Assembly: GCA_006738865.1 (NCBI GenBank)
Contig: AP019701.1
Coordinates: 549,001-613,000, forward strand
Origin: Allostella sp. ATCC 35155
GTDB lineage: Bacteria > Pseudomonadota > Alphaproteobacteria > ATCC43930 > Allostellaceae
DNA: 64,000 bases
Direction of reading: 5' to 3'
Shown here: positions 1 through 64,000 of the stretch, in pieces
How the letters are laid out: the number at the start of each line of letters is the position of its first letter
Numbering within the stretch: the first letter of the stretch is position 1
The notes under the pieces: model-generated
Told to the model about the DNA's origin: nothing
The model's database searches: none
The model's input: the letters and a program-made list of their open reading frames with translations, nothing else
Translations under genes and position numbers: made by a program

Positions 1-235
1 GAAGATGCGCCGTGGGCCCGTGGCCGGGGCGCAGGCGCAGCGCCGTCGCATAGGCGTTCGCGGCCCCCGCATGGTCGCCGAGCGCGGCACGGACCGAGCC
101 CAGCAGGGCATGGCCGTCGGGATTGCCCGGCTCGGCCGCGACCAGCGGCTCGAGTTCGGCCCGTGCCGCGGCGAAGTCCTGCCGGCCGAGTGCCGCGCGC
201 GCCCGTTGCCGCCGCTCCGTCGCCGTCTGGTCCAT
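1..235 (-). CDS. TPR-repeat protein, N-terminal part (cut by window edge)
   Basis: The first 78 codons of a leftward gene are visible; the rest lies beyond the window. The start is an ATG preceded by a good GGGAGG-type ribosome binding site. The protein begins MDQTATERRQ and continues with two helical TPR-like units (AALGRQDFAAARAELEPL, then ALLGSVRAALGDHAGAANAY) ending in a typical L-R-P loop. There is no signal peptide in the visible part, so the product probably starts in the cytoplasm. TPR proteins are scaffolds, and many alphaproteobacterial ones carry a C-terminal sulfotransferase or glycosyltransferase domain; that cannot be judged here. It is divergent from the MFS gene that follows. 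Confidence 0.7.
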   Translation of the reverse strand, partial: MDQTATERRQRARAALGRQDFAAARAELEPLVAAEPGNPDGHALLGSVRAALGDHAGAANAYATALRLRPGHGPTAHL

Positions 236-420
236 CCCGTGCCTCCCGTTCGCGCCTCTGCCGGCGCGGGCAAATTGGCAAGGCGCAGGCCGCCGCGCAA
301 GGCGGCCGCGGGTCCGGGTCCATTGCGGAGATTGCCGCTGCCGACGCGGCGGTCCAGGATGAACAGACCTCCTGACGCATTCGCCCCCCGCGTCCCCCTC
401 GAACCCGGCAGTGCACGAAC

Positions 421-1653
421 GTGACCGAATCCGCTCGCGACGGGCTGGCCACCAATCCCTGGATCGTCGTCGCGGCGACGACCGCGGTGCAGGCGCTCGC
501 TTCCGCGACGACGTTGGCCGTGCCGACGATCGCGCCGCGCCTGGCGGAGATGCTCGGCATCTCGCCGGCGCTCATCGGCTACCAGACGACGCTGATCTAT
601 GCCGGCGCGATGGCGACCTCGGTCGTGGGCGGTGCCGTCGTGCGACGCCTCGGTGCCGGGCGTGCCAGCCAGATCGCCCTCGTGCTGGCGATCCTCGCCG
701 TTCTCCTGGTGATGGGCGGGTCGCTGTGGACGATCGCGCTGGGCTCGATCGTCATGGGGCTCGGCTACGGCCTGACCAACCCGGCCGCCTCGCACCTCCT
801 GATGCGCTTCGCGCGCGGGCCGCGGCTCAACCTCATCTTCTCGATCAAGCAGACGGGGGTGCCCTGGGGCGGGATGCTGGCCGGCCTGATGCTGCCGCCG
901 GTCGCGCTGACGCTCGGATGGCGCTGGGCGGTCGGCCTCGTCGCGGTGCTCTCCCTCGGCCTCCTGCTGGCGCTGGCCCTCGGCCGGCGGCGGTGGGACG
1001 ACGATCGCGATCCCACCCATCGCCTGCGGCAGAGCCCGTTCGCCGCGGTCGCGCTGGTCTGGCGGACGCGGCCCCTGCGCTACCTCTCCTTCGCCTCGAT
1101 GGCGCTGTCGCTGACCCAGATGTGCGTCCTGGCCTTCATGACGACGCTGCTGGTGACGGAGGCCGGGTTCGGGCTGGTCGAGGCCGGCTTCGTCGTCGCC
1201 ATCCTGCAGGTCGCGGGCGTCCTCGGCCGCGTCGGCTGGGGGCTCGTCGCCGACCGTATCGGCGACGGTTTCCTCGCGCTGCTCGCCGTCACGGGCCTTG
1301 CCATCCTCGCCTGCCTGCTCGCGTCCACGCTGTCGGCCGACTGGCCGGTCTGGGCCGTCTACGGGCTGGGCGCCCTCTTCGGCAGCACGGCCGTCGGCTG
1401 GAACGGCGTCTTCATGGCCGAGGTCGCCCGCCAGGCGCCGCCCGACCGCATCGGGGTGGCGACCGGCGGCTGCATGATGATGACCTTCTCCAGCATCATC
1501 TTCGGTCCGGCCGCGTTCGGCGCGGCCAGCGTCGCCATCGGCAGCTTCGCCCGGACCTACCTCGCGGTGGCGGTGATCGCCGGCTTCGGCGCCGTCAGCC
1601 TCGTCGCCGCGCGGCGGGTCGCCCGGGGGCGGGAAAGGACCGCCGAGCGATGA
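421..1653 (+). CDS. MFS family transporter
   Basis: This is a 410-residue integral membrane protein with about twelve hydrophobic segments and the usual major facilitator length. A loop after the second segment (VVGGAVVRRLGAGRASQIAL) resembles the G-x-x-x-D/R-R/K motif between helices 2 and 3, and a related loop (GRVGWGLVADRIGDG) recurs in the second half, as expected for the internal duplication. It acts in the inner membrane as a secondary transporter. The substrate cannot be read from sequence; overall character suggests the CynX/NimT or organic-anion groups. The start is a GTG; no in-frame ATG exists before residue 41 and the ribosome binding site is weak. It stands alone, upstream of the ATP-grasp operon. 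Confidence 0.85.
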   Translation: MTESARDGLATNPWIVVAATTAVQALASATTLAVPTIAPRLAEMLGISPALIGYQTTLIYAGAMATSVVGGAVVRRLGAGRASQIALVLAILAVLLVMGGSLWTIALGSIVMGLGYGLTNPAASHLLMRFARGPRLNLIFSIKQTGVPWGGMLAGLMLPPVALTLGWRWAVGLVAVLSLGLLLALALGRRRWDDDRDPTHRLRQSPFAAVALVWRTRPLRYLSFASMALSLTQMCVLAFMTTLLVTEAGFGLVEAGFVVAILQVAGVLGRVGWGLVADRIGDGFLALLAVTGLAILACLLASTLSADWPVWAVYGLGALFGSTAVGWNGVFMAEVARQAPPDRIGVATGGCMMMTFSSIIFGPAAFGAASVAIGSFARTYLAVAVIAGFGAVSLVAARRVARGRERTAER

Positions 1654-1671
1654 TCAATTTCTCGCCATGAA

Positions 1672-1688
1672 TGCCCAAGTATTGGGCA
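1672..1688. promoter_or_regulatory. Perfect 7-3-7 inverted repeat upstream of the Anbu operon
   Basis: TGCCCAA, three bases, TTGGGCA form a perfect 17-bp inverted repeat between the MFS stop codon and the ATP-grasp gene. A TTGACG hexamer that could be a -35 box lies at 1699-1704. The repeat could be an operator for the downstream operon, or a short hairpin ending the MFS transcript, since a T-rich stretch follows. Neither role is proven. Confidence 0.35.
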
Positions 1689-1746
1689 AGTCTTTCTCTT
1701 GACGCGCAATTTCGCACTCGGTCATCGTGACCGTGGAGGGAGACCG

Positions 1747-3162
1747 ATGGCGGCAGCATTCGACGAGATGGGCAGCGGCGGGGTGGTGCGTGCCCCCTAC
1801 CGGACGATCGCCGAGTGGCTGGCCGCGACGCCGCCCGACGTGTTCACGCACAAGCGCCGCGAGGCGGAGATCCTGTTCCGGCGCATCGGCATCACCTTCG
1901 CCGTCTATGGTGAGGGCGGCGACCCCGAGCGGCTGATCCCCTTCGACATCGTGCCCCGCGCGCTCGGTGCGGCGGAGTGGAACTTCCTCGCCCGCGGGCT
2001 GGAACAGCGGGTCCGGGCGCTGAACGCCTTCATCCACGACGTCTACAACGAGCGCGAGATCCTGCGCGCCGGCAAGGTGCCGGAGGCGCTGGTGCTGCGC
2101 AACGAGAGCTTCCTGCCGGCGATGCAGGGCTTCACGGTGCCGGGCAAGGTCTATACCCACATCGCCGGCATCGACGTGGTGCGCGTCTCGGAGAATGATT
2201 TCTACGTCCTGGAGGACAATTGCCGGACGCCCTCCGGCGTCTCCTACATGCTCGAGGGGCGGGAGGTGATGATGCGCCTCTTTCCCGATCTCTTCGCCCG
2301 CCACCGCGTCCAGCCGGTATCCCGCTATCCCGAAGCTCTGCTGGAGACGCTGCTGTCGGTGGCGCCGCCGGCCTGCAAGGGCGAGCCGACGGCGGTCCTG
2401 CTGACGCCGGGCCCCTACAACAGCGCCTACTACGAGCACTCGTTCCTCGCCGACGAGATGGGCATCGAACTGGTCGAGGGCCCCGATCTCTTCGTCGACG
2501 AGGACATCGTCTACATGCGCACGACCCAGGGGCCGAAGCGGGTCGACGTCATCTATCGCCGGATCGACGACGCGTTCCTCGACCCCAGGACCTTCCTTCC
2601 CGATTCGGTGCTGGGGGTTCCGGGGCTGATGAGTGCCTATCGCAAAGGCACCGTCACGCTGGCCAACGCCGCCGGCGCCGGCATCGCCGACGACAAGGCG
2701 GTCTACATCCATGTGCCCGAGATGGTCCGCTTCTATCTCGGCGAGGAGCCGATCCTGAAGAACGTGCCGACCTGGTCCTGTAGCGGGGAGGGCGACCGCG
2801 CCCATGTGCTGGCGCATCTGGAGGAGCTGGTCGTCAAGGACGTCCACGGGTCGGGCGGCTACGGGATGCTGGTGGGGCCGCATGCCAGCCGCGCCGAGCG
2901 CGAGACCTTCGCCGAGAAGATCAAGGCCAGCCCCGACCGCTACATCGCCCAGCCGACCCTGGCGCTCTCGACCTGTCCGACCTTCGTCGAGCAGGGCGTC
3001 GCGCCGCGGCACGTCGACCTGCGCCCCTTCGTGCTGGTGGGGCGCGAGAAGGTGACGATCGTGCCGGGCGGCCTGACGCGGGTGGCGCTGCGTGACGGCT
3101 CCCTGGTGGTCAACTCCAGCCAGGGGGGCGGCACCAAGGACACCTGGGTGCTGGAGGGTTGA
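1747..3162 (+). CDS. Circularly permuted ATP-grasp protein (COG2308; DUF404/DUF407)
   Basis: The 471-residue product matches the circularly permuted ATP-grasp type 2 family in length and character, with the conserved RTPSGVSYMLEGREVMMRLF block, the LTPGPYNSAYYEHSFLA block and a C-terminal RHVDLRPFVL strand. Such enzymes are thought to form amide or peptide bonds using ATP; no substrate has been firmly established. I chose the ATG at 1747, preceded by GGAGGGAGACCG, over a TTG 48 bases upstream. The alpha-E gene starts 4 bases after the stop and the Anbu gene follows, giving the conserved neighbourhood of this family. It is probably cytoplasmic. Family assignment is secure; function is inferred from comparative genomics. 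Confidence 0.9.
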   Translation: MAAAFDEMGSGGVVRAPYRTIAEWLAATPPDVFTHKRREAEILFRRIGITFAVYGEGGDPERLIPFDIVPRALGAAEWNFLARGLEQRVRALNAFIHDVYNEREILRAGKVPEALVLRNESFLPAMQGFTVPGKVYTHIAGIDVVRVSENDFYVLEDNCRTPSGVSYMLEGREVMMRLFPDLFARHRVQPVSRYPEALLETLLSVAPPACKGEPTAVLLTPGPYNSAYYEHSFLADEMGIELVEGPDLFVDEDIVYMRTTQGPKRVDVIYRRIDDAFLDPRTFLPDSVLGVPGLMSAYRKGTVTLANAAGAGIADDKAVYIHVPEMVRFYLGEEPILKNVPTWSCSGEGDRAHVLAHLEELVVKDVHGSGGYGMLVGPHASRAERETFAEKIKASPDRYIAQPTLALSTCPTFVEQGVAPRHVDLRPFVLVGREKVTIVPGGLTRVALRDGSLVVNSSQGGGTKDTWVLEG

Positions 3163-3166
3163 GGCG

Positions 3167-4108
3167 ATGCTGAGCCGGACCGCCGACAACCTCTTCTGGC
3201 TCGCCCGCTACATGGAGCGGGCGGAGAACATGGCCCGCATCCTGGAGGCGGGCTACCGGCTGGCGGCGATGGGTATCGACGTCGGCGCCGGCGACACGGA
3301 ATGGCACTCGACCATCGTCGCGGCGGGCTGCGAGACGGGCTTCTACCGCAAGCACCGCGCGGCCACGGCGGCGGCGGCGATCGACTATCTGGCGCGCGAC
3401 CCCGACAATCCCTCCTCGATCCTGTCCTGCATCCAGACGGCCCGGCGCAACGGGCGGGCGGTGCGCACGGCCCTGTCGGCGGACATGTGGGATGCGGTCA
3501 ACGGCTCCTGGCTGCAGGCGCGCAACTTCACGATCGAGGATTTCGCCCCCGACACGGTGCGCCGGATCCTGGACTGGGTGAAGGAGCGCTCGCTGCTCTT
3601 CACCGGCTGCGTCGGCTCGACGATGCTGCGCAACGATGCCTACTGGTTCACCCGGCTCGGCACCTTCCTCGAGCGCGCCGACAGCACGGCCCGCATCCTC
3701 GACGTGAAGTACAACGTGCTGCTGCCGACCTACGAGGCGGTTGGTGGCGCGCTAGACTACGTCCAGTGGACGGCGGTCCTGCGGGCGGTGTCGGCCGGCC
3801 GCGGCTACCACTGGATCTATCGCCGCGAGGTCAAGCCCTGGCTGGTCGCGGAGCTGCTGATCCTCAAGCCGGAGATGCCGCGCTCGCTCGCCGCCTGCTT
3901 CATCGAGATCACCCGCACGCTGGACCTGCTCGCCGGCGCCTATGGCCGGCCGGGCGAGGCCGACCGCATCGCCGGGCAGATCCATGCCCGCTTGCGCTAC
4001 ACCCGGATCGACGACATCTTCCAGCAGGGTCTGCACGAGTTCCTGACGGAATTCATCGACGACAATGTCCGGCTCGGCCGCGAGGTGTCGAAGCAGTACC
4101 TGACCTGA
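3167..4108 (+). CDS. Alpha-E domain-containing protein (COG2307; DUF403)
   Basis: The 313-residue product opens with MLSRTADNLFWLARYMERAE, the highly conserved start of the alpha-E family, and is rich in amphipathic helices throughout (for example TRLGTFLERADSTARILDVKYN in the middle). Alpha-E proteins have no proven catalytic activity; they nearly always sit next to the permuted ATP-grasp protein and are inferred to be its partner in making or modifying a peptide. The start ATG lies 4 bases after the ATP-grasp stop with GAGG just upstream, so the two are translated together. The gene ends 30 bases before the Anbu gene; the transglutaminase-like gene usually found in such clusters is not present. 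Confidence 0.9.
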   Translation: MLSRTADNLFWLARYMERAENMARILEAGYRLAAMGIDVGAGDTEWHSTIVAAGCETGFYRKHRAATAAAAIDYLARDPDNPSSILSCIQTARRNGRAVRTALSADMWDAVNGSWLQARNFTIEDFAPDTVRRILDWVKERSLLFTGCVGSTMLRNDAYWFTRLGTFLERADSTARILDVKYNVLLPTYEAVGGALDYVQWTAVLRAVSAGRGYHWIYRREVKPWLVAELLILKPEMPRSLAACFIEITRTLDLLAGAYGRPGEADRIAGQIHARLRYTRIDDIFQQGLHEFLTEFIDDNVRLGREVSKQYLT

Positions 4109-4138
4109 GGCCCTCCGCCACCGATCGGTGCCTGTGTC

Positions 4139-4897
4139 ATGACCTATTGCGTCGGGCTCCTCCTCTCCGAGGGGCTCGTGATGCTCGCCGACACCCGCAC
4201 GAATGCCGGCGTCGACAACATCTCGACCTTCCGCAAGCTGCACTTCTTCGAGGTGCCCGGCGAGCGGACCATCTGCCTTGCCTCGGCCGGCAACCTCGCG
4301 ATCACCCAGGCGGTGGTGAATCTGCTGGCGGAGGGCTTCGAGAGCGAGTCCACGGGCATGACGGAAAGCGTCTATTCGGTGCCCAGCATGTTCCGGGCGG
4401 CCCAGATCACCGGCGAGGCGATCCGCAAGGTGTGGCATCTCGACGGCGAGGCGATGCGCCAGCAGAGCATCGGGTTCGACGTCAGCTTCCTGCTGGGTGG
4501 CCAGATCCATGGCCGCCAGCTGCGCTTCTTCCTCGTCTATTCGGCCGGCAACTTCATCGAGGCGACCGAGGACACGCCGTTCCTCCAGATCGGCGAGCAC
4601 AAGTACGGCAAGCCGATCCTCGACCGCGCGGTGCGGTTCGACACCGCCATCGCCGACGGGGTCAAGCTCGCGCTGATCTCGATGGATTCGACCCTGCGGT
4701 CGAACCTGACGGTCGGCCTGCCGATCGACCTGATGGTGTTCCGCCGCAACGCCGACCAGGCGGAGATCAATCTCCGCATCGGCGAGGACGACCCCTATTT
4801 CCGCATGATCCGCGAACGCTGGTCGGCGGCCCTGCGCGAGGCCCACCGCGCCATCGCACGGCCGGACTGGATGCCGGAGGCGCCGCCGGCCCGGTAG
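4139..4897 (+). CDS. Anbu, ancestral beta-subunit proteasome homologue (COG3484)
   Basis: The 252-residue protein is an Ntn-hydrolase of the proteasome superfamily. After removal of the initiator Met the first residue is Thr, the expected nucleophile; Asp17 and Lys32 of the mature chain (within LADTRTNAGVDNISTFRK) correspond to the catalytic Asp17/Lys33 pair of proteasome beta subunits. No propeptide precedes the Thr, as reported for Anbu. The length and the conserved NLAITQAVVN and GGQIHGRQLRFF stretches match Anbu rather than HslV. Anbu forms cytoplasmic oligomers whose natural substrate is unknown. It is the third gene of the ATP-grasp/alpha-E operon, 30 bases after alpha-E, and ends at a strong hairpin shared with the convergent receptor gene. 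Confidence 0.88.
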   Translation: MTYCVGLLLSEGLVMLADTRTNAGVDNISTFRKLHFFEVPGERTICLASAGNLAITQAVVNLLAEGFESESTGMTESVYSVPSMFRAAQITGEAIRKVWHLDGEAMRQQSIGFDVSFLLGGQIHGRQLRFFLVYSAGNFIEATEDTPFLQIGEHKYGKPILDRAVRFDTAIADGVKLALISMDSTLRSNLTVGLPIDLMVFRRNADQAEINLRIGEDDPYFRMIRERWSAALREAHRAIARPDWMPEAPPAR

Positions 4898-4901
4898 CGC
4901 C

Positions 4902-4931
4902 GCGCCCGTCCCGGCGGTCCGGGACGGGCGC
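4902..4931. terminator. Convergent hairpin between Anbu and the TonB receptor
   Basis: A perfect 13-bp stem (4902-4914 paired with 4919-4931) with a four-base loop lies 4 bases after the Anbu stop and 9 bases before the receptor stop. There is no T run on either side, so it may pause or protect both mRNA ends rather than act as a classical intrinsic terminator. Confidence 0.6.
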
Positions 4932-4940
4932 GACCGGCGG

Positions 4941-7112
4941 TCAGAACTTGACCGCAGTGGTCAGCAGGAAGGTCCGGCCCGGCGCGACATAGGCAAAGCC
5001 GCCGCTGGTGTGGGCCGAGTCGTAGTAGGTCTCGTCGAACAGGTTCTGGACGTTGAAGCGCAGCGTGACGTTCTCGGTCACGTCGTAGCTGGCCATCGCG
5101 TCGAACCGCCAGTAGCCCGGCAGCTTGCGCGTGTTCGCGTCGTTCGCCCAGCGCTCGCTCATGTAGAAAGCGCCACCGCCGACCGAGAAGTCGCGCAGGA
5201 AGCGGTAGGTCGACCAGATGCTGAAGCTGTGCGGCGCGACGTTGGCCATCTCGTTGCCGTCGTTGGAGGCCGACGGCCCGTCGTCGATGATCTTGCTGTC
5301 CATGAAGGTGTAGCCGCCGAAGACCTTCCAGTTCGGGGTGATCGCCCCCGACAGGCCGATCTCGAAGCCCTGCACCCGCCGCTCGCCGTCGAGCACGGTG
5401 ACGCCGCCGAGGTCATTGACCCGGGCGTTGGTCTTCTCCGTGCGGAAGGCGGCCGCCGTCACCGCGAGACGGTCGTTCATGAAGTTCCACTTCGTCCCGA
5501 CCTCGTAGCTCGCATTCTTCTCGGGATCGAGTGCGGCCGTGCCGCTGCTGACCGACAGGCCTTCGGCCGAGGGGTTGGTCGAGGTGCCGTAGGAGGCATA
5601 GACGCTGCCGTTGGGCAGCGGCTTCCACAATGCGCCGATCTGCCAGTTGAACGAGGTGTCCTCGGCCTTGAGCGTGCTGTTCTTGGCCTCGAAATGGTCG
5701 ACGCGGGCGCCGGCCGAAATCTCGAACTGCTCGCCGATCTTCACCGAGTCGAAGACGAAGGCGGAGATCGTCGTCGCCTTGGTGTTGGTCGAGGTCGTGC
5801 TGCGGTAGGCGCCGGTCCAGGGGTCGTTCGGGTTCGGATTGTAGAGGTCGGCGGCCGGCACGTTGGTGTAGGCGTCCCGGATCGACTGACCGTAGACCCC
5901 CGAGGAGTCGCTGAAGTCGCGTCCGGTGGTACGGTTGCGCTCATGCACCAGCTCGACGCCCGCCGTCAGCGTGTGTCGCAGGGAACCGGTCTGGAACTCC
6001 GTCGTGACGTCCGTCTGGTTCGAGATGATCTCGAGCCGGCTGTCGCGCTGGCGGACGTTGCGGCGGACGGTCGAATAGTCGGTGCCGTTGGGGAAGGCGG
6101 GCACGGTCACGACATAGTCGTTGGTCGACCGGCTGTACAGGATCCGGCTGCGCAGCTTCAGGCGGTCACTGAACTCGTGGCTGAATTCCGCCGTGGCGGT
6201 GTCGACCTGGAATTCCTGGAAGTCGCGCGCGAGGACCCCGTAGAAATTCTCGCGGTCGACATCGACCGGCTTGCCGGTGCGCGGATCGAAGGGATGGCCG
6301 TAGTCCGGAATGCCCTCGCCCTGCAGGTGATAGTAGCTGAGCGTGAGCTGCGTCGGGCGGCCGAGCCCGAACGTCACCGACGGCGCGAAGCCCCAGCGCT
6401 TCTGCTCGACCTCGTCGCGGCCGGGAACCTCGCCATCATGCACCATGGCATTGAGGCGCACGGCGACGGTGTCGAAGATCTTCTGGTTGACGTCGGCCGT
6501 CGCGCGCTTGGTCCAGCCGCTGCCGACCGTGAGGTCGCCGGCGATCGAGTTGCGCTCGTTCGGGCGCTTGCTGACGATGTTGATCGACCCGCCGGTCGAG
6601 CCGCGGCCGGTGAAGGCCGAGCTCGGCCCCTTCAGGATCTCGACCTGCTCCAGGTTGAACGGGTCGCGGAACTGCGAGCCCTGGTCGCGGAAGCCGTCGA
6701 TGAAGATGTCGTTCTGCGAATCGAAGCCGCGCACGAACGGCCGGTCGCCGTAGGCGATGCCGCCTTCGCCGGCACCGAGCGTGATGCCGGGCGTGGTGCG
6801 CAGCACGTCGGTCAGCGACATGCTGCCGCGATCCTCGATGACCTCGCGCGGGATGACGGTCACCGTGCGTGGCGTGTCGAGCAGCGGGGAGGTGAATTTC
6901 GGCGACTGGACCGTGTCGGCCTTGTAGGGCTCGGGCGCCGGCGCGCTGACGGTCACGCCGGGCAGCTGCACCGTCGGCTGTGCCGCGGTCTGGGCATGGG
7001 CGATGACGGGCGACATGGCCGCGCCGGCGGCGGCCCAGGCGAGCACGCTACGCGACACGAGGCCGATGGCATGGGCCGACGAACGCGTCGGTCCCTTCCT
7101 GGAACTGGACAT
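4941..7112 (-). CDS. TonB-dependent siderophore receptor (Fiu/FhuA-like)
   Basis: This 723-residue outer-membrane receptor has a signal peptide cut near residue 40 (PVIAHA then Q). The N-terminal plug starts around residue 60 (LDTPRTVTVIPREVIEDRG, then LTDVLRTTPGITLGAGEGG and VRGFDSQNDIFIDG), and a 22-strand beta barrel follows, ending in the C-terminal aromatic Phe needed for barrel assembly. The plug wording is typical of catecholate/hydroxamate siderophore receptors and not of HmuR/HemR haem receptors, which carry FRAP and NPNL motifs that I do not see. It would import ferric siderophore with TonB-ExbBD energy. hemP lies upstream on the same strand, which implies iron-regulated co-expression. 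The exact ligand cannot be assigned. Confidence 0.9.
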   Translation of the reverse strand: MSSSRKGPTRSSAHAIGLVSRSVLAWAAAGAAMSPVIAHAQTAAQPTVQLPGVTVSAPAPEPYKADTVQSPKFTSPLLDTPRTVTVIPREVIEDRGSMSLTDVLRTTPGITLGAGEGGIAYGDRPFVRGFDSQNDIFIDGFRDQGSQFRDPFNLEQVEILKGPSSAFTGRGSTGGSINIVSKRPNERNSIAGDLTVGSGWTKRATADVNQKIFDTVAVRLNAMVHDGEVPGRDEVEQKRWGFAPSVTFGLGRPTQLTLSYYHLQGEGIPDYGHPFDPRTGKPVDVDRENFYGVLARDFQEFQVDTATAEFSHEFSDRLKLRSRILYSRSTNDYVVTVPAFPNGTDYSTVRRNVRQRDSRLEIISNQTDVTTEFQTGSLRHTLTAGVELVHERNRTTGRDFSDSSGVYGQSIRDAYTNVPAADLYNPNPNDPWTGAYRSTTSTNTKATTISAFVFDSVKIGEQFEISAGARVDHFEAKNSTLKAEDTSFNWQIGALWKPLPNGSVYASYGTSTNPSAEGLSVSSGTAALDPEKNASYEVGTKWNFMNDRLAVTAAAFRTEKTNARVNDLGGVTVLDGERRVQGFEIGLSGAITPNWKVFGGYTFMDSKIIDDGPSASNDGNEMANVAPHSFSIWSTYRFLRDFSVGGGAFYMSERWANDANTRKLPGYWRFDAMASYDVTENVTLRFNVQNLFDETYYDSAHTSGGFAYVAPGRTFLLTTAVKF

Positions 7113-7217
7113 GGAAAACCCCCTCGATGCTCGTTTCAGCAGGTCGGTCTGGTGGGAGACCTGGCTGGCTGGCAGAGTCGAGGTTGGGCCTCGGGGCTGG
7201 CTGGCTCGGTCGCATGT

Positions 7218-7239
7218 GGCTGCTCCGCACGGAGCAGCC
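7218..7239 (-). promoter_or_regulatory. Hairpin between hemP and the receptor gene
   Basis: GGCTGCTCCG, a two-base loop and CGGAGCAGCC form a perfect 10-bp stem two bases after the hemP stop codon. No T run follows in the direction of transcription. It sits in the 129-base space before the receptor gene and could partially terminate or stabilise the upstream hemP mRNA, setting a different ratio of the two products. Function is inferred. Confidence 0.5.
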
Positions 7240-7241
7240 CG

Positions 7242-7436
7242 TCATTTGGTGAGGATCAGCTTCCCGCTGCTCGTGACGCGGAGCCGGTATTCGCTTTCGC
7301 CGTGGACAATGATGCATTCCCGTCCGTCGCCGAGCAGGTTCGCCGCTTCCAGCCTGCGGATGCGCGGCGTGCCGTTCGGTTCGGTGGTCTTGGCTGCCAT
7401 CGGGCGCACGCCCGGGTCGGCCGTCCTGCCGTTCAT
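7242..7436 (-). CDS. hemP: HemP/HmuP hemin uptake family protein
   Basis: The 64-residue product carries the whole HemP domain at its C terminus: LLGDGRECIIVHGESEYRLR followed by VTSSGKLILTK, the invariant ending of the family. In other alpha- and betaproteobacteria HemP/HmuP is a small cytoplasmic activator needed to switch on the haem or siderophore receptor gene next to it. That fits here, because a TonB receptor follows on the same strand. I placed the start at the ATG preceded by GAGGG; an ATG 36 bases further in would give 52 residues, still including the full domain. A partly palindromic A/T-rich site lies upstream at 7504-7518. Confidence 0.8.
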   Translation of the reverse strand: MNGRTADPGVRPMAAKTTEPNGTPRIRRLEAANLLGDGRECIIVHGESEYRLRVTSSGKLILTK

Positions 7437-7503
7437 GTCCCTCGTCGATCCGGTAGAGTTCGCTTCCCCTCGGCCTCGATCGTTACCAGCGGCGCCATGA
7501 AAA

Positions 7504-7518
7504 CGCAATTCATTCGCA
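7504..7518. promoter_or_regulatory. Possible Fur-type operator upstream of hemP
   Basis: CGCAATT-C-ATTCGCA is a 7-1-7 partly symmetrical, A/T-rich island in GC-rich DNA, 68 bases upstream of the hemP start. Its layout resembles Fur-family (Fur/Mur) operators of alphaproteobacteria, but two of the central pairs do not match. The assignment rests on position and shape only. Confidence 0.3.
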
Positions 7519-7585
7519 TGACGGCAGCGGGATAACGGCAACAGGTGCGGCCGGCAGGCCACACCCGGCCGCGATCAGTCGGCGA

Positions 7586-8020
7586 TCAGAGTTCGAGGGG
7601 CGTGTAGGCGGCGACGGTCTGCGGATCGCGCCGCCAGGAGTCCGACTGGTCGACATAGAGTTCGACCCGGTTGCCGTCGGGATCGCTGAAATAGAGCGAC
7701 TTGCTGACGCCGTGGTCGGCGGCGACGGTCGCGACGCCGGCCGCCTCCAGCTCCGCCTTGGCGCTGCGCAACGTCTCGACGTCGTCGCCGATCTTGAAGG
7801 CGACATGGGCAAGGCCGACGCCAGCTTCGACCGGGCCCGGCGCCGCGTCGCCGACGGCGGCGACGGCGAAGTCGTGATGATCGCCGAGGCTGAAGAAGGT
7901 CATGTGCATGGCCTCGAGGCGCGCGACGATGGGCATGCCGAGGAGGCCGTTGTAGAAGGCCTCCGCCTTCTCGCGGTCGCGCACCTTGAGGACGACGTGC
8001 CCGAGGGACTGGATCTGCAT
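7586..8020 (-). CDS. VOC family protein (glyoxalase / extradiol dioxygenase fold)
   Basis: The 144-residue protein has the vicinal-oxygen-chelate fold: an N-terminal beta-alpha-beta-beta-beta unit starting LGHVVLKVRDREKAEAFY (metal-ligand His at residue 8) and a second unit with LAHVAFKIGDD and ending YFSDPDGNRVELYVD, where Glu is the usual last metal ligand. The family includes lactoylglutathione lyases, ring-cleaving dioxygenases and fosfomycin-resistance enzymes, so the reaction is open. It is the last gene of the LIV-type importer operon, 15 bases after livM, which suggests that it acts on the imported compound or a product of it. Confidence 0.8.
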   Translation of the reverse strand: MQIQSLGHVVLKVRDREKAEAFYNGLLGMPIVARLEAMHMTFFSLGDHHDFAVAAVGDAAPGPVEAGVGLAHVAFKIGDDVETLRSAKAELEAAGVATVAADHGVSKSLYFSDPDGNRVELYVDQSDSWRRDPQTVAAYTPLEL

Positions 8021-8035
8021 AGCGGCCTCCGCCGG

Positions 8036-8983
8036 TCAGTGCCCGCCGCCGGTGGGGGCTGCGCCCTTCGGGCCGAAGCGCCCCATGATCTCGCCCACGA
8101 TGCCGCGGCGGAAGGTCAGCACGCAGACGACGAAGATGAAGCCCTGGATGATCGTCACCCAGGAGCCGAACTCGGCGAGGTAGTTCTGCATGGTGACGAT
8201 GACGGCGGCGCCGACGACCGGCCCGAAGATGGTGCCGAGTCCGCCGACGAGCGTCATCAGTACGACCTCGCCCGACATCTGCCATTGCACGTCGGTCAGC
8301 GAGGCGAGCTGGAAGACGAGGGACTTGGTGCCGCCGGCGACGCCGGCCAGCATCGCCGAGAGGACGAAGGCGAGCAGCTTGTAGCGGTCGGTCTCGTAGC
8401 CGAGCGAGACGGTGCGCGGCTCGTTCTCGCGGATCGCCTTCAGCACCTGGCCGAACGGCGAATGGATGATCCGGTAGACGAGGAGGAAGCCCGCGAGAAA
8501 CAGCGCCAGCACGGTGTAGTACATGCCGAGCGGCCGCTGCAGGTCGACGACCCCGAAGAGATGGCCGCGCGGCACCGACTGGATGCCGTCCTCGCCGCCC
8601 GTCCAGGGCGCCTGCACCGCGTAGAAGAAGACGATCTGCGACAGGGCGAGCGTGATCATCGCGAAATAGATGCCCTGGCGCCGGATCGCTAGCCAGCCGA
8701 TGACGAGCCCGAGGGCGGCGCCGGTGACGGCGCCGAGCAGGATGCCGAGCTCGGGCGGCAGGCCCCACATCTTGACCGTGTAGGCGGTGACGTAGCCGGC
8801 CGACCCGAAGAAGGCGGCATGGCCGAAGGACAGCAGGCCGACATAGCCGACCAGCAGGTTGAAGGCGCACGCGAACAGCGCGAAGCACAGCACCTTCATG
8901 AGGAAGACGGGATAGAGGACGTAGGGGGCCGCCACCAGCAGGGCGACCATGGCGAGGAACGTGATCCGGGTGCCGCGATCCAT
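8036..8983 (-). CDS. livM: Branched-chain amino acid-type ABC permease (LivM family)
   Basis: This 315-residue inner-membrane protein has about nine to ten hydrophobic segments and the LivM hallmarks FNLLVGYVGLLSFGHAAFFG near the N terminus and a C-terminal GGLGTIFGPVVGAA cytoplasmic loop that contacts the ATPases. It is one half of the translocation channel of an importer whose other parts (livH, binding protein, livF, livG) lie just upstream on the same strand; the start is 10 bases after the livH stop. LIV-type systems take up branched-chain amino acids, amides, urea or aromatic acids, so substrate is not fixed by this gene. Confidence 0.92.
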   Translation of the reverse strand: MDRGTRITFLAMVALLVAAPYVLYPVFLMKVLCFALFACAFNLLVGYVGLLSFGHAAFFGSAGYVTAYTVKMWGLPPELGILLGAVTGAALGLVIGWLAIRRQGIYFAMITLALSQIVFFYAVQAPWTGGEDGIQSVPRGHLFGVVDLQRPLGMYYTVLALFLAGFLLVYRIIHSPFGQVLKAIRENEPRTVSLGYETDRYKLLAFVLSAMLAGVAGGTKSLVFQLASLTDVQWQMSGEVVLMTLVGGLGTIFGPVVGAAVIVTMQNYLAEFGSWVTIIQGFIFVVCVLTFRRGIVGEIMGRFGPKGAAPTGGGH

Positions 8984-8993
8984 CGTCGTTCCT

Positions 8994-9881
8994 CTAGGTG
9001 GCGCGGCCGAAGAGGCCGGCCGGCTTGATCGTCAGCACGATCGCCATGATGACGAAGATCACCGTGTTCGACGCCTCGGGATAGAAGACCTTGGTGAGGC
9101 CCTCGATGACGCCCAGCCCGAACCCGGTGACGATGGCGCCCAGGATTGATCCCATGCCCCCGATGACGACGACGGCGAAGACGACGATGATGAGGTTCGC
9201 CCCCATGAGCGGGCTGACTTGGTAGATCGGCGCCGCCATGACTCCCGCAAAGGCCGCCAGCGCGACGCCGAAGCCGTAGGTCAGCGTGACCATCCGCGGC
9301 ACGTTGACGCCGAACGCCTGCACCAGTGTCGGATTCTCGGTCGCGGCCCGCAGATAGGCGCCGAGCTTCGTCCGCTCGATCACGAACCAGGTGCCGAAGC
9401 AGACGATGACCGACGCCACGACGACCCAGGCGCGGTAGGTCGGCAGGAACATGAAGCCGAGATTGTAGCCGCCGCGCAGCTCGGCCGGGATCGAGTAGGG
9501 CAGGCCGGACGAGCCGTACTGGTTGCGGAAGAAGCCCTCGACGATGAGGGCGAGGCCGAAGGTCAGCAGCAGGCCGTAGAGATGGTCGAGCTTGTAGAGG
9601 CGATGCAGCATCGTGCGCTCGAGCAGGATGCCGAACAGGCCGACCGCGATCGGCGCCAGCAGCAGCGCCCACCAGTAGGCGAGGCCGAGATGGGTCAGCG
9701 AGAGATAGGCGACGAAGGCGCCCATCATGTACTGGGCGCCGTGGGTGAAGTTGATGATGTTGAGGAGGCCGAAGATGACGGCGAGCCCCAGGCTCAGCAT
9801 GGCGTAGAAGGCGCCGTTGATGAGCCCGATCAGGAGCTGTCCGAACAGCGCCTGCGGGGGTATGCCGAGAAGCTCGAACAT
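8994..9881 (-). CDS. livH: Branched-chain amino acid-type ABC permease (LivH family)
   Basis: The 295-residue membrane protein begins with the LivH pattern LLIGLINGAFYAMLSLGLAV followed by IFGLLNIINFTHGAQYMMGA, and has about eight membrane segments with the GGMGSILGAIVTGFGLGVIE loop near the end. It is the partner permease of LivM. It starts 28 bases after the binding-protein stop and is followed after 10 bases by livM, so the set is one transcription unit. Confidence 0.92.
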   Translation of the reverse strand: MFELLGIPPQALFGQLLIGLINGAFYAMLSLGLAVIFGLLNIINFTHGAQYMMGAFVAYLSLTHLGLAYWWALLLAPIAVGLFGILLERTMLHRLYKLDHLYGLLLTFGLALIVEGFFRNQYGSSGLPYSIPAELRGGYNLGFMFLPTYRAWVVVASVIVCFGTWFVIERTKLGAYLRAATENPTLVQAFGVNVPRMVTLTYGFGVALAAFAGVMAAPIYQVSPLMGANLIIVVFAVVVIGGMGSILGAIVTGFGLGVIEGLTKVFYPEASNTVIFVIMAIVLTIKPAGLFGRAT

Positions 9882-9909
9882 CCGCTTCGGCCTCGCTCAG
9901 AACCGCAGC

Positions 9910-11118
9910 TCAGCCCTTGACGAAGCTGCAGCCGCCGTCCTTCAGGGGACGGAACGCCTCTTCGCCGGGGATCGCGCGGACCAGCTTGTAATAGTCCCAC
10001 GGACCCTTCGACTCGCCCGGCTTCTTGACCTCGAACAGGTACATCTGACGGTTCACGCGGCCGTCCTCGCGCACCGAGCCGTTCTTGGTCATGAAGTCGT
10101 TGATCGGCATTTTCTTCATCTGGGCGACGACCTTGTCGCCCTCATCGGTGTTCGCTTCCTTGACGGCCTTCAGGTAGTGGGTGACGCCGCCATAGACGCC
10201 GGCCTGGATCATGCTCGGCTTCTTCTTCATGACCGCCTCGAAGCGCTTGGCGAAGGCGCGCGTCTCGTCGTTCTGGTCCCAGTAGAAGGCGGAGGTGAGC
10301 TGCAGCCCCTGCGCGGTCTGCAGGCCCAGCGCATGGATGTCGTTCACGAAGACGAGGAGGCCGGCCAGCTTCTGGCCGCCCGCGACGATGCCGAATTCCG
10401 AGGCCTGCTTGATCGAGTTGATCGTGTCGCCGCCGGCGTTCGCCAGCCCGATGATCTTGGCCTTCGAGGCCTGCGCCTGCAGCAGGAAGGACGAGAAGTC
10501 CGACGTGTTCAGCGGATGGCGGACCTGACCCAGGATCTTGCCGCCGGAGGCCGTCACGACATTGGAGGTGTCGCGCTCGAGCGCATGGCCGAACGCGTAG
10601 TCCGAGGTGAGGAAGAACCAGGTGTCGCCGCCGGCCTTCACCACCGCGCCGCCGGTGCCCTTGGACAGCGCGATGGTGTCGTAGGTCCAGTGGACGGTCG
10701 TCGGCTGGCACGCCTTGCCGGTGAGGTCGGAGGTGGCCGCACCGGAATTCACGAAGACCTTGTTCTTCTCCTTGATCAGCGGCGCCAGGGCCAGCGCGAC
10801 CGAGGAGGTGGGCACGTCGACGATGACGTCGACACCGTCACGGTCCATCCATTGGCGGGCGATGTTGGAGCCGACGTCCGGCTTGTTCTGGTGGTCGGCG
10901 AAGATGATCTCGATCTTCTTGCCGTTGACCGTGCCGCCGAAATCCTCGACGGCAAGGCGCGCGGCCGCGACCGAGCCCTGGCCCGTGATGTCCGCATAGA
11001 GCGAGGACTGGTCATTGAGGACGCCGATCTTGACGACGTCGCCGGAGATCTGCGCCGACGCGCCGCCGGCGGCGAGGACGACGGCAGCCCCTGCGAGCAA
11101 TGCCTGCTTCAGCTTCAT
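9910..11118 (-). CDS. LIV-type periplasmic substrate-binding protein
   Basis: The 402-residue protein has a clear Sec signal peptide (MKLKQALLAGAAVVLAAGG, cleavage after ASA near residue 22) and the type I periplasmic-binding fold: VVKIGVLNDQSSLYADITGQ at the start of the mature protein and VDVIVDVPTSSVALALAPL for the ligand cleft. It captures the solute for the LivHM channel. Sequences of this form, with SSLYAD, are common in importers for aromatic or short-chain organic acids as well as amino acids, so calling it leucine-specific would be unsafe. It lies between livF and livH in the operon. Confidence 0.9.
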   Translation of the reverse strand: MKLKQALLAGAAVVLAAGGASAQISGDVVKIGVLNDQSSLYADITGQGSVAAARLAVEDFGGTVNGKKIEIIFADHQNKPDVGSNIARQWMDRDGVDVIVDVPTSSVALALAPLIKEKNKVFVNSGAATSDLTGKACQPTTVHWTYDTIALSKGTGGAVVKAGGDTWFFLTSDYAFGHALERDTSNVVTASGGKILGQVRHPLNTSDFSSFLLQAQASKAKIIGLANAGGDTINSIKQASEFGIVAGGQKLAGLLVFVNDIHALGLQTAQGLQLTSAFYWDQNDETRAFAKRFEAVMKKKPSMIQAGVYGGVTHYLKAVKEANTDEGDKVVAQMKKMPINDFMTKNGSVREDGRVNRQMYLFEVKKPGESKGPWDYYKLVRAIPGEEAFRPLKDGGCSFVKG

Positions 11119-11158
11119 GGTCCTGTTCCTTCCCTAGTGACGGCGAGAATGCTTGTTC

Positions 11159-11855
<697 letters not shown>

Positions 11856-11863
<8 letters not shown>

Positions 11864-12611
11864 GGCCCGTCCCGATGTAGGCCTCGACGACGGCGGGATC
11901 CTTGGAGACCTGTTCGTAAGGCCCTTCGGCGAGGACCTCGCCGCGTTGCAGGACGGTGATCGTGTTGCACAGCCAGGCGACGACGCTGAGATTGTGCTCG
12001 ACCATCAGGACGGTGCGGTCCTTGGCCACCTTCTCGATCAGGGTAGCGATGCGACTGATATCCTCGCCGCCCATGCCGGCCATCGGCTCGTCGAGCAGCA
12101 TCATCTCGGGATCGAGCGCCAGCGTCGTCGCGATCTCGAGCGCGCGCTTGCGGCCATAGGGCAGCTCGCCGGCGATTGCCGTGCGGAACTCGCTCAGGCC
12201 GACGGCCTCGATCAGCTCGTCCGCGCGCTCATGCAGCCCCTCGAGGCTGCGCTCGGACCGCCAGAAGTGGAACGAGGTCCCGAGCGGCCGCTGCAGCGCG
12301 ACGCGCACGTTCTCGCGCACCGACAGGTGGGGGAAGACGGCCGAGATCTGGAACGAGCGCACCATGCCGCCGCGGGCGACGGAGGCCGGCTTGGCATGGG
12401 TGATGTCGCGCCCATTGTAGAGGATGGTCCCGGCGGACGGTGTCAGGAATCTGGTCAGGAGGTTGAAGACGGTCGTCTTGCCGGCGCCGTTCGGCCCGAT
12501 CAGGGCATGAATCGTGTGCCGCCGGACCTTCAGGTTGACCTGACGGACCGCTACAAACCCCTTGAATTCCTTTGTGAGATCCCGGGTCTCCAGGATGAAT
12601 TCGCCCGCCAT
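11856..12611 (-). CDS. livG: LIV-type ABC transporter ATP-binding protein LivG
   Basis: The 251-residue ATPase has Walker A (GPNGAGKTT), a LivG-type insertion before the signature, and Walker B MMLLDEPMAGMGGED. The signature segment reads LPYGRKRALEIA, a common LivG variant of LSGGQ. It is the first gene of the six-gene importer operon (livG-livF-binding protein-livH-livM-VOC) and starts 186 bases from the divergent metallopeptidase gene, so the operon promoter should lie in that gap. Confidence 0.93.
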
Positions 12612-12797
12612 TCTCCGGCCGTCTCTAAGACGTTGATCGCTTCCCTGCGGCCGAGAATCATCAAGTTCCGGCTCTTTCTATGATGCGGAACCTAGCCACT
12701 CCCCGGGCCTCGTGCAAGCCACCTCCGGTTGCGTTGACGGCGGGCGCCGCCCAGCCGACCATGGGCCCAGCCGATTTCCCTGCCGGAGTATTCTCGG

Positions 12798-14279
12798 ATG
12801 CGCGCCGTCGTCGCCATGATGAAGCACGAGACCAACACCTTCTCGCCGGTACCGACGCCGCTGGCACGGTTCGGCCGGGGTTCGGGCGAGCCTTGGTACG
12901 GTGCCGCCGCCCGCGATGCCTTCCGCGGCACCAACACCGGATTCGGCGCCTTCCTCGATCTCGCCGAGAAGGCGGGCTGCAGCGTGACGACGCCGATCGC
13001 CGCCTCCGCGGCGCCGTCGGGCCCGGTCGAGGCCGAGGCCTACGAGCGCATGTGCCGGCCGATCCTGGAGGCGGTCGACGCCGGCTGCGACGTGCTCTTC
13101 CTCGACCTGCACGGCGCCATGGTCGCCGAGACGACCGACGACGGCGAGGGCACGCTGCTGGAGCGCATCCGGCAGATGCGGCCCGACCTGCCGATCGCCG
13201 TCGCCCTCGACCTCCACGCCAACATGACCGACCGCATCGTCCGCAACTGCACCGCGCTGGTCGGCTACAAGACCTACCCCCACATCGACATGGCGGCAGC
13301 CGGCGAACATGCCGGCCGCATCGTGCTGGACGCGGTCGCGGGCAAGGTCGTGCCGGTGATGGCCTGGGGCGCGCGGCCGATGATCCCGCACACGCTGCGG
13401 ATGGGCCATGACGAAGCGCCGATGGGCCCGCTCATCGACCGCGCCCGCGCCCAGGAGGCCGAGGGGTTGCTGGCGGTCAGCGTCTTCGGCGGCTTCCCCA
13501 TGGCCGACATCCCGCAGCCGGGGCTCAGCGTCGTCGCCGTCGCCGACCGCGACGGGCAGGTGGCGGCGCGCGCCGCGCTGGAGCTGCTCGACGCCGCCTG
13601 GGAGCGGCGGGCCGATTTCGTCTATGCGGCCGAGCCGCTCGCCGAATCGGTCGCCCGCGCCAGGACGATGACCGAGGGCCCGGTGCTGCTGATCGACCAC
13701 GCCGACAACTGCGCCTCGGGCGGCACCCAGGACACGATGCCGGTCATCGCCGAGGCGATCCGCCAGGGGCTGGAGGACGTGGCGGTCTTCGCCGTCGTCG
13801 ACCCCGCCGCGGTCGCCGCCATGATCGCGGCCGGCGTCGGCGCCCGGGTGACGCTGCCGCTCGGCGGACGGACCGACATGCCGGCGATCGGGCGGACGGG
13901 CGAGCCGCTGGAGGTGACCGGCACCGTGCGCGCCGTCACCGACGGCCAGTTCACCGTCACCGGCCCGATGTCGACGGGCTCGCGCGCCTATATGGGGCGC
14001 TCGGCGGTGCTCGATACCGGACCGATGCAGATCGTCGTCATCGAGCAGCACCACGAGCCCTTCGACCTCGGCTGCTTCCGCTCGGTCGGCATCGAGCCGA
14101 CGCAGAAGCGCTACCTGATCCTCAAGAGCCGCATCCACTATCGCGCGGGCTTCAAGCCCATCGCCCGCGCGATCGTGGAATGCGACGGCGTCGGCGTCAC
14201 CAGCTCGGACTATTCGCTGTTCCGGTTCCGCAAGCTGAACCGGCCGACCTATCCGCTGGTCCCGGACGCGCAGCCGTAA
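12798..14279 (+). CDS. M81 family metallopeptidase (MlrC/microcystinase-like)
   Basis: The 493-residue protein matches the M81 family end to end. It begins MRAVVAMMKHETNTFSP, where the HETN segment is conserved, and has DVLFLDLHGAMVAE and IAVALDLHANMT, the Asp/His metal-ligand blocks of the N-terminal domain, then the GYKTYPHIDM segment. The C-terminal MlrC domain contains LLIDHADNCASGGTQDT. MlrC hydrolyses linear microcystin peptides in sphingomonads, but most relatives sit beside peptide or amino-acid transporters and have unknown substrates. No signal peptide is seen, so it is cytoplasmic. It is divergent from the LIV importer. Confidence 0.88.
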   Translation: MRAVVAMMKHETNTFSPVPTPLARFGRGSGEPWYGAAARDAFRGTNTGFGAFLDLAEKAGCSVTTPIAASAAPSGPVEAEAYERMCRPILEAVDAGCDVLFLDLHGAMVAETTDDGEGTLLERIRQMRPDLPIAVALDLHANMTDRIVRNCTALVGYKTYPHIDMAAAGEHAGRIVLDAVAGKVVPVMAWGARPMIPHTLRMGHDEAPMGPLIDRARAQEAEGLLAVSVFGGFPMADIPQPGLSVVAVADRDGQVAARAALELLDAAWERRADFVYAAEPLAESVARARTMTEGPVLLIDHADNCASGGTQDTMPVIAEAIRQGLEDVAVFAVVDPAAVAAMIAAGVGARVTLPLGGRTDMPAIGRTGEPLEVTGTVRAVTDGQFTVTGPMSTGSRAYMGRSAVLDTGPMQIVVIEQHHEPFDLGCFRSVGIEPTQKRYLILKSRIHYRAGFKPIARAIVECDGVGVTSSDYSLFRFRKLNRPTYPLVPDAQP

Positions 14280-14284
14280 TGGCG

Positions 14285-14325
14285 GCGGCCAGGGCGACCC
14301 CGGATCAGGGTGCCGCCCTGGCCGC
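14285..14325. terminator. Convergent hairpin after the M81 gene
   Basis: A 12-bp perfect stem (14285-14296 with 14314-14325) with a 17-base loop lies between the convergent metallopeptidase and methyltransferase genes. It overlaps the last codons of the methyltransferase. No T run follows, so termination strength is uncertain. Confidence 0.45.
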
Positions 14326-15126
14326 GCTCCACGGCGCTTCGCCCTGGGGCGAGCGGCGGGTGCCGGTGATGCGGTCGCCTTCGACCCGGCCCTCGTAGCG
14401 GTTCGCGCCGGCGGAGAAGCGGATCGTCGCGCCGTCCATGCGGGCATCGGAGAGGGCGACGTCACCGAGCTTGCCTTCCAGCATCTGGAAGGTCTGGCGC
14501 AGCTCCAGCTTGCCGCGGTCGAGGCGCCATGTACCCTCCACCTTGGCCGGCACGGTCCATTTGTAGGCCCGGCAGTAGTGCTCGCAGGCCGGTCCGGCAT
14601 CGACCGTCTGGTCGGCCGGCCAGTCGCCGAGGTCGAAGCTGTTGGAGACGATGCGCGTACCGGGCTTCATGTCGAGCAGGATCGGCCGCAGCCGCATGTT
14701 GAGGCTCGGCAGCAGGAACATCGTCACCACGGTGGCGTCCGAGAAGTCGCTCTCGAAGATGTCGCCCTGCACGAAGGTGGCCTTGCCGGTGACGCCTTCC
14801 TGCTGCGCCGCCCGCCGGGCGAACTCGACCATGTCGGGGTTGTACTCGATGCCGTGCGCGCGCACGCCGCGCTTGGCGGCGGTGATGACCGTGCGTCCGT
14901 CGCCCGAGCCGAGATCGACGAGATAGTCGGCCGGGGTCACCTGCGCCATCTCCATCATCCGGTCGACGAGGCTTTGCGGGGTCGGGATCCAGACGACATC
15001 CTTGCCGGCCTGGCCCGACTGGGGCGTGTAGGGCGCGGGCGTCTGCGCATGGAGGGCGGGCGCGAGCGCGGCGTGGCCGAGAAGGGCCGAGACGCAGGCC
15101 GCAGCGATCGTTCGAGCCAGGTTCAT
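14305..15126 (-). CDS. Exported class I SAM-dependent methyltransferase-like protein
   Basis: The 273-residue product combines an apparent Sec signal peptide (about residues 1-27, ending ALAPALHAQ) with a Rossmann methyltransferase core: motif I VDLGSGDGRTVITAAKRG, a motif II-like acidic GIEYNPDMVEFARRA and TFVQGDIFESDF. A C-terminal region of about 90 residues (from TVDAGPACEHYCRAYKW) looks like a small beta domain. SAM is not normally available in the periplasm, so the signal peptide is odd. The start was set at the ATG with GGGAGA six bases upstream; an ATG two codons earlier is the alternative. It follows the APC permease by 55 bases on the same strand. Confidence 0.75.
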   Translation of the reverse strand: MNLARTIAAACVSALLGHAALAPALHAQTPAPYTPQSGQAGKDVVWIPTPQSLVDRMMEMAQVTPADYLVDLGSGDGRTVITAAKRGVRAHGIEYNPDMVEFARRAAQQEGVTGKATFVQGDIFESDFSDATVVTMFLLPSLNMRLRPILLDMKPGTRIVSNSFDLGDWPADQTVDAGPACEHYCRAYKWTVPAKVEGTWRLDRGKLELRQTFQMLEGKLGDVALSDARMDGATIRFSAGANRYEGRVEGDRITGTRRSPQGEAPWSAARAAP

Positions 15127-15181
15127 CTGCATTCTCCCAGACTTGCGGGTGGAAGGGGCGGGGACGGGTGGACGGGCGGCC

Positions 15182-16519
15182 TCATTCGGCCGGGGCGGGG
15201 GCCTCGGCGCGCCGGGCGAGCAGCACCAGGGGGACGCCGGCGGCGATCACCGCCAGCCCGATCAGCGCGCCGACGCCGGTGTAGACGAGGCTGGAATGGA
15301 GCATGAAGAGGCAGGACGCGCAGAATGCGAGGGGCGTCAGCGGATAGAGTGGGACGCGGAAGGGCAGCACGCGATCCGGCTCCTTGTGGCGCAGCACCAT
15401 GAGCGAGATGCCGACCAGCAGCAGGAAAGACCAGAAGACCGGTGCGGTGTAGTCGACCATCGACTGGAAGCCGTTGCGCGTCGCCGCGCCGAGTGCGACC
15501 AGCGCGAGGGCGACGGCGCCCTGCAGCAGCAGGCCGTTGGTCGGCGTCTGGCCGCGATCGTCCCAGCGGCCGATGCGGGACAGCATCGGCAGGTCGCGCG
15601 CCATGGCGTAGTAGACGCGGGCGCCGGTGAGGATGGTCGCGTTGAGGGTGGACAGTGCGGCCGCGACGATCGCGACGCTGAGCACGGCCGCGGCCGCCTC
15701 GCCTGTCGCCGCCCGCATCAGGTCGGCGGCGACGGCCTCCGAGGCGCGCAGGCCGTCGAGGCCGAGCAGCGACAGCAGGGCCGTGTTGACGAGCAGGTAG
15801 ACGGCGATCAGCACCGCCGTTCCGATCAGCAGCACGCGGCTCATGTTGCGCGGCGCATCGTGCAGCTCGGAGGAGAGGTAGACCGCCTCGCTCCAGCCGC
15901 CGAAGGTCAGCAGCACCAGGATCATCGCCATGCCGATCGCCGCCGTCTCCGGCTCGAGCGGCGGCGGCGCGGGCGGGCGCGTCCCCCCGGCGAGGAAGCC
16001 CGCCAGGATGACCGCCAGCACGGCGAGCAGGGTCAGCAGGGTGACGGCGTTCTGGAACGTCTTGCTCTGGCGGGTGCCGGCGACGTTGAGCGCCGTCAGG
16101 GCCATGATGGCGGCAGCGGCATAGATCGCCGTGCCATGCGGGCCGATCGGCGCCACCTGCATCGCATAGTCGCCGACGACGAAGGCGACCGCGGCGATGG
16201 CGCCGGTCTGGATGACGGTGCCGCGCGCCCAGCCGAACAGGATGGCGACCGGGCGTCCGAGCGCGCGCGAGAGGAAGTGGTACTCGCCGCCGGCATGGGG
16301 ATGGGCCGAGGCTAGCTCGGCATAGCAGAGCGCGCCGATCAGGGTGACGATGCCGCCGGCGACCCAGACGCCGAGGAAGGCGAACTCGCTGCCGACATTG
16401 GCGGCGATCAGCGGCGGCGTCTTGAATATGCCGATGCCGACGACGACGCCCACCATGATCGCCACGCCGTCGGCAACGGAAAGCACCGACCGACGCCGCG
16501 CCCTCGATCGTCCTGCCAT
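15182..16519 (-). CDS. APC family amino acid permease
   Basis: This 445-residue inner-membrane protein has twelve predicted membrane segments and the APC hallmark near the start, VADGVAIMVGVVVGIGIFKT, where the unwound helix 1 (GxGIF) binds the amino group of the substrate. An internal GGWSEAVYLSSELHDAPRNM block matches the conserved helix 6 to loop region of the LAT/AAE groups. It should exchange or import an amino acid or amine with protons. The ATG chosen has GGAG eight bases upstream; a longer frame adds 44 residues without a hydrophobic or conserved content. It probably shares a transcript with the methyltransferase downstream. Confidence 0.88.
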   Translation of the reverse strand: MAGRSRARRRSVLSVADGVAIMVGVVVGIGIFKTPPLIAANVGSEFAFLGVWVAGGIVTLIGALCYAELASAHPHAGGEYHFLSRALGRPVAILFGWARGTVIQTGAIAAVAFVVGDYAMQVAPIGPHGTAIYAAAAIMALTALNVAGTRQSKTFQNAVTLLTLLAVLAVILAGFLAGGTRPPAPPPLEPETAAIGMAMILVLLTFGGWSEAVYLSSELHDAPRNMSRVLLIGTAVLIAVYLLVNTALLSLLGLDGLRASEAVAADLMRAATGEAAAAVLSVAIVAAALSTLNATILTGARVYYAMARDLPMLSRIGRWDDRGQTPTNGLLLQGAVALALVALGAATRNGFQSMVDYTAPVFWSFLLLVGISLMVLRHKEPDRVLPFRVPLYPLTPLAFCASCLFMLHSSLVYTGVGALIGLAVIAAGVPLVLLARRAEAPAPAE

Positions 16520-16681
16520 CGAGCCGCTCCGGTGAGGGGCACTCCCCGGCGGCCGCCGGGGTGTGGCCTTTCCCTCGCCGGAGATCGTCCGGGGGGTTGG
16601 GACAGTTCCCAAACCTCGGGCCAGGGCGCCGGTTGCGCCAGCCTCCTTCACGCAGTCGTGAAGTCGGGCGCGACCCGCGCC

Positions 16682-17509
16682 TCAGCAGACGGTACGATGG
16701 CGCTCCTTGCAGATTTCCAGCACCTCGTCGGGGTCGCGCCGCCACCAGTTGCCGGCCGAGAAGATCTCGACCTCGTGCAGCCCGGTGAACCCGACGCCCT
16801 CGACCATGCCGCGGATCGCCGGGATGTCGATGACCCCGTCGCCCGGCATGCCGCGGTCGAGCAGCAGGTCGGTCGTCGGCACCAGCCAGTCGCAGATGTG
16901 GAAGGCGAGGATGCGCGCGGCGCCGGCGCGGGTGATCGCGCGCTCCAGGTTGGGGTCCCACCAGGTGTGGTAGACGTCGACGGCGACGCCCACCCCCGGG
17001 CCGAAGCGGTCGCAGAGGTCGAGCGCCTGGTCGACCGTGTTCACGCAGGCGCGGTCGGCGGCGTACATCGGATGCAGCGGCTCGATCGCGATCGGCACGC
17101 CTGCGGCCCTGGCATGCGGCAGGATGGCGGCGATGCCGTCCTCGACCATCCGACGCGCGCCCGCGATGTCCTTCGACCCGGCGGGCAGGCCGCCGACGAC
17201 GAGCACGAGGCAGGCGGCGCCGAGGGTGGCCGCCTCGTCGATCGCGCGGCGGTTGTCCTCGATGGCGGCCTGCCGGCCGGCGGCGTTGGGCGCGGGAAAG
17301 AGGCCGCCGCGGCAGAGCCCCGTCACCGTCAGGCCGGCGTCGCGGATGCGGCGTGCGGCCTCATCGAGGCCGAGTTCGGCCACCTTGTCGCGCCAGGGCG
17401 CGATGCCGCCGATGCCGTGGCGGGCGCAGCCCTCGATCGCCTGGGCGAGGTTCCAGCGCTCGCGCACCGTCGCCGTGTTGAGCGAGAGCTGCCGGGATTC
17501 GAGCGCCAT
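16682..17509 (-). CDS. Sugar phosphate isomerase/epimerase (TIM barrel, AP-endonuclease 2 family)
   Basis: The 275-residue protein is a xylose-isomerase-like TIM barrel. Metal-ligand candidates occur at the ends of successive strands: Glu in IAIEPLHPMYAADR, Asp/His in VAVDVYHTWWDPN, His in LAFHICDW and the final Glu in GLHEVEIFS. The family covers inosose dehydratase, hydroxypyruvate isomerase, tagatose epimerase and 3-keto-glycoside enzymes. The ATG overlaps the preceding gene's stop in TGATG, so the two are coupled. It is the last gene of the six-gene catabolic operon; the context suggests work on an oxidised sugar or polyol, which is inference. Confidence 0.85.
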   Translation of the reverse strand: MALESRQLSLNTATVRERWNLAQAIEGCARHGIGGIAPWRDKVAELGLDEAARRIRDAGLTVTGLCRGGLFPAPNAAGRQAAIEDNRRAIDEAATLGAACLVLVVGGLPAGSKDIAGARRMVEDGIAAILPHARAAGVPIAIEPLHPMYAADRACVNTVDQALDLCDRFGPGVGVAVDVYHTWWDPNLERAITRAGAARILAFHICDWLVPTTDLLLDRGMPGDGVIDIPAIRGMVEGVGFTGLHEVEIFSAGNWWRRDPDEVLEICKERHRTVC

Positions 17510-18672
17510 CACTGGATCCCGTGGACCGCCATCACCCGCCGCATCCGGTCGGCCGCGAGATCGGGGTCGCGCAGCAGCCCGGCCTTGTCGGCGAGGCGGA
17601 AGAGTTCGGCCAGATGGGTGATGGAGCGTGCGCTCTGCTGCCCGCCGACCATGGTGAAATGGTCCTGCAGGCCGTTGAGGTAGGCCATGAAGACGACGCC
17701 CGTCTTGTAGAAGCGGGTCGGCGCCTTGAAGATGTGGCGCGACAGCGGCACGGTCGGCGCCAGGATGTCGTGGAAGTCCTGCCTGCGGTCGTTGGCGAGC
17801 GCGGCGAGCGCCGCCGAGGCGGCCGGTGCGATGGCGTCGAAGATGCCGAGCAGCGCGTCGGAATAGCCCGCCTCGTCGCCGTCGATCAGTTCCGCATAGT
17901 TGAAGTCGTCGCCCGTATACATGCGCACGCCGTCCGGCAGGCGGCGGCGCATCGCGATCTCCTTGTCCTTGTCGAGCAGCGAGATCTTGATGCCGTCGAC
18001 CTTGGCCGCGTTCTCCTGCAGCATCGCGAGGCAGACTTCCATGCCCTGCCAATGGTCGGCATGGCCCCAGTAGCCGGCGAGCGCGGGGTCGAACATCTCG
18101 CCCAGCCAGTGGATGATGACCGGCTCCTTGGTCTGGCGCAGCACCCGGCCATAGACCTTGAGGTAGTCGTCGGGCGAGCGGGCGGCGGCGGCCAGCGCCC
18201 GGCTCGCCATCAGGATGATGCGGCCGCCGGCGGCCTCGACCTGGCCGACCTGTTCCTCGTAGGCGGCGATGACGTCGTCGACCGTGACCGACGGGCCGGC
18301 GGCGAGGTGGTCGGTGCCGGCGCCGCAGAACATCACGGCGCCCTGCCTTCCCGACTGGGCCGCGACCGAGCGCCGGATCAGCTCCAGCGAGGTCTTCCAG
18401 TCGAGGCCCATGCCGCGCTGGGCGGTGTCCATGGCTTCCGCGACGCCGAGGCCGAGATCCCACAGGCGCGAGCGGAAGGCGATCGTGCGGTCCCAGTCGA
18501 TCGCGGTCTCGATCCAGGGATCGTGCTCGGCGCGGGGATCGGCGACGACGTGGGCGGCGGCGAGCGCCACCCGGTTGAACGGCACGTTGGTGCGGTCGGG
18601 GAACTGGCGCGGCGCCCCGGTGGTGTAGCGGGCGATGGCGCCGCCGGCGGTCGGCAGGTCGAGGGTCGGCAT
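17509..18672 (-). CDS. DUF993 protein, dihydrodipicolinate synthase-like
   Basis: The 387-residue product belongs to the DUF993 family, often labelled dihydrodipicolinate synthase family. It is predicted to be a TIM-barrel aldolase; VFHDIL-like and VDGIKISLLDKDKE segments resemble the region of the Schiff-base lysine in that superfamily (candidate Lys in GIKIS). No member has a firmly proven reaction known to me. The start ATG has a strong AGGAGG site 9 bases upstream, 26 bases after the Gfo/Idh/MocA stop. Its regular neighbours, a Gfo/Idh/MocA dehydrogenase and a TIM-barrel isomerase, suggest a retro-aldol step after oxidation of a sugar-like compound. Confidence 0.8.
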   Translation of the reverse strand: MPTLDLPTAGGAIARYTTGAPRQFPDRTNVPFNRVALAAAHVVADPRAEHDPWIETAIDWDRTIAFRSRLWDLGLGVAEAMDTAQRGMGLDWKTSLELIRRSVAAQSGRQGAVMFCGAGTDHLAAGPSVTVDDVIAAYEEQVGQVEAAGGRIILMASRALAAAARSPDDYLKVYGRVLRQTKEPVIIHWLGEMFDPALAGYWGHADHWQGMEVCLAMLQENAAKVDGIKISLLDKDKEIAMRRRLPDGVRMYTGDDFNYAELIDGDEAGYSDALLGIFDAIAPAASAALAALANDRRQDFHDILAPTVPLSRHIFKAPTRFYKTGVVFMAYLNGLQDHFTMVGGQQSARSITHLAELFRLADKAGLLRDPDLAADRMRRVMAVHGIQ

Positions 18673-18698
18673 GCGGGAACCTCCTCTCTCGTCCGGGC

Positions 18699-19844
18699 TC
18701 AGAGGGCCGGGATATCGATCCAGCGCCGCTCGCGCCAGCTCTGCAGGCCGAGCATGGCGAGCTGGACGCCCTTGGCGCCCGCCTTCAGGTTCCAGGGGAA
18801 GGGTCCGCCGTCGAAGAGGTGGCGGATGAAGAGTTCCCACTCGACCTTGAAGGCGTTGTCGTAGACCTGATTCTCCGGCACTTCCTGCCAGGTCTCGAAG
18901 AACTGGATGGCCTGCGGCACGTCCGGGTTCCAGACGGGCTTGGGCGTGTTCACCCGCGACTGGGTGAAGCAGCGCGTCAGGCCGGCGACCGCCGACCCCA
19001 GCGTGCCGTCGACATGGAAGGTGACGAGGTCGTCGCGGCGCACCCGCGTCGCCCAGGAGCTGTTGACCTGCACGACGACGCCGTCGCCGGCCTGGAAGGT
19101 GGCATAGGCCGCGTCGTCCACGTCGCAGTCGTAGGGCTGGCCGTTCTCGTCCCAGCGCTGCGGGATGTGGGTGGCGCCGAGGCAGGAGACGCTCTTCACC
19201 TCGCCGAAGAGGTTGTCGACGACGTAGCGCCAGTGGCACAGCATGTCGAGGATGATGCCGCCGCCGTCGGCCGCGCGGTAGTTCCAGGACGGGCGCTGCG
19301 CCGGCTGCCAGTCGCCCTCGAACACCCAGTAGCCGAACTCGCCGCGGACCGAGAGGATGCGGCCGAAGAAGCCGCTGTCGATCAGCATCTTCAGCTTGCG
19401 CAGGCCGGGCAGCCACAGCTTGTCCTGGACGACGCCGTGCCGCACCCCGGCCGCCTCGGCCCGGGCATGGAGGTCGAGCGCGTCCTCCAGATTGTCGGCG
19501 GTCGGCTTCTCGCAATAGATGTCCTTGCCGGCCGCGATCGCCTTGCGGATCACCTCGGCGCGCATGTTGGTCGAGGCGGCGTCGAAGAATAGGGTGTCGT
19601 CCTTGTTGGCGATGGCGGCGTCGAGGTCGGTCGTCCAGCGCTCGACGCCGTGCGCCTTGGCCAGCGCCTCGACCTTGGCGGCGTTGCGGCCGACCAGGAT
19701 GGGATCGGGCATGACGCGCGTGCCGTCGGCCAGCGCGACGCCGCCCTGCTGGCGGATCGCCAGCACCGAGCGCACCAGGTGCTGGTTGGTGCCCATGCGT
19801 CCGGTGACGCCGTTCATGATGATGCCGAGGCGCTTGGTCGCCAT
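18699..19844 (-). CDS. Gfo/Idh/MocA family oxidoreductase
   Basis: The 381-residue enzyme begins with an NAD(P)-binding Rossmann fold (LGIIMNGVTGRMGTN, residues 6-20) and has the family's EKPTADN motif, whose Lys is catalytic, followed by a C-terminal beta-sheet domain that binds the sugar. Members oxidise or reduce a hydroxyl of sugars, inositols or amino-polyols. VVNSSWATR-like residues in the C-terminal part are typical of the domain. It starts 4 bases after the ATPase gene's stop. Together with the DUF993 protein and the isomerase it forms a three-enzyme module. Confidence 0.88.
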   Translation of the reverse strand: MATKRLGIIMNGVTGRMGTNQHLVRSVLAIRQQGGVALADGTRVMPDPILVGRNAAKVEALAKAHGVERWTTDLDAAIANKDDTLFFDAASTNMRAEVIRKAIAAGKDIYCEKPTADNLEDALDLHARAEAAGVRHGVVQDKLWLPGLRKLKMLIDSGFFGRILSVRGEFGYWVFEGDWQPAQRPSWNYRAADGGGIILDMLCHWRYVVDNLFGEVKSVSCLGATHIPQRWDENGQPYDCDVDDAAYATFQAGDGVVVQVNSSWATRVRRDDLVTFHVDGTLGSAVAGLTRCFTQSRVNTPKPVWNPDVPQAIQFFETWQEVPENQVYDNAFKVEWELFIRHLFDGGPFPWNLKAGAKGVQLAMLGLQSWRERRWIDIPAL

Positions 19845-19848
19845 CTCG

Positions 19849-20613
19849 CTACTCCATGCCGAGGAGATGATAGAGCCGGCGCGAATACTCGCCGAAGGCC
19901 GGGCTGGTCTTCATGTCGAGCGTGCGCGGGTGGGGAAGATCGATGCGGATATGGTCGGCCATGCGGGCCGGCCCGGCCGTGAGCACGATCGTCTGGGTGC
20001 CGAGGAAGACCGCCTCGGCGATGCCGTGCGTGACGAAGAGGATGGTCTTGCCGCTCTCGCGCCAGATGCGCAGCAGCTCGATGTTCATCTTCTCGCGCGT
20101 CAGCGCGTCGAGCGCGCCGAACGGCTCGTCCATCAGGATGAGCTTGGGGTCGTGGATCAGCGAGCGTGCGATGGCCGCGCGCTGCTGCATGCCGCCCGAC
20201 AGCTCGTAGGGGTACTTGTCCTCGAACCCGGCCAGCCCGACCATCGCCAGCAGGTCGCGGGCGCGGGCGCGGGCGGCCTGCCGCGGCAGGCCCAGGATCT
20301 CGGCCGGCAGCAGCACGTTGTCGATGATCCGCCGCCATTTCAGCAGCAGCGCCTGCTGGAAGACCATGCCGATGTCGCGGCCGGGGTCGAAGGGCTGGCC
20401 GGCATTGCCGATGCGGACCTCGCCGGCCTCGTGCGGGTGCAGGCCGGCGAGGATCTTGAGGATCGTCGACTTGCCGCAGCCGGACGGGCCGACCATGGTC
20501 ACCAACTCGCCCTGCTCGACGTCGAAGGTGACCTCCGACACGGCGAGGAACTCCTTGCCCCGCGTGCGATAGACCTTGCGCACGCCGGCAAGGCGGATGA
20601 AGGGCTCGCCCAT
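19849..20613 (-). CDS. ABC transporter ATP-binding protein (SsuB/TauB/NrtD type)
   Basis: The 254-residue ATPase carries Walker A GPSGCGKST, signature LSGGMQQRAAIAR and Walker B LILMDEPFGALD, and ends with the HGIAEAVFLG H-loop; the FGALD wording is typical of the nitrate/sulfonate/taurine importer group. The ATG at 20613 is used here; a GTG at 20622 would overlap the permease stop as GTGA and is an equally good choice because neither has a clear ribosome binding site. Its permease partner is directly upstream, while the matching type of binding protein lies 4.4 kb away at 25.0 kb. Confidence 0.9.
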   Translation of the reverse strand: MGEPFIRLAGVRKVYRTRGKEFLAVSEVTFDVEQGELVTMVGPSGCGKSTILKILAGLHPHEAGEVRIGNAGQPFDPGRDIGMVFQQALLLKWRRIIDNVLLPAEILGLPRQAARARARDLLAMVGLAGFEDKYPYELSGGMQQRAAIARSLIHDPKLILMDEPFGALDALTREKMNIELLRIWRESGKTILFVTHGIAEAVFLGTQTIVLTAGPARMADHIRIDLPHPRTLDMKTSPAFGEYSRRLYHLLGME

Positions 20614-20618
20614 GGCCG

Positions 20619-21380
20619 TCACGTGACCCGCGCGTCGCGCACGACGAAGATGCGTTCGAGCACCACCACCAGGCCGTAGAGCAGGACGCCGAGCAGGCTG
20701 ATGAGGGCGACGGCCATGAACATGGCGGCCGTGTCGAGCGTCACCTGCACCTGCAGCATGAGGTAGCCGAGCCCGCTGTCGGAGCCGAGGAACTCGCCGA
20801 CGATGGCACCGGCGACGGCCAGGATCGCCGCCACCTTCATGCCGGAGAAGATGTAGGGCAGCGCGCCCGGCAGCTGGATCTTGACGAAGATCTGCCAGCG
20901 CGAGCCGCGCAGCGAGCGCACGAGGTCGAGCAGGTCCGGCTCGACCTCGCGCAGGCCGCGCGCGGTCGTCAGCACGATCGGGAAGAAGGCGATCGAGAAG
21001 GCGATCAGCGCGTTCGGCACCACGCCGTAGCTGAACCAGACGATGAAGAGCGGGCCCAGCGCCACCTTGGGGATCATGTTGAAGGTGATGAGGACGGGCA
21101 TGACGGCGGCTTCCAGCAGCCGCGACCAGGTGAAGACCAGGGCCGCCGCTACGCCCAGCACCACCGCCAGCGCATAGCCGCCATAGATCTCGATCGCGGT
21201 GACGCGGATGTTCGACCACCACGGATAGTCGCCCGCGACGAGCGCCTGCAGCGTGTCCCACGGCGTCGGCATGACGTACGTGGGCACCTCGCCCCAGACG
21301 ACGAAGAAGTGCCATGCCGCGATCACCAGGACATGCGCCAGGATCGCCAGGCCGATGCGCCACGCGCCGCCGCCGCTCAT
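20619..21380 (-). CDS. ABC transporter permease (SsuC/TauC type)
   Basis: The 253-residue inner-membrane protein has six membrane segments and the binding-protein-dependent transport loop (EFLGSDSGLGYLMLQ) that docks on the ATPase. It matches permeases of the nitrate/sulfonate/taurine/thiamine-precursor group, which work as homodimers, explaining why only one permease gene is present. It lies 48 bases after the PhyH gene and overlaps or abuts the ATPase gene. Substrate unknown. Confidence 0.9.
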   Translation of the reverse strand: MSGGGAWRIGLAILAHVLVIAAWHFFVVWGEVPTYVMPTPWDTLQALVAGDYPWWSNIRVTAIEIYGGYALAVVLGVAAALVFTWSRLLEAAVMPVLITFNMIPKVALGPLFIVWFSYGVVPNALIAFSIAFFPIVLTTARGLREVEPDLLDLVRSLRGSRWQIFVKIQLPGALPYIFSGMKVAAILAVAGAIVGEFLGSDSGLGYLMLQVQVTLDTAAMFMAVALISLLGVLLYGLVVVLERIFVVRDARVT

Positions 21381-21428
21381 ATGCCTCCCGTTCCCCGTTC
21401 CCCGTCCCGTTGTCCCCGCACGGGGGTT

Positions 21429-22172
21429 TCAGCTCACCCGCACGATCGCCGCCTCGTCGTAGGGCAGGGCGGGGTGGGTGAACGCGTTGCCGGCGCCAAC
21501 ATAGTGGAAGGCGACGGCGCGGCGCCACCGGGTCGAGCGGTTGGTCCCCGACTGGTGCAGGGTGCCGCCATGGTGGAAGGAGACGCCGCCCTTGGGCACG
21601 GGCGCCGGCGTCATCTCGACGGTGGCGGCGATGTCCGGCGGCACCTGCAGGTTGAAGGGCTCGTTGGCGGGCGCCATGTGCGGCAGCAGCGGCCGGCGAT
21701 GGCTGCCGTGTCCGAAATGCAGGCAGCCATTGTCGACGGTGGCGGTGTCGAGCGCGATCCAGGCGGTGACCAGCCCCTCGGGATCGGCGGGGCCGAAGTA
21801 GAAATTGTCCTGGTGCATCGGCTTCGGCCCGCCGCCCTCGGGCGGCTTGAAGAAGATCTGGCTGAAATAGACCGCGACGCCCGGCCCGATCAGCTCCTCG
21901 ACGAGGCCGACCAGCCGCGGGTCCGCCGCCAGCTGGCCGAAGGCGGCCCGCGCGAAGTGCGGGTTGTCGAGCTTGCGCAGCACGGTGCGCGCCTTGACCC
22001 CGCCATCGACGTACCAGCGCCGCTGGTCCGGCGCGAGGTCGGCCAGGAAGCTCTCCCCCCACGCCTCGGCGTCGGCGATCGCGGCATCCATCTCGTCGGG
22101 CCGGAACACGGCCGGCACGGTCAGGTGCCCGGCGGCGGCGTAGAAGCGCCGCTCGACGTCGGACAAGGCCAT
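21429..22172 (-). CDS. Phytanoyl-CoA dioxygenase (PhyH) family oxygenase
   Basis: The 247-residue enzyme is an Fe(II)/2-oxoglutarate-dependent oxygenase. The metal triad is visible: His120 and Asp122 in KPMHQDNFYF and His206 in GGTLHQSGTNRS, and Arg217 or Arg218 (RWRRAV) is placed to bind 2-oxoglutarate. PhyH relatives hydroxylate varied small molecules or release amines, sulfite or phosphonate fragments from them. It is the first gene of the catabolic operon, 134 bases from the divergent serine hydrolase, with a 16-bp inverted repeat just upstream. First position beside an importer suggests that it makes the first attack on the imported compound. Confidence 0.87.
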   Translation of the reverse strand: MALSDVERRFYAAAGHLTVPAVFRPDEMDAAIADAEAWGESFLADLAPDQRRWYVDGGVKARTVLRKLDNPHFARAAFGQLAADPRLVGLVEELIGPGVAVYFSQIFFKPPEGGGPKPMHQDNFYFGPADPEGLVTAWIALDTATVDNGCLHFGHGSHRRPLLPHMAPANEPFNLQVPPDIAATVEMTPAPVPKGGVSFHHGGTLHQSGTNRSTRWRRAVAFHYVGAGNAFTHPALPYDEAAIVRVS

Positions 22173-22189
22173 GTGTCTCCTCCCCAGGA

Positions 22190-22205
22190 GTAACCGGTTG
22201 GTTAC
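22190..22205. promoter_or_regulatory. Inverted repeat, operator copy 1 (proposed TetR site)
   Basis: GTAACC-GGTT-GGTTAC lies 18 bases upstream of the PhyH start, in the gap shared with the divergent serine hydrolase gene. The same 16 bases occur, reverse complemented, at 24919-24934 next to the tetR gene. Perfect identity of two sites, each in a divergent promoter region of the same locus, marks them as an operator for the local regulator. Confidence 0.75.
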
Positions 22206-22306
22206 TTAAGCGGGAGCGACCGCCGCTTGTCAACGGCAGCGCGGCCTTCCAACCGATCCCGTGCCCGGTTAGCCTCGCAGGCCCCGCATCATCCCGAGAC
22301 TCTCCC

Positions 22307-23899
22307 ATGCCCTCCGCCGCCATTCTCGCCCTCGAAGGGCGCGTCGATCGTCTCGTCCAGGCCTGGAGCGGGCCGGATTCGCCCGGGTGCGCCATCGGCG
22401 TCGTTCGCGGCGGCGAGGTGCTGCTGCGCCGCGGCTACGGCATGGCCAGCATCGAGCATGGCGTCGCGATCGAACCGGGCACCGCGTTCCGCATCGCCTC
22501 GGTGACCAAGCAGTTCACGACCGGCGCGGCCCTCGCGCTGGCGCTGGAGGGTCGGCTCGACATCGACGACCCGGTGCAGGCGCACCTGCCCTGGCTGCCC
22601 GACTACGGCACCCCGGTCACGCTGCGCCACCTGATGCACAATGTCAGCGGCCTGCGCGATTATCTGGAGCTGACGCGCTGGGGCGGCATGGCGCTCGACC
22701 GGCCGGCCTCGGAGGCGGACCTGACGGCGGCGATCGCGCGCGCCGGCGGCCTCAACTTCCCGCCCGGCAGCCGCTTCCTCTACAGCAACACCAACTTCCT
22801 GCTGCTCGGCCAGATCGTCGAGAAGATCGAGGGCGAGCCGCTGGAGGCGGTGCTCGACCGCCGCTTCTTCCAGCCCGTCGGGATGACCCGCACCCGCCTC
22901 GTGCGCGACCCCTCGACGGTGGTGCCGCGGCTCGCGACGCCCTATCTGCGCCAGCCGGACGGCTCGGTGATCCGCGCCTGGCAGGCCTATCCGACGGTCG
23001 GCGAGGGCGGCCTCGTCTCCTCGCTCGACGATCTGTTGCGCTGGGCCCGGCACTATGACCGGCCGCTCGCCGGCATGGCGCATCTCGTCCAGGCGATGCA
23101 GCAGGAACTGCCGCTGACCGGCGGCGGGTGGCAGCCCTATGCCCGCGGCCTCGAGGTCGGGACATGGCGCGGCGCCCGCACGGTCGGCCATGGCGGCCTC
23201 TGGCCCGGCTACCGGACGGAATTCCTGCGCGTGCCCGAACGCGATCTCGCGGTCGTGGTGATCGCCAATGTCGACGCCATCGACCCCCATCGCCTCGCCC
23301 GGGCGGTCGCCGCTGCGGCGCTGGCGGAGGAGGGACTGCCGCCCGAGCCCCCGCTGCCGCCGGGGCTGGACCGGCTGGCCGGCCGCTGGCTCGATGCCGA
23401 GGGCCTCTGCGTCTACGAACTCACCCCCTCCGCTGCCGGCCTCACGGGCCGCTCCAACGGCGTCGGCTATTCCTTCCAGCCGGCGGGCGGCGGCTGGATG
23501 CGCGCCTATCGCGGCGCCTTCGAGCTCGCGGTCCGGGCCGACGGCGACGGCGTCCTCGCCGACACCGGCGCCGGCCGCGTCGTCCGGCTGGAGCGGGTGG
23601 CGGAGACTGCCCTGCCGTCCGGATTGCCGGGACGCTACCTCGCCGACGAGCTGGCGACGGAATGGACGGTGGCCGCGGATGGCGCCGGCCTCGCCGTCCG
23701 CTGCCGCGGCCCGCTGGCGGCGGCCGGGCCCTGGCCGGTGACGGCGGTCGGCCCCGACATCGTCGAGATCGCGATGCCGAACCGCTGGATGAGCTCGACC
23801 GTGATCGCAGCGGTCGAACGCGATGCCGGCGGCCACGTCGCGGGGCTGCGCGCATCCAGCCCGCGCATCCGCGAGCTGCGGTTCCGCCGCGTGCCGTGA
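22307..23899 (+). CDS. Serine hydrolase, class C beta-lactamase family
   Basis: The 530-residue protein has the penicillin-binding fold: Ser65-x-x-Lys68 in IASVTKQF, Tyr159-Ser-Asn161 in FLYSNTNF, and an HGG triad equivalent in VGHGGLWPGYRTE. An extra C-terminal portion of about 170 residues, after the catalytic domain, looks like a beta-barrel lipocalin-like extension seen in D-aminopeptidase and esterase relatives. No signal peptide is apparent, which argues against a cell-wall or antibiotic-resistance role and for a cytoplasmic amidase or esterase. It is divergent from PhyH and its last bases overlap the decayed metallo-hydrolase gene (GTGA). Confidence 0.87.
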   Translation: MPSAAILALEGRVDRLVQAWSGPDSPGCAIGVVRGGEVLLRRGYGMASIEHGVAIEPGTAFRIASVTKQFTTGAALALALEGRLDIDDPVQAHLPWLPDYGTPVTLRHLMHNVSGLRDYLELTRWGGMALDRPASEADLTAAIARAGGLNFPPGSRFLYSNTNFLLLGQIVEKIEGEPLEAVLDRRFFQPVGMTRTRLVRDPSTVVPRLATPYLRQPDGSVIRAWQAYPTVGEGGLVSSLDDLLRWARHYDRPLAGMAHLVQAMQQELPLTGGGWQPYARGLEVGTWRGARTVGHGGLWPGYRTEFLRVPERDLAVVVIANVDAIDPHRLARAVAAAALAEEGLPPEPPLPPGLDRLAGRWLDAEGLCVYELTPSAAGLTGRSNGVGYSFQPAGGGWMRAYRGAFELAVRADGDGVLADTGAGRVVRLERVAETALPSGLPGRYLADELATEWTVAADGAGLAVRCRGPLAAAGPWPVTAVGPDIVEIAMPNRWMSSTVIAAVERDAGGHVAGLRASSPRIRELRFRRVP

Positions 23900-24231
23900 C
23901 CGTCCGCTTCCGTTTCCTCGGCAGCGGCGATGCGTTCGGCAGCGGCGGCCGGTTCCAGACCTGCTTCCACCTGGCCGGCCCGTCGGGGGCGGTGCTGATC
24001 GATTGCGGCGCCTCCTCGATGATCGCGATCCGCCGCTTCGGTGTCGACCCGAACGCGGTCGACGCGGTGCTGATCACCCATCTCCACGGCGACCATTTCG
24101 CCGGGCTGCCCTTCTTCCTGCTCGACGCCCAGCTCACGAGCCGGCGGACGCGGCCGCTCGCCATCGCCGGACCGCCGAACTCGCCGAGGACGGGCTGGAA
24201 CTCGTGCTCTGAGCTTTACGGCGCGAGGTAG
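23896..24231 (+). pseudogene. Metallo-beta-lactamase-fold hydrolase with internal deletion
   Basis: The frame opens at a GTG overlapping the serine hydrolase stop and encodes a normal N-terminal half of an RNase Z-like MBL-fold hydrolase: FRFLGSGDAFGSGGRFQTCF, LIDCGAS and the metal motif THLHGDHFAG (His62, His64, Asp66, His67). After PLAIAGPP near residue 94 family similarity stops and the frame ends at 111 residues, against about 250 expected. In another frame the next bases read RTAELAEDGLELVL and a stop at 24212, which looks like the genuine C terminus of such a protein. So the middle appears deleted with a frame change. It lacks the later His and Asp metal ligands and should be inactive. 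Confidence 0.7.
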
Positions 24232-24902
24232 CGCAGGATCAGGTCGACATGCAGCGCCGACCGGCGCTCCGTCGTCTCCGGCCGGGCGAGGTCGCGGCCG
24301 AACACCACCGACAGCGTGTGGATGTTCGAGAAGTAGAAGTAACCGAGCGCGGCGATGGTGATGTAGAGGTCGAGCGGATCGACGCCCGGCCGGAAGGTGC
24401 CGTCGGCCTCGCCGCGCGCCAGCAGCCGCCCGATCGTGTCGATGACCGGCAGGTTGACCGCGCGAACCTTGGCCGACTTTGCGAGGTGGCGGGCGCGGTG
24501 CAGGTTCTCGTTGGCCAGCAGGTGGATGAAGCCGGGATTGTCGCGGCAGAAGGCGAAATTGTAGGCGACGAGGCGGGCGATGCCCTCGGCCGGCGCCACG
24601 TCTTCCACGGCCAGCGCGCGCTCATGGCCGCGGATGCGGTCGTAGGCCAGCTCCAGCACGGCGAGGTAGAGCCCGGCCTTGCTGCCGAAATAGTGATAGA
24701 TCATCCGCTTGTTGGCGCCGGCGCGGAGCGCGATGGCGTCGACCCGTGCCCCGCCCAGGCCCTTGGCCGAGAACTCGGTCCAGGCCGCCTCGAGCAGGCG
24801 CTGGCGCGTCTCCTCCGGCTGGCGGGAACGCTGCCGCTGGCGGGATGCGTCATGCTCCGGGGGCCGGAGCGGCTCGGGGGTTCGATTGACAGGGGCCGAC
24901 AC
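24216..24902 (-). CDS. TetR/AcrR family transcriptional regulator
   Basis: The 228-residue protein has a TetR N-terminal domain: TRQRLLEAAWTEFSAKGLGG, then the helix-turn-helix VDAIALRAGANKRMIYHYFG with the usual YHYFGSKAGLY recognition end. The rest is a helical ligand-binding domain of the common TetR C-terminal type (ending LHVDLILRYLAP). The GTG at 24902 is used because an upstream TTG would place the operator inside the gene; neither has a clear ribosome binding site. The 16-bp inverted repeat at 24919-24934 lies just upstream and between this gene and the divergent binding-protein gene, the classical place for an autoregulatory TetR operator. Confidence 0.88.
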   Translation of the reverse strand: MSAPVNRTPEPLRPPEHDASRQRQRSRQPEETRQRLLEAAWTEFSAKGLGGARVDAIALRAGANKRMIYHYFGSKAGLYLAVLELAYDRIRGHERALAVEDVAPAEGIARLVAYNFAFCRDNPGFIHLLANENLHRARHLAKSAKVRAVNLPVIDTIGRLLARGEADGTFRPGVDPLDLYITIAALGYFYFSNIHTLSVVFGRDLARPETTERRSALHVDLILRYLAP

Positions 24903-24918
24903 GGGCGAATACCGTTGG

Positions 24919-24934
24919 GTAACCAACCGGTTAC
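24919..24934. promoter_or_regulatory. Inverted repeat, operator copy 2 (proposed TetR site)
   Basis: GTAACC-AACC-GGTTAC is the exact reverse complement of the site at 22190-22205. It lies in the divergent gap between tetR and the ABC binding-protein gene, so one bound dimer could control both, while the second copy controls the permease operon and the serine hydrolase. Confidence 0.75.
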
Positions 24935-25011
24935 AGCGATACCGGAAACCCGCCGTCTTGGCGAGAGCGGGGCGGCGAAGTCAGCCACGATCGGGAAGGG
25001 GAGGTTCGACG

Positions 25012-26019
25012 ATGCGGACGCTTGCGACGGCGGCGGCGATGGCGGTGGCGATGACCGGGCTTGCCGGCGGCGCCTCGGCCCAGAAGCTGCAGAAGGTCGA
25101 GTTCTTTCTGAACTGGGTTCCGGGCGGCGACCACGCCCCCTACTATTTCGCGCGCAAGACCGGGCGCTACGAGGCGGTCGGCATCGATCTCGAAATCCAG
25201 CCCGGCAAGGGCTCGGCGGTCGCCATCCAGCGCGGCGCGGCCGGTGCCAGCCCGCTGGTCCTGGCCGACATGGGCGCTGCCCTCATCGCCCGCGGCAAGG
25301 GCGCCGAGACGGTGGCGGTGATGAACGTCTACGCCAACTCGCCGCAGGGCCTCTACTGGCTGAAGAGTTCCGGCATCAAGACGGTGAAGGATCTCGCCGG
25401 CAAGAAGATCGGCAACCCGCCGGGCGATGCCGCGCGCGTCGTGTTCCCGGCGCTCGCCCGGAATGCCGGGATCGATCCCGGCAGCGTCACCTGGGTCAAC
25501 ATCGACGCCAACGGCAAGCTGGCGGCGCTGAAGTCGAAGGCGATCGACGCGACGACCTCCTTCTACAACATCCACCACATCTTCCAGCGCCAGCTGGGCG
25601 ACGACATGGGCTTCCTCGCCTGGCGCGACGCCGGGGTGAACCCCTACGGCAACTCGATCCTGGCCAACCCGAAGTTCCTGGCCGCCAACGGCAAGCTGGT
25701 CGCGGACTTCGTCAAGGTGACCCAGAAGGCGTTCGCCGACTGCGTCGCCGATCCCAAGCCCTGCGTCGAGGCGCTGGTCGAGGCCAACGGCGCTCTCAAG
25801 TTCGACAACGAGATGACCAACTGGGGGCTCGTCACGGTGCTGATGAGCGACAAGGTCTCGCGCACCGTGGCACTCGGCTGGCACGACGAGACCCGCATGG
25901 CGGCCGACTACGATCTCGCCGCCACCTACTTCAAGCTCGACAAGCCGTTCGACGTGAAGACCGTCTACACCAACAGCTTCCTCGACAAGTCGATCAAGAT
26001 GACCGAGCCGAAGAAGTGA
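25012..26019 (+). CDS. ABC transporter substrate-binding protein (SsuA/THI5-like)
   Basis: The 335-residue protein has a Sec signal peptide (cut after ASA, residue 23) and a type II binding fold of the NMT1/THI5 family: VEFFLNWVPGGDHAPYYFAR at the start, VGIDLEIQPGKGSAVAIQRG and the GKKIGNPPGDAARVVFPAL cleft segment. Relatives bind pyrimidine precursors, riboflavin, sulfonates or nitrate-like anions, and the LNW-P-GDHAPYY wording is closest to pyrimidine/riboflavin-type proteins. It stands alone; the permease and ATPase of matching type are 4 kb away in the operon with the same operator. A GGGGAGG site precedes the start. Confidence 0.9.
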   Translation: MRTLATAAAMAVAMTGLAGGASAQKLQKVEFFLNWVPGGDHAPYYFARKTGRYEAVGIDLEIQPGKGSAVAIQRGAAGASPLVLADMGAALIARGKGAETVAVMNVYANSPQGLYWLKSSGIKTVKDLAGKKIGNPPGDAARVVFPALARNAGIDPGSVTWVNIDANGKLAALKSKAIDATTSFYNIHHIFQRQLGDDMGFLAWRDAGVNPYGNSILANPKFLAANGKLVADFVKVTQKAFADCVADPKPCVEALVEANGALKFDNEMTNWGLVTVLMSDKVSRTVALGWHDETRMAADYDLAATYFKLDKPFDVKTVYTNSFLDKSIKMTEPKK

Positions 26020-26024
26020 GCTGC

Positions 26025-26052
26025 GGGCCGGCCGGGACGCCCCGGCCGGCCC
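26025..26052. terminator. Convergent hairpin between binding protein and carbonic anhydrase genes
   Basis: A perfect 12-bp GC stem (26025-26036 with 26041-26052) and a four-base loop fill the gap between the convergent genes. A weak T-containing tail (TGTTCGCT) follows on the + strand. Confidence 0.6.
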
Positions 26053-26059
26053 TGTTCGC

Positions 26060-26779
26060 TCAGCTCAGGAACTCGACCCGCCCTTCGTCGAGGTCGTAGC
26101 GCGCGGCGACGACCTTCACCTTCCCGGCCTTCACCAGGTCGGCGACGATCGGGCTCTTGGTCGCGACCCGGCGCGCGACCCGCCGGGCATTCTCCCGCAC
26201 GGCATTGTCCACCATGTCGCCCGGCTGCTTGGCGACCGCCTTGCAGGCGGGGACGATCGGCTTGAGCATCCGCCCCATCGAGCCCGGATACTTGGTGTCC
26301 TTGGTGAGGACGTCGCAGGCGGCCGAGACGGCCCCGCACTTCTCATGCCCGAGGACGACGATCAGCGGCACGCCGAGCGCGGCTGCGCCGTACTCGATGG
26401 TTCCCATCGTCGCGGTACCGGCCATGTTGCCGGCGTTGCGCGCGACGAACAGCTCTCCCGGGCCGACGCCGCCGAACAGCAGTTCGGGCGGGACGCGGCT
26501 GTCGGCGCAGGAGAGGATCGTGGCCCAGGGCGTCTGCCCCGAGACCAGCGCCGCCCGGCTGGCCGCCAGCTGCTGCACGCAGAGTTCGGGACCGGCGACG
26601 TAGCGGGCATTGCCGGCCTTCAGCTTCTCCAGGGCCTGATCGGCGGTCAGGCTGGTGGTGGGCCCGCCGGCGGCGCGGGCGGAGCCGGTTCCCAGGGTCG
26701 CGGCGGCCAGCCCGGCCAGCCCCAGCCCCAGCAGCGCGCGCCGGCCGACGAGGCCCTCGCGATCACAGATTCGGCACAT
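26060..26779 (-). CDS. Beta-class carbonic anhydrase with a Tat-like signal peptide
   Basis: The 239-residue enzyme carries the beta-carbonic anhydrase zinc site: Cys91 and Asp93 in SCADSRVPPE, His145 and Cys148 in LGHEKCGA. It interconverts CO2 and bicarbonate. The N terminus is unusual: Arg13-Arg14 followed by a hydrophobic stretch (RRALLGLGLAGLAAATLG) and an Ala-x-Ala site near residue 36 resemble a twin-arginine export signal, so a periplasmic location is likely; the first residues MCRICDREG are also Cys-rich. It is convergent with the binding-protein gene and divergent from the acyl-CoA synthetase. Confidence 0.88.
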   Translation of the reverse strand: MCRICDREGLVGRRALLGLGLAGLAAATLGTGSARAAGGPTTSLTADQALEKLKAGNARYVAGPELCVQQLAASRAALVSGQTPWATILSCADSRVPPELLFGGVGPGELFVARNAGNMAGTATMGTIEYGAAALGVPLIVVLGHEKCGAVSAACDVLTKDTKYPGSMGRMLKPIVPACKAVAKQPGDMVDNAVRENARRVARRVATKSPIVADLVKAGKVKVVAARYDLDEGRVEFLS

Positions 26780-26980
26780 GGCATCCCCCAGAATGGTCTT
26801 GCTCGCGATCCGGCCTGCGGCAATCGACGCGCGGCGGGATCAGCGGAGCTTATGTCCTCCGGGTTGCAGAACTCAAGGCGTGCGCAAGGGCTCCGGGGAT
26901 TGCCTCGGCGGCGCGTTCGCCCGCCTTGCCTCCCGCCGCTGCGGATGCCCAGAATGGCGCCGCCGCGGGGAGGGCGGTCG

Positions 26981-28555
26981 ATGAACGACAAGACGGAAAC
27001 CACGCTGTCCCTGGCCGATGCCGCCGCCGTCGGCATGCACATCGCCGTCCATGCGGCCGCGGCGCCCGGCCGCCTGGCGATCGACGGCCCGCTCGGACGG
27101 CGCAGCTATGGCGAACTCAACGGCGCCTGCAACCGGCTGGTGCGCTTTCTCCGCGGGCGGGGGCTGCGCGCGGGCGACTCGATCGCGCTGCTGGCGCCCA
27201 ACCGGCCCGAGTTCGTCGAGGTGATCTATGCCGGCCTGCGGGCCGGCTTCCGGGTCACGCCGCTCAACTGGCACATGGTCGCCGACGAGGCGAGCTATGT
27301 CGTGCGCGACTGCGAGGCCAAGGTGCTGGTGGCCGATCCGCGCTTCGCGGCGGTCGCGGGGGCGCTGGCCACGGCGCTGCCCGACGCGATCAAGCTGGCC
27401 ATCGGCCCGGGCCTGCCGGGCTTCGAATCCTACGACGACGCCCTGGCCGGGGAGTCGCCCGCCGACATCGCCGACCCGGTCCTGGGCTCCTCGATGCTCT
27501 ACACCTCCGGCACGACCGGCCGGCCGAAGGGCGTCCACCGGGTGCACTCGCCGCTCGAACTGCTGGGCGCCATCCTGAAGACGGCCGAGCTGCGGCCGGG
27601 CGAGGATCTCGCGCTCAACACCGGCCCGCTCTATCACGCAGCCCCGCTGCGGCTGAACCTGCAGCTGCCGCTGAACGGCGGCGTCGGCGTCTACCTGATG
27701 GACCGGTGGACGCCGGAGGAGATGCTGGCGGTGATCGCGGAGCGGCGCATCACCCACACCCACGCCGTCCCGACCATGTTCCACCGCCTGCTGGCCCTGC
27801 CGGAGGCGGAACGACGGCGCCACGACCTCTCTTCCCTGCGCTGGGTGCTGCACGGCGCGGCACCCTGCCCGCCGGCGGTGAAGCAGGCGATGATCGACTG
27901 GCTGGGGCCGGTTCTCTACGAGTACTACGCCGGCACCGAGGGCGGCGGCACCTTCATCGATTCGCACGAATGGCTGCAGCGGCCGGGCAGCATCGGCCGG
28001 CCCGCCGCCGGCTGCCGGGTCGAGGTCCATGACGACCAGGGCCGGCCGCTGCCGCCCGGCCAGTCGGGCCGCATCTTCGTCTACACCGCGCCCGAGAAGC
28101 GGTTCGTCTATTTCAAGGATCCGGCCAAGACGGCGGCGGCGTGGGACGGCGACTGGTTCACCATGGGCGACGTCGGCTACGCCGACGCGGACGGCTACTT
28201 CTATCTCTCCGGCCGCAGTGCGGAGACGATCATCTCCGGCGGCGTCAACATCTACCCGGCCGAGATCGACGCGGTGCTGCTGCAGCATCCGTCCGTCGAG
28301 GACGTCGCCACGGTCGGCGCGCCCAACGACGAGTGGGGCGAGGAGGTGGTCGCCGTGGTGCGCCTCGCGCCCGGCACCCCCGCCACGGCCGGGACGGCCG
28401 AGGCGCTGCGCGCCTTCTGCCGCGGCCGCATCGCCGACTTCAAGGTGCCGCGCCGGGTCGATTTCGTCGATGCGCTGCCGCGGATGGAGACGGGCAAGAT
28501 CCAGCGCCACGTCGTCCGCAGCCGCTACTGGCAGGGCCGCGAGCGCAAGATCTGA
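26981..28555 (+). CDS. Acyl-CoA synthetase (AMP-binding family)
   Basis: The 524-residue enzyme has the ANL-superfamily motifs in order: the P-loop LYTSGTTGRPKGVH near residue 175, the adenine motif YYAGTEGGGTF near 310, GDVGYADADGYFYLSGR with its hinge, and the C-terminal catalytic Lys in METGKIQR. It activates a carboxylic acid with ATP and joins it to CoA in the cytoplasm. The wording is closest to the FadD/crotonobetaine-CoA ligase group; acid specificity cannot be read. The ATG has GGGGAGGG upstream. The PEP mutase-family gene follows after 13 bases, and the pair is likely co-transcribed. Confidence 0.9.
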   Translation: MNDKTETTLSLADAAAVGMHIAVHAAAAPGRLAIDGPLGRRSYGELNGACNRLVRFLRGRGLRAGDSIALLAPNRPEFVEVIYAGLRAGFRVTPLNWHMVADEASYVVRDCEAKVLVADPRFAAVAGALATALPDAIKLAIGPGLPGFESYDDALAGESPADIADPVLGSSMLYTSGTTGRPKGVHRVHSPLELLGAILKTAELRPGEDLALNTGPLYHAAPLRLNLQLPLNGGVGVYLMDRWTPEEMLAVIAERRITHTHAVPTMFHRLLALPEAERRRHDLSSLRWVLHGAAPCPPAVKQAMIDWLGPVLYEYYAGTEGGGTFIDSHEWLQRPGSIGRPAAGCRVEVHDDQGRPLPPGQSGRIFVYTAPEKRFVYFKDPAKTAAAWDGDWFTMGDVGYADADGYFYLSGRSAETIISGGVNIYPAEIDAVLLQHPSVEDVATVGAPNDEWGEEVVAVVRLAPGTPATAGTAEALRAFCRGRIADFKVPRRVDFVDALPRMETGKIQRHVVRSRYWQGRERKI

Positions 28556-28568
28556 AGGAACGGGTGCC

Positions 28569-29441
28569 ATGAGCAAGCGAGCGACCTTCCGCGCCGGGCT
28601 GGCGCAGAAGCCCCTGACCGCGATCATCGGCTGCCACAACCCGCTCGGCGCCCGGCTGGCCGCCGAGGCCGGGTTCGACGGCATCTGGGCCAGTGGCTTC
28701 GAACTGTCGGCGGCGATGGGCGTGCCCGACGCCAGCATCGTCACCATGACCCAGCATCTGGAGATCGCCCGCGCGATGGACGCGGCGACCTCCGTGCCGG
28801 TGGTGGCCGACATCGACACCGGCTTCGGCAACGCCACCAACCTCATCCATGCCACCCGGCAGTACGAGGCGGCGGGGATGGCCGCGCTGGTGATCGAGGA
28901 CAAGACCTTCCCCAAGGACACGAGCCTGCTCGCCGGCGGGCGCCAGGAACTGGTCCGGGTGGCCGAGTTCGAGGGCAAGATCGCCGCCGCCTGCGCCACC
29001 CGGCGCGATCCCGACCTCATGGTCGTCGCCCGCACCGAGGCGCTGATCGCCGGCCTCGGCCAGGAGGAGGCGCTGGCGCGCGCCCGCGCCTACGCGAAGG
29101 CCGGGGCGGACGCGATCCTGATCCATTCCAAGCAGAAGACGCCGGACGAGATCGTCGCCTTCGTCGAGGCCTGGGACGGCGGCGTCCCCCTGGTCCTGGT
29201 CCCGACCGCCTATCCCGACCTGACGGAGGAACGCATCCGCGCGCTCGGCAAGGTGAAGCTCGTCATCTACGGCAACCACGGCGTCCGCGCGATCGCCCAG
29301 GCCCTGACCGACACCTTCCGCCGCATCCGCGCCGAGGGCGGCGCGCTCGGCGTCGAGGCGACCATCGCCCCCACCGAGCGCGTCTTCGCCGTCCAGGGCG
29401 TGGCGGAGATGAAGCGCGAGGAGGAACGGTTTCTGCGGTGA
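28569..29441 (+). CDS. PEP mutase / phosphonopyruvate hydrolase family protein
   Basis: This 290-residue TIM barrel belongs to the isocitrate lyase/PEP mutase superfamily. It has the metal-binding ADIDTGFGN segment and the EDKTFPKDTSL loop, which matches the EDKxFPK gating loop of PEP mutase and phosphonopyruvate hydrolase rather than the KKCGH loop of isocitrate lyase. So it makes or breaks a C-P or C-C bond of a 2-oxo acid. The family's diagnostic NN/NG choices do not let me separate mutase from hydrolase. No phosphonopyruvate decarboxylase gene is nearby, so phosphonate synthesis is not supported by context. A GGAA site precedes the start. Confidence 0.85.
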   Translation: MSKRATFRAGLAQKPLTAIIGCHNPLGARLAAEAGFDGIWASGFELSAAMGVPDASIVTMTQHLEIARAMDAATSVPVVADIDTGFGNATNLIHATRQYEAAGMAALVIEDKTFPKDTSLLAGGRQELVRVAEFEGKIAAACATRRDPDLMVVARTEALIAGLGQEEALARARAYAKAGADAILIHSKQKTPDEIVAFVEAWDGGVPLVLVPTAYPDLTEERIRALGKVKLVIYGNHGVRAIAQALTDTFRRIRAEGGALGVEATIAPTERVFAVQGVAEMKREEERFLR

Positions 29442-29734
29442 AGGCGGCAGGCGCGACCGTCTACATTCTGCGCTGCGCTGATGGAGCTTTCTACGTCGGG
29501 CTGACGCGGGCGGAACTCGGCGATCGGATGGCTCAGCATGAGGCAGGAACATTCGATGGCTGGACGTCGCGACGACGGCCGGTTGCGCTGGTGTTCCAAG
29601 AGCACTTTCCCGACGTCGCAGACGCGATCACTGTCGAACGGCGGATCAAGACTTGGAGTCGAGCCAAGAAGGAGGCGTTGATCGCCGGCGACTGGGAGCG
29701 TCTGAAGAAGTTGGCGCGTGGCAGAGATCGCTGA
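29438..29734 (+). CDS. GIY-YIG domain protein (UPF0213/YhbQ-like)
   Basis: The 98-residue protein is one GIY-YIG domain: VYILRCADGAFYVGLT gives the two motif strands, RMAQHEAG the helix, and Glu in ITVERRIKTW the catalytic metal-binding position. Single-domain relatives of this size (UPF0213, YhbQ) are small nucleases of uncertain role. It starts with a GTG overlapping the previous stop (GTGA). Its base composition is slightly less GC-rich than neighbouring genes and a palindromic repeat follows 22 bases later, so it may have arrived with that element; that is inference. Confidence 0.85.
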   Translation: MKAAGATVYILRCADGAFYVGLTRAELGDRMAQHEAGTFDGWTSRRRPVALVFQEHFPDVADAITVERRIKTWSRAKKEALIAGDWERLKKLARGRDR

Positions 29735-29755
29735 CCGCCTGTATCGGGCGTAGCA

Positions 29756-29832
29756 GCGTCCCTCAACTTCGCTCGGGATGAGAAGGAATATTCACAATTT
29801 CTTCCCTCATCCCGAGCGAAGTCGAGGGACGC
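29756..29832. repeat. Dispersed palindromic repeat, copy 1
   Basis: Two 27-base arms (29756-29782 and 29806-29832) are reverse complements with one mismatch and flank a 23-base A/T-rich centre. The same arms occur at 52354-52439. The arms contain CCCTCGACTTCGCTCGGGAT in one orientation. This is an extragenic palindromic (REP/MITE-like) element with no coding capacity; its transcript would fold into a long hairpin and could act as a terminator. Confidence 0.85.
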
Positions 29833-29850
29833 ACTTGCGATTGGAACGGG

Positions 29851-30702
29851 CTACCCGAACTCCGGCCCCGCCAGCGCATAGAGCCGTTCCGTCCGGCCGA
29901 GAGCCGGATCCGCGCCCTTCACCATCCGCGTGAAGCCGCGCAGGCGGGCGAAGCCGGCGGCGGTGAGCCCGGCCGCGAACGCGGCCTTGGCGTCCGGCAC
30001 ATCGATGATGGTCGGGCCGGGCGTCGCGCGGCCGGCGGCCGCGGCCAGTGCGGCGGCGGTCGCATCGTCGTCCGCGACGACCGGACCGATGCCGAAGCCG
30101 CGGACGCCGTCCCGGCTGAGGACGAAGCCCGCGATGCGGCCGCCGCGTTCGGCGAGCCAGGCGGCTTCCGGCCGGCGGGCGCGGAGATGGGCGAGGAGGA
30201 AGGCGCGATCGCAGCCGGTGGCATCCGCGTCATAAGCGGCGACGGCCGGCACGTCTTCGGCCGTCAGGGGCCGCAGCGCGACGTCGCCCGGCAGCATAGG
30301 CCAGTGCGGCTGCTCGGCGCCTAGCCGCGACAGCGCGAAGAGCGGGCGGAAGCCGAGCCGTTCGTAGACCGGACGCCCGAGTTCGGTCGCGTCGAGCCCC
30401 GGCACCTGCCCGGCCGCCTCGATTGCGGCGATGCGGCGGCCCATCAGGCGGCTGGCGAGGCCCTGCCGCCGCGCCGCCGTCGTCACCAGCACCATGCAGA
30501 CCCACCGGCTGCGCGGCGTCAGCGGCACCTCGCAGGCGCTGGCGATCGGGCGCCCGTCCGCCGCGAAGATGCCCTCGCCGGCGCCGCGCTCCAGGATGAC
30601 GCGCCAGTCGTCGGCCGTCTGGTTCCAGCCGACCTCGATGGACAGGCCGGTCAGCGCCGCGGCGTCGGCCGGCGACAGGGCCTGCGGCTCAGTACTGGCC
30701 AT
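29851..30702 (-). CDS. GNAT family N-acetyltransferase, two-domain
   Basis: The 283-residue protein has an N-terminal GNAT domain with the acetyl-CoA pyrophosphate-binding motif [18 protein letters not shown] (Q/R-x-x-G-x-A form) and [11 protein letters not shown], followed by a second, weaker GNAT-like half ([20 protein letters not shown]). This layout matches the Acetyltransf_1 plus YitH/HolE-like C-terminal domain family. Substrate unknown. The ATG chosen lies 14 bases inside the end of the epimerase gene, which suggests translational coupling; there is a longer frame with no conserved content. Confidence 0.83.
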
Positions 30703-31726
30703 CGCGGGTCTCGAAATGGGTCGGCTTGCCCAGGCTGGCACCGCCCGTGGACAGCCAGTCGGCGACCCAGTCGATCATGGTGTCCAAGGGCACCGTCGGA
30801 TAGCCGAAGAGGCGTGCGGCCCGCCCGGCATCGTTGAGCCAGGCGGTCGGCGCCTCGCTGCCGGTGACGACCGCCGGCTTGCCGAAGCGGCGGCCGAACG
30901 CGTGGGCCAGCGCCCGGACGCTGACCGTCTCGGGGCCGGTGACGTTGATCGGGCTGGTCGGCGTGGTGGCATGGGCGAGGCAGCGCAGGGCATGGCTGTT
31001 GGCGTCGCCCTGCCAGATGACGTTGACGTGGCCCATGGTGACGTCGACCGGCTCGCCCGCCAGCACCTTGCTGCCGACGTCGTGGAGGACGCCGTAGCGG
31101 GTGTCGATCGCATAGTTGAGGCGGAACAGGCGGCCGGGCGTGCCCCAGCGGCGGCTGCCATACTCGAACATGCGTTCGCGCCCGACGCAGGTCGCGGCAT
31201 AGGATCCGGGCGGCGGCACCGCCGGCACATCCTCGTCCGCGCCGCCCGACAGCACGTCGACGTAGGGATAGACGCAGCCGGTCGAGAAGGCGACGATCCG
31301 GGATTCGCGGAAGGCCTCGGCCACCGTCGCCGGCACCAGCACGTTCATCGCCCAGGTCAGTTCCTCCGAGCCGGACGAGCCGAACTTGCGGCCCGCCATG
31401 AAGACGACGTTGGGCAGCCGCGGCAGGGCGAGGACGGCCTCGCGGTCGAGCAGGTCGCACTCCAGCGTCTCCACCCCCCAGCCCTCCAGCCGCTCGCGCA
31501 GGCCGGGCTCGCTGAACCGCGCGACGCCGACGACCCGGCGGTCGGGACAGGCGCGCTTGGCGAGGCGCGCCAGCGTCGGCCCCATCTTGCCGCCGACGCC
31601 GAGGACCAGGATGTCGCCGGGCGCCTGGGCGAGGTCGGCCTGGAGGGCCGCGGTCGGCCGGGTCATGAATTCCTCGACCGCGTCGGCGTCGGCGAAACGG
31701 TCGGGCAGGGCGATCGGGCTGGTCAT
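30689..31726 (-). CDS. NAD(P)-dependent epimerase/dehydratase family protein
   Basis: The 345-residue protein is an extended SDR with a Rossmann N terminus ([20 protein letters not shown], near residues 43-62), [10 protein letters not shown], and [10 protein letters not shown] in the place of the usual catalytic Ser/Thr strand. The canonical Tyr-x-x-x-Lys pair is not obvious: the equivalent region reads [16 protein letters not shown], with Arg where Lys is expected. So activity may differ from classical sugar epimerases. It ends in the acetyltransferase gene and is divergent from hprK. Confidence 0.83.
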
Positions 31727-31846
31727 GGCGGGAATCCTGGCTGGGCGACGGGCAGGCGAACCAATATCGGATGCGCCGGCGCCTCGCCAGCCGGGCGGAC
31801 GCTCCCCCGAGTTCCGTCTTCCTGATGGCCGGCGTAGGGTGGAGCG

Positions 31847-32284
31847 ATGCGCGACGCGGATGTCTCCCAGGGATTGCTGCTGCATGCGACGACGGTCGCG
31901 CTGGCCGGCGTCGGCGTGGCGATCGAGGGACCGAGCGGCAGTGGCAAGTCGGACCTGGCGCTGCGGCTCATCGATGGCGGCGCCCGGCTCGTCGCCGACG
32001 ACCAGACGCGGGTCCGGCGGCAGGACGGGCAGCTCGTGGCCTCGCCGCCGCCGGCGATCGCCGGCCTCATCGAGGTCCGCGGCCTCGGCATCGTCGAGCT
32101 GCCGTACGAGCCGTCCGCGGTCCTGCGCCTCCTCGTGGCCGTGGTCCCCGCGGACGATGTCGAGCGGATGCCGGAGCCGGAGTCGCGCACGCTACTGGGG
32201 GTGGCGCTGCCGGTGCTGCGGCTCGATCCGTTCGCGATTTCGGCCTGCGCCAAGCTGCGGCTTGCCGTCGCGAAGCTGGCTTGA
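31847..32284 (+). CDS. hprK: Short HPr kinase/phosphorylase
   Basis: The 145-residue protein is the catalytic domain only, without the N-terminal domain of Firmicutes HprK; this is normal in alphaproteobacteria. It has a Walker A loop (GPSGSGKS, residues 28-35), the following DD pair (LVADDQTRV, Asp51-Asp52) and the HprK signature [12 protein letters not shown] near residue 77. It should phosphorylate and dephosphorylate the regulatory serine of HPr, which is encoded 1.9 kb downstream. In rhizobia a ChvG/ChvI two-component system lies upstream; here an unrelated divergent epimerase gene does. Confidence 0.9.
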
Positions 32285-32300
32285 CCATAATGCCGCCGCC

Positions 32301-33257
32301 ATGAGCGGGCCGGCCCTCTGCATGACCCGGGACGACGATCCAGACGCTGCGGGTCGCGATGCCGAATTGCGTCCGCCGCCGGCCGATTCCGCGGCCGTCC
32401 GGCCGTCCGTCGTGATCGTCACGGGCCTGTCCGGCGCCGGCCGATCGACGGCGCTGCGCGCGCTCGAGGATCTCGGCTACGAGGCGGTGGACAACCCGCC
32501 GCTCGTCCTCCTCGCGGGGCTTCTCCACGCCGATGCGCCGGCGCCGCGGCCGATGGCCATCGGCATCGACGTCCGCACCCGCGATTTCGCCGCCCCGACC
32601 TCGCTGGCGCTGCTCGACCGCATCGTCGCCGAGAGCGGCCGACGCACGACGCTGCTGTTCCTCGACTGCGAGGACGAGGTGCTCGGCCGTCGCTTCACCG
32701 AGACCCGGCGGCGGCATCCGCTGGCGACCGACCGGCCGGTGCTCGACGGGATTCGCCGCGAGCGCGAGGTGGTCTGGCCGCTGCGCCGCCGCGCCGACCT
32801 CGTCATCGACACCACCGCGCTGCCGCCGGCCGAACTCAAGCGCATCCTCGAAGGGCATTTCGCCCTCGGTACCGCGCCCGGCCTGGCGCTGTCGGTCATG
32901 TCCTTCTCGTACCGCCAGGGCCTCCCGCGGGAGGCGGACCTGGTGATCGACGTGCGCTTCCTCGACAATCCGCACTACGACCCGGTGCTGCGTCCGCTGA
33001 CCGGGCGGGATGCGGCGGTGGGCGCGCGCGTGGCCGCCGACCCCGATTTCCAGGCCTTCTTCGACGGGCTGACCGGCTGGCTGGCGCCGCTGCTGCCGCG
33101 CTATGCCAAGGAAGGCAAGAGCTACCTCACCATCGCCATCGGCTGCACCGGCGGCAAGCACCGCTCGGTGTATGTCGCGGAGCGGCTGGCCGCCTGGCTG
33201 TCCGCTGCCGGCCGGCCGGCGCGCGTGCATCATCGCGACGTCGACCGTGCCTCCTGA
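32301..33257 (+). CDS. rapZ: RNase adapter protein RapZ (YvcJ family)
   Basis: The 318-residue protein is full length for the family, with an N-terminal P-loop domain (GLSGAGRSTALRALEDLGYE near residue 42), the Walker B-like LLFLDCEDEVLGRRFTETRR and a C-terminal domain with SYLTIAIGCTGGKHRSVYVA, the RNA- and UDP-GlcNAc-binding region in the E. coli protein. In enterobacteria RapZ targets a small RNA for RNase E; its role in alphaproteobacteria is less clear. The Walker A Lys is replaced by Arg48. It sits between hprK and the PTS genes as in many alphaproteobacteria. Confidence 0.93.
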   Translation: MSGPALCMTRDDDPDAAGRDAELRPPPADSAAVRPSVVIVTGLSGAGRSTALRALEDLGYEAVDNPPLVLLAGLLHADAPAPRPMAIGIDVRTRDFAAPTSLALLDRIVAESGRRTTLLFLDCEDEVLGRRFTETRRRHPLATDRPVLDGIRREREVVWPLRRRADLVIDTTALPPAELKRILEGHFALGTAPGLALSVMSFSYRQGLPREADLVIDVRFLDNPHYDPVLRPLTGRDAAVGARVAADPDFQAFFDGLTGWLAPLLPRYAKEGKSYLTIAIGCTGGKHRSVYVAERLAAWLSAAGRPARVHHRDVDRAS

Positions 33258-33311
33258 TTCCCCGCTGCATCCGGCCGACCGCGCGCGCGGCCGCCGAACG
33301 GTAAGAGACGC

Positions 33312-33716
33312 ATGATCGGAATGGTTCTCGTGACCCACGGACGGCTCGCCGACGAATTCGTCGCGGCGCTGGAACATGTCGTGGGGCCTCAGACGAACGT
33401 CGCCTCGGTATGCATCGGCCCCGAGGACGACATGGAACGGCGGCGGCAGGACATCATCGACGCCATCCGGGCAGTCGACGCGGGCGCCGGCGTCGTGCTG
33501 CTGACCGACATGTTCGGCGGCACGCCGTCCAATCTCGCGATCTCGGTCATGGAACCGGGACGCGTCGAGGTCATCGCCGGCGTCAACCTGCCCATGCTGA
33601 TCAAGCTGGCATCGGTGCGGACGGCCCAGAAGCTGCAGCCGGCGGTGAGCGCCGCCCAGGAGGCGGGCCGCAAATACATCAACGTCGCCTCGCAACTGCT
33701 GGCGGAGGGGCGATGA
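33312..33716 (+). CDS. PTS EIIA component, mannose family (regulatory PtsM/EIIA-Man)
   Basis: The 134-residue protein is an EIIA of the mannose-fructose-sorbose family. The phospho-acceptor is His9 in MIGMVLVTHGRLADEF, and VVLLTDMFGGTPSNLA is the conserved active-site strand and loop. No IIB, IIC or IID gene is nearby, so it probably works as a phosphorylation sensor rather than in sugar uptake. Its stop overlaps the HPr start (ATGA). Confidence 0.92.
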   Translation: MIGMVLVTHGRLADEFVAALEHVVGPQTNVASVCIGPEDDMERRRQDIIDAIRAVDAGAGVVLLTDMFGGTPSNLAISVMEPGRVEVIAGVNLPMLIKLASVRTAQKLQPAVSAAQEAGRKYINVASQLLAEGR

Positions 33717-33991
33717 GTGCCGCGCCGGTTCGCCGCACGGTTCTCGTCGTCAACAAGCGTGGACTGCACGCGCGCGCCGCGGCCAAGTTCGTCAAGCTCG
33801 CCGGCGCCTTCCAGGCGGAGATCAATGTCTGCCGCAACGGCACCATGGTGTCGGGCTGCTCGATCATGGGCCTGATGATGCTGGCCGCGGGGCCGGGAAC
33901 CGATCTCACGATCCTCGGCGACGGCGACGGGGCCACCGAGGCGGTCGAGGCGCTGGCCCGGCTGGTGGCGGCGGGTTTCGATGAGGAATGA
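33713..33991 (+). CDS. ptsH: Phosphocarrier protein HPr
   Basis: The 92-residue protein has the EI-dependent phosphorylation site His19 in KRGLHARAAAKFV and the HprK target Ser50 in GCSIMGLMMLAAG, matching His15 and Ser46 of classical HPr. Both inputs are therefore possible, from EI downstream and HprK upstream. The ATG overlaps the EIIA stop by 4 bases and the gene's end overlaps the EI gene by 11 bases, so EIIA, HPr and EI are translated as a coupled set. Confidence 0.94.
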   Translation: MSAAPVRRTVLVVNKRGLHARAAAKFVKLAGAFQAEINVCRNGTMVSGCSIMGLMMLAAGPGTDLTILGDGDGATEAVEALARLVAAGFDEE

Positions 33992-35741
33992 GCGGGGCGA
34001 GCGTGCCCTGACCGGCCTGCCGGTCTCTCCCGGCATCGCGATCGGTCCGCTGCATCTCCACGACCCGGGCGTCGTCTCGGTCCGCGCCTATCCGATTGCC
34101 GGGGATGCGTTGGAAGCCGAGCGGGGGCGGTTCCGCCGCGCCGTCGAGGCCGCGCTGAAGCAGATCGACAAGCTGCGCAGCCGCGCCGAGCTGTTGCCGG
34201 AATCCGCACAGGAGGCGGCCGCTGCCCTGCTCGAGGTCCATCGCCAGATGCTCTCGGGCTCCCGGCTCGTGCGCGGCGTCGACCGGCGCATCCAGGAGAC
34301 GGCGATCAACGCCGAGGCGGCGCTGGAGGCGGAACTGGCGGCGGTCGTCGAGAGCTTCCAGGCCATCGCCGATCCGACGATCCGGTCCCGCGTCGAGGAC
34401 ATCCGCGGCGCCGGCCAGCGGGTCCTGCGCAACCTGACGCAGACGGGCTACCAGTCCTTCGCGCGCGTGCCGGCCGGCTCCATCGTCCTGGCCGAGGAGC
34501 TGACCCCGGCCGACGCCGCCCTCATGGACCCTGCGCGCATCATCGGCTTCGCAGCCGCCATGGGCGGGGTCGAGGGGCACACCGCGATCATGGCGCGCGC
34601 CCTCCACCTGCCGGCCGTGCTCGGCGTCCGCGGCCTGCTCGACGCTGCGGCCGGCGCAGCCACCGTCGTCGTCGACGGCAGCGAGGGGCGGATCGTGTTC
34701 GATCCCGCGCCCGACACGCTGGCGGCCTTTCGCCGGCGCCGCGCCGCCTTCGCGCGCCAGCGCCGCCGCCTCGTCGCGGTCGCGGCGCTGCCGGCGGTCA
34801 CCGACGACGGCGTCGAGATCTCGCTCAACGCCAACATCGACCTGCCGGCCGAGGTCGACGAGGCGCGCGTGCTCGGGGCCGACGGCGTCGGGCTGCTGCG
34901 GACCGAGATCCAGTTCATGAACCGCGACGACCTGCCGGACGAAGAGCAGCAGTACGAGACGCTGCGCGCGGTCGTCGAAGGGCTGGAAGGGCGCACGGTC
35001 ACCATCCGCACGCTCGACATCGGCGGCGACAAGCGGGCGCCCGCGCTGGCGGCGCATTTTCCCGAAGGCCCCAACCCGGCGCTCGGGCTGCGCGCCATCC
35101 GCTATTCGCTGAAGGTGCCGAAGCTGTTCGAGACGCAGGTGGCGGCGATCCTGCGCGCCGGTGCGCACGGCTCGATCCGCATCCTGCTGCCCATGCTGAC
35201 CTCGGTCGGCGAGGTGCGGCAGGCCCGGAACCTGATCCAGCGCGTCGCCCGCCGCCTGCGTCGCCAGGGCGTCGCCATGGCCGACCCGCTGCCGCCGGTC
35301 GGCGCCATGATCGAGACGCCGGCCGCCGCCCTCGGTGCCGACGCGCTCGCCGCGCAATGCGACTTCTTCGCCATCGGCACCAACGACCTCACCATGTACA
35401 CGCTGGCGATCGACCGCAGCGACGAACAGGTGGCGAACCTCTACAACCCCTTCCATCCGGCCGTGCTGCGGCTGATCGCGTTCGCGGTGACCGCCGCCCG
35501 CGAGCGCGGCATTCCGATCAGCGTCTGCGGCGAGATCGCGGGCGATCCGCGCTTCACCGCACTGCTGCTCGGCCTCGGCCTGCGGGAGCTGTCGATGTCG
35601 CCGGGCAGCCTGCCGCGGGTCAAGGAACGGCTGCGCGCGATCGACGCCGCCGAGGCGCAGGGCCTTGCCGCCCGCGCGCTGACCGCCCACGACGCCGCCC
35701 ACGTCATGGTGCTGGTCGAGCACTTCAACGCGGGGCTCTGA
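33981..35741 (+). CDS. ptsI: PTS phosphoenolpyruvate-protein phosphotransferase (EI)
   Basis: The 586-residue enzyme takes phosphate from PEP onto His200 (GGVEGHTAIMARALHLPAV) and passes it to HPr. The N-terminal HPr-binding domain starts TGLPVSPGIAIGPLHLHD, and the C-terminal PEP-binding barrel has GVGLLRTEIQFM, IRTLDIGGDKRAP and the active-site FFAIGTNDLTMYTLAIDR with Cys in SVCGEIAGD. No N-terminal GAF domain is present, so it is EI and not EI-Ntr (PtsP). Its end overlaps the convergent ispE by 17 bases. Confidence 0.94.
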   Translation: MRNERGERALTGLPVSPGIAIGPLHLHDPGVVSVRAYPIAGDALEAERGRFRRAVEAALKQIDKLRSRAELLPESAQEAAAALLEVHRQMLSGSRLVRGVDRRIQETAINAEAALEAELAAVVESFQAIADPTIRSRVEDIRGAGQRVLRNLTQTGYQSFARVPAGSIVLAEELTPADAALMDPARIIGFAAAMGGVEGHTAIMARALHLPAVLGVRGLLDAAAGAATVVVDGSEGRIVFDPAPDTLAAFRRRRAAFARQRRRLVAVAALPAVTDDGVEISLNANIDLPAEVDEARVLGADGVGLLRTEIQFMNRDDLPDEEQQYETLRAVVEGLEGRTVTIRTLDIGGDKRAPALAAHFPEGPNPALGLRAIRYSLKVPKLFETQVAAILRAGAHGSIRILLPMLTSVGEVRQARNLIQRVARRLRRQGVAMADPLPPVGAMIETPAAALGADALAAQCDFFAIGTNDLTMYTLAIDRSDEQVANLYNPFHPAVLRLIAFAVTAARERGIPISVCGEIAGDPRFTALLLGLGLRELSMSPGSLPRVKERLRAIDAAEAQGLAARALTAHDAAHVMVLVEHFNAGL

Positions 35742-36615
35742 GGCCTTCCAGCACCGTCGGACGGATCCACCAGCCGGGATGTCGGCGCCGCAGCCGGCCG
35801 GCTGCCCGGCTGAGCGCGGTGCCCTGGTCGAAGATGGCGAAGCAGGTGGCGCCGCTGCCGGACATGCGGGCGAGGCGGCAGCCGGGCAGGTACGAGAGCG
35901 CCGCCAGCACGGCCCCGACTTCGGGCGCGAGCGTGGCGGCGGCGTCCGCCAGGTCGTTGCCGGTTTCGGCGAGCGCGCGGAGCAGCGGTTCCGGCGCGGC
36001 GGTGGGTAGCGCCGGCAGCGGCTCGCGCCAGGCGCCGGTGCGGGCGCGGAAGACGTCCGGCGTGGCGAGTGGTCGGCGCGGATTGACAAGGAGGATCGGC
36101 AGCGCCGGAAATGCGGGGCAGGGGGTCAGCCGGTCGCCGACGCCCGCGATGCGTGCGGGACCACCGGCGAGGCACATCGGCACGTCGGCGCCGAGCCCGC
36201 GGGCGATCTCCTCGAGGTCGAGCGCGGCCGGCGCGCGCCACAGGCGCGCCAGGGCGCGCAGTACGGCGGCAGCGTCACTGGAGCCGCCGCCGAGGCCGGC
36301 CGCCACCGGCACGCGCTTTTCGAGCCGGATGGCCGCGCCGGGCGCACCCAGCATCCGGGCGCGCAGCGCCGTCGCGGCCGAGAGCGCGAGGTTGCCATCG
36401 CCCGGCGGCACCGCCTCGGCGAACGGACCGCCGACCGACAGCGAAAGTCGATCGGCCAGCCGCACGGCGATGCGGTCGCCGAAGCGGGTGAACGCGACCA
36501 GTCCGTCCAGCAGGTGATAGCCGTCGGTGCGGCGGCCGGTCAGATGCAGGAAGAGATTGACCTTGGCCGGTGCGCGTTCGCGGATCGTGCGTGGCGTGCG
36601 GCCGTCAGCCGCCAT
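35725..36615 (-). CDS. ispE: 4-diphosphocytidyl-2-C-methyl-D-erythritol kinase
   Basis: The 296-residue GHMP-family kinase catalyses the ATP-dependent step of the MEP isoprenoid pathway. It begins RERAPAKVNLFLHLTGRR, with the catalytic Lys, and DGYHLLDGLVAFTRFGD follows; the ATP-binding loop is PVAAGLGGGSSDAAAVLRAL. The C-terminal MSGSGATCFAIFD motif completes the family pattern. It overlaps the upstream TPR gene by 11 bases and converges on ptsI with a 17-base overlap of the coding ends. Confidence 0.94.
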   Translation of the reverse strand: MAADGRTPRTIRERAPAKVNLFLHLTGRRTDGYHLLDGLVAFTRFGDRIAVRLADRLSLSVGGPFAEAVPPGDGNLALSAATALRARMLGAPGAAIRLEKRVPVAAGLGGGSSDAAAVLRALARLWRAPAALDLEEIARGLGADVPMCLAGGPARIAGVGDRLTPCPAFPALPILLVNPRRPLATPDVFRARTGAWREPLPALPTAAPEPLLRALAETGNDLADAAATLAPEVGAVLAALSYLPGCRLARMSGSGATCFAIFDQGTALSRAAGRLRRRHPGWWIRPTVLEGLRAPR

Positions 36616-38416
36616 TCGGCGGCTTGCCGGCGGGGTCGAGCCCGCGGCTGACCTTCTCCTCGATCGGCTTCACCTGATCGGCTTCCGGCTTCAGCGTCAG
36701 GGCGCGCTGCCACTGCACGCGCGCCTCCTGGCGCCGGCCGGTCCGCCAGTAGGCGTCGCCGAGATGGTCGTTGATCACCGCGTCCAGCGGCCTCAACTCG
36801 ACGGCGCGCTCCAGTTCCTTCACCGCCTCCTCGAACCGGCCCATCCGGTACATGACCCAGCCCAGGCTGTCGACGATGTAACCGTCCTCGGGCCGGAGCT
36901 CGACCGCCTTGCGCAGCATGGCGAGCGAGCGTTCGAGGTTGAGGCCGCGATCGACCCAGGAATAGGCGAGGTAGTTGAGGACGTAGGGCTGGTCCGGCTG
37001 CAGCTCGAGCGCCTTGAGGAAATCGGCCTCGGCCCGGTCCCACATCTTTGACCGCTCCAGCGCGATGCCGCGCGAATAGAGCGCCGACCAGTGGCGCTGC
37101 TCGACCTCGGGAATGCGGGACATGCCCTGGTCATAGGCGGCGACCGCCTCGCCGAAGCGCGAGCGCGCGCGCAGGATGTCGCCCAGCCGCAGCGCCGCCT
37201 CCGGCCGGTCGGCGCGCTCCTCGATCAGCTTGCGCAGCTCCGCCACCGCCTCGTCGGCGCGGTCCATGCGGTCCAGTGCGGAGGCCGCGCGCAGTCGCGC
37301 CGACCAGCGGAGCGGCGAATCCTCGGCGACCTCCAGATAGATCCTCCGTGCGGCGGCCGGCTGGTCGTAATCCTCGAAGAGGTCCGCCAGCAGCATCTGC
37401 GCCAGCACGTGCCGCGGCTGGAGCGCGAGCGTCAGCCGGATCACGATGAGCGCCAGGTCGCGGGACTGCGGCTGGTTGGCGGCCGTCGCGACGTCGAACA
37501 GGGCCTCGGCCAGTCCCGACCGGGCGTCCCCGACCAGCGGCGGGACGTTCGTCTGCTTGGCGGCGACCTGTTTCTGTTCGGTCTGCAGCAATTCGGCCTC
37601 GCCGCTGGCCTCGGCGAAGCCACCGAGCGCCGCGACGGCATCCTCGAACTTGCCCTGCCGGACCAGGAAATTGACGTAGAGCCGGGTCACGCGGAGGTTG
37701 CCCGGCGCCGCCGCGACGGCGACGCGGTAGCGCTCGCCGGCCTCGGCCGCGCGGTCGGCACGGTCGAGGACGAGCGCGCCCTGCAGGGCGACGACGGCCT
37801 GGAGGGCGGGCTGCGCGCGCAGCGGATCGAGGGCGGCGAGCGCCGGGTCGAAGCGGCCGGCGCCCACATCGATCCAGGTCCGGACCAGCGGGATGACCAG
37901 CCGGTTGATGCCGCCCTCCGGCATCCGCTGCAGGAACGCCAGGGCCGCGGCATGCTCGCCACGGCCGACGGCGTCGACCGCCAGGGCGAGGTTGGCGAGA
38001 CCGACCGCCGGGCTCACGGCCACGATGGCCTGCGCCAGGGGCACGGCTTCGGCCATGCGGCCCTCGCCGACCAGCAGCTGAAAGGCCCGCATGCGCAGCC
38101 CCGGGTCGCCGGGGTCGGCGGCCAGCGCCTTCAGGATCCGGTCGGCAGCTTCCCCGAAATCATGCTGGCGCTGGGCGTGAAGGCCGCCGAGGTAGGCGCC
38201 GGTCGCCGTGGCGCGGGGTTCCTCCTTCGCCGCCGCCAGCGCCGCGCGGACCTCGGGATCGAGTTCGGCGCGGTCGGAGGCCAGCGCACCGCCCGTCGCT
38301 GTCAGCCCGACCGCCAGCCAAGCTGCCAGAGCAATACCGCACGCGCGGGCGCGAGCCCCGCCCCGGCTGCGGATGGGCGGGCGTCGGCCGGATCGTGTGG
38401 ACGGGGCAACGGGCAT
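36605..38416 (-). CDS. Tetratricopeptide-repeat protein, exported
   Basis: The 603-residue product has an N-terminal basic region and hydrophobic stretch (ACGIALAAWLAVGLTATGG, cleavage near residue 47) indicating export. The remainder is a long array of TPR units; the C-terminal ones are canonical, for example LYSRGIALERSKMWDRAEADFLKALEL and DSLGWVMYRMGRFEEAVKELERAVEL. Such proteins upstream of ispE are common in alphaproteobacteria and are scaffolds of unknown partner, likely in the periplasm or attached to the outer membrane. Its stop lies inside ispE, and ETF-QO is 12 bases upstream on the same strand. Confidence 0.85.
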   Translation of the reverse strand: MPVAPSTRSGRRPPIRSRGGARARACGIALAAWLAVGLTATGGALASDRAELDPEVRAALAAAKEEPRATATGAYLGGLHAQRQHDFGEAADRILKALAADPGDPGLRMRAFQLLVGEGRMAEAVPLAQAIVAVSPAVGLANLALAVDAVGRGEHAAALAFLQRMPEGGINRLVIPLVRTWIDVGAGRFDPALAALDPLRAQPALQAVVALQGALVLDRADRAAEAGERYRVAVAAAPGNLRVTRLYVNFLVRQGKFEDAVAALGGFAEASGEAELLQTEQKQVAAKQTNVPPLVGDARSGLAEALFDVATAANQPQSRDLALIVIRLTLALQPRHVLAQMLLADLFEDYDQPAAARRIYLEVAEDSPLRWSARLRAASALDRMDRADEAVAELRKLIEERADRPEAALRLGDILRARSRFGEAVAAYDQGMSRIPEVEQRHWSALYSRGIALERSKMWDRAEADFLKALELQPDQPYVLNYLAYSWVDRGLNLERSLAMLRKAVELRPEDGYIVDSLGWVMYRMGRFEEAVKELERAVELRPLDAVINDHLGDAYWRTGRRQEARVQWQRALTLKPEADQVKPIEEKVSRGLDPAGKPPNGG

Positions 38417-38428
38417 CGCGATCGGTCC

Positions 38429-40063
38429 TCACATGTTCGGGTAGTTGGGCCCGCCGCCTCCCTGCGGGACGACCCAGTTGATGTTCTGGGTCGGATCCTT
38501 GATGTCGCACGTCTTGCAGTGGACGCAGTTCTGCGCGTTGATCTGCAGCCGCGGGGCGTCGCCTTCGCCGTCCCGGACGATCTCGTAGACGCCGGCCGGG
38601 CAGTAGCGCTGCTCCGGCGCGTCGTAGAGCGCCAGATTGTGCGCGACCGGGATCGACGGATCGAGCAGCTGCAGATGGACCGGCTGGTCCTCCTCGTGAT
38701 TGGTGTTCGAGACGAATACCGAAGACAGCTTGTCGAAGGTCACCTTGCCGTCGGGCTTGGGATAGTCGATGCGCGGCGCCTCGCTCGCCTTCTTCAGCGA
38801 TTCGTGGTCGGCGTGATGGTGGAAGGTCCACGGCGCCTTGCCGCGGAAGAGATAGGTATCGAGCGCCGAATAGACCAGCCCGCCATAGAGCCCGTAGCGG
38901 AAGGACGGGCGGATGTTGCGGACGCCGTGCAGCTCCTCCCAGACCCAGCTGCGGCGCAGGCGCTCGGGATAGGCCGTCAGTTCGCGCGGGCCGTCCTCGG
39001 CAGAAAGCGCGTCGTAGACCGCCTCCGCCGCCTCCATGGCCGACTTCATGGCGGTATGGGTGCCCTTGATCTTGGGCACGTTGAGGAATCCGGCGGCGCA
39101 GCCGATGATCAGGCCGCCGGGGAAGGTCAGCTTCGGAATCGACTGCAGTCCGCCCTCGTTGATGGCGCGTGCGCCATAGGCGACGCGGCGGCCGCTCTCG
39201 AAGATCGGCCGCATCGCCGGGTGCGTCTTGAAGCGCTGCATCTCGTCGAAGGGGCTGAGATGCGGGTTCCAGTAGTCCAGCCCGATGACGAAGCCGACCG
39301 CCACCTGGTTGTTCTCCAGGTGATAGAGGAAGGAGCCGCCATAGGTCTTGTGGTCGAGCGGCCAGCCGATCGTATGGACGATCGTGCCCTGGCGGTGCAC
39401 GGCGGGGTCGACCTCCCACAGTTCCTTGATGCCGATGCCGAAGGTCTGCGGATCGACGCCGTCGCGCAGCGCGTAGCGCGCGAAGAGCGTCTTGGTCAGC
39501 GAGCCGCGCACGCCCTCGGCGAAGATCGTCTGGCGGCCGCGCAGTTCGACGCCGGGCTCATGGGCGGCCGTCGGCTTGCCGTCGCGGCCGATGCCCATGT
39601 CGCCGGTGGCGACGCCGACCACGGCCCCGTCCTCGTCATAGAGGACTTCGGCGGCGGCGAAGCCGGGGTAGATCTCGACGCCCAGCGCCTCGGCCTGGCC
39701 GGCCAGCCAGCGGCAGAAATTGCCGAGGCTGATGATGTAGTTGCCGTGGTTGTTCATCTGCGGCGGCGTCGGCAGGCGGCGCGCCGCGCGTTCCGTCAGG
39801 AAGAGGAAGCGATCCTCGCCGGCGGGGGTGTTGAGCGGCGCCCCGCGCTCCTGCCAGTCGGGAAAGAGTTCGTTCAGCGCCCGCGGTTCGAGCACCGCCC
39901 CGGAGAGGATGTGGGCGCCGATCTCCGACCCCTTCTCGATGACGCACACCGAGAGTTCGTGCCCGCGCTCGGCCGAGAGCTGTTTCAGCCGGATGGCCGC
40001 GGTCAGGCCGGAAGGGCCGCCGCCGACGATCACGACATCGTACTCCATCGCCTCGCGCTGCAT
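38429..40063 (-). CDS. Electron transfer flavoprotein-ubiquinone oxidoreductase
   Basis: The 544-residue enzyme passes electrons from ETF, loaded by acyl-CoA and amine dehydrogenases, to ubiquinone at the inner membrane. It has an N-terminal FAD motif ([20 protein letters not shown]), the [20 protein letters not shown] substrate/quinone region and a C-terminal 4Fe-4S ferredoxin site ([19 protein letters not shown]) with the final PNYPNM. A start five codons in (MEYDVV) is possible. It presumably heads a transcript with the TPR gene and ispE. Its presence fits the fatty-acid-type CoA ligase elsewhere in the window. Confidence 0.95.
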
Positions 40064-40138
40064 GTCGGGAGAACTCCGGCCGGTGGGGTGAAGCCCGCGC
40101 TTCTGTCACAGAAATACGGCAAATGCTAGGCTTGCGCC

Positions 40139-40978
40139 ATGGATGCGGAGCAAGCCCTGGCCCTGTTGCGGTGGCAGATCGCGATCGGCGCGGACGAGGC
40201 GATCGAGCCGGTCGCGCCGGACCGTACCCGTCCGGCGCCGCTGCCCGAAACCCCCGACAACCGGGCGGCCCCGGCAAGGGCCGCTCCGGTCCGGCCCATG
40301 GCCGCCGGCACATCGACGGCGCCGGGCGGGGCGGCCGTGCTTCCGCTGCGTCGTCCGCCGGTGCCGGGCGCGCCCGGCCTGTCGTCGGCGGAGGTCGCGG
40401 CGGCGGCGGCGAGCCTGGAGGAACTGGCGGCGGCGATGGCCGGCTTCGAAGGTTGCGCGCTGCGGCAGACCGCGACCAACCTCGTCTTCGCCGACGGTAA
40501 CCCCGAGGCCCGGGTCATGCTGATCGGCGAGGCGCCGGGCGCCGACGAGGACCGGCTGGGCAAGCCCTTCGTCGGCGTCAGCGGCCGTCTTCTCGACCGG
40601 ATGCTGGCGGCGATCGGCCTCGGCCGCAATTCTGCCTACATTACGAATATCCTGCCGTGGCGGCCGCCGGGAAACCGGAAGCCGACCGCCGCCGAGATCG
40701 CCATGTGCATGCCGTTCGTGCGGCGCCATGTCGAACTCGTCGCGCCGGAGATCCTGGTCTTCGTCGGCGGCACATCGGCTTCGGCGATGCTCGATCGCAG
40801 CGAAGGGATCATGCGCCTGCGCGGCCGCTGGTTCCAATATCGGACAGAGCAGTCGAGCAAAACGATCGACGCTATCAGTATATTCCATCCTGCCTTTCTG
40901 CTCCGCTCGCCCGGGCAGAAACGAGAGGCGTGGAGAGACTTGATGATGATCCGGGAGCGCCTCGTAACTCCCAATTGA
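40139..40978 (+). CDS. Uracil-DNA glycosylase, family 4 (Fe-S) type
   Basis: The 279-residue protein removes uracil from DNA. Its catalytic core contains GEAPGADEDRLGKPFVGVSG (motif 1 GEAPG), ITNILPWRPPGNRKPTAAEI and a C-terminal YQSISIFHPAFLL-like HPAF motif (SIFHPAFLLRSPGQ). Cysteines in FEGCALRQTATN and AMCMPFVRRH fit iron-sulfur ligands, although the first has only one Cys instead of CxxC, as in other alphaproteobacterial members. About 85 low-complexity Ala/Pro-rich residues precede the core. Divergent from ETF-QO. Confidence 0.9.
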   Translation: MDAEQALALLRWQIAIGADEAIEPVAPDRTRPAPLPETPDNRAAPARAAPVRPMAAGTSTAPGGAAVLPLRRPPVPGAPGLSSAEVAAAAASLEELAAAMAGFEGCALRQTATNLVFADGNPEARVMLIGEAPGADEDRLGKPFVGVSGRLLDRMLAAIGLGRNSAYITNILPWRPPGNRKPTAAEIAMCMPFVRRHVELVAPEILVFVGGTSASAMLDRSEGIMRLRGRWFQYRTEQSSKTIDAISIFHPAFLLRSPGQKREAWRDLMMIRERLVTPN

Positions 40979-41082
40979 AAACTCATAAAACCAATATGTT
41001 GCGATAGTTTTCCACAGGAAACTGTATCGGCGGCGCACGAAACTTCTTGCCCCGGTCGGATTGCCGAACTATTCGGCGATCA

Positions 41083-42939
41083 ATGTCCGGTTTCCTGTCA
41101 GCGGCTCCCCCGGCCCGCCGGCATGGACCAGCGGTGGCGCTCGCGCTGTCCGCCGGTATCCTGCTCGCCTCGGGATCGTCCGCATCCGCCCGCCCGGATG
41201 AACTGCACTCCATCGCCCCGACGCCGCGTGCGTCGGAAGCGCGTGGAGCGCACGGCCTGCCCCAGATGCTGGGGCCGGCCGACATCCAGGGCTATCGCCG
41301 TGCCTTCGCCGCCATGCGCGAAGGGTCGTTCGCAGAAGCCGAACGCGCGGCCTCCACCATCGCCAACGAGATCCTGCTGGGTCATCTCGAAGCCGTCCGC
41401 CTGCTGCATCGCGATCATCGGTCGAGCTATCGCGAACTGTCCGATTGGCTGAAGCGGTACGCCGACCATCCGGCGGCCGGCACCCTCCACGCGCTCGGCG
41501 TGAAACGGCGCGGCCGCAACCCGGTTCCGCACGCCCCCGAGCCGCCGGTGTCGGAGGGCATGTTCGATCTGTTCGACAGCGCATCCCTGCTCGAGACGGG
41601 CGACCACCGTCCCGCCGTCGGCGAGGCCGAGCGCCCGCGCGAGGTGCGCGGCCGCCTGTTGGGCGTGCGCCAGCGGGTGCGGCAGCTGCTCGGCAAGGGC
41701 GACTTCGAGGCGGCGGAACGCGCGCTGACCGCGGCCGAGAAGCGCAGCCTCGCCGATGGCGACCGGGAACTGATCCAGGGTGACATCGCGCGCTACGCCT
41801 TCCTCGCCGGCCGTGACGATGTCGCGGTGGCCGCCGTTGCGGATGACGGCACCGGCGCGGTCACCGCGCACTGGTTCGCCGGGCTCGCGGCCTGGCGCCT
41901 GGAGCGGCCGGTGCTGGCCGCCCGGCACTTCGACGCGGTCGCCAAGGCGCCGGACCTGTCGGGCTGGATGACCGCAGCCGGGGCGTTCTGGGCGGCGCGC
42001 GCCCATCGCGCGGTCGGCGCCGGCGATGCCGCCCATGCGGCGCTGCGCATCGCGGCCGAACATCCGATCACCTTCTACGGGCAGCTCGCCCGCCGCCAGC
42101 TCGGCGACATCGCGATCTATGGCGACGGCAACGACCGGCCGGAGATCGAGGTCGAGAGCCTGATCGTGGTGCCGGCGATGCGCCGCGCCATCGCGCTCGT
42201 GGAGGTCGGCGAGACGGCGCTGGCGATCGACGAACTGGTCGCGGTGGCCCGGTCGGCCCCGACCGCGATCGCCGATTCCGTCGTCGCCTTCGCCCGCGCG
42301 ACGGGGCTCGGCGGTGCGGTGCCGCGGATCACCGCCGCCATCCGCGAGGCCGAGGGGGCGCTCTTCGACGACGCCATGTACCCGATGCCGCGCTGGGCGC
42401 CGGAGGGCGGCTTCACCGTCGACCGCGCCCTGATCTTCGCCATCATCAAGCAGGAATCCAACTTCCGGAACCACCTGGTCAGCCCGGCGGGCGCCCAGGG
42501 GCTGATGCAGATCATGCCGAAGACGGCGGCCTTCATCGGCCCGGACAGCCTGCGCGGGCGCGATCTCCACGATCCCGGGGTCAACCTCGCCGTCGGCCAG
42601 CGCTACATCCGTCACCTGCTGGAGCAGGAGCCGGTGCGCGGCAACCTCGTCTTCACCGTCGCCGCCTACAATGGCGGCCTCGGGCGGGTCAGCCGCTGGC
42701 TCCAGGAGATCCGCCACGACGACGATCCGCTGCTCTTCATGGAGGCGATCCCGATCGCCGAGACGCGGCAATTCGTCGAGCGGGTGATCGCCGCCATGTG
42801 GGTCTATCAGCGGCGCCTCGGCGACCGGACCGCGACCCTGGAGGCGGTTGCCGCAGGGGAATGGCCGGTGTATGGCTCGGCCCCGGACGTCGAGCGTCCG
42901 ACCGTCGCCAGCACCGAGGGATCCCGTGCCCAAGATTGA
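41083..42939 (+). CDS. Soluble lytic murein transglycosylase (Slt family)
   Basis: The 618-residue protein has an export signal near the N terminus ([19 protein letters not shown]), a long helical superhelix like the doughnut of Slt70, and a C-terminal lysozyme-like domain: [20 protein letters not shown] with catalytic Glu458, then [22 protein letters not shown] and [17 protein letters not shown]. It cleaves the glycan strands of peptidoglycan with 1,6-anhydro products. The ATG at 41083 has no clear ribosome binding site; a TTG 36 bases upstream is possible. The last 14 bases overlap moaB. Confidence 0.92.
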
Positions 42940-43468
42940 CGAGAGCCGTCCCTTCCTCGCGGTCAACGTCGCCATCCTGACGGTCTCGGACACGCGGACC
43001 GAGGCCGACGACCGATCCGGCGACACGCTGGCCGGACTGGCCGCCGCCGACGGCCATCGGGTCGTCGCGCGGCGCATCGTCCGCGACGAGCAAGCGGCGA
43101 TCGTGGCGCAGCTGCGGGAGTGGATCGCCGATCCGGCGGTCGATGTCGTCGTCTCGACCGGCGGCACCGGCGTCACCGGCCGCGACGTCACCCCGGAGGC
43201 CTTCGAATCCGTCTTCGAGAAGCGGATCGACGGCTTCGGCGAACTGTTCCGCTGGCTGAGCTACGCCAAGATCGGCACCTCGACGATCCAGTCGCGGGCG
43301 ACCGGTGGCGTCGCCGGCGGCACCTATCTCTTCGCCCTGCCGGGTTCGCCCGGGGCCTGTCGCGACGGCTGGGAAGGGATCCTGCGGGCCCAGCTCGACA
43401 ACCGCCACCGGCCCTGCAACCTGGTCGAGCTGATGCCGCGCCTGCTGGAGCACCAGAAGGCTTCCTGA
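42926..43468 (+). CDS. moaB: Molybdenum cofactor biosynthesis protein B
   Basis: The 180-residue protein has the MoaB/Mog fold: [19 protein letters not shown] at the start, the nucleotide-binding [20 protein letters not shown] and the C-terminal [18 protein letters not shown]. It is involved in adenylylation or handling of molybdopterin. It starts with GTG, supported by GAGGG seven bases upstream, inside the last codons of the transglycosylase gene. No other molybdenum cofactor gene is in the window. Confidence 0.92.
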
Positions 43469-43475
43469 GCCGGCC

Positions 43476-44522
43476 TTGGCCCTCGTCGTCGATCTCGACC
43501 GGCTGCGCGCCGCGCTCGCGGGCCTGCCCGGTCTCGCCGGCTGGCGCGACGGTGCGCTGGAACCGCTGACCGGCGGCGGCGTCGCCCACGATCATGTCCG
43601 GATCGTCGGTACCGGCCTCCTGGCCCGGGTGCCGCGCCTCAGCCAGTTCGCCCTGGCCGCTGCCGACAATCTCGCCTACCAGGCGGAGTGCTTCCGCCGG
43701 CTCGCCGCCAGCGGCCGCGTGCCGCGGCTGGCGGCGGTGCTGCCGCCGGGGGCCGGACTGCCGATGGGGGCGCTGCTCGTCGCGGAGGTCGTCGGCCGGC
43801 CCGTGCGCCTGCCGGACGATCTTGCCGCGATTGCGGCGACGCTGGCCGCGATCCACGACCTGCCGCTGCCGCCCGAGCGGGCGCCGCTCGGCGACCATCC
43901 CGATCCGGTCGGCGGCACCTGGGCGGTGATCGCGGCACAGGCGCAGTTCTTCGCGACGGCCCCGGCCAAACCGGCCGTACAGGCGGCGCTGGCCGAGGAG
44001 ATCGCGTGGGCGGAGGCATTTGCCCGTTCGGCCGCCGGTCGGCCGCAGCCGCGCACGCTGGTCGCGACCGACACCCATCCCGGCAATTTCGTGATCGAGG
44101 CCACCACCGGCCACGCCGTCTTCGTCGATGCCGAGAAGGCGCTCTACGGCGCGCCGGCCATCGATGCGGCCCACGTCACCCTGGCGACCTCGGTGCTGTG
44201 GAGCGCGCCCGACGCCGAGCCGGTGCCGGCCGACGCCGTCCTCGCCTTCGAGCGGGCCTGGCTCGCCCGGCTGCGGCCGGAACTGGCCGCAGCCGTCCGG
44301 ACGTGGGTGCGGCCATTGCGTCGGCTGACCTGGCTGCGCTCGATGAGCTGGTTCGCGCGCTGGTGGACGCTGTCGCGCGATGACCCGGCCTGGTCTGCGG
44401 CCACGCTCGATCCGGCGCTGGCCGCCCACATCCAAGGCCGGGTCCGGCTGTTCTTCACCGCCGAGATGGTCGGGCGCGTGCGGTCCGAATGGCTGGGCCC
44501 CGGCCAACTCCCCGAGCCGTAG
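43476..44522 (+). CDS. Aminoglycoside phosphotransferase (APH) family kinase
   Basis: The 348-residue protein has the protein-kinase-like APH core: catalytic loop TDTHPGNFVIE with Asp199, His201 and Asn204, and metal-binding Asp218 in VFVDAEKAL. The N-terminal lobe is short and reads GGVAHDHVRIVG, where a Gly-rich loop is expected. Such enzymes phosphorylate small molecules such as choline, homoserine or aminoglycosides; no resistance claim is justified. The start is a TTG, since no ATG or GTG suits the conserved N terminus, and its ribosome binding site is weak. It lies 7 bases after moaB and 43 before uvrD. Confidence 0.82.
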   Translation: MALVVDLDRLRAALAGLPGLAGWRDGALEPLTGGGVAHDHVRIVGTGLLARVPRLSQFALAAADNLAYQAECFRRLAASGRVPRLAAVLPPGAGLPMGALLVAEVVGRPVRLPDDLAAIAATLAAIHDLPLPPERAPLGDHPDPVGGTWAVIAAQAQFFATAPAKPAVQAALAEEIAWAEAFARSAAGRPQPRTLVATDTHPGNFVIEATTGHAVFVDAEKALYGAPAIDAAHVTLATSVLWSAPDAEPVPADAVLAFERAWLARLRPELAAAVRTWVRPLRRLTWLRSMSWFARWWTLSRDDPAWSAATLDPALAAHIQGRVRLFFTAEMVGRVRSEWLGPGQLPEP

Positions 44523-44565
44523 CGGCGGCGCCGGCCGTCCGGCGTGCTATATCTGTTCCCGACCC

Positions 44566-46860
44566 ATGGACGAATCGCTTCCCACCGCCGCCGCGCCCTC
44601 CTTCGCCGGCCCGCCCTGGCTCGCCGACCTCAACCCCGCGCAGCGCGCGGCGGTGGAGGCGGTCGACGGGCCGGTCCTGGTGCTGGCAGGCGCGGGAACC
44701 GGCAAGACTCGCGTGCTGACGGCACGGCTGGCCTACATCCTCATGACCCGCCGTGCCTGGCCCAGCCAGATCCTGGCGGTCACCTTCACCAACAAGGCGG
44801 CGCGCGAGATGCGCGAGCGCATCGGGCGGATGATCGGCGATGCCGTCGAGGGGCTGTGGCTCGGCACCTTCCACTCGATCGCCGCCCGCATCCTGCGGCG
44901 CCATGCCGAGCTGGTCGACCTCAAGCCCAACTTCACCATCCTCGACACCGACGACCAGATCCGCCTCGTCAAGCAGATCCTCCAGGCGGAGAACATCGAC
45001 GACAAGCGCTGGCCGCCGCGCGTCGTGCTCGGCGCGATGGAGCGCTGGAAGGACCGCGGCCTCGTGCCGGACAAGGTGCCGCCCGGCGAGGCCGGTGACC
45101 TGGCGGCCGGCAAGCTGCTGCTCGTCTACCGCCAGTACCAGGATCGCCTGCGGACCGTGAACGCGGTCGATTTCGGCGACCTCCTGCTGCACAACCTGAC
45201 GCTCTTCCAGACCCGACCCGAGGTGCTGGAGGAGTATCACCGCCGCTTCCGCTATCTGCTGGTCGACGAGTACCAGGACACCAACGTCGCCCAGTACCTC
45301 TGGCTGCGGCTCCTCGCCCAGGGCCACCGCAACCTCTGCTGCGTCGGCGACGACGACCAGAGCATCTATGGCTGGCGCGGGGCGGAGATCGGCAACATCC
45401 TGCGCTTCGAGGCCGACTTCCCGGGCGCCCAGGTCATCCGGCTGGAGCAGAACTACCGCTCGACGGCGTCCATTCTCGCCGCCGCCTCCGGCCTGATCGC
45501 GAAGAATGCCGGCCGGCTCGGCAAGACGCTGTGGACGGAGGCGGACGGCGGCGAACGGGTGCGCATCCACGGGCTGTGGGACGGCGAGGCCGAGGCGCGC
45601 TGGGTCGGCGACGAGATCGAGGCGCGCCAGCGGGCGGGCGAGCCGCTGTCCTCGGTCGCGATCCTGGTCCGCGCCGGCTTCCAGACCCGCGAGTTCGAGG
45701 AGCGGCTGCTGACGCTGGGCGTGCCCTACCGGGTTGTCGGCGGCCCGCGCTTCTACGAGCGGCAGGAGATCCGCGACGCGCTCGCCTATCTGCGCCTCGT
45801 CCACCAACCGGACGACGACCTCGCCTTCGAGCGCATCGTCAACCTGCCGCGCCGCGGCCTCGGCGATGTGGCATTGCGCCTCGTCCATCAGCGGGCGCGG
45901 GCCGAGGGTGCTTCGCTCACGGCGGCCGCCGCGGGGCTGGTCGCCGACGGAGAGATGAAGCCGGCGGCGCGCAAGGCGCTCGGCCTCTTCCTCGACGACC
46001 TCGACCGCTGGCGCCGCAAGGCGGCGACCGAGCCGCATACCGAGCTTGCCCGCACCGTCCTCGACGAGTCCGGCTATACGCGGATGTGGCAGGCCGACCG
46101 CTCGCCCGAGGCGCCGGGCCGGCTCGAGAACCTCAAGGAACTCGTGGTCGCGATGGCCGAGTTCGAGAACCTCACGGGCTTCCTCGAGCATGTCTCGCTG
46201 GTCATGGAGAATGCCGAGGCGGCGGGCGGCGAGATGGTGACGCTGATGACGCTGCATGCCGCCAAGGGGCTGGAGTTCGACACCGTCTTCCTGCCGGGCT
46301 GGGAGGAGGGGCTGTTCCCCCATCCGCGCGCGCTGGAGGAGAAGGGTTCGGCCGGGCTCGAGGAGGAGCGGCGGCTCGCCTATGTCGGGCTGACGCGGGC
46401 GCGCCGCCGCGCCTTCGTCTCCTTCGCGGCCAACCGCCGCGTCTACAACCAGTGGACCGCGGCCATCCCCTCGCGCTTCGTCGACGAACTGCCCAAGGAC
46501 GCGGTCGAGATGTCGGCCGACCAGGGGCTCTACGGCTCGGGCGGCTTCCAGACCGGGTTCGGGCCCGGCGGCGCGGCCGAGCCGCGCTGGTCCTACGGCA
46601 GCGGCGAGGCGCCGCGCCTTGCCGGCAGCCCGGCGCGTCCGCCGCCGATGGTGCTCGAGGGCAAGGCGCGCACGGTCCCGCCGCGTCCGGCGCCGAAGGT
46701 GCCCTTCCAGCGCGGCGACCGCGTGTTCCACGGCAAGTTCGGCTATGGCGACGTGACCGCGGTCGACGGCGACAAGCTGTCGATCCGCTTCGACAAGGCG
46801 GGGGAGAAGAGCGTGATCCACAATTTCGTTCAGCGCGCCGAGGACGCCGGCGCGGCATGA
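44566..46860 (+). CDS. uvrD: ATP-dependent DNA helicase UvrD/PcrA
   Basis: The 764-residue superfamily 1 helicase shows all the main motifs: LNPAQRAAVEAVDGPVLVLA and Walker A GAGTGKT (residues 42-48), motif Ia AVTFTNKAAREMRERI, motif II LLVDEYQDTN, motif III VGDDDQSIYGWRGAEI, motif IV VIRLEQNYRS, motif V VTLMTLHAAKGLEFDTVFLPG and motif VI EEERRLAYVGLTRARRRAF. It unwinds DNA in excision and mismatch repair. The C-terminal segment with FQRGDRVFHGKFGYGDVTAVDG is the RNA-polymerase-binding Tudor-like domain seen in UvrD/PcrA. It overlaps pcp by 4 bases (ATGA). Confidence 0.95.
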   Translation: MDESLPTAAAPSFAGPPWLADLNPAQRAAVEAVDGPVLVLAGAGTGKTRVLTARLAYILMTRRAWPSQILAVTFTNKAAREMRERIGRMIGDAVEGLWLGTFHSIAARILRRHAELVDLKPNFTILDTDDQIRLVKQILQAENIDDKRWPPRVVLGAMERWKDRGLVPDKVPPGEAGDLAAGKLLLVYRQYQDRLRTVNAVDFGDLLLHNLTLFQTRPEVLEEYHRRFRYLLVDEYQDTNVAQYLWLRLLAQGHRNLCCVGDDDQSIYGWRGAEIGNILRFEADFPGAQVIRLEQNYRSTASILAAASGLIAKNAGRLGKTLWTEADGGERVRIHGLWDGEAEARWVGDEIEARQRAGEPLSSVAILVRAGFQTREFEERLLTLGVPYRVVGGPRFYERQEIRDALAYLRLVHQPDDDLAFERIVNLPRRGLGDVALRLVHQRARAEGASLTAAAAGLVADGEMKPAARKALGLFLDDLDRWRRKAATEPHTELARTVLDESGYTRMWQADRSPEAPGRLENLKELVVAMAEFENLTGFLEHVSLVMENAEAAGGEMVTLMTLHAAKGLEFDTVFLPGWEEGLFPHPRALEEKGSAGLEEERRLAYVGLTRARRRAFVSFAANRRVYNQWTAAIPSRFVDELPKDAVEMSADQGLYGSGGFQTGFGPGGAAEPRWSYGSGEAPRLAGSPARPPPMVLEGKARTVPPRPAPKVPFQRGDRVFHGKFGYGDVTAVDGDKLSIRFDKAGEKSVIHNFVQRAEDAGAA

Positions 46861-47498
46861 GGCCGATCCTCGTCACCGGCTTCACGCCCTTCGCCGGCCT
46901 TGCCGACAACCCCTCGGCGATCGTCGTCGACCACCTCGCGCGGGAGGCCGTCCCCGGCGTCGCCGTCGAAACCCGCCTCGTCGACGTGCTGTGGGGCAGC
47001 GCGGGCGCGGAGATCGTGGCGGCGATGGAGGCCGTGCGGCCCGCGGCCGTCCTGTGCTTCGGCCTCGCCCGCGGCCGCGACGCGGTCAATCTCGAGCGCT
47101 TCGCGGTCAATGTCGACGACAGCGTCACCGCCGACAATGCCGGCGTCCATCGCCGCGGCACGCCGATCGCCGCCGACGGCCCCGACGCCTACCGGACGAC
47201 GCTGCCGATCGCGCCGATCGCGGCCGCGCTGGCGGCTGCCGACCTGCCGGTCCGGGCCTCCAACCACGCCGGCGCCTTCCTCTGCAACCATGTCTTCTAT
47301 GCCGTCCGTCACCGGCTGGCGCGGACGGGGCTCGCCATCCCGGCCGGCTTCGTCCACCTGCCGCCGCTGCCGCCCGAAGCGGGCGCGCTGGCGGCCGAGG
47401 CGCAGTGCCGCGCGGCCCGCATCATCGTCGCCACGCTGGCGGCCGAGCTTGCTGCCGGAAGGGGGACCGCCGATGGCGTCGACCGCCTGGCGGGTTGA
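46857..47498 (+). CDS. pcp: Pyroglutamyl-peptidase I
   Basis: The 213-residue cysteine peptidase removes N-terminal pyroglutamate from peptides. It begins ILVTGFTPFAGLADNPS, and the catalytic residues are Glu80 (DAVNLERFAVN), Cys143 (HAGAFLCNHVFY) and His167 (AGFVHLPPLP), spaced as in characterised C15 enzymes. Its ATG overlaps the uvrD stop (ATGA) and its last 26 bases overlap prmA, so three unrelated functions are translationally coupled here. Confidence 0.93.
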   Translation: MRPILVTGFTPFAGLADNPSAIVVDHLAREAVPGVAVETRLVDVLWGSAGAEIVAAMEAVRPAAVLCFGLARGRDAVNLERFAVNVDDSVTADNAGVHRRGTPIAADGPDAYRTTLPIAPIAAALAAADLPVRASNHAGAFLCNHVFYAVRHRLARTGLAIPAGFVHLPPLPPEAGALAAEAQCRAARIIVATLAAELAAGRGTADGVDRLAG

Positions 47499-48342
47499 GC
47501 TGGTCGTCCCTGCCGCCGCGGCCGAGCCGGTCGCCATGGCGCTGGAGCCGCTGGGGGAAGCGCTGTCGGTCTTCGAGCTGGCGCCCGGCGGCGACTGGCG
47601 GCTGGTGCTGCATTCCGAGGAGGAGCCCGACCGCGGGCAGCTCGGCGCCGTGCTGGCGTTGGCCGGACTGGCGGCCGGGGTCGCGCTGCCCGAGCCCGAG
47701 GTCGCGCGCGAGGTCGAGGTCGACTGGATGGCCCGCCTCGCCGACAGTTTTCCGGCGATCCGCGTCGGCCGCTTCCATCTCCACGGATCGCACCTGCCGC
47801 CGGGCCCGCCCGGCAAGATCTCGCTGCTCGTCGATGCCGCGACCGCCTTCGGCTCGGGCGAGCATCAGACGACGCGCGGCTGCCTGCTGGCGCTCGACCG
47901 GCTTGGCGCCCACGGCCGGCGCCGTCGGCCGCTGGACGTCGGCACCGGCACCGGCGTCCTCGCATTCGCGGCGGCGAAGTTGTGGCGCGTCAAGGTGGCG
48001 GCGACCGACCTCGACGTGGAGTCCGTGCGGGTGGCGCGGGCCAATGCGCGGCGCAACGGGGTGGCGAAGCTGGTGCGGGTCGAGGTGGCGGACGGCCTCT
48101 CGCCGTCGGGCTGGGTCGGCCGGTGCCGGCACGACCTCGTCTTCGCCAATATCCTGGCCAATCCGCTGACGCGGATGGCGCGGCCGATCCGGCGCGCGCT
48201 GGCGCCCGGTGGCGTGGCGATTCTATCGGGACTGCTGGCGAAGCAGGAGCGGCAGGTGCTGGCGGCCTATCGCCGGCAGGGCCTGCGGCTGTCGCGGCGC
48301 ATCGCCATAGAGGGCTGGCACACGCTGGTGCTGCGGCGTTAG
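47473..48342 (+). CDS. prmA: Ribosomal protein L11 methyltransferase
   Basis: The 289-residue protein has the PrmA C-terminal methyltransferase domain: FGSGEHQTTRGCLLALDRL, motif I LDVGTGTGVLAFAAAKL, VAATDLDVESVRVARANA, and the NPxY-like substrate motif FANILANPLTRMA. The N-terminal domain that docks on L11 is present. It methylates lysines and the N terminus of ribosomal protein L11. The ATG has AAGGGGGA ten bases upstream, inside the end of pcp. Confidence 0.92.
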   Translation: MASTAWRVELVVPAAAAEPVAMALEPLGEALSVFELAPGGDWRLVLHSEEEPDRGQLGAVLALAGLAAGVALPEPEVAREVEVDWMARLADSFPAIRVGRFHLHGSHLPPGPPGKISLLVDAATAFGSGEHQTTRGCLLALDRLGAHGRRRRPLDVGTGTGVLAFAAAKLWRVKVAATDLDVESVRVARANARRNGVAKLVRVEVADGLSPSGWVGRCRHDLVFANILANPLTRMARPIRRALAPGGVAILSGLLAKQERQVLAAYRRQGLRLSRRIAIEGWHTLVLRR

Positions 48343-48376
48343 GCGAAGAACCCCGCCCGCCTGCCGACGGAACGCG

Positions 48377-48586
48377 TCAGGCGAGGCGGCGCGGGGTGTT
48401 GCTGTTGGCGGGACGCGCGGTCAGCGCGGCCAGATTGTCGTTCACCGCACGGACGACCGGGCCCGGCTGCTCCCGGCCGGCCGCTCGGGCTGCGCGCGCC
48501 AGGAGGCGGGTCGGCAGCCAGAACAGCCGGTCGAAAAGCGTGAGCCAGGCGGCCGCCCAGCGGCCGGATGCGTAGCGGACCGGCAT
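48377..48586 (-). CDS. Small hypothetical protein coupled to the DUF1127 gene
   Basis: This 69-residue frame starts 4 bases after the DUF1127 stop and ends just before the convergent prmA stop. It encodes a hydrophobic-aromatic stretch (WAAAWLTLFDRLFWLPTRLLA) followed by a basic, Ala-rich tail. I recognise no family. The tight position and amphipathic centre suggest a real small protein, possibly membrane-associated, made with the DUF1127 protein. It lacks a strong ribosome binding site of its own, so it would depend on coupling. Confidence 0.5.
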   Translation of the reverse strand: MPVRYASGRWAAAWLTLFDRLFWLPTRLLARAARAAGREQPGPVVRAVNDNLAALTARPANSNTPRRLA

Positions 48587-48590
48587 CGGC

Positions 48591-48935
48591 TCAGGCGACG
48601 CGGCGCAGGCTGGCCGACTTGCGGTCGTTGGTGTTCGCGCTCGCCACCGCGGGAGCCTTCGGCTCGACACGATAGGACTCGGGCGCGAAGGTGCCGGCGA
48701 CCACGGCCGGGATCTCGCTGCGGGCCAGGCCCATGTCGCGAAGCTGCCGGTCGTCGAGCGACATCAGCTCCTCGTAGGCCCGCCGCTGCTCGTTCCACGA
48801 GCCGAACACCCGCGCGATCTTCCGCGGTGCAGCAATCAGGAAACCGACCGTCGCGGCGAGCGTGCGGCCGAACATCTCGGCCCGCATCTGCCGGGCCTTG
48901 GCCTCGACTTCCTGAATGGACATCATCGTCTGCAT
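48591..48935 (-). CDS. DUF1127 domain protein
   Basis: The 114-residue protein has the DUF1127 (YjiS-like) signature, YEELMSLDDRQLRDMGLARSEI, near residue 65-85, after a moderately hydrophobic segment (TLAATVGFLIAAPRKIARVF). Small DUF1127 proteins act in alphaproteobacteria as RNA-binding or stress and phosphate/nitrogen-linked regulators; this is a longer form with an N-terminal helix and a C-terminal tail. The ATG is preceded by an excellent AGGAGG site. It is divergent from the aminopeptidase gene, with 175 bases between. Confidence 0.8.
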   Translation of the reverse strand: MQTMMSIQEVEAKARQMRAEMFGRTLAATVGFLIAAPRKIARVFGSWNEQRRAYEELMSLDDRQLRDMGLARSEIPAVVAGTFAPESYRVEPKAPAVASANTNDRKSASLRRVA

Positions 48936-49110
48936 ATCCAACCTCCTGTGGCCCGGGGGACCTCCCCGGTGTCTGATGGACATAAAGGTAAGCGATCCTG
49001 TCGCGTTCACCATCTCATATGCTGCATTGCAGCAATGCAGCCGGTGCAAGTCTTGTGTCGCCGATGGGGCCCGCCTAGGTTCGATGGCGTCAGTGCAGGA
49101 GTGGAGCGCC

Positions 49111-50970
49111 ATGCAGGATCAGGTACCGGCCAATGCCGCACGCATCGCCGGCGACATCCCGCCACCCTCGCCGGTGGCGCCGGGCTCGCGCGCGGTGGTG
49201 GCGGAGCGGCTCGGCCTGTTGCGGGCGGAGCTCGCCGGTCGCAGCCTCGCCGGATTCGTCGTGCCGCTCGCCGACGAGCATCAGGGCGAGTACCTGCCGC
49301 CGCGGGCGCAGCGACTGACCTGGCTGACCGGCTTCACCGGCTCGGCCGGCATGGCGGTGGTGCTGCCCGAACAGGCTGCCATCTTCGTCGATGGTCGCTA
49401 CACGCTGCAGGTGCGGGACGAGGTGCCGGCCGACCTCCTGGCGCCACGCCACGTCATGGACGAGCCGCTGGCCGACTGGCTGCGGACCGAGCTCGCGGCC
49501 GGCCAGCAGGTGGCGTACGACCCCTGGCTGCACACGCCGGCCCAGGTGGCGCGCCTGCGGGCGGCGGTCGAGGGGGCGAAGGGCGTGCTGGTGGCCGCCG
49601 AAGGCAATCCGCTCGACGCCGTCTGGGCCGACCAGCCGGGTCCGCCGACGGCGCCCGTCCATCCCCACCCCCTGGTCCATGCCGGCGAGACGGCGGCGGC
49701 CAAGCGCTTGCGGATCGCCGATCTGCTCGGGTCGGCCGGGGCGGTCGTGCTGTCGGCGCCCGACTCCATCGCCTGGCTGCTCAACATCCGCGGCGGCGAC
49801 GTGCCCTGCACGCCCTTCGCGCTCTCCTTCGCCATCCTCCACCATGACGGCCGTGTCGACTGGTTCATCGACGACCGCAAGCTCGGGCCCGAGATGGCCG
49901 ACCATCTCGGCAACGGCGTCGCGGTGCGGCCGCCGCCCGCGCTCGGGCCCGCCATCGACGAGCTGGTTGCGGCGAATGTGCGGATCATGGTCGACCCGGC
50001 GAGCGCGCCGGCCTGGGTCTTCGACCGCATCGCGGCCGCGGGCGGCAGCCCGATCGCCGCCGACGATCCCTGCGCCCTGCCGAAAGCCTGCAAGAATTCC
50101 GTCGAGATCGCGGGGTTCCGGGCCGCCCACCGCCGCGACGCCGTGGCGCTGGTGCGCTTTCTCGCCTGGCTGGCGGCCGAGGGCGGCAGCGGCATCGACG
50201 AACTGGACGCCGTCGAGCGGCTGCGCGCACTCCGGGCGGAGAACGCGCTCTATCGCGGCGGCAGCTTCGAGACGATCTCGGGCGCCGGACCGAACGGCGC
50301 CATCGTCCACTACCGCGCCTCGCCGCGCACCAACCGCCGGCTCGGGCGCGGGGAACTCTATCTCTGCGATTCCGGGGCCCAGTATCCCGACGCCACCACC
50401 GACGTCACCCGCACGGTGGCGATCGGCGCGCCGTCGGAGGAAATGCGCGACCGTTTCACCCGCGTCCTCAAGGGCCATATCGCGATCGCGACCGCCATAT
50501 TCCCGCGCGGCACGACGGGGGCGCAACTGGATGTCCTGGCGCGCCATGCGCTGTGGCAGGCGGGGCTCGACTTCGATCACGGCACCGGCCACGGCGTCGG
50601 CAGCCATCTCTCCGTCCATGAGGGGCCGCACCGCATCTCCAAGGCGGGTTCGGCCGTGGCGCTGCGGCCGGGGATGGTCGTCTCCAATGAGCCCGGCTAC
50701 TACCGCACGGGCGCCTACGGCATCCGCATCGAGAACCTCGTGACCGTGGTTCCGGTCGAGATGGCCCACGCGGAGCGCCCGATGCTCGGCTTCGAAACCC
50801 TGACGCTGGCGCCGATCGACCGGGCGCTGGTCGTGCCGGCCATGCTGACGGCGGCCGAACGTGCCTGGCTGGACGCCTATCATCACCGGGTGCGGGCGGA
50901 GATCGGGCCGCTGGTCGACGACGCAACCGCCGCCTGGCTGGCAGAGGCGACGCGGCCCCTGGCGGCATAG
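49111..50970 (+). CDS. Xaa-Pro aminopeptidase (M24B, aminopeptidase P)
   Basis: The 619-residue protein has the three-domain layout of the long aminopeptidase P: two N-terminal creatinase-like domains (LAGFVVPLADEHQGEYLPPR opens the first) and a C-terminal pita-bread catalytic domain. The metal ligands are visible: two Asp in YLCDSGAQYPDATTDVTRTV, His in GTGHGVGSHLSVHEGPH, Glu in VVSNEPGYY and Glu in IRIENLVTV. It releases N-terminal residues next to proline in the cytoplasm. The ATG at 49111 has AGGAGTGGAG upstream; an ATG 27 bases before is the alternative. A methyltransferase gene follows after 8 bases. Confidence 0.93.
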   Translation: MQDQVPANAARIAGDIPPPSPVAPGSRAVVAERLGLLRAELAGRSLAGFVVPLADEHQGEYLPPRAQRLTWLTGFTGSAGMAVVLPEQAAIFVDGRYTLQVRDEVPADLLAPRHVMDEPLADWLRTELAAGQQVAYDPWLHTPAQVARLRAAVEGAKGVLVAAEGNPLDAVWADQPGPPTAPVHPHPLVHAGETAAAKRLRIADLLGSAGAVVLSAPDSIAWLLNIRGGDVPCTPFALSFAILHHDGRVDWFIDDRKLGPEMADHLGNGVAVRPPPALGPAIDELVAANVRIMVDPASAPAWVFDRIAAAGGSPIAADDPCALPKACKNSVEIAGFRAAHRRDAVALVRFLAWLAAEGGSGIDELDAVERLRALRAENALYRGGSFETISGAGPNGAIVHYRASPRTNRRLGRGELYLCDSGAQYPDATTDVTRTVAIGAPSEEMRDRFTRVLKGHIAIATAIFPRGTTGAQLDVLARHALWQAGLDFDHGTGHGVGSHLSVHEGPHRISKAGSAVALRPGMVVSNEPGYYRTGAYGIRIENLVTVVPVEMAHAERPMLGFETLTLAPIDRALVVPAMLTAAERAWLDAYHHRVRAEIGPLVDDATAAWLAEATRPLAA

Positions 50971-50978
50971 AGGCGGCG

Positions 50979-52310
50979 ATGGCGGGATATCCGACCGGCG
51001 TCGCCTATCCTGCCACCCACCAGCCGGCGATCGCGCCGGCCCATCTCGCGGCGGCGGCGTGGCTGGCGGGCCAGGGCCACCCGGCGATCGACCGGCCCTA
51101 CCGCTTCTGCGAGCTGGGGGCCGGCTCCGGCTTCACGACCAACCTGCTGGCGGCGGCCAATCCGTTCGCCGAGTTCCATGCCGTCGACTTCAACCCCGAC
51201 CATGCCGCGGCGGGGGAACGGCTGGCCTGGGCGGGCGCGCTGCCCAACGTGCGCCACCACGCGCTCGATTTCGCGGCCGCGCGCGAGGCGCTGCCGGACT
51301 GCGACTTCGTCGCCCTGCACGGCGTCTGGACCTGGGTCGGCGACGCCGCGCGGCGCGACGTCCTGGCCTTCCTCGCACGGCGGCTGCGGCCGGGCGGCCT
51401 CGTCTTCGTCAGCTATACCGCGCGCCCCGGCATGGATGGCGTCGCGGCATTGCGCGCCGCCATCCTTGGGGCCGGGCTGCTGGCGGAGGAACAGCCCCCG
51501 GCGGAGCGCGTGGCGCGCGTGCGGGACTGGATCGCCCGGCTGCGCGCGGCCGCGCCGGCGCTGGCCGACCAGGACCCCACGCTGGCGACCTACATCGATG
51601 CCTTCGGCGCGATGGCGGATGCGACGGCATTGCATGATTTCCTGGCGCCCGACTGGCGGGCCGAATTTCACACGGCCGTCCGTGACGCCATGGCCGCGAT
51701 CGGCCTCGAATGGGTGGCGGAGGCCGACCTGCCGATGAACCTGCCGGGCGCCGCCCTGCCGGCGGCCCAGGCGGGCCTGCTGGCCGAGGGTGGCGGCGAG
51801 GCCCTGAAGGACCTGCTGCACCGCCGCACCTTCCGCCGCGACATCTATCGCCGGCCGGGGCCGGCGGCGGAATCCCCGCTCCGCTGGCTGTGGCGCAACG
51901 GCGGCTCCGGCGACCCCACGCCGGCGGCGGTCGCGGCCGGGGAAGTGGTGCCGCTTGTCGCCGAGCCGCCGGCGGCGGCCGGCCTGCCGCGCCTGTCGCC
52001 CTTCAACCGCGCGGCGCTCGAGATCGGCATCGGCCGGGAGGATGCCCGCATCCTCGCCGCGACGGCGACCGGCGGCAGTGTCGTGCTCGACCGGACGACG
52101 GCCTATATCCTGGCGGCCGTCGCCTCGGCCGGTCCCGGAGGGGGCGCCCGAATGATGGCGCGCCGGCTCGTCGCCGAGGGCCGCAGCATCGCCGCAGGCG
52201 GCCGGACGGTTGCGGACGAGGCCGGCCTGACCCGGTTGCTGGAGCCGCGGATCGCGGCATTCGAGGCGGCCGAGCTGCCGCAGCTGCGGGAACTCGGCGT
52301 GGTGGCCTGA
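50979..52310 (+). CDS. Class I SAM methyltransferase with regulatory domain
   Basis: The 443-residue protein begins with a methyltransferase domain, motif I FCELGAGSGFTTNLLAAANP followed by AVDFNPDHAAAGERLA, and VALHGVWTWVGDAARRDVL as the motif IV region. The second half, from about residue 215 (ALHDFLAPDWRAEF), resembles the methyltransferase regulatory domain (PKMT-like) found in putative protein-lysine or rickettsial-type methyltransferases. The substrate is unknown. It starts 8 bases after the aminopeptidase stop, so the two are co-transcribed, and ends before the palindromic repeat. Confidence 0.82.
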   Translation: MAGYPTGVAYPATHQPAIAPAHLAAAAWLAGQGHPAIDRPYRFCELGAGSGFTTNLLAAANPFAEFHAVDFNPDHAAAGERLAWAGALPNVRHHALDFAAAREALPDCDFVALHGVWTWVGDAARRDVLAFLARRLRPGGLVFVSYTARPGMDGVAALRAAILGAGLLAEEQPPAERVARVRDWIARLRAAAPALADQDPTLATYIDAFGAMADATALHDFLAPDWRAEFHTAVRDAMAAIGLEWVAEADLPMNLPGAALPAAQAGLLAEGGGEALKDLLHRRTFRRDIYRRPGPAAESPLRWLWRNGGSGDPTPAAVAAGEVVPLVAEPPAAAGLPRLSPFNRAALEIGIGREDARILAATATGGSVVLDRTTAYILAAVASAGPGGGARMMARRLVAEGRSIAAGGRTVADEAGLTRLLEPRIAAFEAAELPQLRELGVVA

Positions 52311-52353
52311 TAGCAAATCCGGTGGATGCGAAACGACCCGTCATCGATGCCGT

Positions 52354-52439
52354 TGCGTCCCTCGACTTCGCTCGGGATGAGAGGAATTCCTTAAATATAA
52401 CAAAGCAGTGACTCATCCCGAGCGAAGTCGAGGGACGCA
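52354..52439. repeat. Dispersed palindromic repeat, copy 2
   Basis: Two perfect 28-base arms (52354-52381 and 52412-52439) flank a 30-base A/T-rich centre. The arms are the same as those at 29756-29832 while the centres differ in sequence and length, so the two copies share a family and not a recent common insertion. It lies between the convergent methyltransferase and ligA genes and would end both transcripts as a long hairpin. Confidence 0.88.
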
Positions 52440-52493
52440 CGGTCGCTGGGCGACGCCATGAGTCAGGGCTCTTCGGATTTGGTATGAGGCCCG

Positions 52494-56306
<3,813 letters not shown>

Positions 56307-56416
56307 TCAGGGCGCCGGGCGGCGGGCGGCCGGATCGGTGCGGGTTGGAATGCGTGCCATGCAGGAACCGTTGTAGGATGTCGCTCTCATACTGCCAACG
56401 CCGGACGAGGTTGATC

Positions 56417-57133
56417 ATGCAGGTGAAACTGGGGATCGCGGCCGTGGGCCTGGCATTCTTGGCGGGTTCGGCGGCAGCCCAGCCCTATTATCCCTACCAT
56501 CCGTACTGGGGACCGCGCTGGGTTGCGCCGCCGCGCTACTATCCGGCGCCGGTCTATCCGCCCCCGCCGGTCTATGCACCGCCCCCCGCCTACGCGCCGG
56601 CGCCGACCTACGCGCCGCTGCCGACCTACGACCATCGCGCCCTGGTGACGGCGATCCAGGACGAACTGGAGGACCACGGCTACGATCCGGGGCCGACCGA
56701 CGGGCTGCTCGACTCGGAGACGGTGGCCGCCATCCGCGCCTACCAGAGCGACGCGGGCCTGCCGGTCACCGGCGAAGCCACGCCGACCCTGCTCGATCAT
56801 ATGCGCTACGCCCAGCCGCCGGTCTATGCCCGGCCGGCGCCGCCGCCCGAGCCGGCCCCCCCGGCCTATACCACCCGGCCGGAGCCGCCGACCTACACGA
56901 CGCGGCCGGAGCCGCTGGCGACGCCGTACTACGCGCCGCGTCCCGACACGATGCGCGGCGATCCGGACGTCGCATGGGTGCAGTCGGCGCTGCAGCGCCG
57001 CGGCTATACGCCGGGCCCGGCCGACGGCGTCCTCGGCGAACGCACGCGCCGCGCCATCGAGGCGTTCCAGCGCGACCAGGGCATGACCGCGGACGGTCTG
57101 ATCAGCCCCGGCCTGCTGCGGCGCCTGCGCTGA
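56417..57133 (+). CDS. Exported protein with two peptidoglycan-binding domains
   Basis: The 238-residue protein has a signal peptide (cleavage after residue 21, AAA then Q), a Pro/Tyr-rich stretch (about 22-72, with repeats such as YAPPPAYAPAPTYAP), a PG_binding_1 domain (about 74-130, QDELEDHGYDPGPTDGLLDS), a second Pro/Tyr/Thr linker with TTRPEP repeats (131-180) and another PG_binding_1 domain (183-238, VQSALQRRGYTPGPADGVLG). There is no catalytic domain, so it is probably a cell-wall-binding linker protein in the periplasm. It is the only + strand gene between 52.5 and 64 kb. An AGG site precedes the start. Confidence 0.87.
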   Translation: MQVKLGIAAVGLAFLAGSAAAQPYYPYHPYWGPRWVAPPRYYPAPVYPPPPVYAPPPAYAPAPTYAPLPTYDHRALVTAIQDELEDHGYDPGPTDGLLDSETVAAIRAYQSDAGLPVTGEATPTLLDHMRYAQPPVYARPAPPPEPAPPAYTTRPEPPTYTTRPEPLATPYYAPRPDTMRGDPDVAWVQSALQRRGYTPGPADGVLGERTRRAIEAFQRDQGMTADGLISPGLLRRLR

Positions 57134-57151
57134 GCGGCGGCCGCAACGGAA

Positions 57152-57182
57152 AAGGGGCGGCGAGATCATCTCGCCGCCCCTT
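57152..57182. terminator. Bidirectional hairpin between bamD and the PG-binding gene
   Basis: Two 15-base arms (57152-57166 and 57168-57182) are perfect reverse complements around a single base, giving a stem of 13 pairs with a five-base loop. They lie between the convergent genes, 18 bases after one stop and 23 before the other. An AAAA/TT edge gives weak U tails. Confidence 0.7.
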
Positions 57183-57205
57183 GGCGTTGCCGGTCGTGGC
57201 GACAC

Positions 57206-58027
57206 TCAGGTGATCGAGTTCCACATCCGGCTGATCCAGGACCCTTCGTCCTTCCTCGGCGCCAGATCCTTGCCGGTCAGCATGCGATAGCTGTCGGTGT
57301 ACCACTCGCTGCCCGGGAAGTTGTGTCCGAGCACGGCCGCGGCGGTCTGCGCCTCCGAGGTGATGCCGAGGGCGAGATATGCCTCGGTCAGCCGGTGGAG
57401 CGCCTCGGGCGCCTGGCTCGTGGTCTGGTACTTCTCGATGACGACGCGGAACCGGTTGATGGCGGCGAGATGGTTGCCCTGCCGCAGGTAGTAGCGGCCG
57501 ATCGCCATCTCCTTGCCGGCGAGGTGATCGTGCGTCAGGTCGATCTTGAGCTTGGCGTCCCGGGCGTAGCGGCTCTCGGGATAGCGCTTCACGACCTCCT
57601 GGAGTGCGGCCAGGGCCCGGTCGGTGTTGCGCTGGTCGCGCTGCACGTCGGTGATCTGCTCGTAGTAGCAGAGGGCCTTGAGGTAATAGGCGTAGGGCGC
57701 GTCCCGGTTGCCGGGGTGGAGCTGGAGGAAGCGCTCCAGCGCCACGATCGCGTCGTCGTAGCGGCTGTTCTCATAGTGGGAGAAGGCGGCCATCAGCTGG
57801 GCCTTGGTCGCCCAGACGGAATAGGGATGCTGCCGCTCCACCTCGTCGAAGGACTTGGCCGCCTCGCGGTAGGAGCCTTCCGCGAGCTTGTTCATGCCTT
57901 CGTTGTAGAGTTCCTCCACCGGCCGTTCGACGTAGGTCGCTTCCTTCGTCGAGCCGCAGGCGGCGAGGCCGAGCGCGAGCGCGCCGGCAGCGAATATGGT
58001 TCGGGCGAGGGGTATCGGGCGCGGCAT
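57206..58027 (-). CDS. bamD: Outer membrane protein assembly factor BamD (lipoprotein)
   Basis: The 273-residue protein has a lipoprotein signal with lipobox LAAC (Cys24) followed by five TPR units, the layout of BamD: VEELYNEGMNKLAEGSYREA, AFSHYENSRYDDAIVALERFLQLHPGN, and ALCYYEQITDVQRDQRNTDR, which is the family's most conserved block. With BamA it inserts beta-barrel proteins such as the TonB receptor above into the outer membrane. The start at 58027 places the lipobox correctly. lpxC is 120 bases upstream on the same strand. Confidence 0.94.
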   Translation of the reverse strand: MPRPIPLARTIFAAGALALGLAACGSTKEATYVERPVEELYNEGMNKLAEGSYREAAKSFDEVERQHPYSVWATKAQLMAAFSHYENSRYDDAIVALERFLQLHPGNRDAPYAYYLKALCYYEQITDVQRDQRNTDRALAALQEVVKRYPESRYARDAKLKIDLTHDHLAGKEMAIGRYYLRQGNHLAAINRFRVVIEKYQTTSQAPEALHRLTEAYLALGITSEAQTAAAVLGHNFPGSEWYTDSYRMLTGKDLAPRKDEGSWISRMWNSIT

Positions 58028-58147
58028 CCGCTTCGTCCCATTCGGGCTGGTTCGACGGTGGCGGTCGGCTGCCCGTGACGGGCACCGACCCTTGGCGCAT
58101 AGATACCAAGCCGCGGGCCGCGGGGGAACGTTCCCCCGCACGCCCGC

Positions 58148-59086
58148 TCAGGCGGTCGCGGCCAGCGGTGCGCTGTTGTCCCAGGCGGGGGTCATGGCGG
58201 GCTCGACCATGGCGTCGTCGGTCCAGGCCGTCGGATCGGACATCACCGTCCGCAGCAGCCGTGCCGACAGCGCATGGCTGGACCGGTAGCCCTCGAAGCG
58301 GCCGATGATCGGCCCGCCGGCCAGGTAGAGGTCGCCGATGCTGTCGACGATCTTGTGCCGGACGAACTCGTCCGCATAGCGCAGCCCCTCCTCGTTGAGG
58401 ACGCCATGCTCGGCGACGACGATGGCGTTCTCGAGCGAACCGCCGCGGGCAAGCCCCAGCTCGCGCAGGCGGTCGACCTCGTGCAGAAAGCCGAAGGTCC
58501 GCGCCCGGCTGACCTCGTTCTTGAAGGCGCCGTTGCGCAGCGTCACGCCGTAGCTCTGCTGGGCGATGACCGGGTGCGGGAAGTCGATCTCGAAGCGGAA
58601 CGAGGACACCGGGCCCGGCCGCAGCGACGCCCATGCGCCGGCGTCACCCACCCGCACCTCACGCAGCATGCGGATGGCGCGGCGCGGCGCGGCCTGCTCG
58701 ACCACGCCGGCGCATTCGATCAGGAAGACGAAGGGCGCGGCGCTGCCGTCCATGATCGGCACCTCCGGACCGTCGAGTTCGACGACCACGTCGTCGATCT
58801 CCATGCCGGCCAGGGCCGCCATCAGGTGCTCGATGGTCGATACTGTGACGCCGTCCTCGACGAGCGTCGTGCAGAGCGGCGATTCGACGGCCCGATCCCA
58901 CAGCGCCCGCACCAGCGGCGCCCCCTCCAGATCGACGCGACGGAAGACGATGCCGGTGCCGACCGCGGCCGGAACGAGGCGCATCAAGGTCCGCTGGCCC
59001 GAATGCAGGCCCACGCCCGTGCAGTGAATCGACGACTTGACGGTGCGACGCGGCGCCGGACAGGCCGAAGGTCTGATTGCGTTCAC
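58148..59086 (-). CDS. lpxC: UDP-3-O-acyl-N-acetylglucosamine deacetylase
   Basis: The 312-residue zinc enzyme carries out the committed step of lipid A synthesis. It opens KSSIHCTGVGLHSGQ; zinc ligands are His87 (STIEHLMAAL), His244 and Asp248 (VRHKIVDSIGDLYLAGG), and His271 is the usual general acid. The start is a GTG preceded by AAGG, giving a family-typical length; a longer frame upstream would run through the terminator. It follows ftsZ but is separated from it by an intrinsic terminator, so it should have its own promoter. Confidence 0.93.
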   Translation of the reverse strand: MNAIRPSACPAPRRTVKSSIHCTGVGLHSGQRTLMRLVPAAVGTGIVFRRVDLEGAPLVRALWDRAVESPLCTTLVEDGVTVSTIEHLMAALAGMEIDDVVVELDGPEVPIMDGSAAPFVFLIECAGVVEQAAPRRAIRMLREVRVGDAGAWASLRPGPVSSFRFEIDFPHPVIAQQSYGVTLRNGAFKNEVSRARTFGFLHEVDRLRELGLARGGSLENAIVVAEHGVLNEEGLRYADEFVRHKIVDSIGDLYLAGGPIIGRFEGYRSSHALSARLLRTVMSDPTAWTDDAMVEPAMTPAWDNSAPLAATA

Positions 59087-59145
59087 GCATACCTTCCGGT
59101 GGAACGGAACCTGCCGGGCAGGGGGGCGACGGGTTCGCTTGGGGC

Positions 59146-59187
59146 AAAAAGAAAGCTCCCCCCCATCTAGGTCGACGGGGGGGAGCC
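59146..59187 (-). terminator. Intrinsic terminator after ftsZ
   Basis: A 10-bp stem (59155-59164 with 59177-59186; GCTCCCCCCC against GGGGGGGAGC) and a 12-base loop precede, in the direction of ftsZ transcription, a TTTCTTTTT tract at 59154-59146. This is a clear Rho-independent terminator between ftsZ and lpxC. Confidence 0.85.
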
Positions 59188-59248
59188 CACAATTCAAAGA
59201 TTGTTGCGCCGTATTACACGAAAACTCCTGTAATATCAGCGACTTATA

Positions 59249-60772
59249 TTAGTTCGCCTGGCGCCGCAGGAAGGCCGGGATGTCGAGCATGTCCTCGTCG
59301 GCCCCGGCCTGCTGGCCGCGGTCGGCCGTTTCGGTCGGACGGGGGCGCGGCGTCGGCGCCGGCTGGGCCGGGCGATGCCCGCCCATCGGCGTCGTCGGCT
59401 CGACCCGTTCGGCCGCGCCTGCGGCCCGCGGCCGGTCGAGGCCGGTCACCCGCCGGATCAGGCTGCCGAAGCCGCCGCCGCCGCCGGCCGCCGTGCGCAG
59501 CGGCTGTTCCTCGTCGAGGGCATGGCCCGACTGCTCCATGGGAAGCGCCACCGCCGTCTCGATATGGGTCTGATGGGCGACCTCGCTGTGGCGCCCCGGT
59601 CCCGGGGGCGGCTCGGCCGGCGCCGGGGAGCCGCCGAGCGGCAGCGAGATGGCCGGGCCCGTTCCGGTCGGCGCGGCGGCAGACCGGGCCGGCTCGGCAT
59701 GGCGCGTCGGCTCGGCCGGGGGCGCTTCCGCCGCCGGCAGGTTCTGCGCCGCACGATCGCGGTCGCTGACGAGCTGGATCACGGTGCGCGGCTTCTCGGC
59801 CTGGTCCACGTCCATGCCGGTGGCGACGACCGACACCCGCATCCGCCCCGACAGCTTCTCGTCGAAGGTCGAGCCGAAGATGATGTTGGCGTCGGGGTCG
59901 ACCTCGTCGCGGATGCGGTTGGCCGCCTCGTCGACCTCGAACAGGGTCATGTCCAGGCCGCCGGTGATGTTGATGAGAACGCCCCTGGCGCCCTTCATCG
60001 ACACGTCGTCGAGCAGCGGGTTCGAGATCGCGGCCTCGGCGGCGTCGATGGCGCGCTTGTCGCCGGTCGCCTCGCCGGTGCCCATCATCGCCTTGCCCAT
60101 CTCCTGCATGACCGTGCGGATGTCCGCGAAGTCGAGGTTGATGAGGCCGGGCATGACCATGAGGTCGGTGATCCCGCGCACGCCCGAATGCAGCACGTCG
60201 TCCGCCATCTTGAAGGCGTCGGCGAACGTCGTCTTCTCGTTGGCGATCCGGAACAGGTTCTGGTTCGGGATGATGATCAGCGTGTCGACGAAGCGCTGCA
60301 GCTCCTCGATGCCCTTCTCGGCGGCCCGCATGCGGTGCGTGCCCTCGAAATGGAAGGGCTTGGTCACGACGCCGATGGTCAGGATGCCCTGTTCACGCGC
60401 GGCACGCGCGATCACGGGGCCGGCCCCGGTGCCGGTGCCGCCGCCCATGCCGGCGGTGATGAACACCATGTTCGAGCCGGCGATGTGATCCAGCAGCTCG
60501 TCGAGCGCCTCCTCGGCGGCGGCACGGCCGACGTCGGGCCGGGCGCCGGCGCCCAGCCCGCGGGTCACGCTGGCGCCGAGCTGGAGCTTGCGGGTCGCCA
60601 GCGACTGCGAGATGGCCTGGGAATCGGTGTTCGCGACGACGAACTCCACGCCTTCGAGGTTGGCGCGGATCATGTTGTTCACGGCGTTGCCGCCGGCGCC
60701 GCCGACGCCGATCACCGTGATGCGCGGCTTGATCACGTCGTCGTGGGATGGGACGGAAAGGCTGATCGGCAT
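59249..60772 (-). CDS. ftsZ: Cell division GTPase FtsZ
   Basis: The 507-residue tubulin homologue forms the Z-ring. It has [19 protein letters not shown] at the N terminus, the tubulin signature [16 protein letters not shown], and the synergy-loop [11 protein letters not shown]. The unusually long, Pro/Ala-rich linker after about residue 325 and the C-terminal peptide [12 protein letters not shown], which binds FtsA, are typical of alphaproteobacteria. The ATG has CGGAGGGA upstream and lies 104 bases after ftsA. Confidence 0.96.
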
Positions 60773-60876
60773 TTGGTTCCCTCCGGGTTCGGAGCTGTCT
60801 TGCGTCGAGACTAGGTGCGGTAGCCGGGGCTTGTCGAGGCCCCAGATCATGTGTTCTGGCGGAAAACGACTCGGAC

Positions 60877-62124
60877 TCAGAAGTTCTCCTTCAACCAAGC
60901 GCCGAACCGTCCGAAGTAACCCTTTTCGGAGGCTCGGCTTCCGCGGGCGACGGCGGCTTCCTCCGCACGCTGGATGACGGCGTAGTGGAGGAGGCCGGCA
61001 CAGACCGAGAAGGCGGGACCACCCGCCGCCTCCGCCAGTCCGGCGATGCGGATGGGCCGCCCGAGTCGGGTCTGCTTGTCGAGAACCTGCCCCGCGAGTT
61101 CACGCACGCCGGGCAGCTGGCTGGCGCCGCCGGTCAGCACGACGCGCCGGCCTGCGACCTTGTCGAGGCCGCTCGCCTCGAGCCGGGCGCGGACCAGTTC
61201 GAAGGTCTCCTCCAGGCGCGGGCGGATGATGTCGACGAGGAAGGATTTCGGCACCTGGTTGCCCTGGCCATCCTCCTCTTCGCCGACCTGCGGCACCATG
61301 ATCGTCTCGCGCTCGTCGGCGGGCGAGCCGATGCAGCTGCCATAGAGCGTCTTCATGCGCTCGGCATGAACCGTCGGCGTCGACAGGCCGCGTGCGATGT
61401 CGCTGGTCACATGGGCGCCGCCGATCGGCACCATGTCGGTGAACACGGCCTTGCCGTCGAAGAAGATCGCCAGCGAGGTCGTGCCGCCGCCCATGTCGAC
61501 GACGGTCACGCCGAGGTCCATCTCGTCCTCGACGAGGCAGGCGAGGCCTGCGGCGAAGGGCGACGACACCAGGCCCTCGATCTCGAGCTGGGCCTTGTTG
61601 GCGCAGAGTTCGAGATTGCGCACGACGCTGGACGCCGTCGTGATCGTGTGGACCTGGACGCCCAGCCGTTCGCCATACATGCCGCGCGGATCGCGGATGC
61701 CGCGATTGCCGTCGACGACGTAGCTGGTCGGGATCGAATGCAGGAGGTGGCGGTCGCCCGGCTCGACCATGGTGCGGCCGTGCTCGTGCAGGCGGCGCAC
61801 GTCGTTGTCGTCGATCTCGCGTCCCGCCAGCGCCATGTCCATGGTGACCATGCGCGAGGTCGGCTGTCCGCCCGAGACGTTGACGAAGATGTCGCGGATG
61901 CGGTCGCCCATCATCTTTTCCGCCGCATCGACGGCGTTGGTGATGGAGGTCGTGACCGTCTCCATGTCGAGGATCGTCCCGGCCCGCATCCCATGCGATC
62001 CCTGGTGCCCGATGCCGAGGATCTGCAGCTGGCCCTCCTCGGCCCGCGCGATGAAGCAGCAGGTCTTGGTGGTGCCGACATCGACGGCGACGATGGGGCC
62101 GCGGGGGCGGGCGCGGGGCTTCAT
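60877..62124 (-). CDS. ftsA: Cell division protein FtsA
   Basis: The 415-residue actin-like protein anchors FtsZ to the membrane. It has the phosphate 1 motif [16 protein letters not shown], the [18 protein letters not shown] phosphate 2 motif, [13 protein letters not shown] for the adenosine motif and a C-terminal amphipathic helix ([13 protein letters not shown]). It starts 10 bases after ftsQ. Confidence 0.95.
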
Positions 62125-62134
62125 GGCGAGGTCC

Positions 62135-63028
62135 TCACGCGTCGCGATCCTTCTTGCCGGGCGTCGCGCCGGGCCCGGGCGGCGTGCCGGGGGCGTCCTT
62201 CGCCCGGCGGAGATAGAGGCGCTCGGGGTTGCGCAGGTCGATGATGGCGATCTGGCGCGACAGCAGCCGGTGCCGGCGCTCGAGGCCGGCCACCTCGGCC
62301 CATGCCTCGCCCGCCCGCTCCTCGGGCAGGCGCACCTCGATGCCGTTGTCGAGCTGCAGGTTCCAGCGGCGGCCGCCGACGCGCACGGCGGAGACGACGC
62401 GGCCGCGCAGGTCGGGCTGGCCGGCCAGCATCGCGACCATCTCGGCCGCCACCCGGTGGGCGTCCTCGCCGACGATGAAGGGCAGGCGCGGGAAATACTC
62501 GATGCCCTCGTCGCCCAGCTCGCGGCCCTGCTCGTCGATGAGCACGAGCTGGCCGCGGCGCTGCCAGACCGCCATCGGGCGGCGTTCCACCAGCCGGATG
62601 AAGAGGGTGCCCGGAAGTTGCCGCTCGACCGCCGCCGCGCGGATCCAGGGCAGCCCTTCGAGCCGTTCCTTCACCGTGCCGGGGTCGATCGCCAGGAGGG
62701 GCGTGCCGCGATGGGCATCGACCGCCGCCAGGATCGACTCGCGCGGCGTATGCAGCCGGCCCTCGACCAGGATCTCCTCGACGGCGAGGCCCGACCGGCC
62801 GGTCGCGGACACGAACTGCGCCAGCATGTCGTAGGCTTGGCGGCTGGCCCAGCCGTCGCGCCAGGCGGCCCAGCCCGCGACCAGGATCAGGACCGCGGCC
62901 AGGGCGCCGCCCGCCGTCAGCGCCGGGCGGACCCAGCGCGGCCAGACGCGGCGCTGGGCGACGCGGCGCCCGGTCTTGTCGCGGCGCTGGCCGAACAGGC
63001 GGAGCCGCCGGAGGTTCAGGAGCCGCAT
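62135..63028 (-). CDS. ftsQ: Cell division protein FtsQ
   Basis: The 297-residue bitopic protein has a basic cytoplasmic tail, one membrane segment (about residues 38-58, ALTAGGALAAVLILVAGWAA), a POTRA domain (VEEILVEGRLHTPRESILAA) and a beta domain ending near IDLRNPERLYLR. It recruits late division proteins. Its ATG overlaps the ddl end by 13 bases. Confidence 0.93.
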   Translation of the reverse strand: MRLLNLRRLRLFGQRRDKTGRRVAQRRVWPRWVRPALTAGGALAAVLILVAGWAAWRDGWASRQAYDMLAQFVSATGRSGLAVEEILVEGRLHTPRESILAAVDAHRGTPLLAIDPGTVKERLEGLPWIRAAAVERQLPGTLFIRLVERRPMAVWQRRGQLVLIDEQGRELGDEGIEYFPRLPFIVGEDAHRVAAEMVAMLAGQPDLRGRVVSAVRVGGRRWNLQLDNGIEVRLPEERAGEAWAEVAGLERRHRLLSRQIAIIDLRNPERLYLRRAKDAPGTPPGPGATPGKKDRDA

Positions 63029-63936
63029 CGGGCCTCCTCCACCATCCAGGACACCAGCGCCGGGAAGGAATAGCCGGCCATCGCGGCGATCTCCGGCACC
63101 AGCGAGGTCGGGGTCATGCCGGGCTGGGTGTTGACCTCGAGGAGGTAGAGCGTGCCGCCGTCGGGGGCGGTGTCGTCCCAGCGCAGGTCGGCGCGGCTGA
63201 CGCCGCGGCAGCCGAGCGCGCGGTGGGCGCGCAGCGCCATGTCCATCGCCTCGGCATGGACCGCCTTCGGCAGGTCTTCGCCCGCCACATGGTCGGAGCC
63301 GCCGGGCGCGTACTTTGCGGTGTAGTCGTAGAAGTCGCCGCGCGGCCGGATTTCCAGGGCGCCCAGCGCCCGGTCGCCCATCACCGCCACCGTCAGTTCG
63401 CGGCCGGGGATGAAGCGCTCGGCCAGCACGTCGCGCCCGAAGGGCCAGTCGACGGCGTCGGGCAGCGGCGCGTTGGCGCCCTCGCGCACGATGACGACGC
63501 CGACGCTGGAGCCCTCGTGGGTCGGCTTCAGGACATAGGGGCGGGGCAGGGGCTCGCCGTCGCGCAGCCGGTCCAGCGGCAGGACCCGGCCCTCCGGGCA
63601 GCGCAGGCCGGCGGCGGCGAAGATGCGCTTGGCGGTCGGCTTGTCCATCGCCAGTGCCGACGCCATCAACCCGGAATGGGTGTAGGGGATCTCCATGAAG
63701 TCGAGGACGCCCTGGATCGTGCCGTCCTCGCCGCCATTGCCGTGCAGCGCGTTGAACACGGCGTCCGGACGCGGCGTCAGGGCGCGCATCAGCGCGCCGA
63801 GGTCGCGGCTCACGTCGATCGTCTCGACCTGATAGCCGGCCTCGCCCAGCGCCGCCGCGCAATCGCGTCCCGACGCCAGCGAGACCTCGCGCTCGGCGGA
63901 CCAGCCGCCCATCAGTACGGCAACGCGTTTCGTCAT
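63016..63936 (-). CDS. ddl: D-alanine-D-alanine ligase
   Basis: The 306-residue ATP-grasp enzyme makes the D-Ala-D-Ala dipeptide of peptidoglycan. It opens RVAVLMGGWSAEREVSLASG, with Glu for substrate binding, and has YVLKPTHEGSSVGVVIV and the metal-binding LLEVNTQPGMTPTSLVPEIA. The length and position in the division cluster mark the DdlB type. Its ATG overlaps the murB stop (ATGA). Confidence 0.95.
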   Translation of the reverse strand: MTKRVAVLMGGWSAEREVSLASGRDCAAALGEAGYQVETIDVSRDLGALMRALTPRPDAVFNALHGNGGEDGTIQGVLDFMEIPYTHSGLMASALAMDKPTAKRIFAAAGLRCPEGRVLPLDRLRDGEPLPRPYVLKPTHEGSSVGVVIVREGANAPLPDAVDWPFGRDVLAERFIPGRELTVAVMGDRALGALEIRPRGDFYDYTAKYAPGGSDHVAGEDLPKAVHAEAMDMALRAHRALGCRGVSRADLRWDDTAPDGGTLYLLEVNTQPGMTPTSLVPEIAAMAGYSFPALVSWMVEEARCGS

Positions 63937-64000
63937 GACGACGCCTCTACAGCCCGGTTTTCCTGGTGTGCGGCCGGCACCCCGATCCGCCGGATCTCCC
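63933..64000 (-). CDS. murB: UDP-N-acetylenolpyruvoylglucosamine reductase, C-terminal end
   Basis: Only the last 21 codons and stop are inside the window. They read EIRRIGVPAAHQENRAVEAS and end in TGA overlapping the ddl ATG. The EIRRIG segment is the characteristic C-terminal strand of MurB, and murB directly upstream of ddl is the standard alphaproteobacterial order. The rest of the gene is beyond the edge. Confidence 0.8.
   Translation of the reverse strand, partial: EIRRIGVPAAHQENRAVEASS

Follow-up and report, generated by a model that had tools for sequence, protein, structure and literature searches.

Candidate TetR operators shared by a lone binding-protein gene and a separate transporter operon in Allostella sp. 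ATCC 35155

Introduction

The window analysed here is a 64,000-nucleotide stretch of the Allostella sp. ATCC 35155 genome (contig AP019701.1, positions 549,001 to 613,000). It contains an ABC substrate-binding protein gene beside a tetR gene at 25.0 kb, and permease and ATPase genes in an operon at 20-21 kb. Does the lone binding protein belong to this transporter, and what would link the two transcription units? An earlier note on this DNA had proposed that a 16-bp inverted repeat present at both places, and bound by the TetR, provides the link. The features concerned are listed below.

16682-17509, minus strand: xylose-isomerase-like TIM barrel (AP_endonuc_2, through the 90%-identical copy in the related genome G001)
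17509-18672, minus strand: DUF993 protein (PF06187, through the 92%-identical G001 copy)
18699-19844, minus strand: Gfo/Idh/MocA oxidoreductase (domain match)
19849-20613, minus strand: ABC ATPase; the best NCBIfam match is of the taurine type and below the cut-off
20619-21380, minus strand: ABC permease, BPD_transp_1 (domain match)
21429-22172, minus strand: PhyH-family dioxygenase, first gene of the operon (domain match)
22190-22205, minus strand: candidate operator 2, the same 16-mer as operator 1 in reverse complement, 17 bases upstream of PhyH
22228-22233, minus strand: TTGACA, putative -35 element for transcription of the PhyH operon; operator 2 follows 28 bp downstream
24216-24902, minus strand: tetR, 228 aa, TetR_N and TetR_C_29, RutR-like (domain and curated-model matches)
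24886-24891, plus strand: TTGACA, putative -35 element for transcription of the binding-protein gene; operator 1 follows 33 bp downstream
24919-24934, plus strand: candidate operator 1, GTAACC-AACC-GGTTAC, in the tetR/binding-protein divergent gap
25012-26019, plus strand: ABC substrate-binding protein, NMT1/THI5-like (PF09084; domain and structure-homologue matches)

Results

Genes of the locus and the proposed split transporter

The operon runs in the order PhyH, permease, ATPase, Gfo/Idh, DUF993 and xylose-isomerase-like TIM barrel, which is the last gene conserved with the PhyH operon. None of these genes encodes a binding protein. PF09084, BPD_transp_1 and ABC_tran are all present in the window, as expected of an NMT1/SsuA-type ABC importer. 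The regulator has the N-terminal TetR_N helix-turn-helix (PF00440, E 2.5e-13) and the TetR-type C-terminal domain (PF17938, E 3.8e-41) of its family, each over the gathering score. A conserved palindrome, its putative operator, lies near its own gene in the expected place.

Among the 21 loci with a binding-protein homologue of at least 50% identity, the permease is found in 19 and the ATPase also in 19. In locus L127, the binding protein, the site, tetR, the permease and the ATPase all lie within about 5 kb. This co-occurrence and the L127 arrangement support assigning the binding protein to the 20-21 kb transporter, a pairing that the earlier note had already made.

The DUF993 family has a solved structure (4dnh, an uncharacterized protein), and the DUF993 gene adjoins the Gfo/Idh gene in many TetR-homologue loci. 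At 23896-24212, a metallo-beta-lactamase-fold gene is reduced to 105 codons and looks like a decaying gene. A far longer open copy occupies the same place in the related genome G003, and G001 has no room for it between tetR and the hydrolase.

The candidate operator pair

In the window, the pattern GTAACCNNNNGGTTAC is matched without mismatch only at 22190-22205 (GTAACCGGTTGGTTAC) and 24919-24934 (GTAACCAACCGGTTAC). These two sites are exact reverse complements over 16 of 16 bases, the N4 spacer included. The next-best window matches to GTAACC-N4-GGTTAC have three mismatches, which is chance level. The 64-kb window holds eight copies of the half-site, four of which make up the two operators. 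The whole genome was examined by pattern search only; among its 5,339,096 bases, the exact pattern is found twice, as the window pair, and the backwards control pattern is not found. The window count agrees with the earlier reading of exactly two full sites, and the genome-wide search for which that note had called returned these two copies rather than many unrelated ones.

Both sites fall within divergent gaps, again as described before. Operator 1 lies between the GTG of tetR (24902, minus strand) and the ATG of the binding-protein gene (25012, plus strand). Operator 2 lies between the ATG of PhyH (22172, minus strand) and that of a serine hydrolase gene (22307, plus strand).

Short palindromes arise randomly, and matches with two or three mismatches are at chance level. 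In contrast, about 0.12 exact sites are expected per genome at 69% GC, and the two that were found are 2.7 kb apart, identical over 16 bases and kept across species. The probability that they are chance palindromes is negligible.

Conservation within the genus

Four species of the genus were compared: the window genome (G000), G001, G002 (the same contig as locus L004) and G003. In the tetR/binding-protein gap, GTAACCGGTTGGTTAC is identical in all four, within a larger conserved block. The site of the PhyH operon reads GTAACCAGACGGTTAC in G001, GTAACCACATAGTTAC (one mismatch) in G002 and GTAACCAACTGGTTAC in G003. In the four-species alignment of the PhyH promoter, the main conserved blocks are TTGACA, both half-sites and the ribosome-binding site. 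The spacer and flanks vary, and the half-sites are fixed save for the G002 mismatch.

G003 is a natural rearrangement that points to the operon served by the second operator. Here the PhyH operon is relocated by 9 kb, and the exact site travels with the operon, not with the serine hydrolase. Because PhyH keeps the site and the hydrolase has none nearby, operator 2 probably acts on the PhyH operon, to which it is best assigned, rather than on the divergent hydrolase. The earlier note had placed it in a PhyH/hydrolase gap; the divergent gap is real, but the operator is better placed on the PhyH side. It is nevertheless conceivable that the site at 22190 acts on the serine hydrolase, either alone or together with the PhyH operon. 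On its other side, the site is 102 bp from the start of the hydrolase gene, and the divergent arrangement is kept in three of the four congeners. We consider this unlikely. In G003, about 6 kb separate the hydrolase from the PhyH operon, and no sequence near the hydrolase matches the site with three mismatches or fewer; moreover, operator 2 falls inside what is presumed to be the core promoter of PhyH.

A DNA loop joining operators 1 and 2 was considered but set aside, as their spacing goes from 2.7 kb in the window to 9 kb in G003.

A probable third, unlinked operator

With up to one mismatch allowed, the whole genome has one extra site, GTAACCAGTTGGATAC, outside the window at G000:C1:1408709-1408724 (L003:5710-5725). 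This site has the form GTAACC-N4-GGATAC, is 0.84 Mb from the operator pair and lies between an Fe-alcohol dehydrogenase gene and a PF01717 methionine-synthase-like gene. The same form is found at the same place in G001, G002 and G003, 34-35 bases before the PF01717 gene start. Homologues of the PF01717 gene in L005, L008, L015, L020, L041 and L127 have GTAACC-N4-[GA]GATAC upstream, and those in L022, L025, L026, L027, L042, L047 and L073 have none within 200 bases. Since it precedes PF01717 homologues in several loci, this variant is characteristic of the predicted PF01717-gene promoter. The regulon very probably includes the PF01717 gene, which in the genus is an unlinked target. The operator pair of the earlier note is real but very probably not the whole set.

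The Fe-alcohol dehydrogenase opposite the third operator matches the NCBIfam model for 4-hydroxybutyrate dehydrogenase, and a TauD dioxygenase is also located there.

The motif and the TetR family beyond the genus

Eighty loci were collected by TetR homology alone, one of which (L004) belongs to a congener. They contain 25 exact sites and 93 sites with one mismatch or fewer, and these are not independent events, as the Sinorhizobium loci include near-copies. In the same loci, 25 permuted half-sites used as a permuted-palindrome control average 3.0 sites and never exceed 10, compared with 93. At least one site (up to one mismatch) is present in 61 of the 80 loci. The remaining 19 have none at this threshold in the fetched DNA; several have plausible two-mismatch sites. 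The symmetric profile is WA-GTAACC-R-NN-Y-GGTTAC-TW, in which T2 and C5 never vary and A3 and A4 hardly vary.

The genes flanking the sites in the 80 loci are the binding-protein gene with tetR (12), Gfo (19), DHDPS-like (15), PhyH (5) and ATPase (4) genes. A pair of binding-protein and DHDPS-like genes is also recurrently downstream of sites. In Sinorhizobium meliloti, the site precedes a Gfo-DUF993 operon. Autoregulation is not universal, because in many Sinorhizobium loci the site is found before the operon only and not before tetR. In L128, the TetR gene adjoins Gfo-DUF993 and there is no site.

On the TetR tree, the loci that have a site group together, with 16 changes in site presence compared with 25.4 in shuffles (0 of 500 as low). 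This clustering comes partly from relatedness and is supporting evidence only. The genome encodes two paralogues of this TetR, at 43% and 40% identity; both are outside the clade of the window TetR, and no such site is found near them.

The sites could be real operators that are bound by another regulator, encoded elsewhere, with the adjacent TetR as a bystander. Some TetR homologues have no site nearby. However, loci chosen by TetR homology only are approximately 30-fold enriched for the motif relative to the permuted controls. Outside the genus, among 61 relatives, exact matches are about as frequent as those of the reversed control pattern. In many cases the site is next to tetR itself, and a 16-bp palindrome with an ACC/GGT core suits a RutR-like TetR. 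Another regulator is therefore very improbable. The same motif is present at regulator and target promoters and is conserved across relatives, as in a TetR local regulon. The link drawn earlier between TetR, binding protein and transporter gains support from a motif that tracks the TetR family and recurs in four of four genus species.

A variant 16-mer, GTAACGAACTGGTTAC, is present in four loci (L006:1593, L009:2462, L013:4075 and L030:4662) from Vineibacter, Reyranella, SYSU D60007 and the MAG PRO8. These sites are probably further regulon members. At L038:15768, L039:15761 and L068:12604, sites ending in GGTTAT precede an enolase-superfamily (MR_MLE) gene and are, in two of three cases, divergent from another permease. 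They are a possible alternative branch of the regulon.

Promoter geometry

The hexamer TTGACA is found three times on both strands of the 64-kb window. Two of the three copies are upstream of the operators and correctly oriented, and both are conserved in the four species. A consensus scan found no full sigma-70 consensus promoter and no -10 element in either gap. Because the TTGACA boxes start 28 and 33 bp upstream, the operators would cover the -10/+1 region, a placement that fits repression at the transcription start. Some TetR proteins act as activators, and the lack of a strong consensus promoter in the scan is what might be expected if this TetR were an activator or dual regulator and not a simple repressor. 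That is distinctly unlikely, since the operators would lie over the presumed -10/+1 region, at those short distances past the start of a conserved TTGACA.

Discussion

Proposed mechanism

The sites, their uniqueness, their co-occurrence with the TetR, their conservation and the promoter geometry are read directly from the DNA. From these features we infer that the window TetR probably binds the sites, that it represses and does not activate, and that a ligand releases it. A dimer of the TetR (24216-24902) would bind WA-GTAACC-R-NN-Y-GGTTAC-TW operators that overlap the transcription start. Without its ligand, it would block RNA polymerase at the binding-protein promoter and at its own promoter, and would also block the PhyH-permease-ATPase-Gfo-DUF993-isomerase operon. 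The TetR would be released by a small molecule, probably either the substrate being imported or an early intermediate, and the separately encoded binding protein would then be made along with the permease and ATPase. Very probably, the same repressor would also control the unlinked PF01717 gene 0.84 Mb away in the genus. We hold this explanation as a whole, from TetR repressor and shared operators to ligand release and the PF01717 target, to be highly likely. On the operator-mediated link itself, the earlier reader was almost certainly right. The locus would then be a split ABC transporter kept in register through shared operators.

Novelty and meaning

The kind of system is ordinary, a RutR-like TetR local regulon. 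In the literature searched, with RegPrecise outside the search, there is no description of the motif, DUF993 or the gene set, and the S. meliloti regulatory-network paper does not mention the motif. Within that same literature, the regulon and the pathway that it controls appear undescribed.

A broader reading, plausible but held tentatively, is that the TetR defines a widespread, undescribed regulon of the Alpha- and Betaproteobacteria that comprises NMT1-type uptake, PhyH or DHDPS-like, Gfo/Idh, DUF993, isomerase and MetE-like genes. The PhyH dioxygenase or DHDPS-like aldolase would be among the processing enzymes of a catabolic pathway. If this reading is true, the stand-alone MetE-like methyltransferase suggests a methylated substrate. 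The main interest lies in the substrate and in a group of little-characterised enzymes that are conserved together, with DUF993 and a stand-alone methionine-synthase-like enzyme tied to one transporter and one regulator. Whatever frees the TetR from GTAACC-N4-GGTTAC offers a route to the substrate.

Comparison with known systems

The RutR box, TTGACCAnnTGGTCAA, has an ACCA-NN-TGGT core, as does the commonest form of the window motif; the ends of the half-sites differ. RutR, the E. coli pyrimidine-utilisation repressor, is the best NCBIfam model for the window TetR, at 58.5 bits compared with a TIGR03613 cut-off of 368 bits, so that the TetR falls below the equivalog level. The genes adjacent to the sites are binding-protein, PhyH, Gfo, DHDPS-like, ATPase and PF01717 genes, not rut or pyrimidine genes. 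RutR binds a palindrome of approximately 16 bp in the divergent gap between regulator and operon, a placement that the palindrome here also has, and is released by uracil (PMC10891134). The closest solved relative along the chain is PDB 3npi (E 3e-26), a TetR-family regulatory protein of unknown role.

The window transporter is of the SsuABC/TauABC/ThiXYZ kind. Like ThiY- and SsuA-type NMT1 importers, its binding protein matches PF09084, and it also matches 3ix1, an N-formyl-aminomethylpyrimidine binding protein. The importer differs from these systems in scoring below every substrate-specific cut-off, and its operon adds PhyH, Gfo/Idh, DUF993 and a TIM-barrel isomerase.
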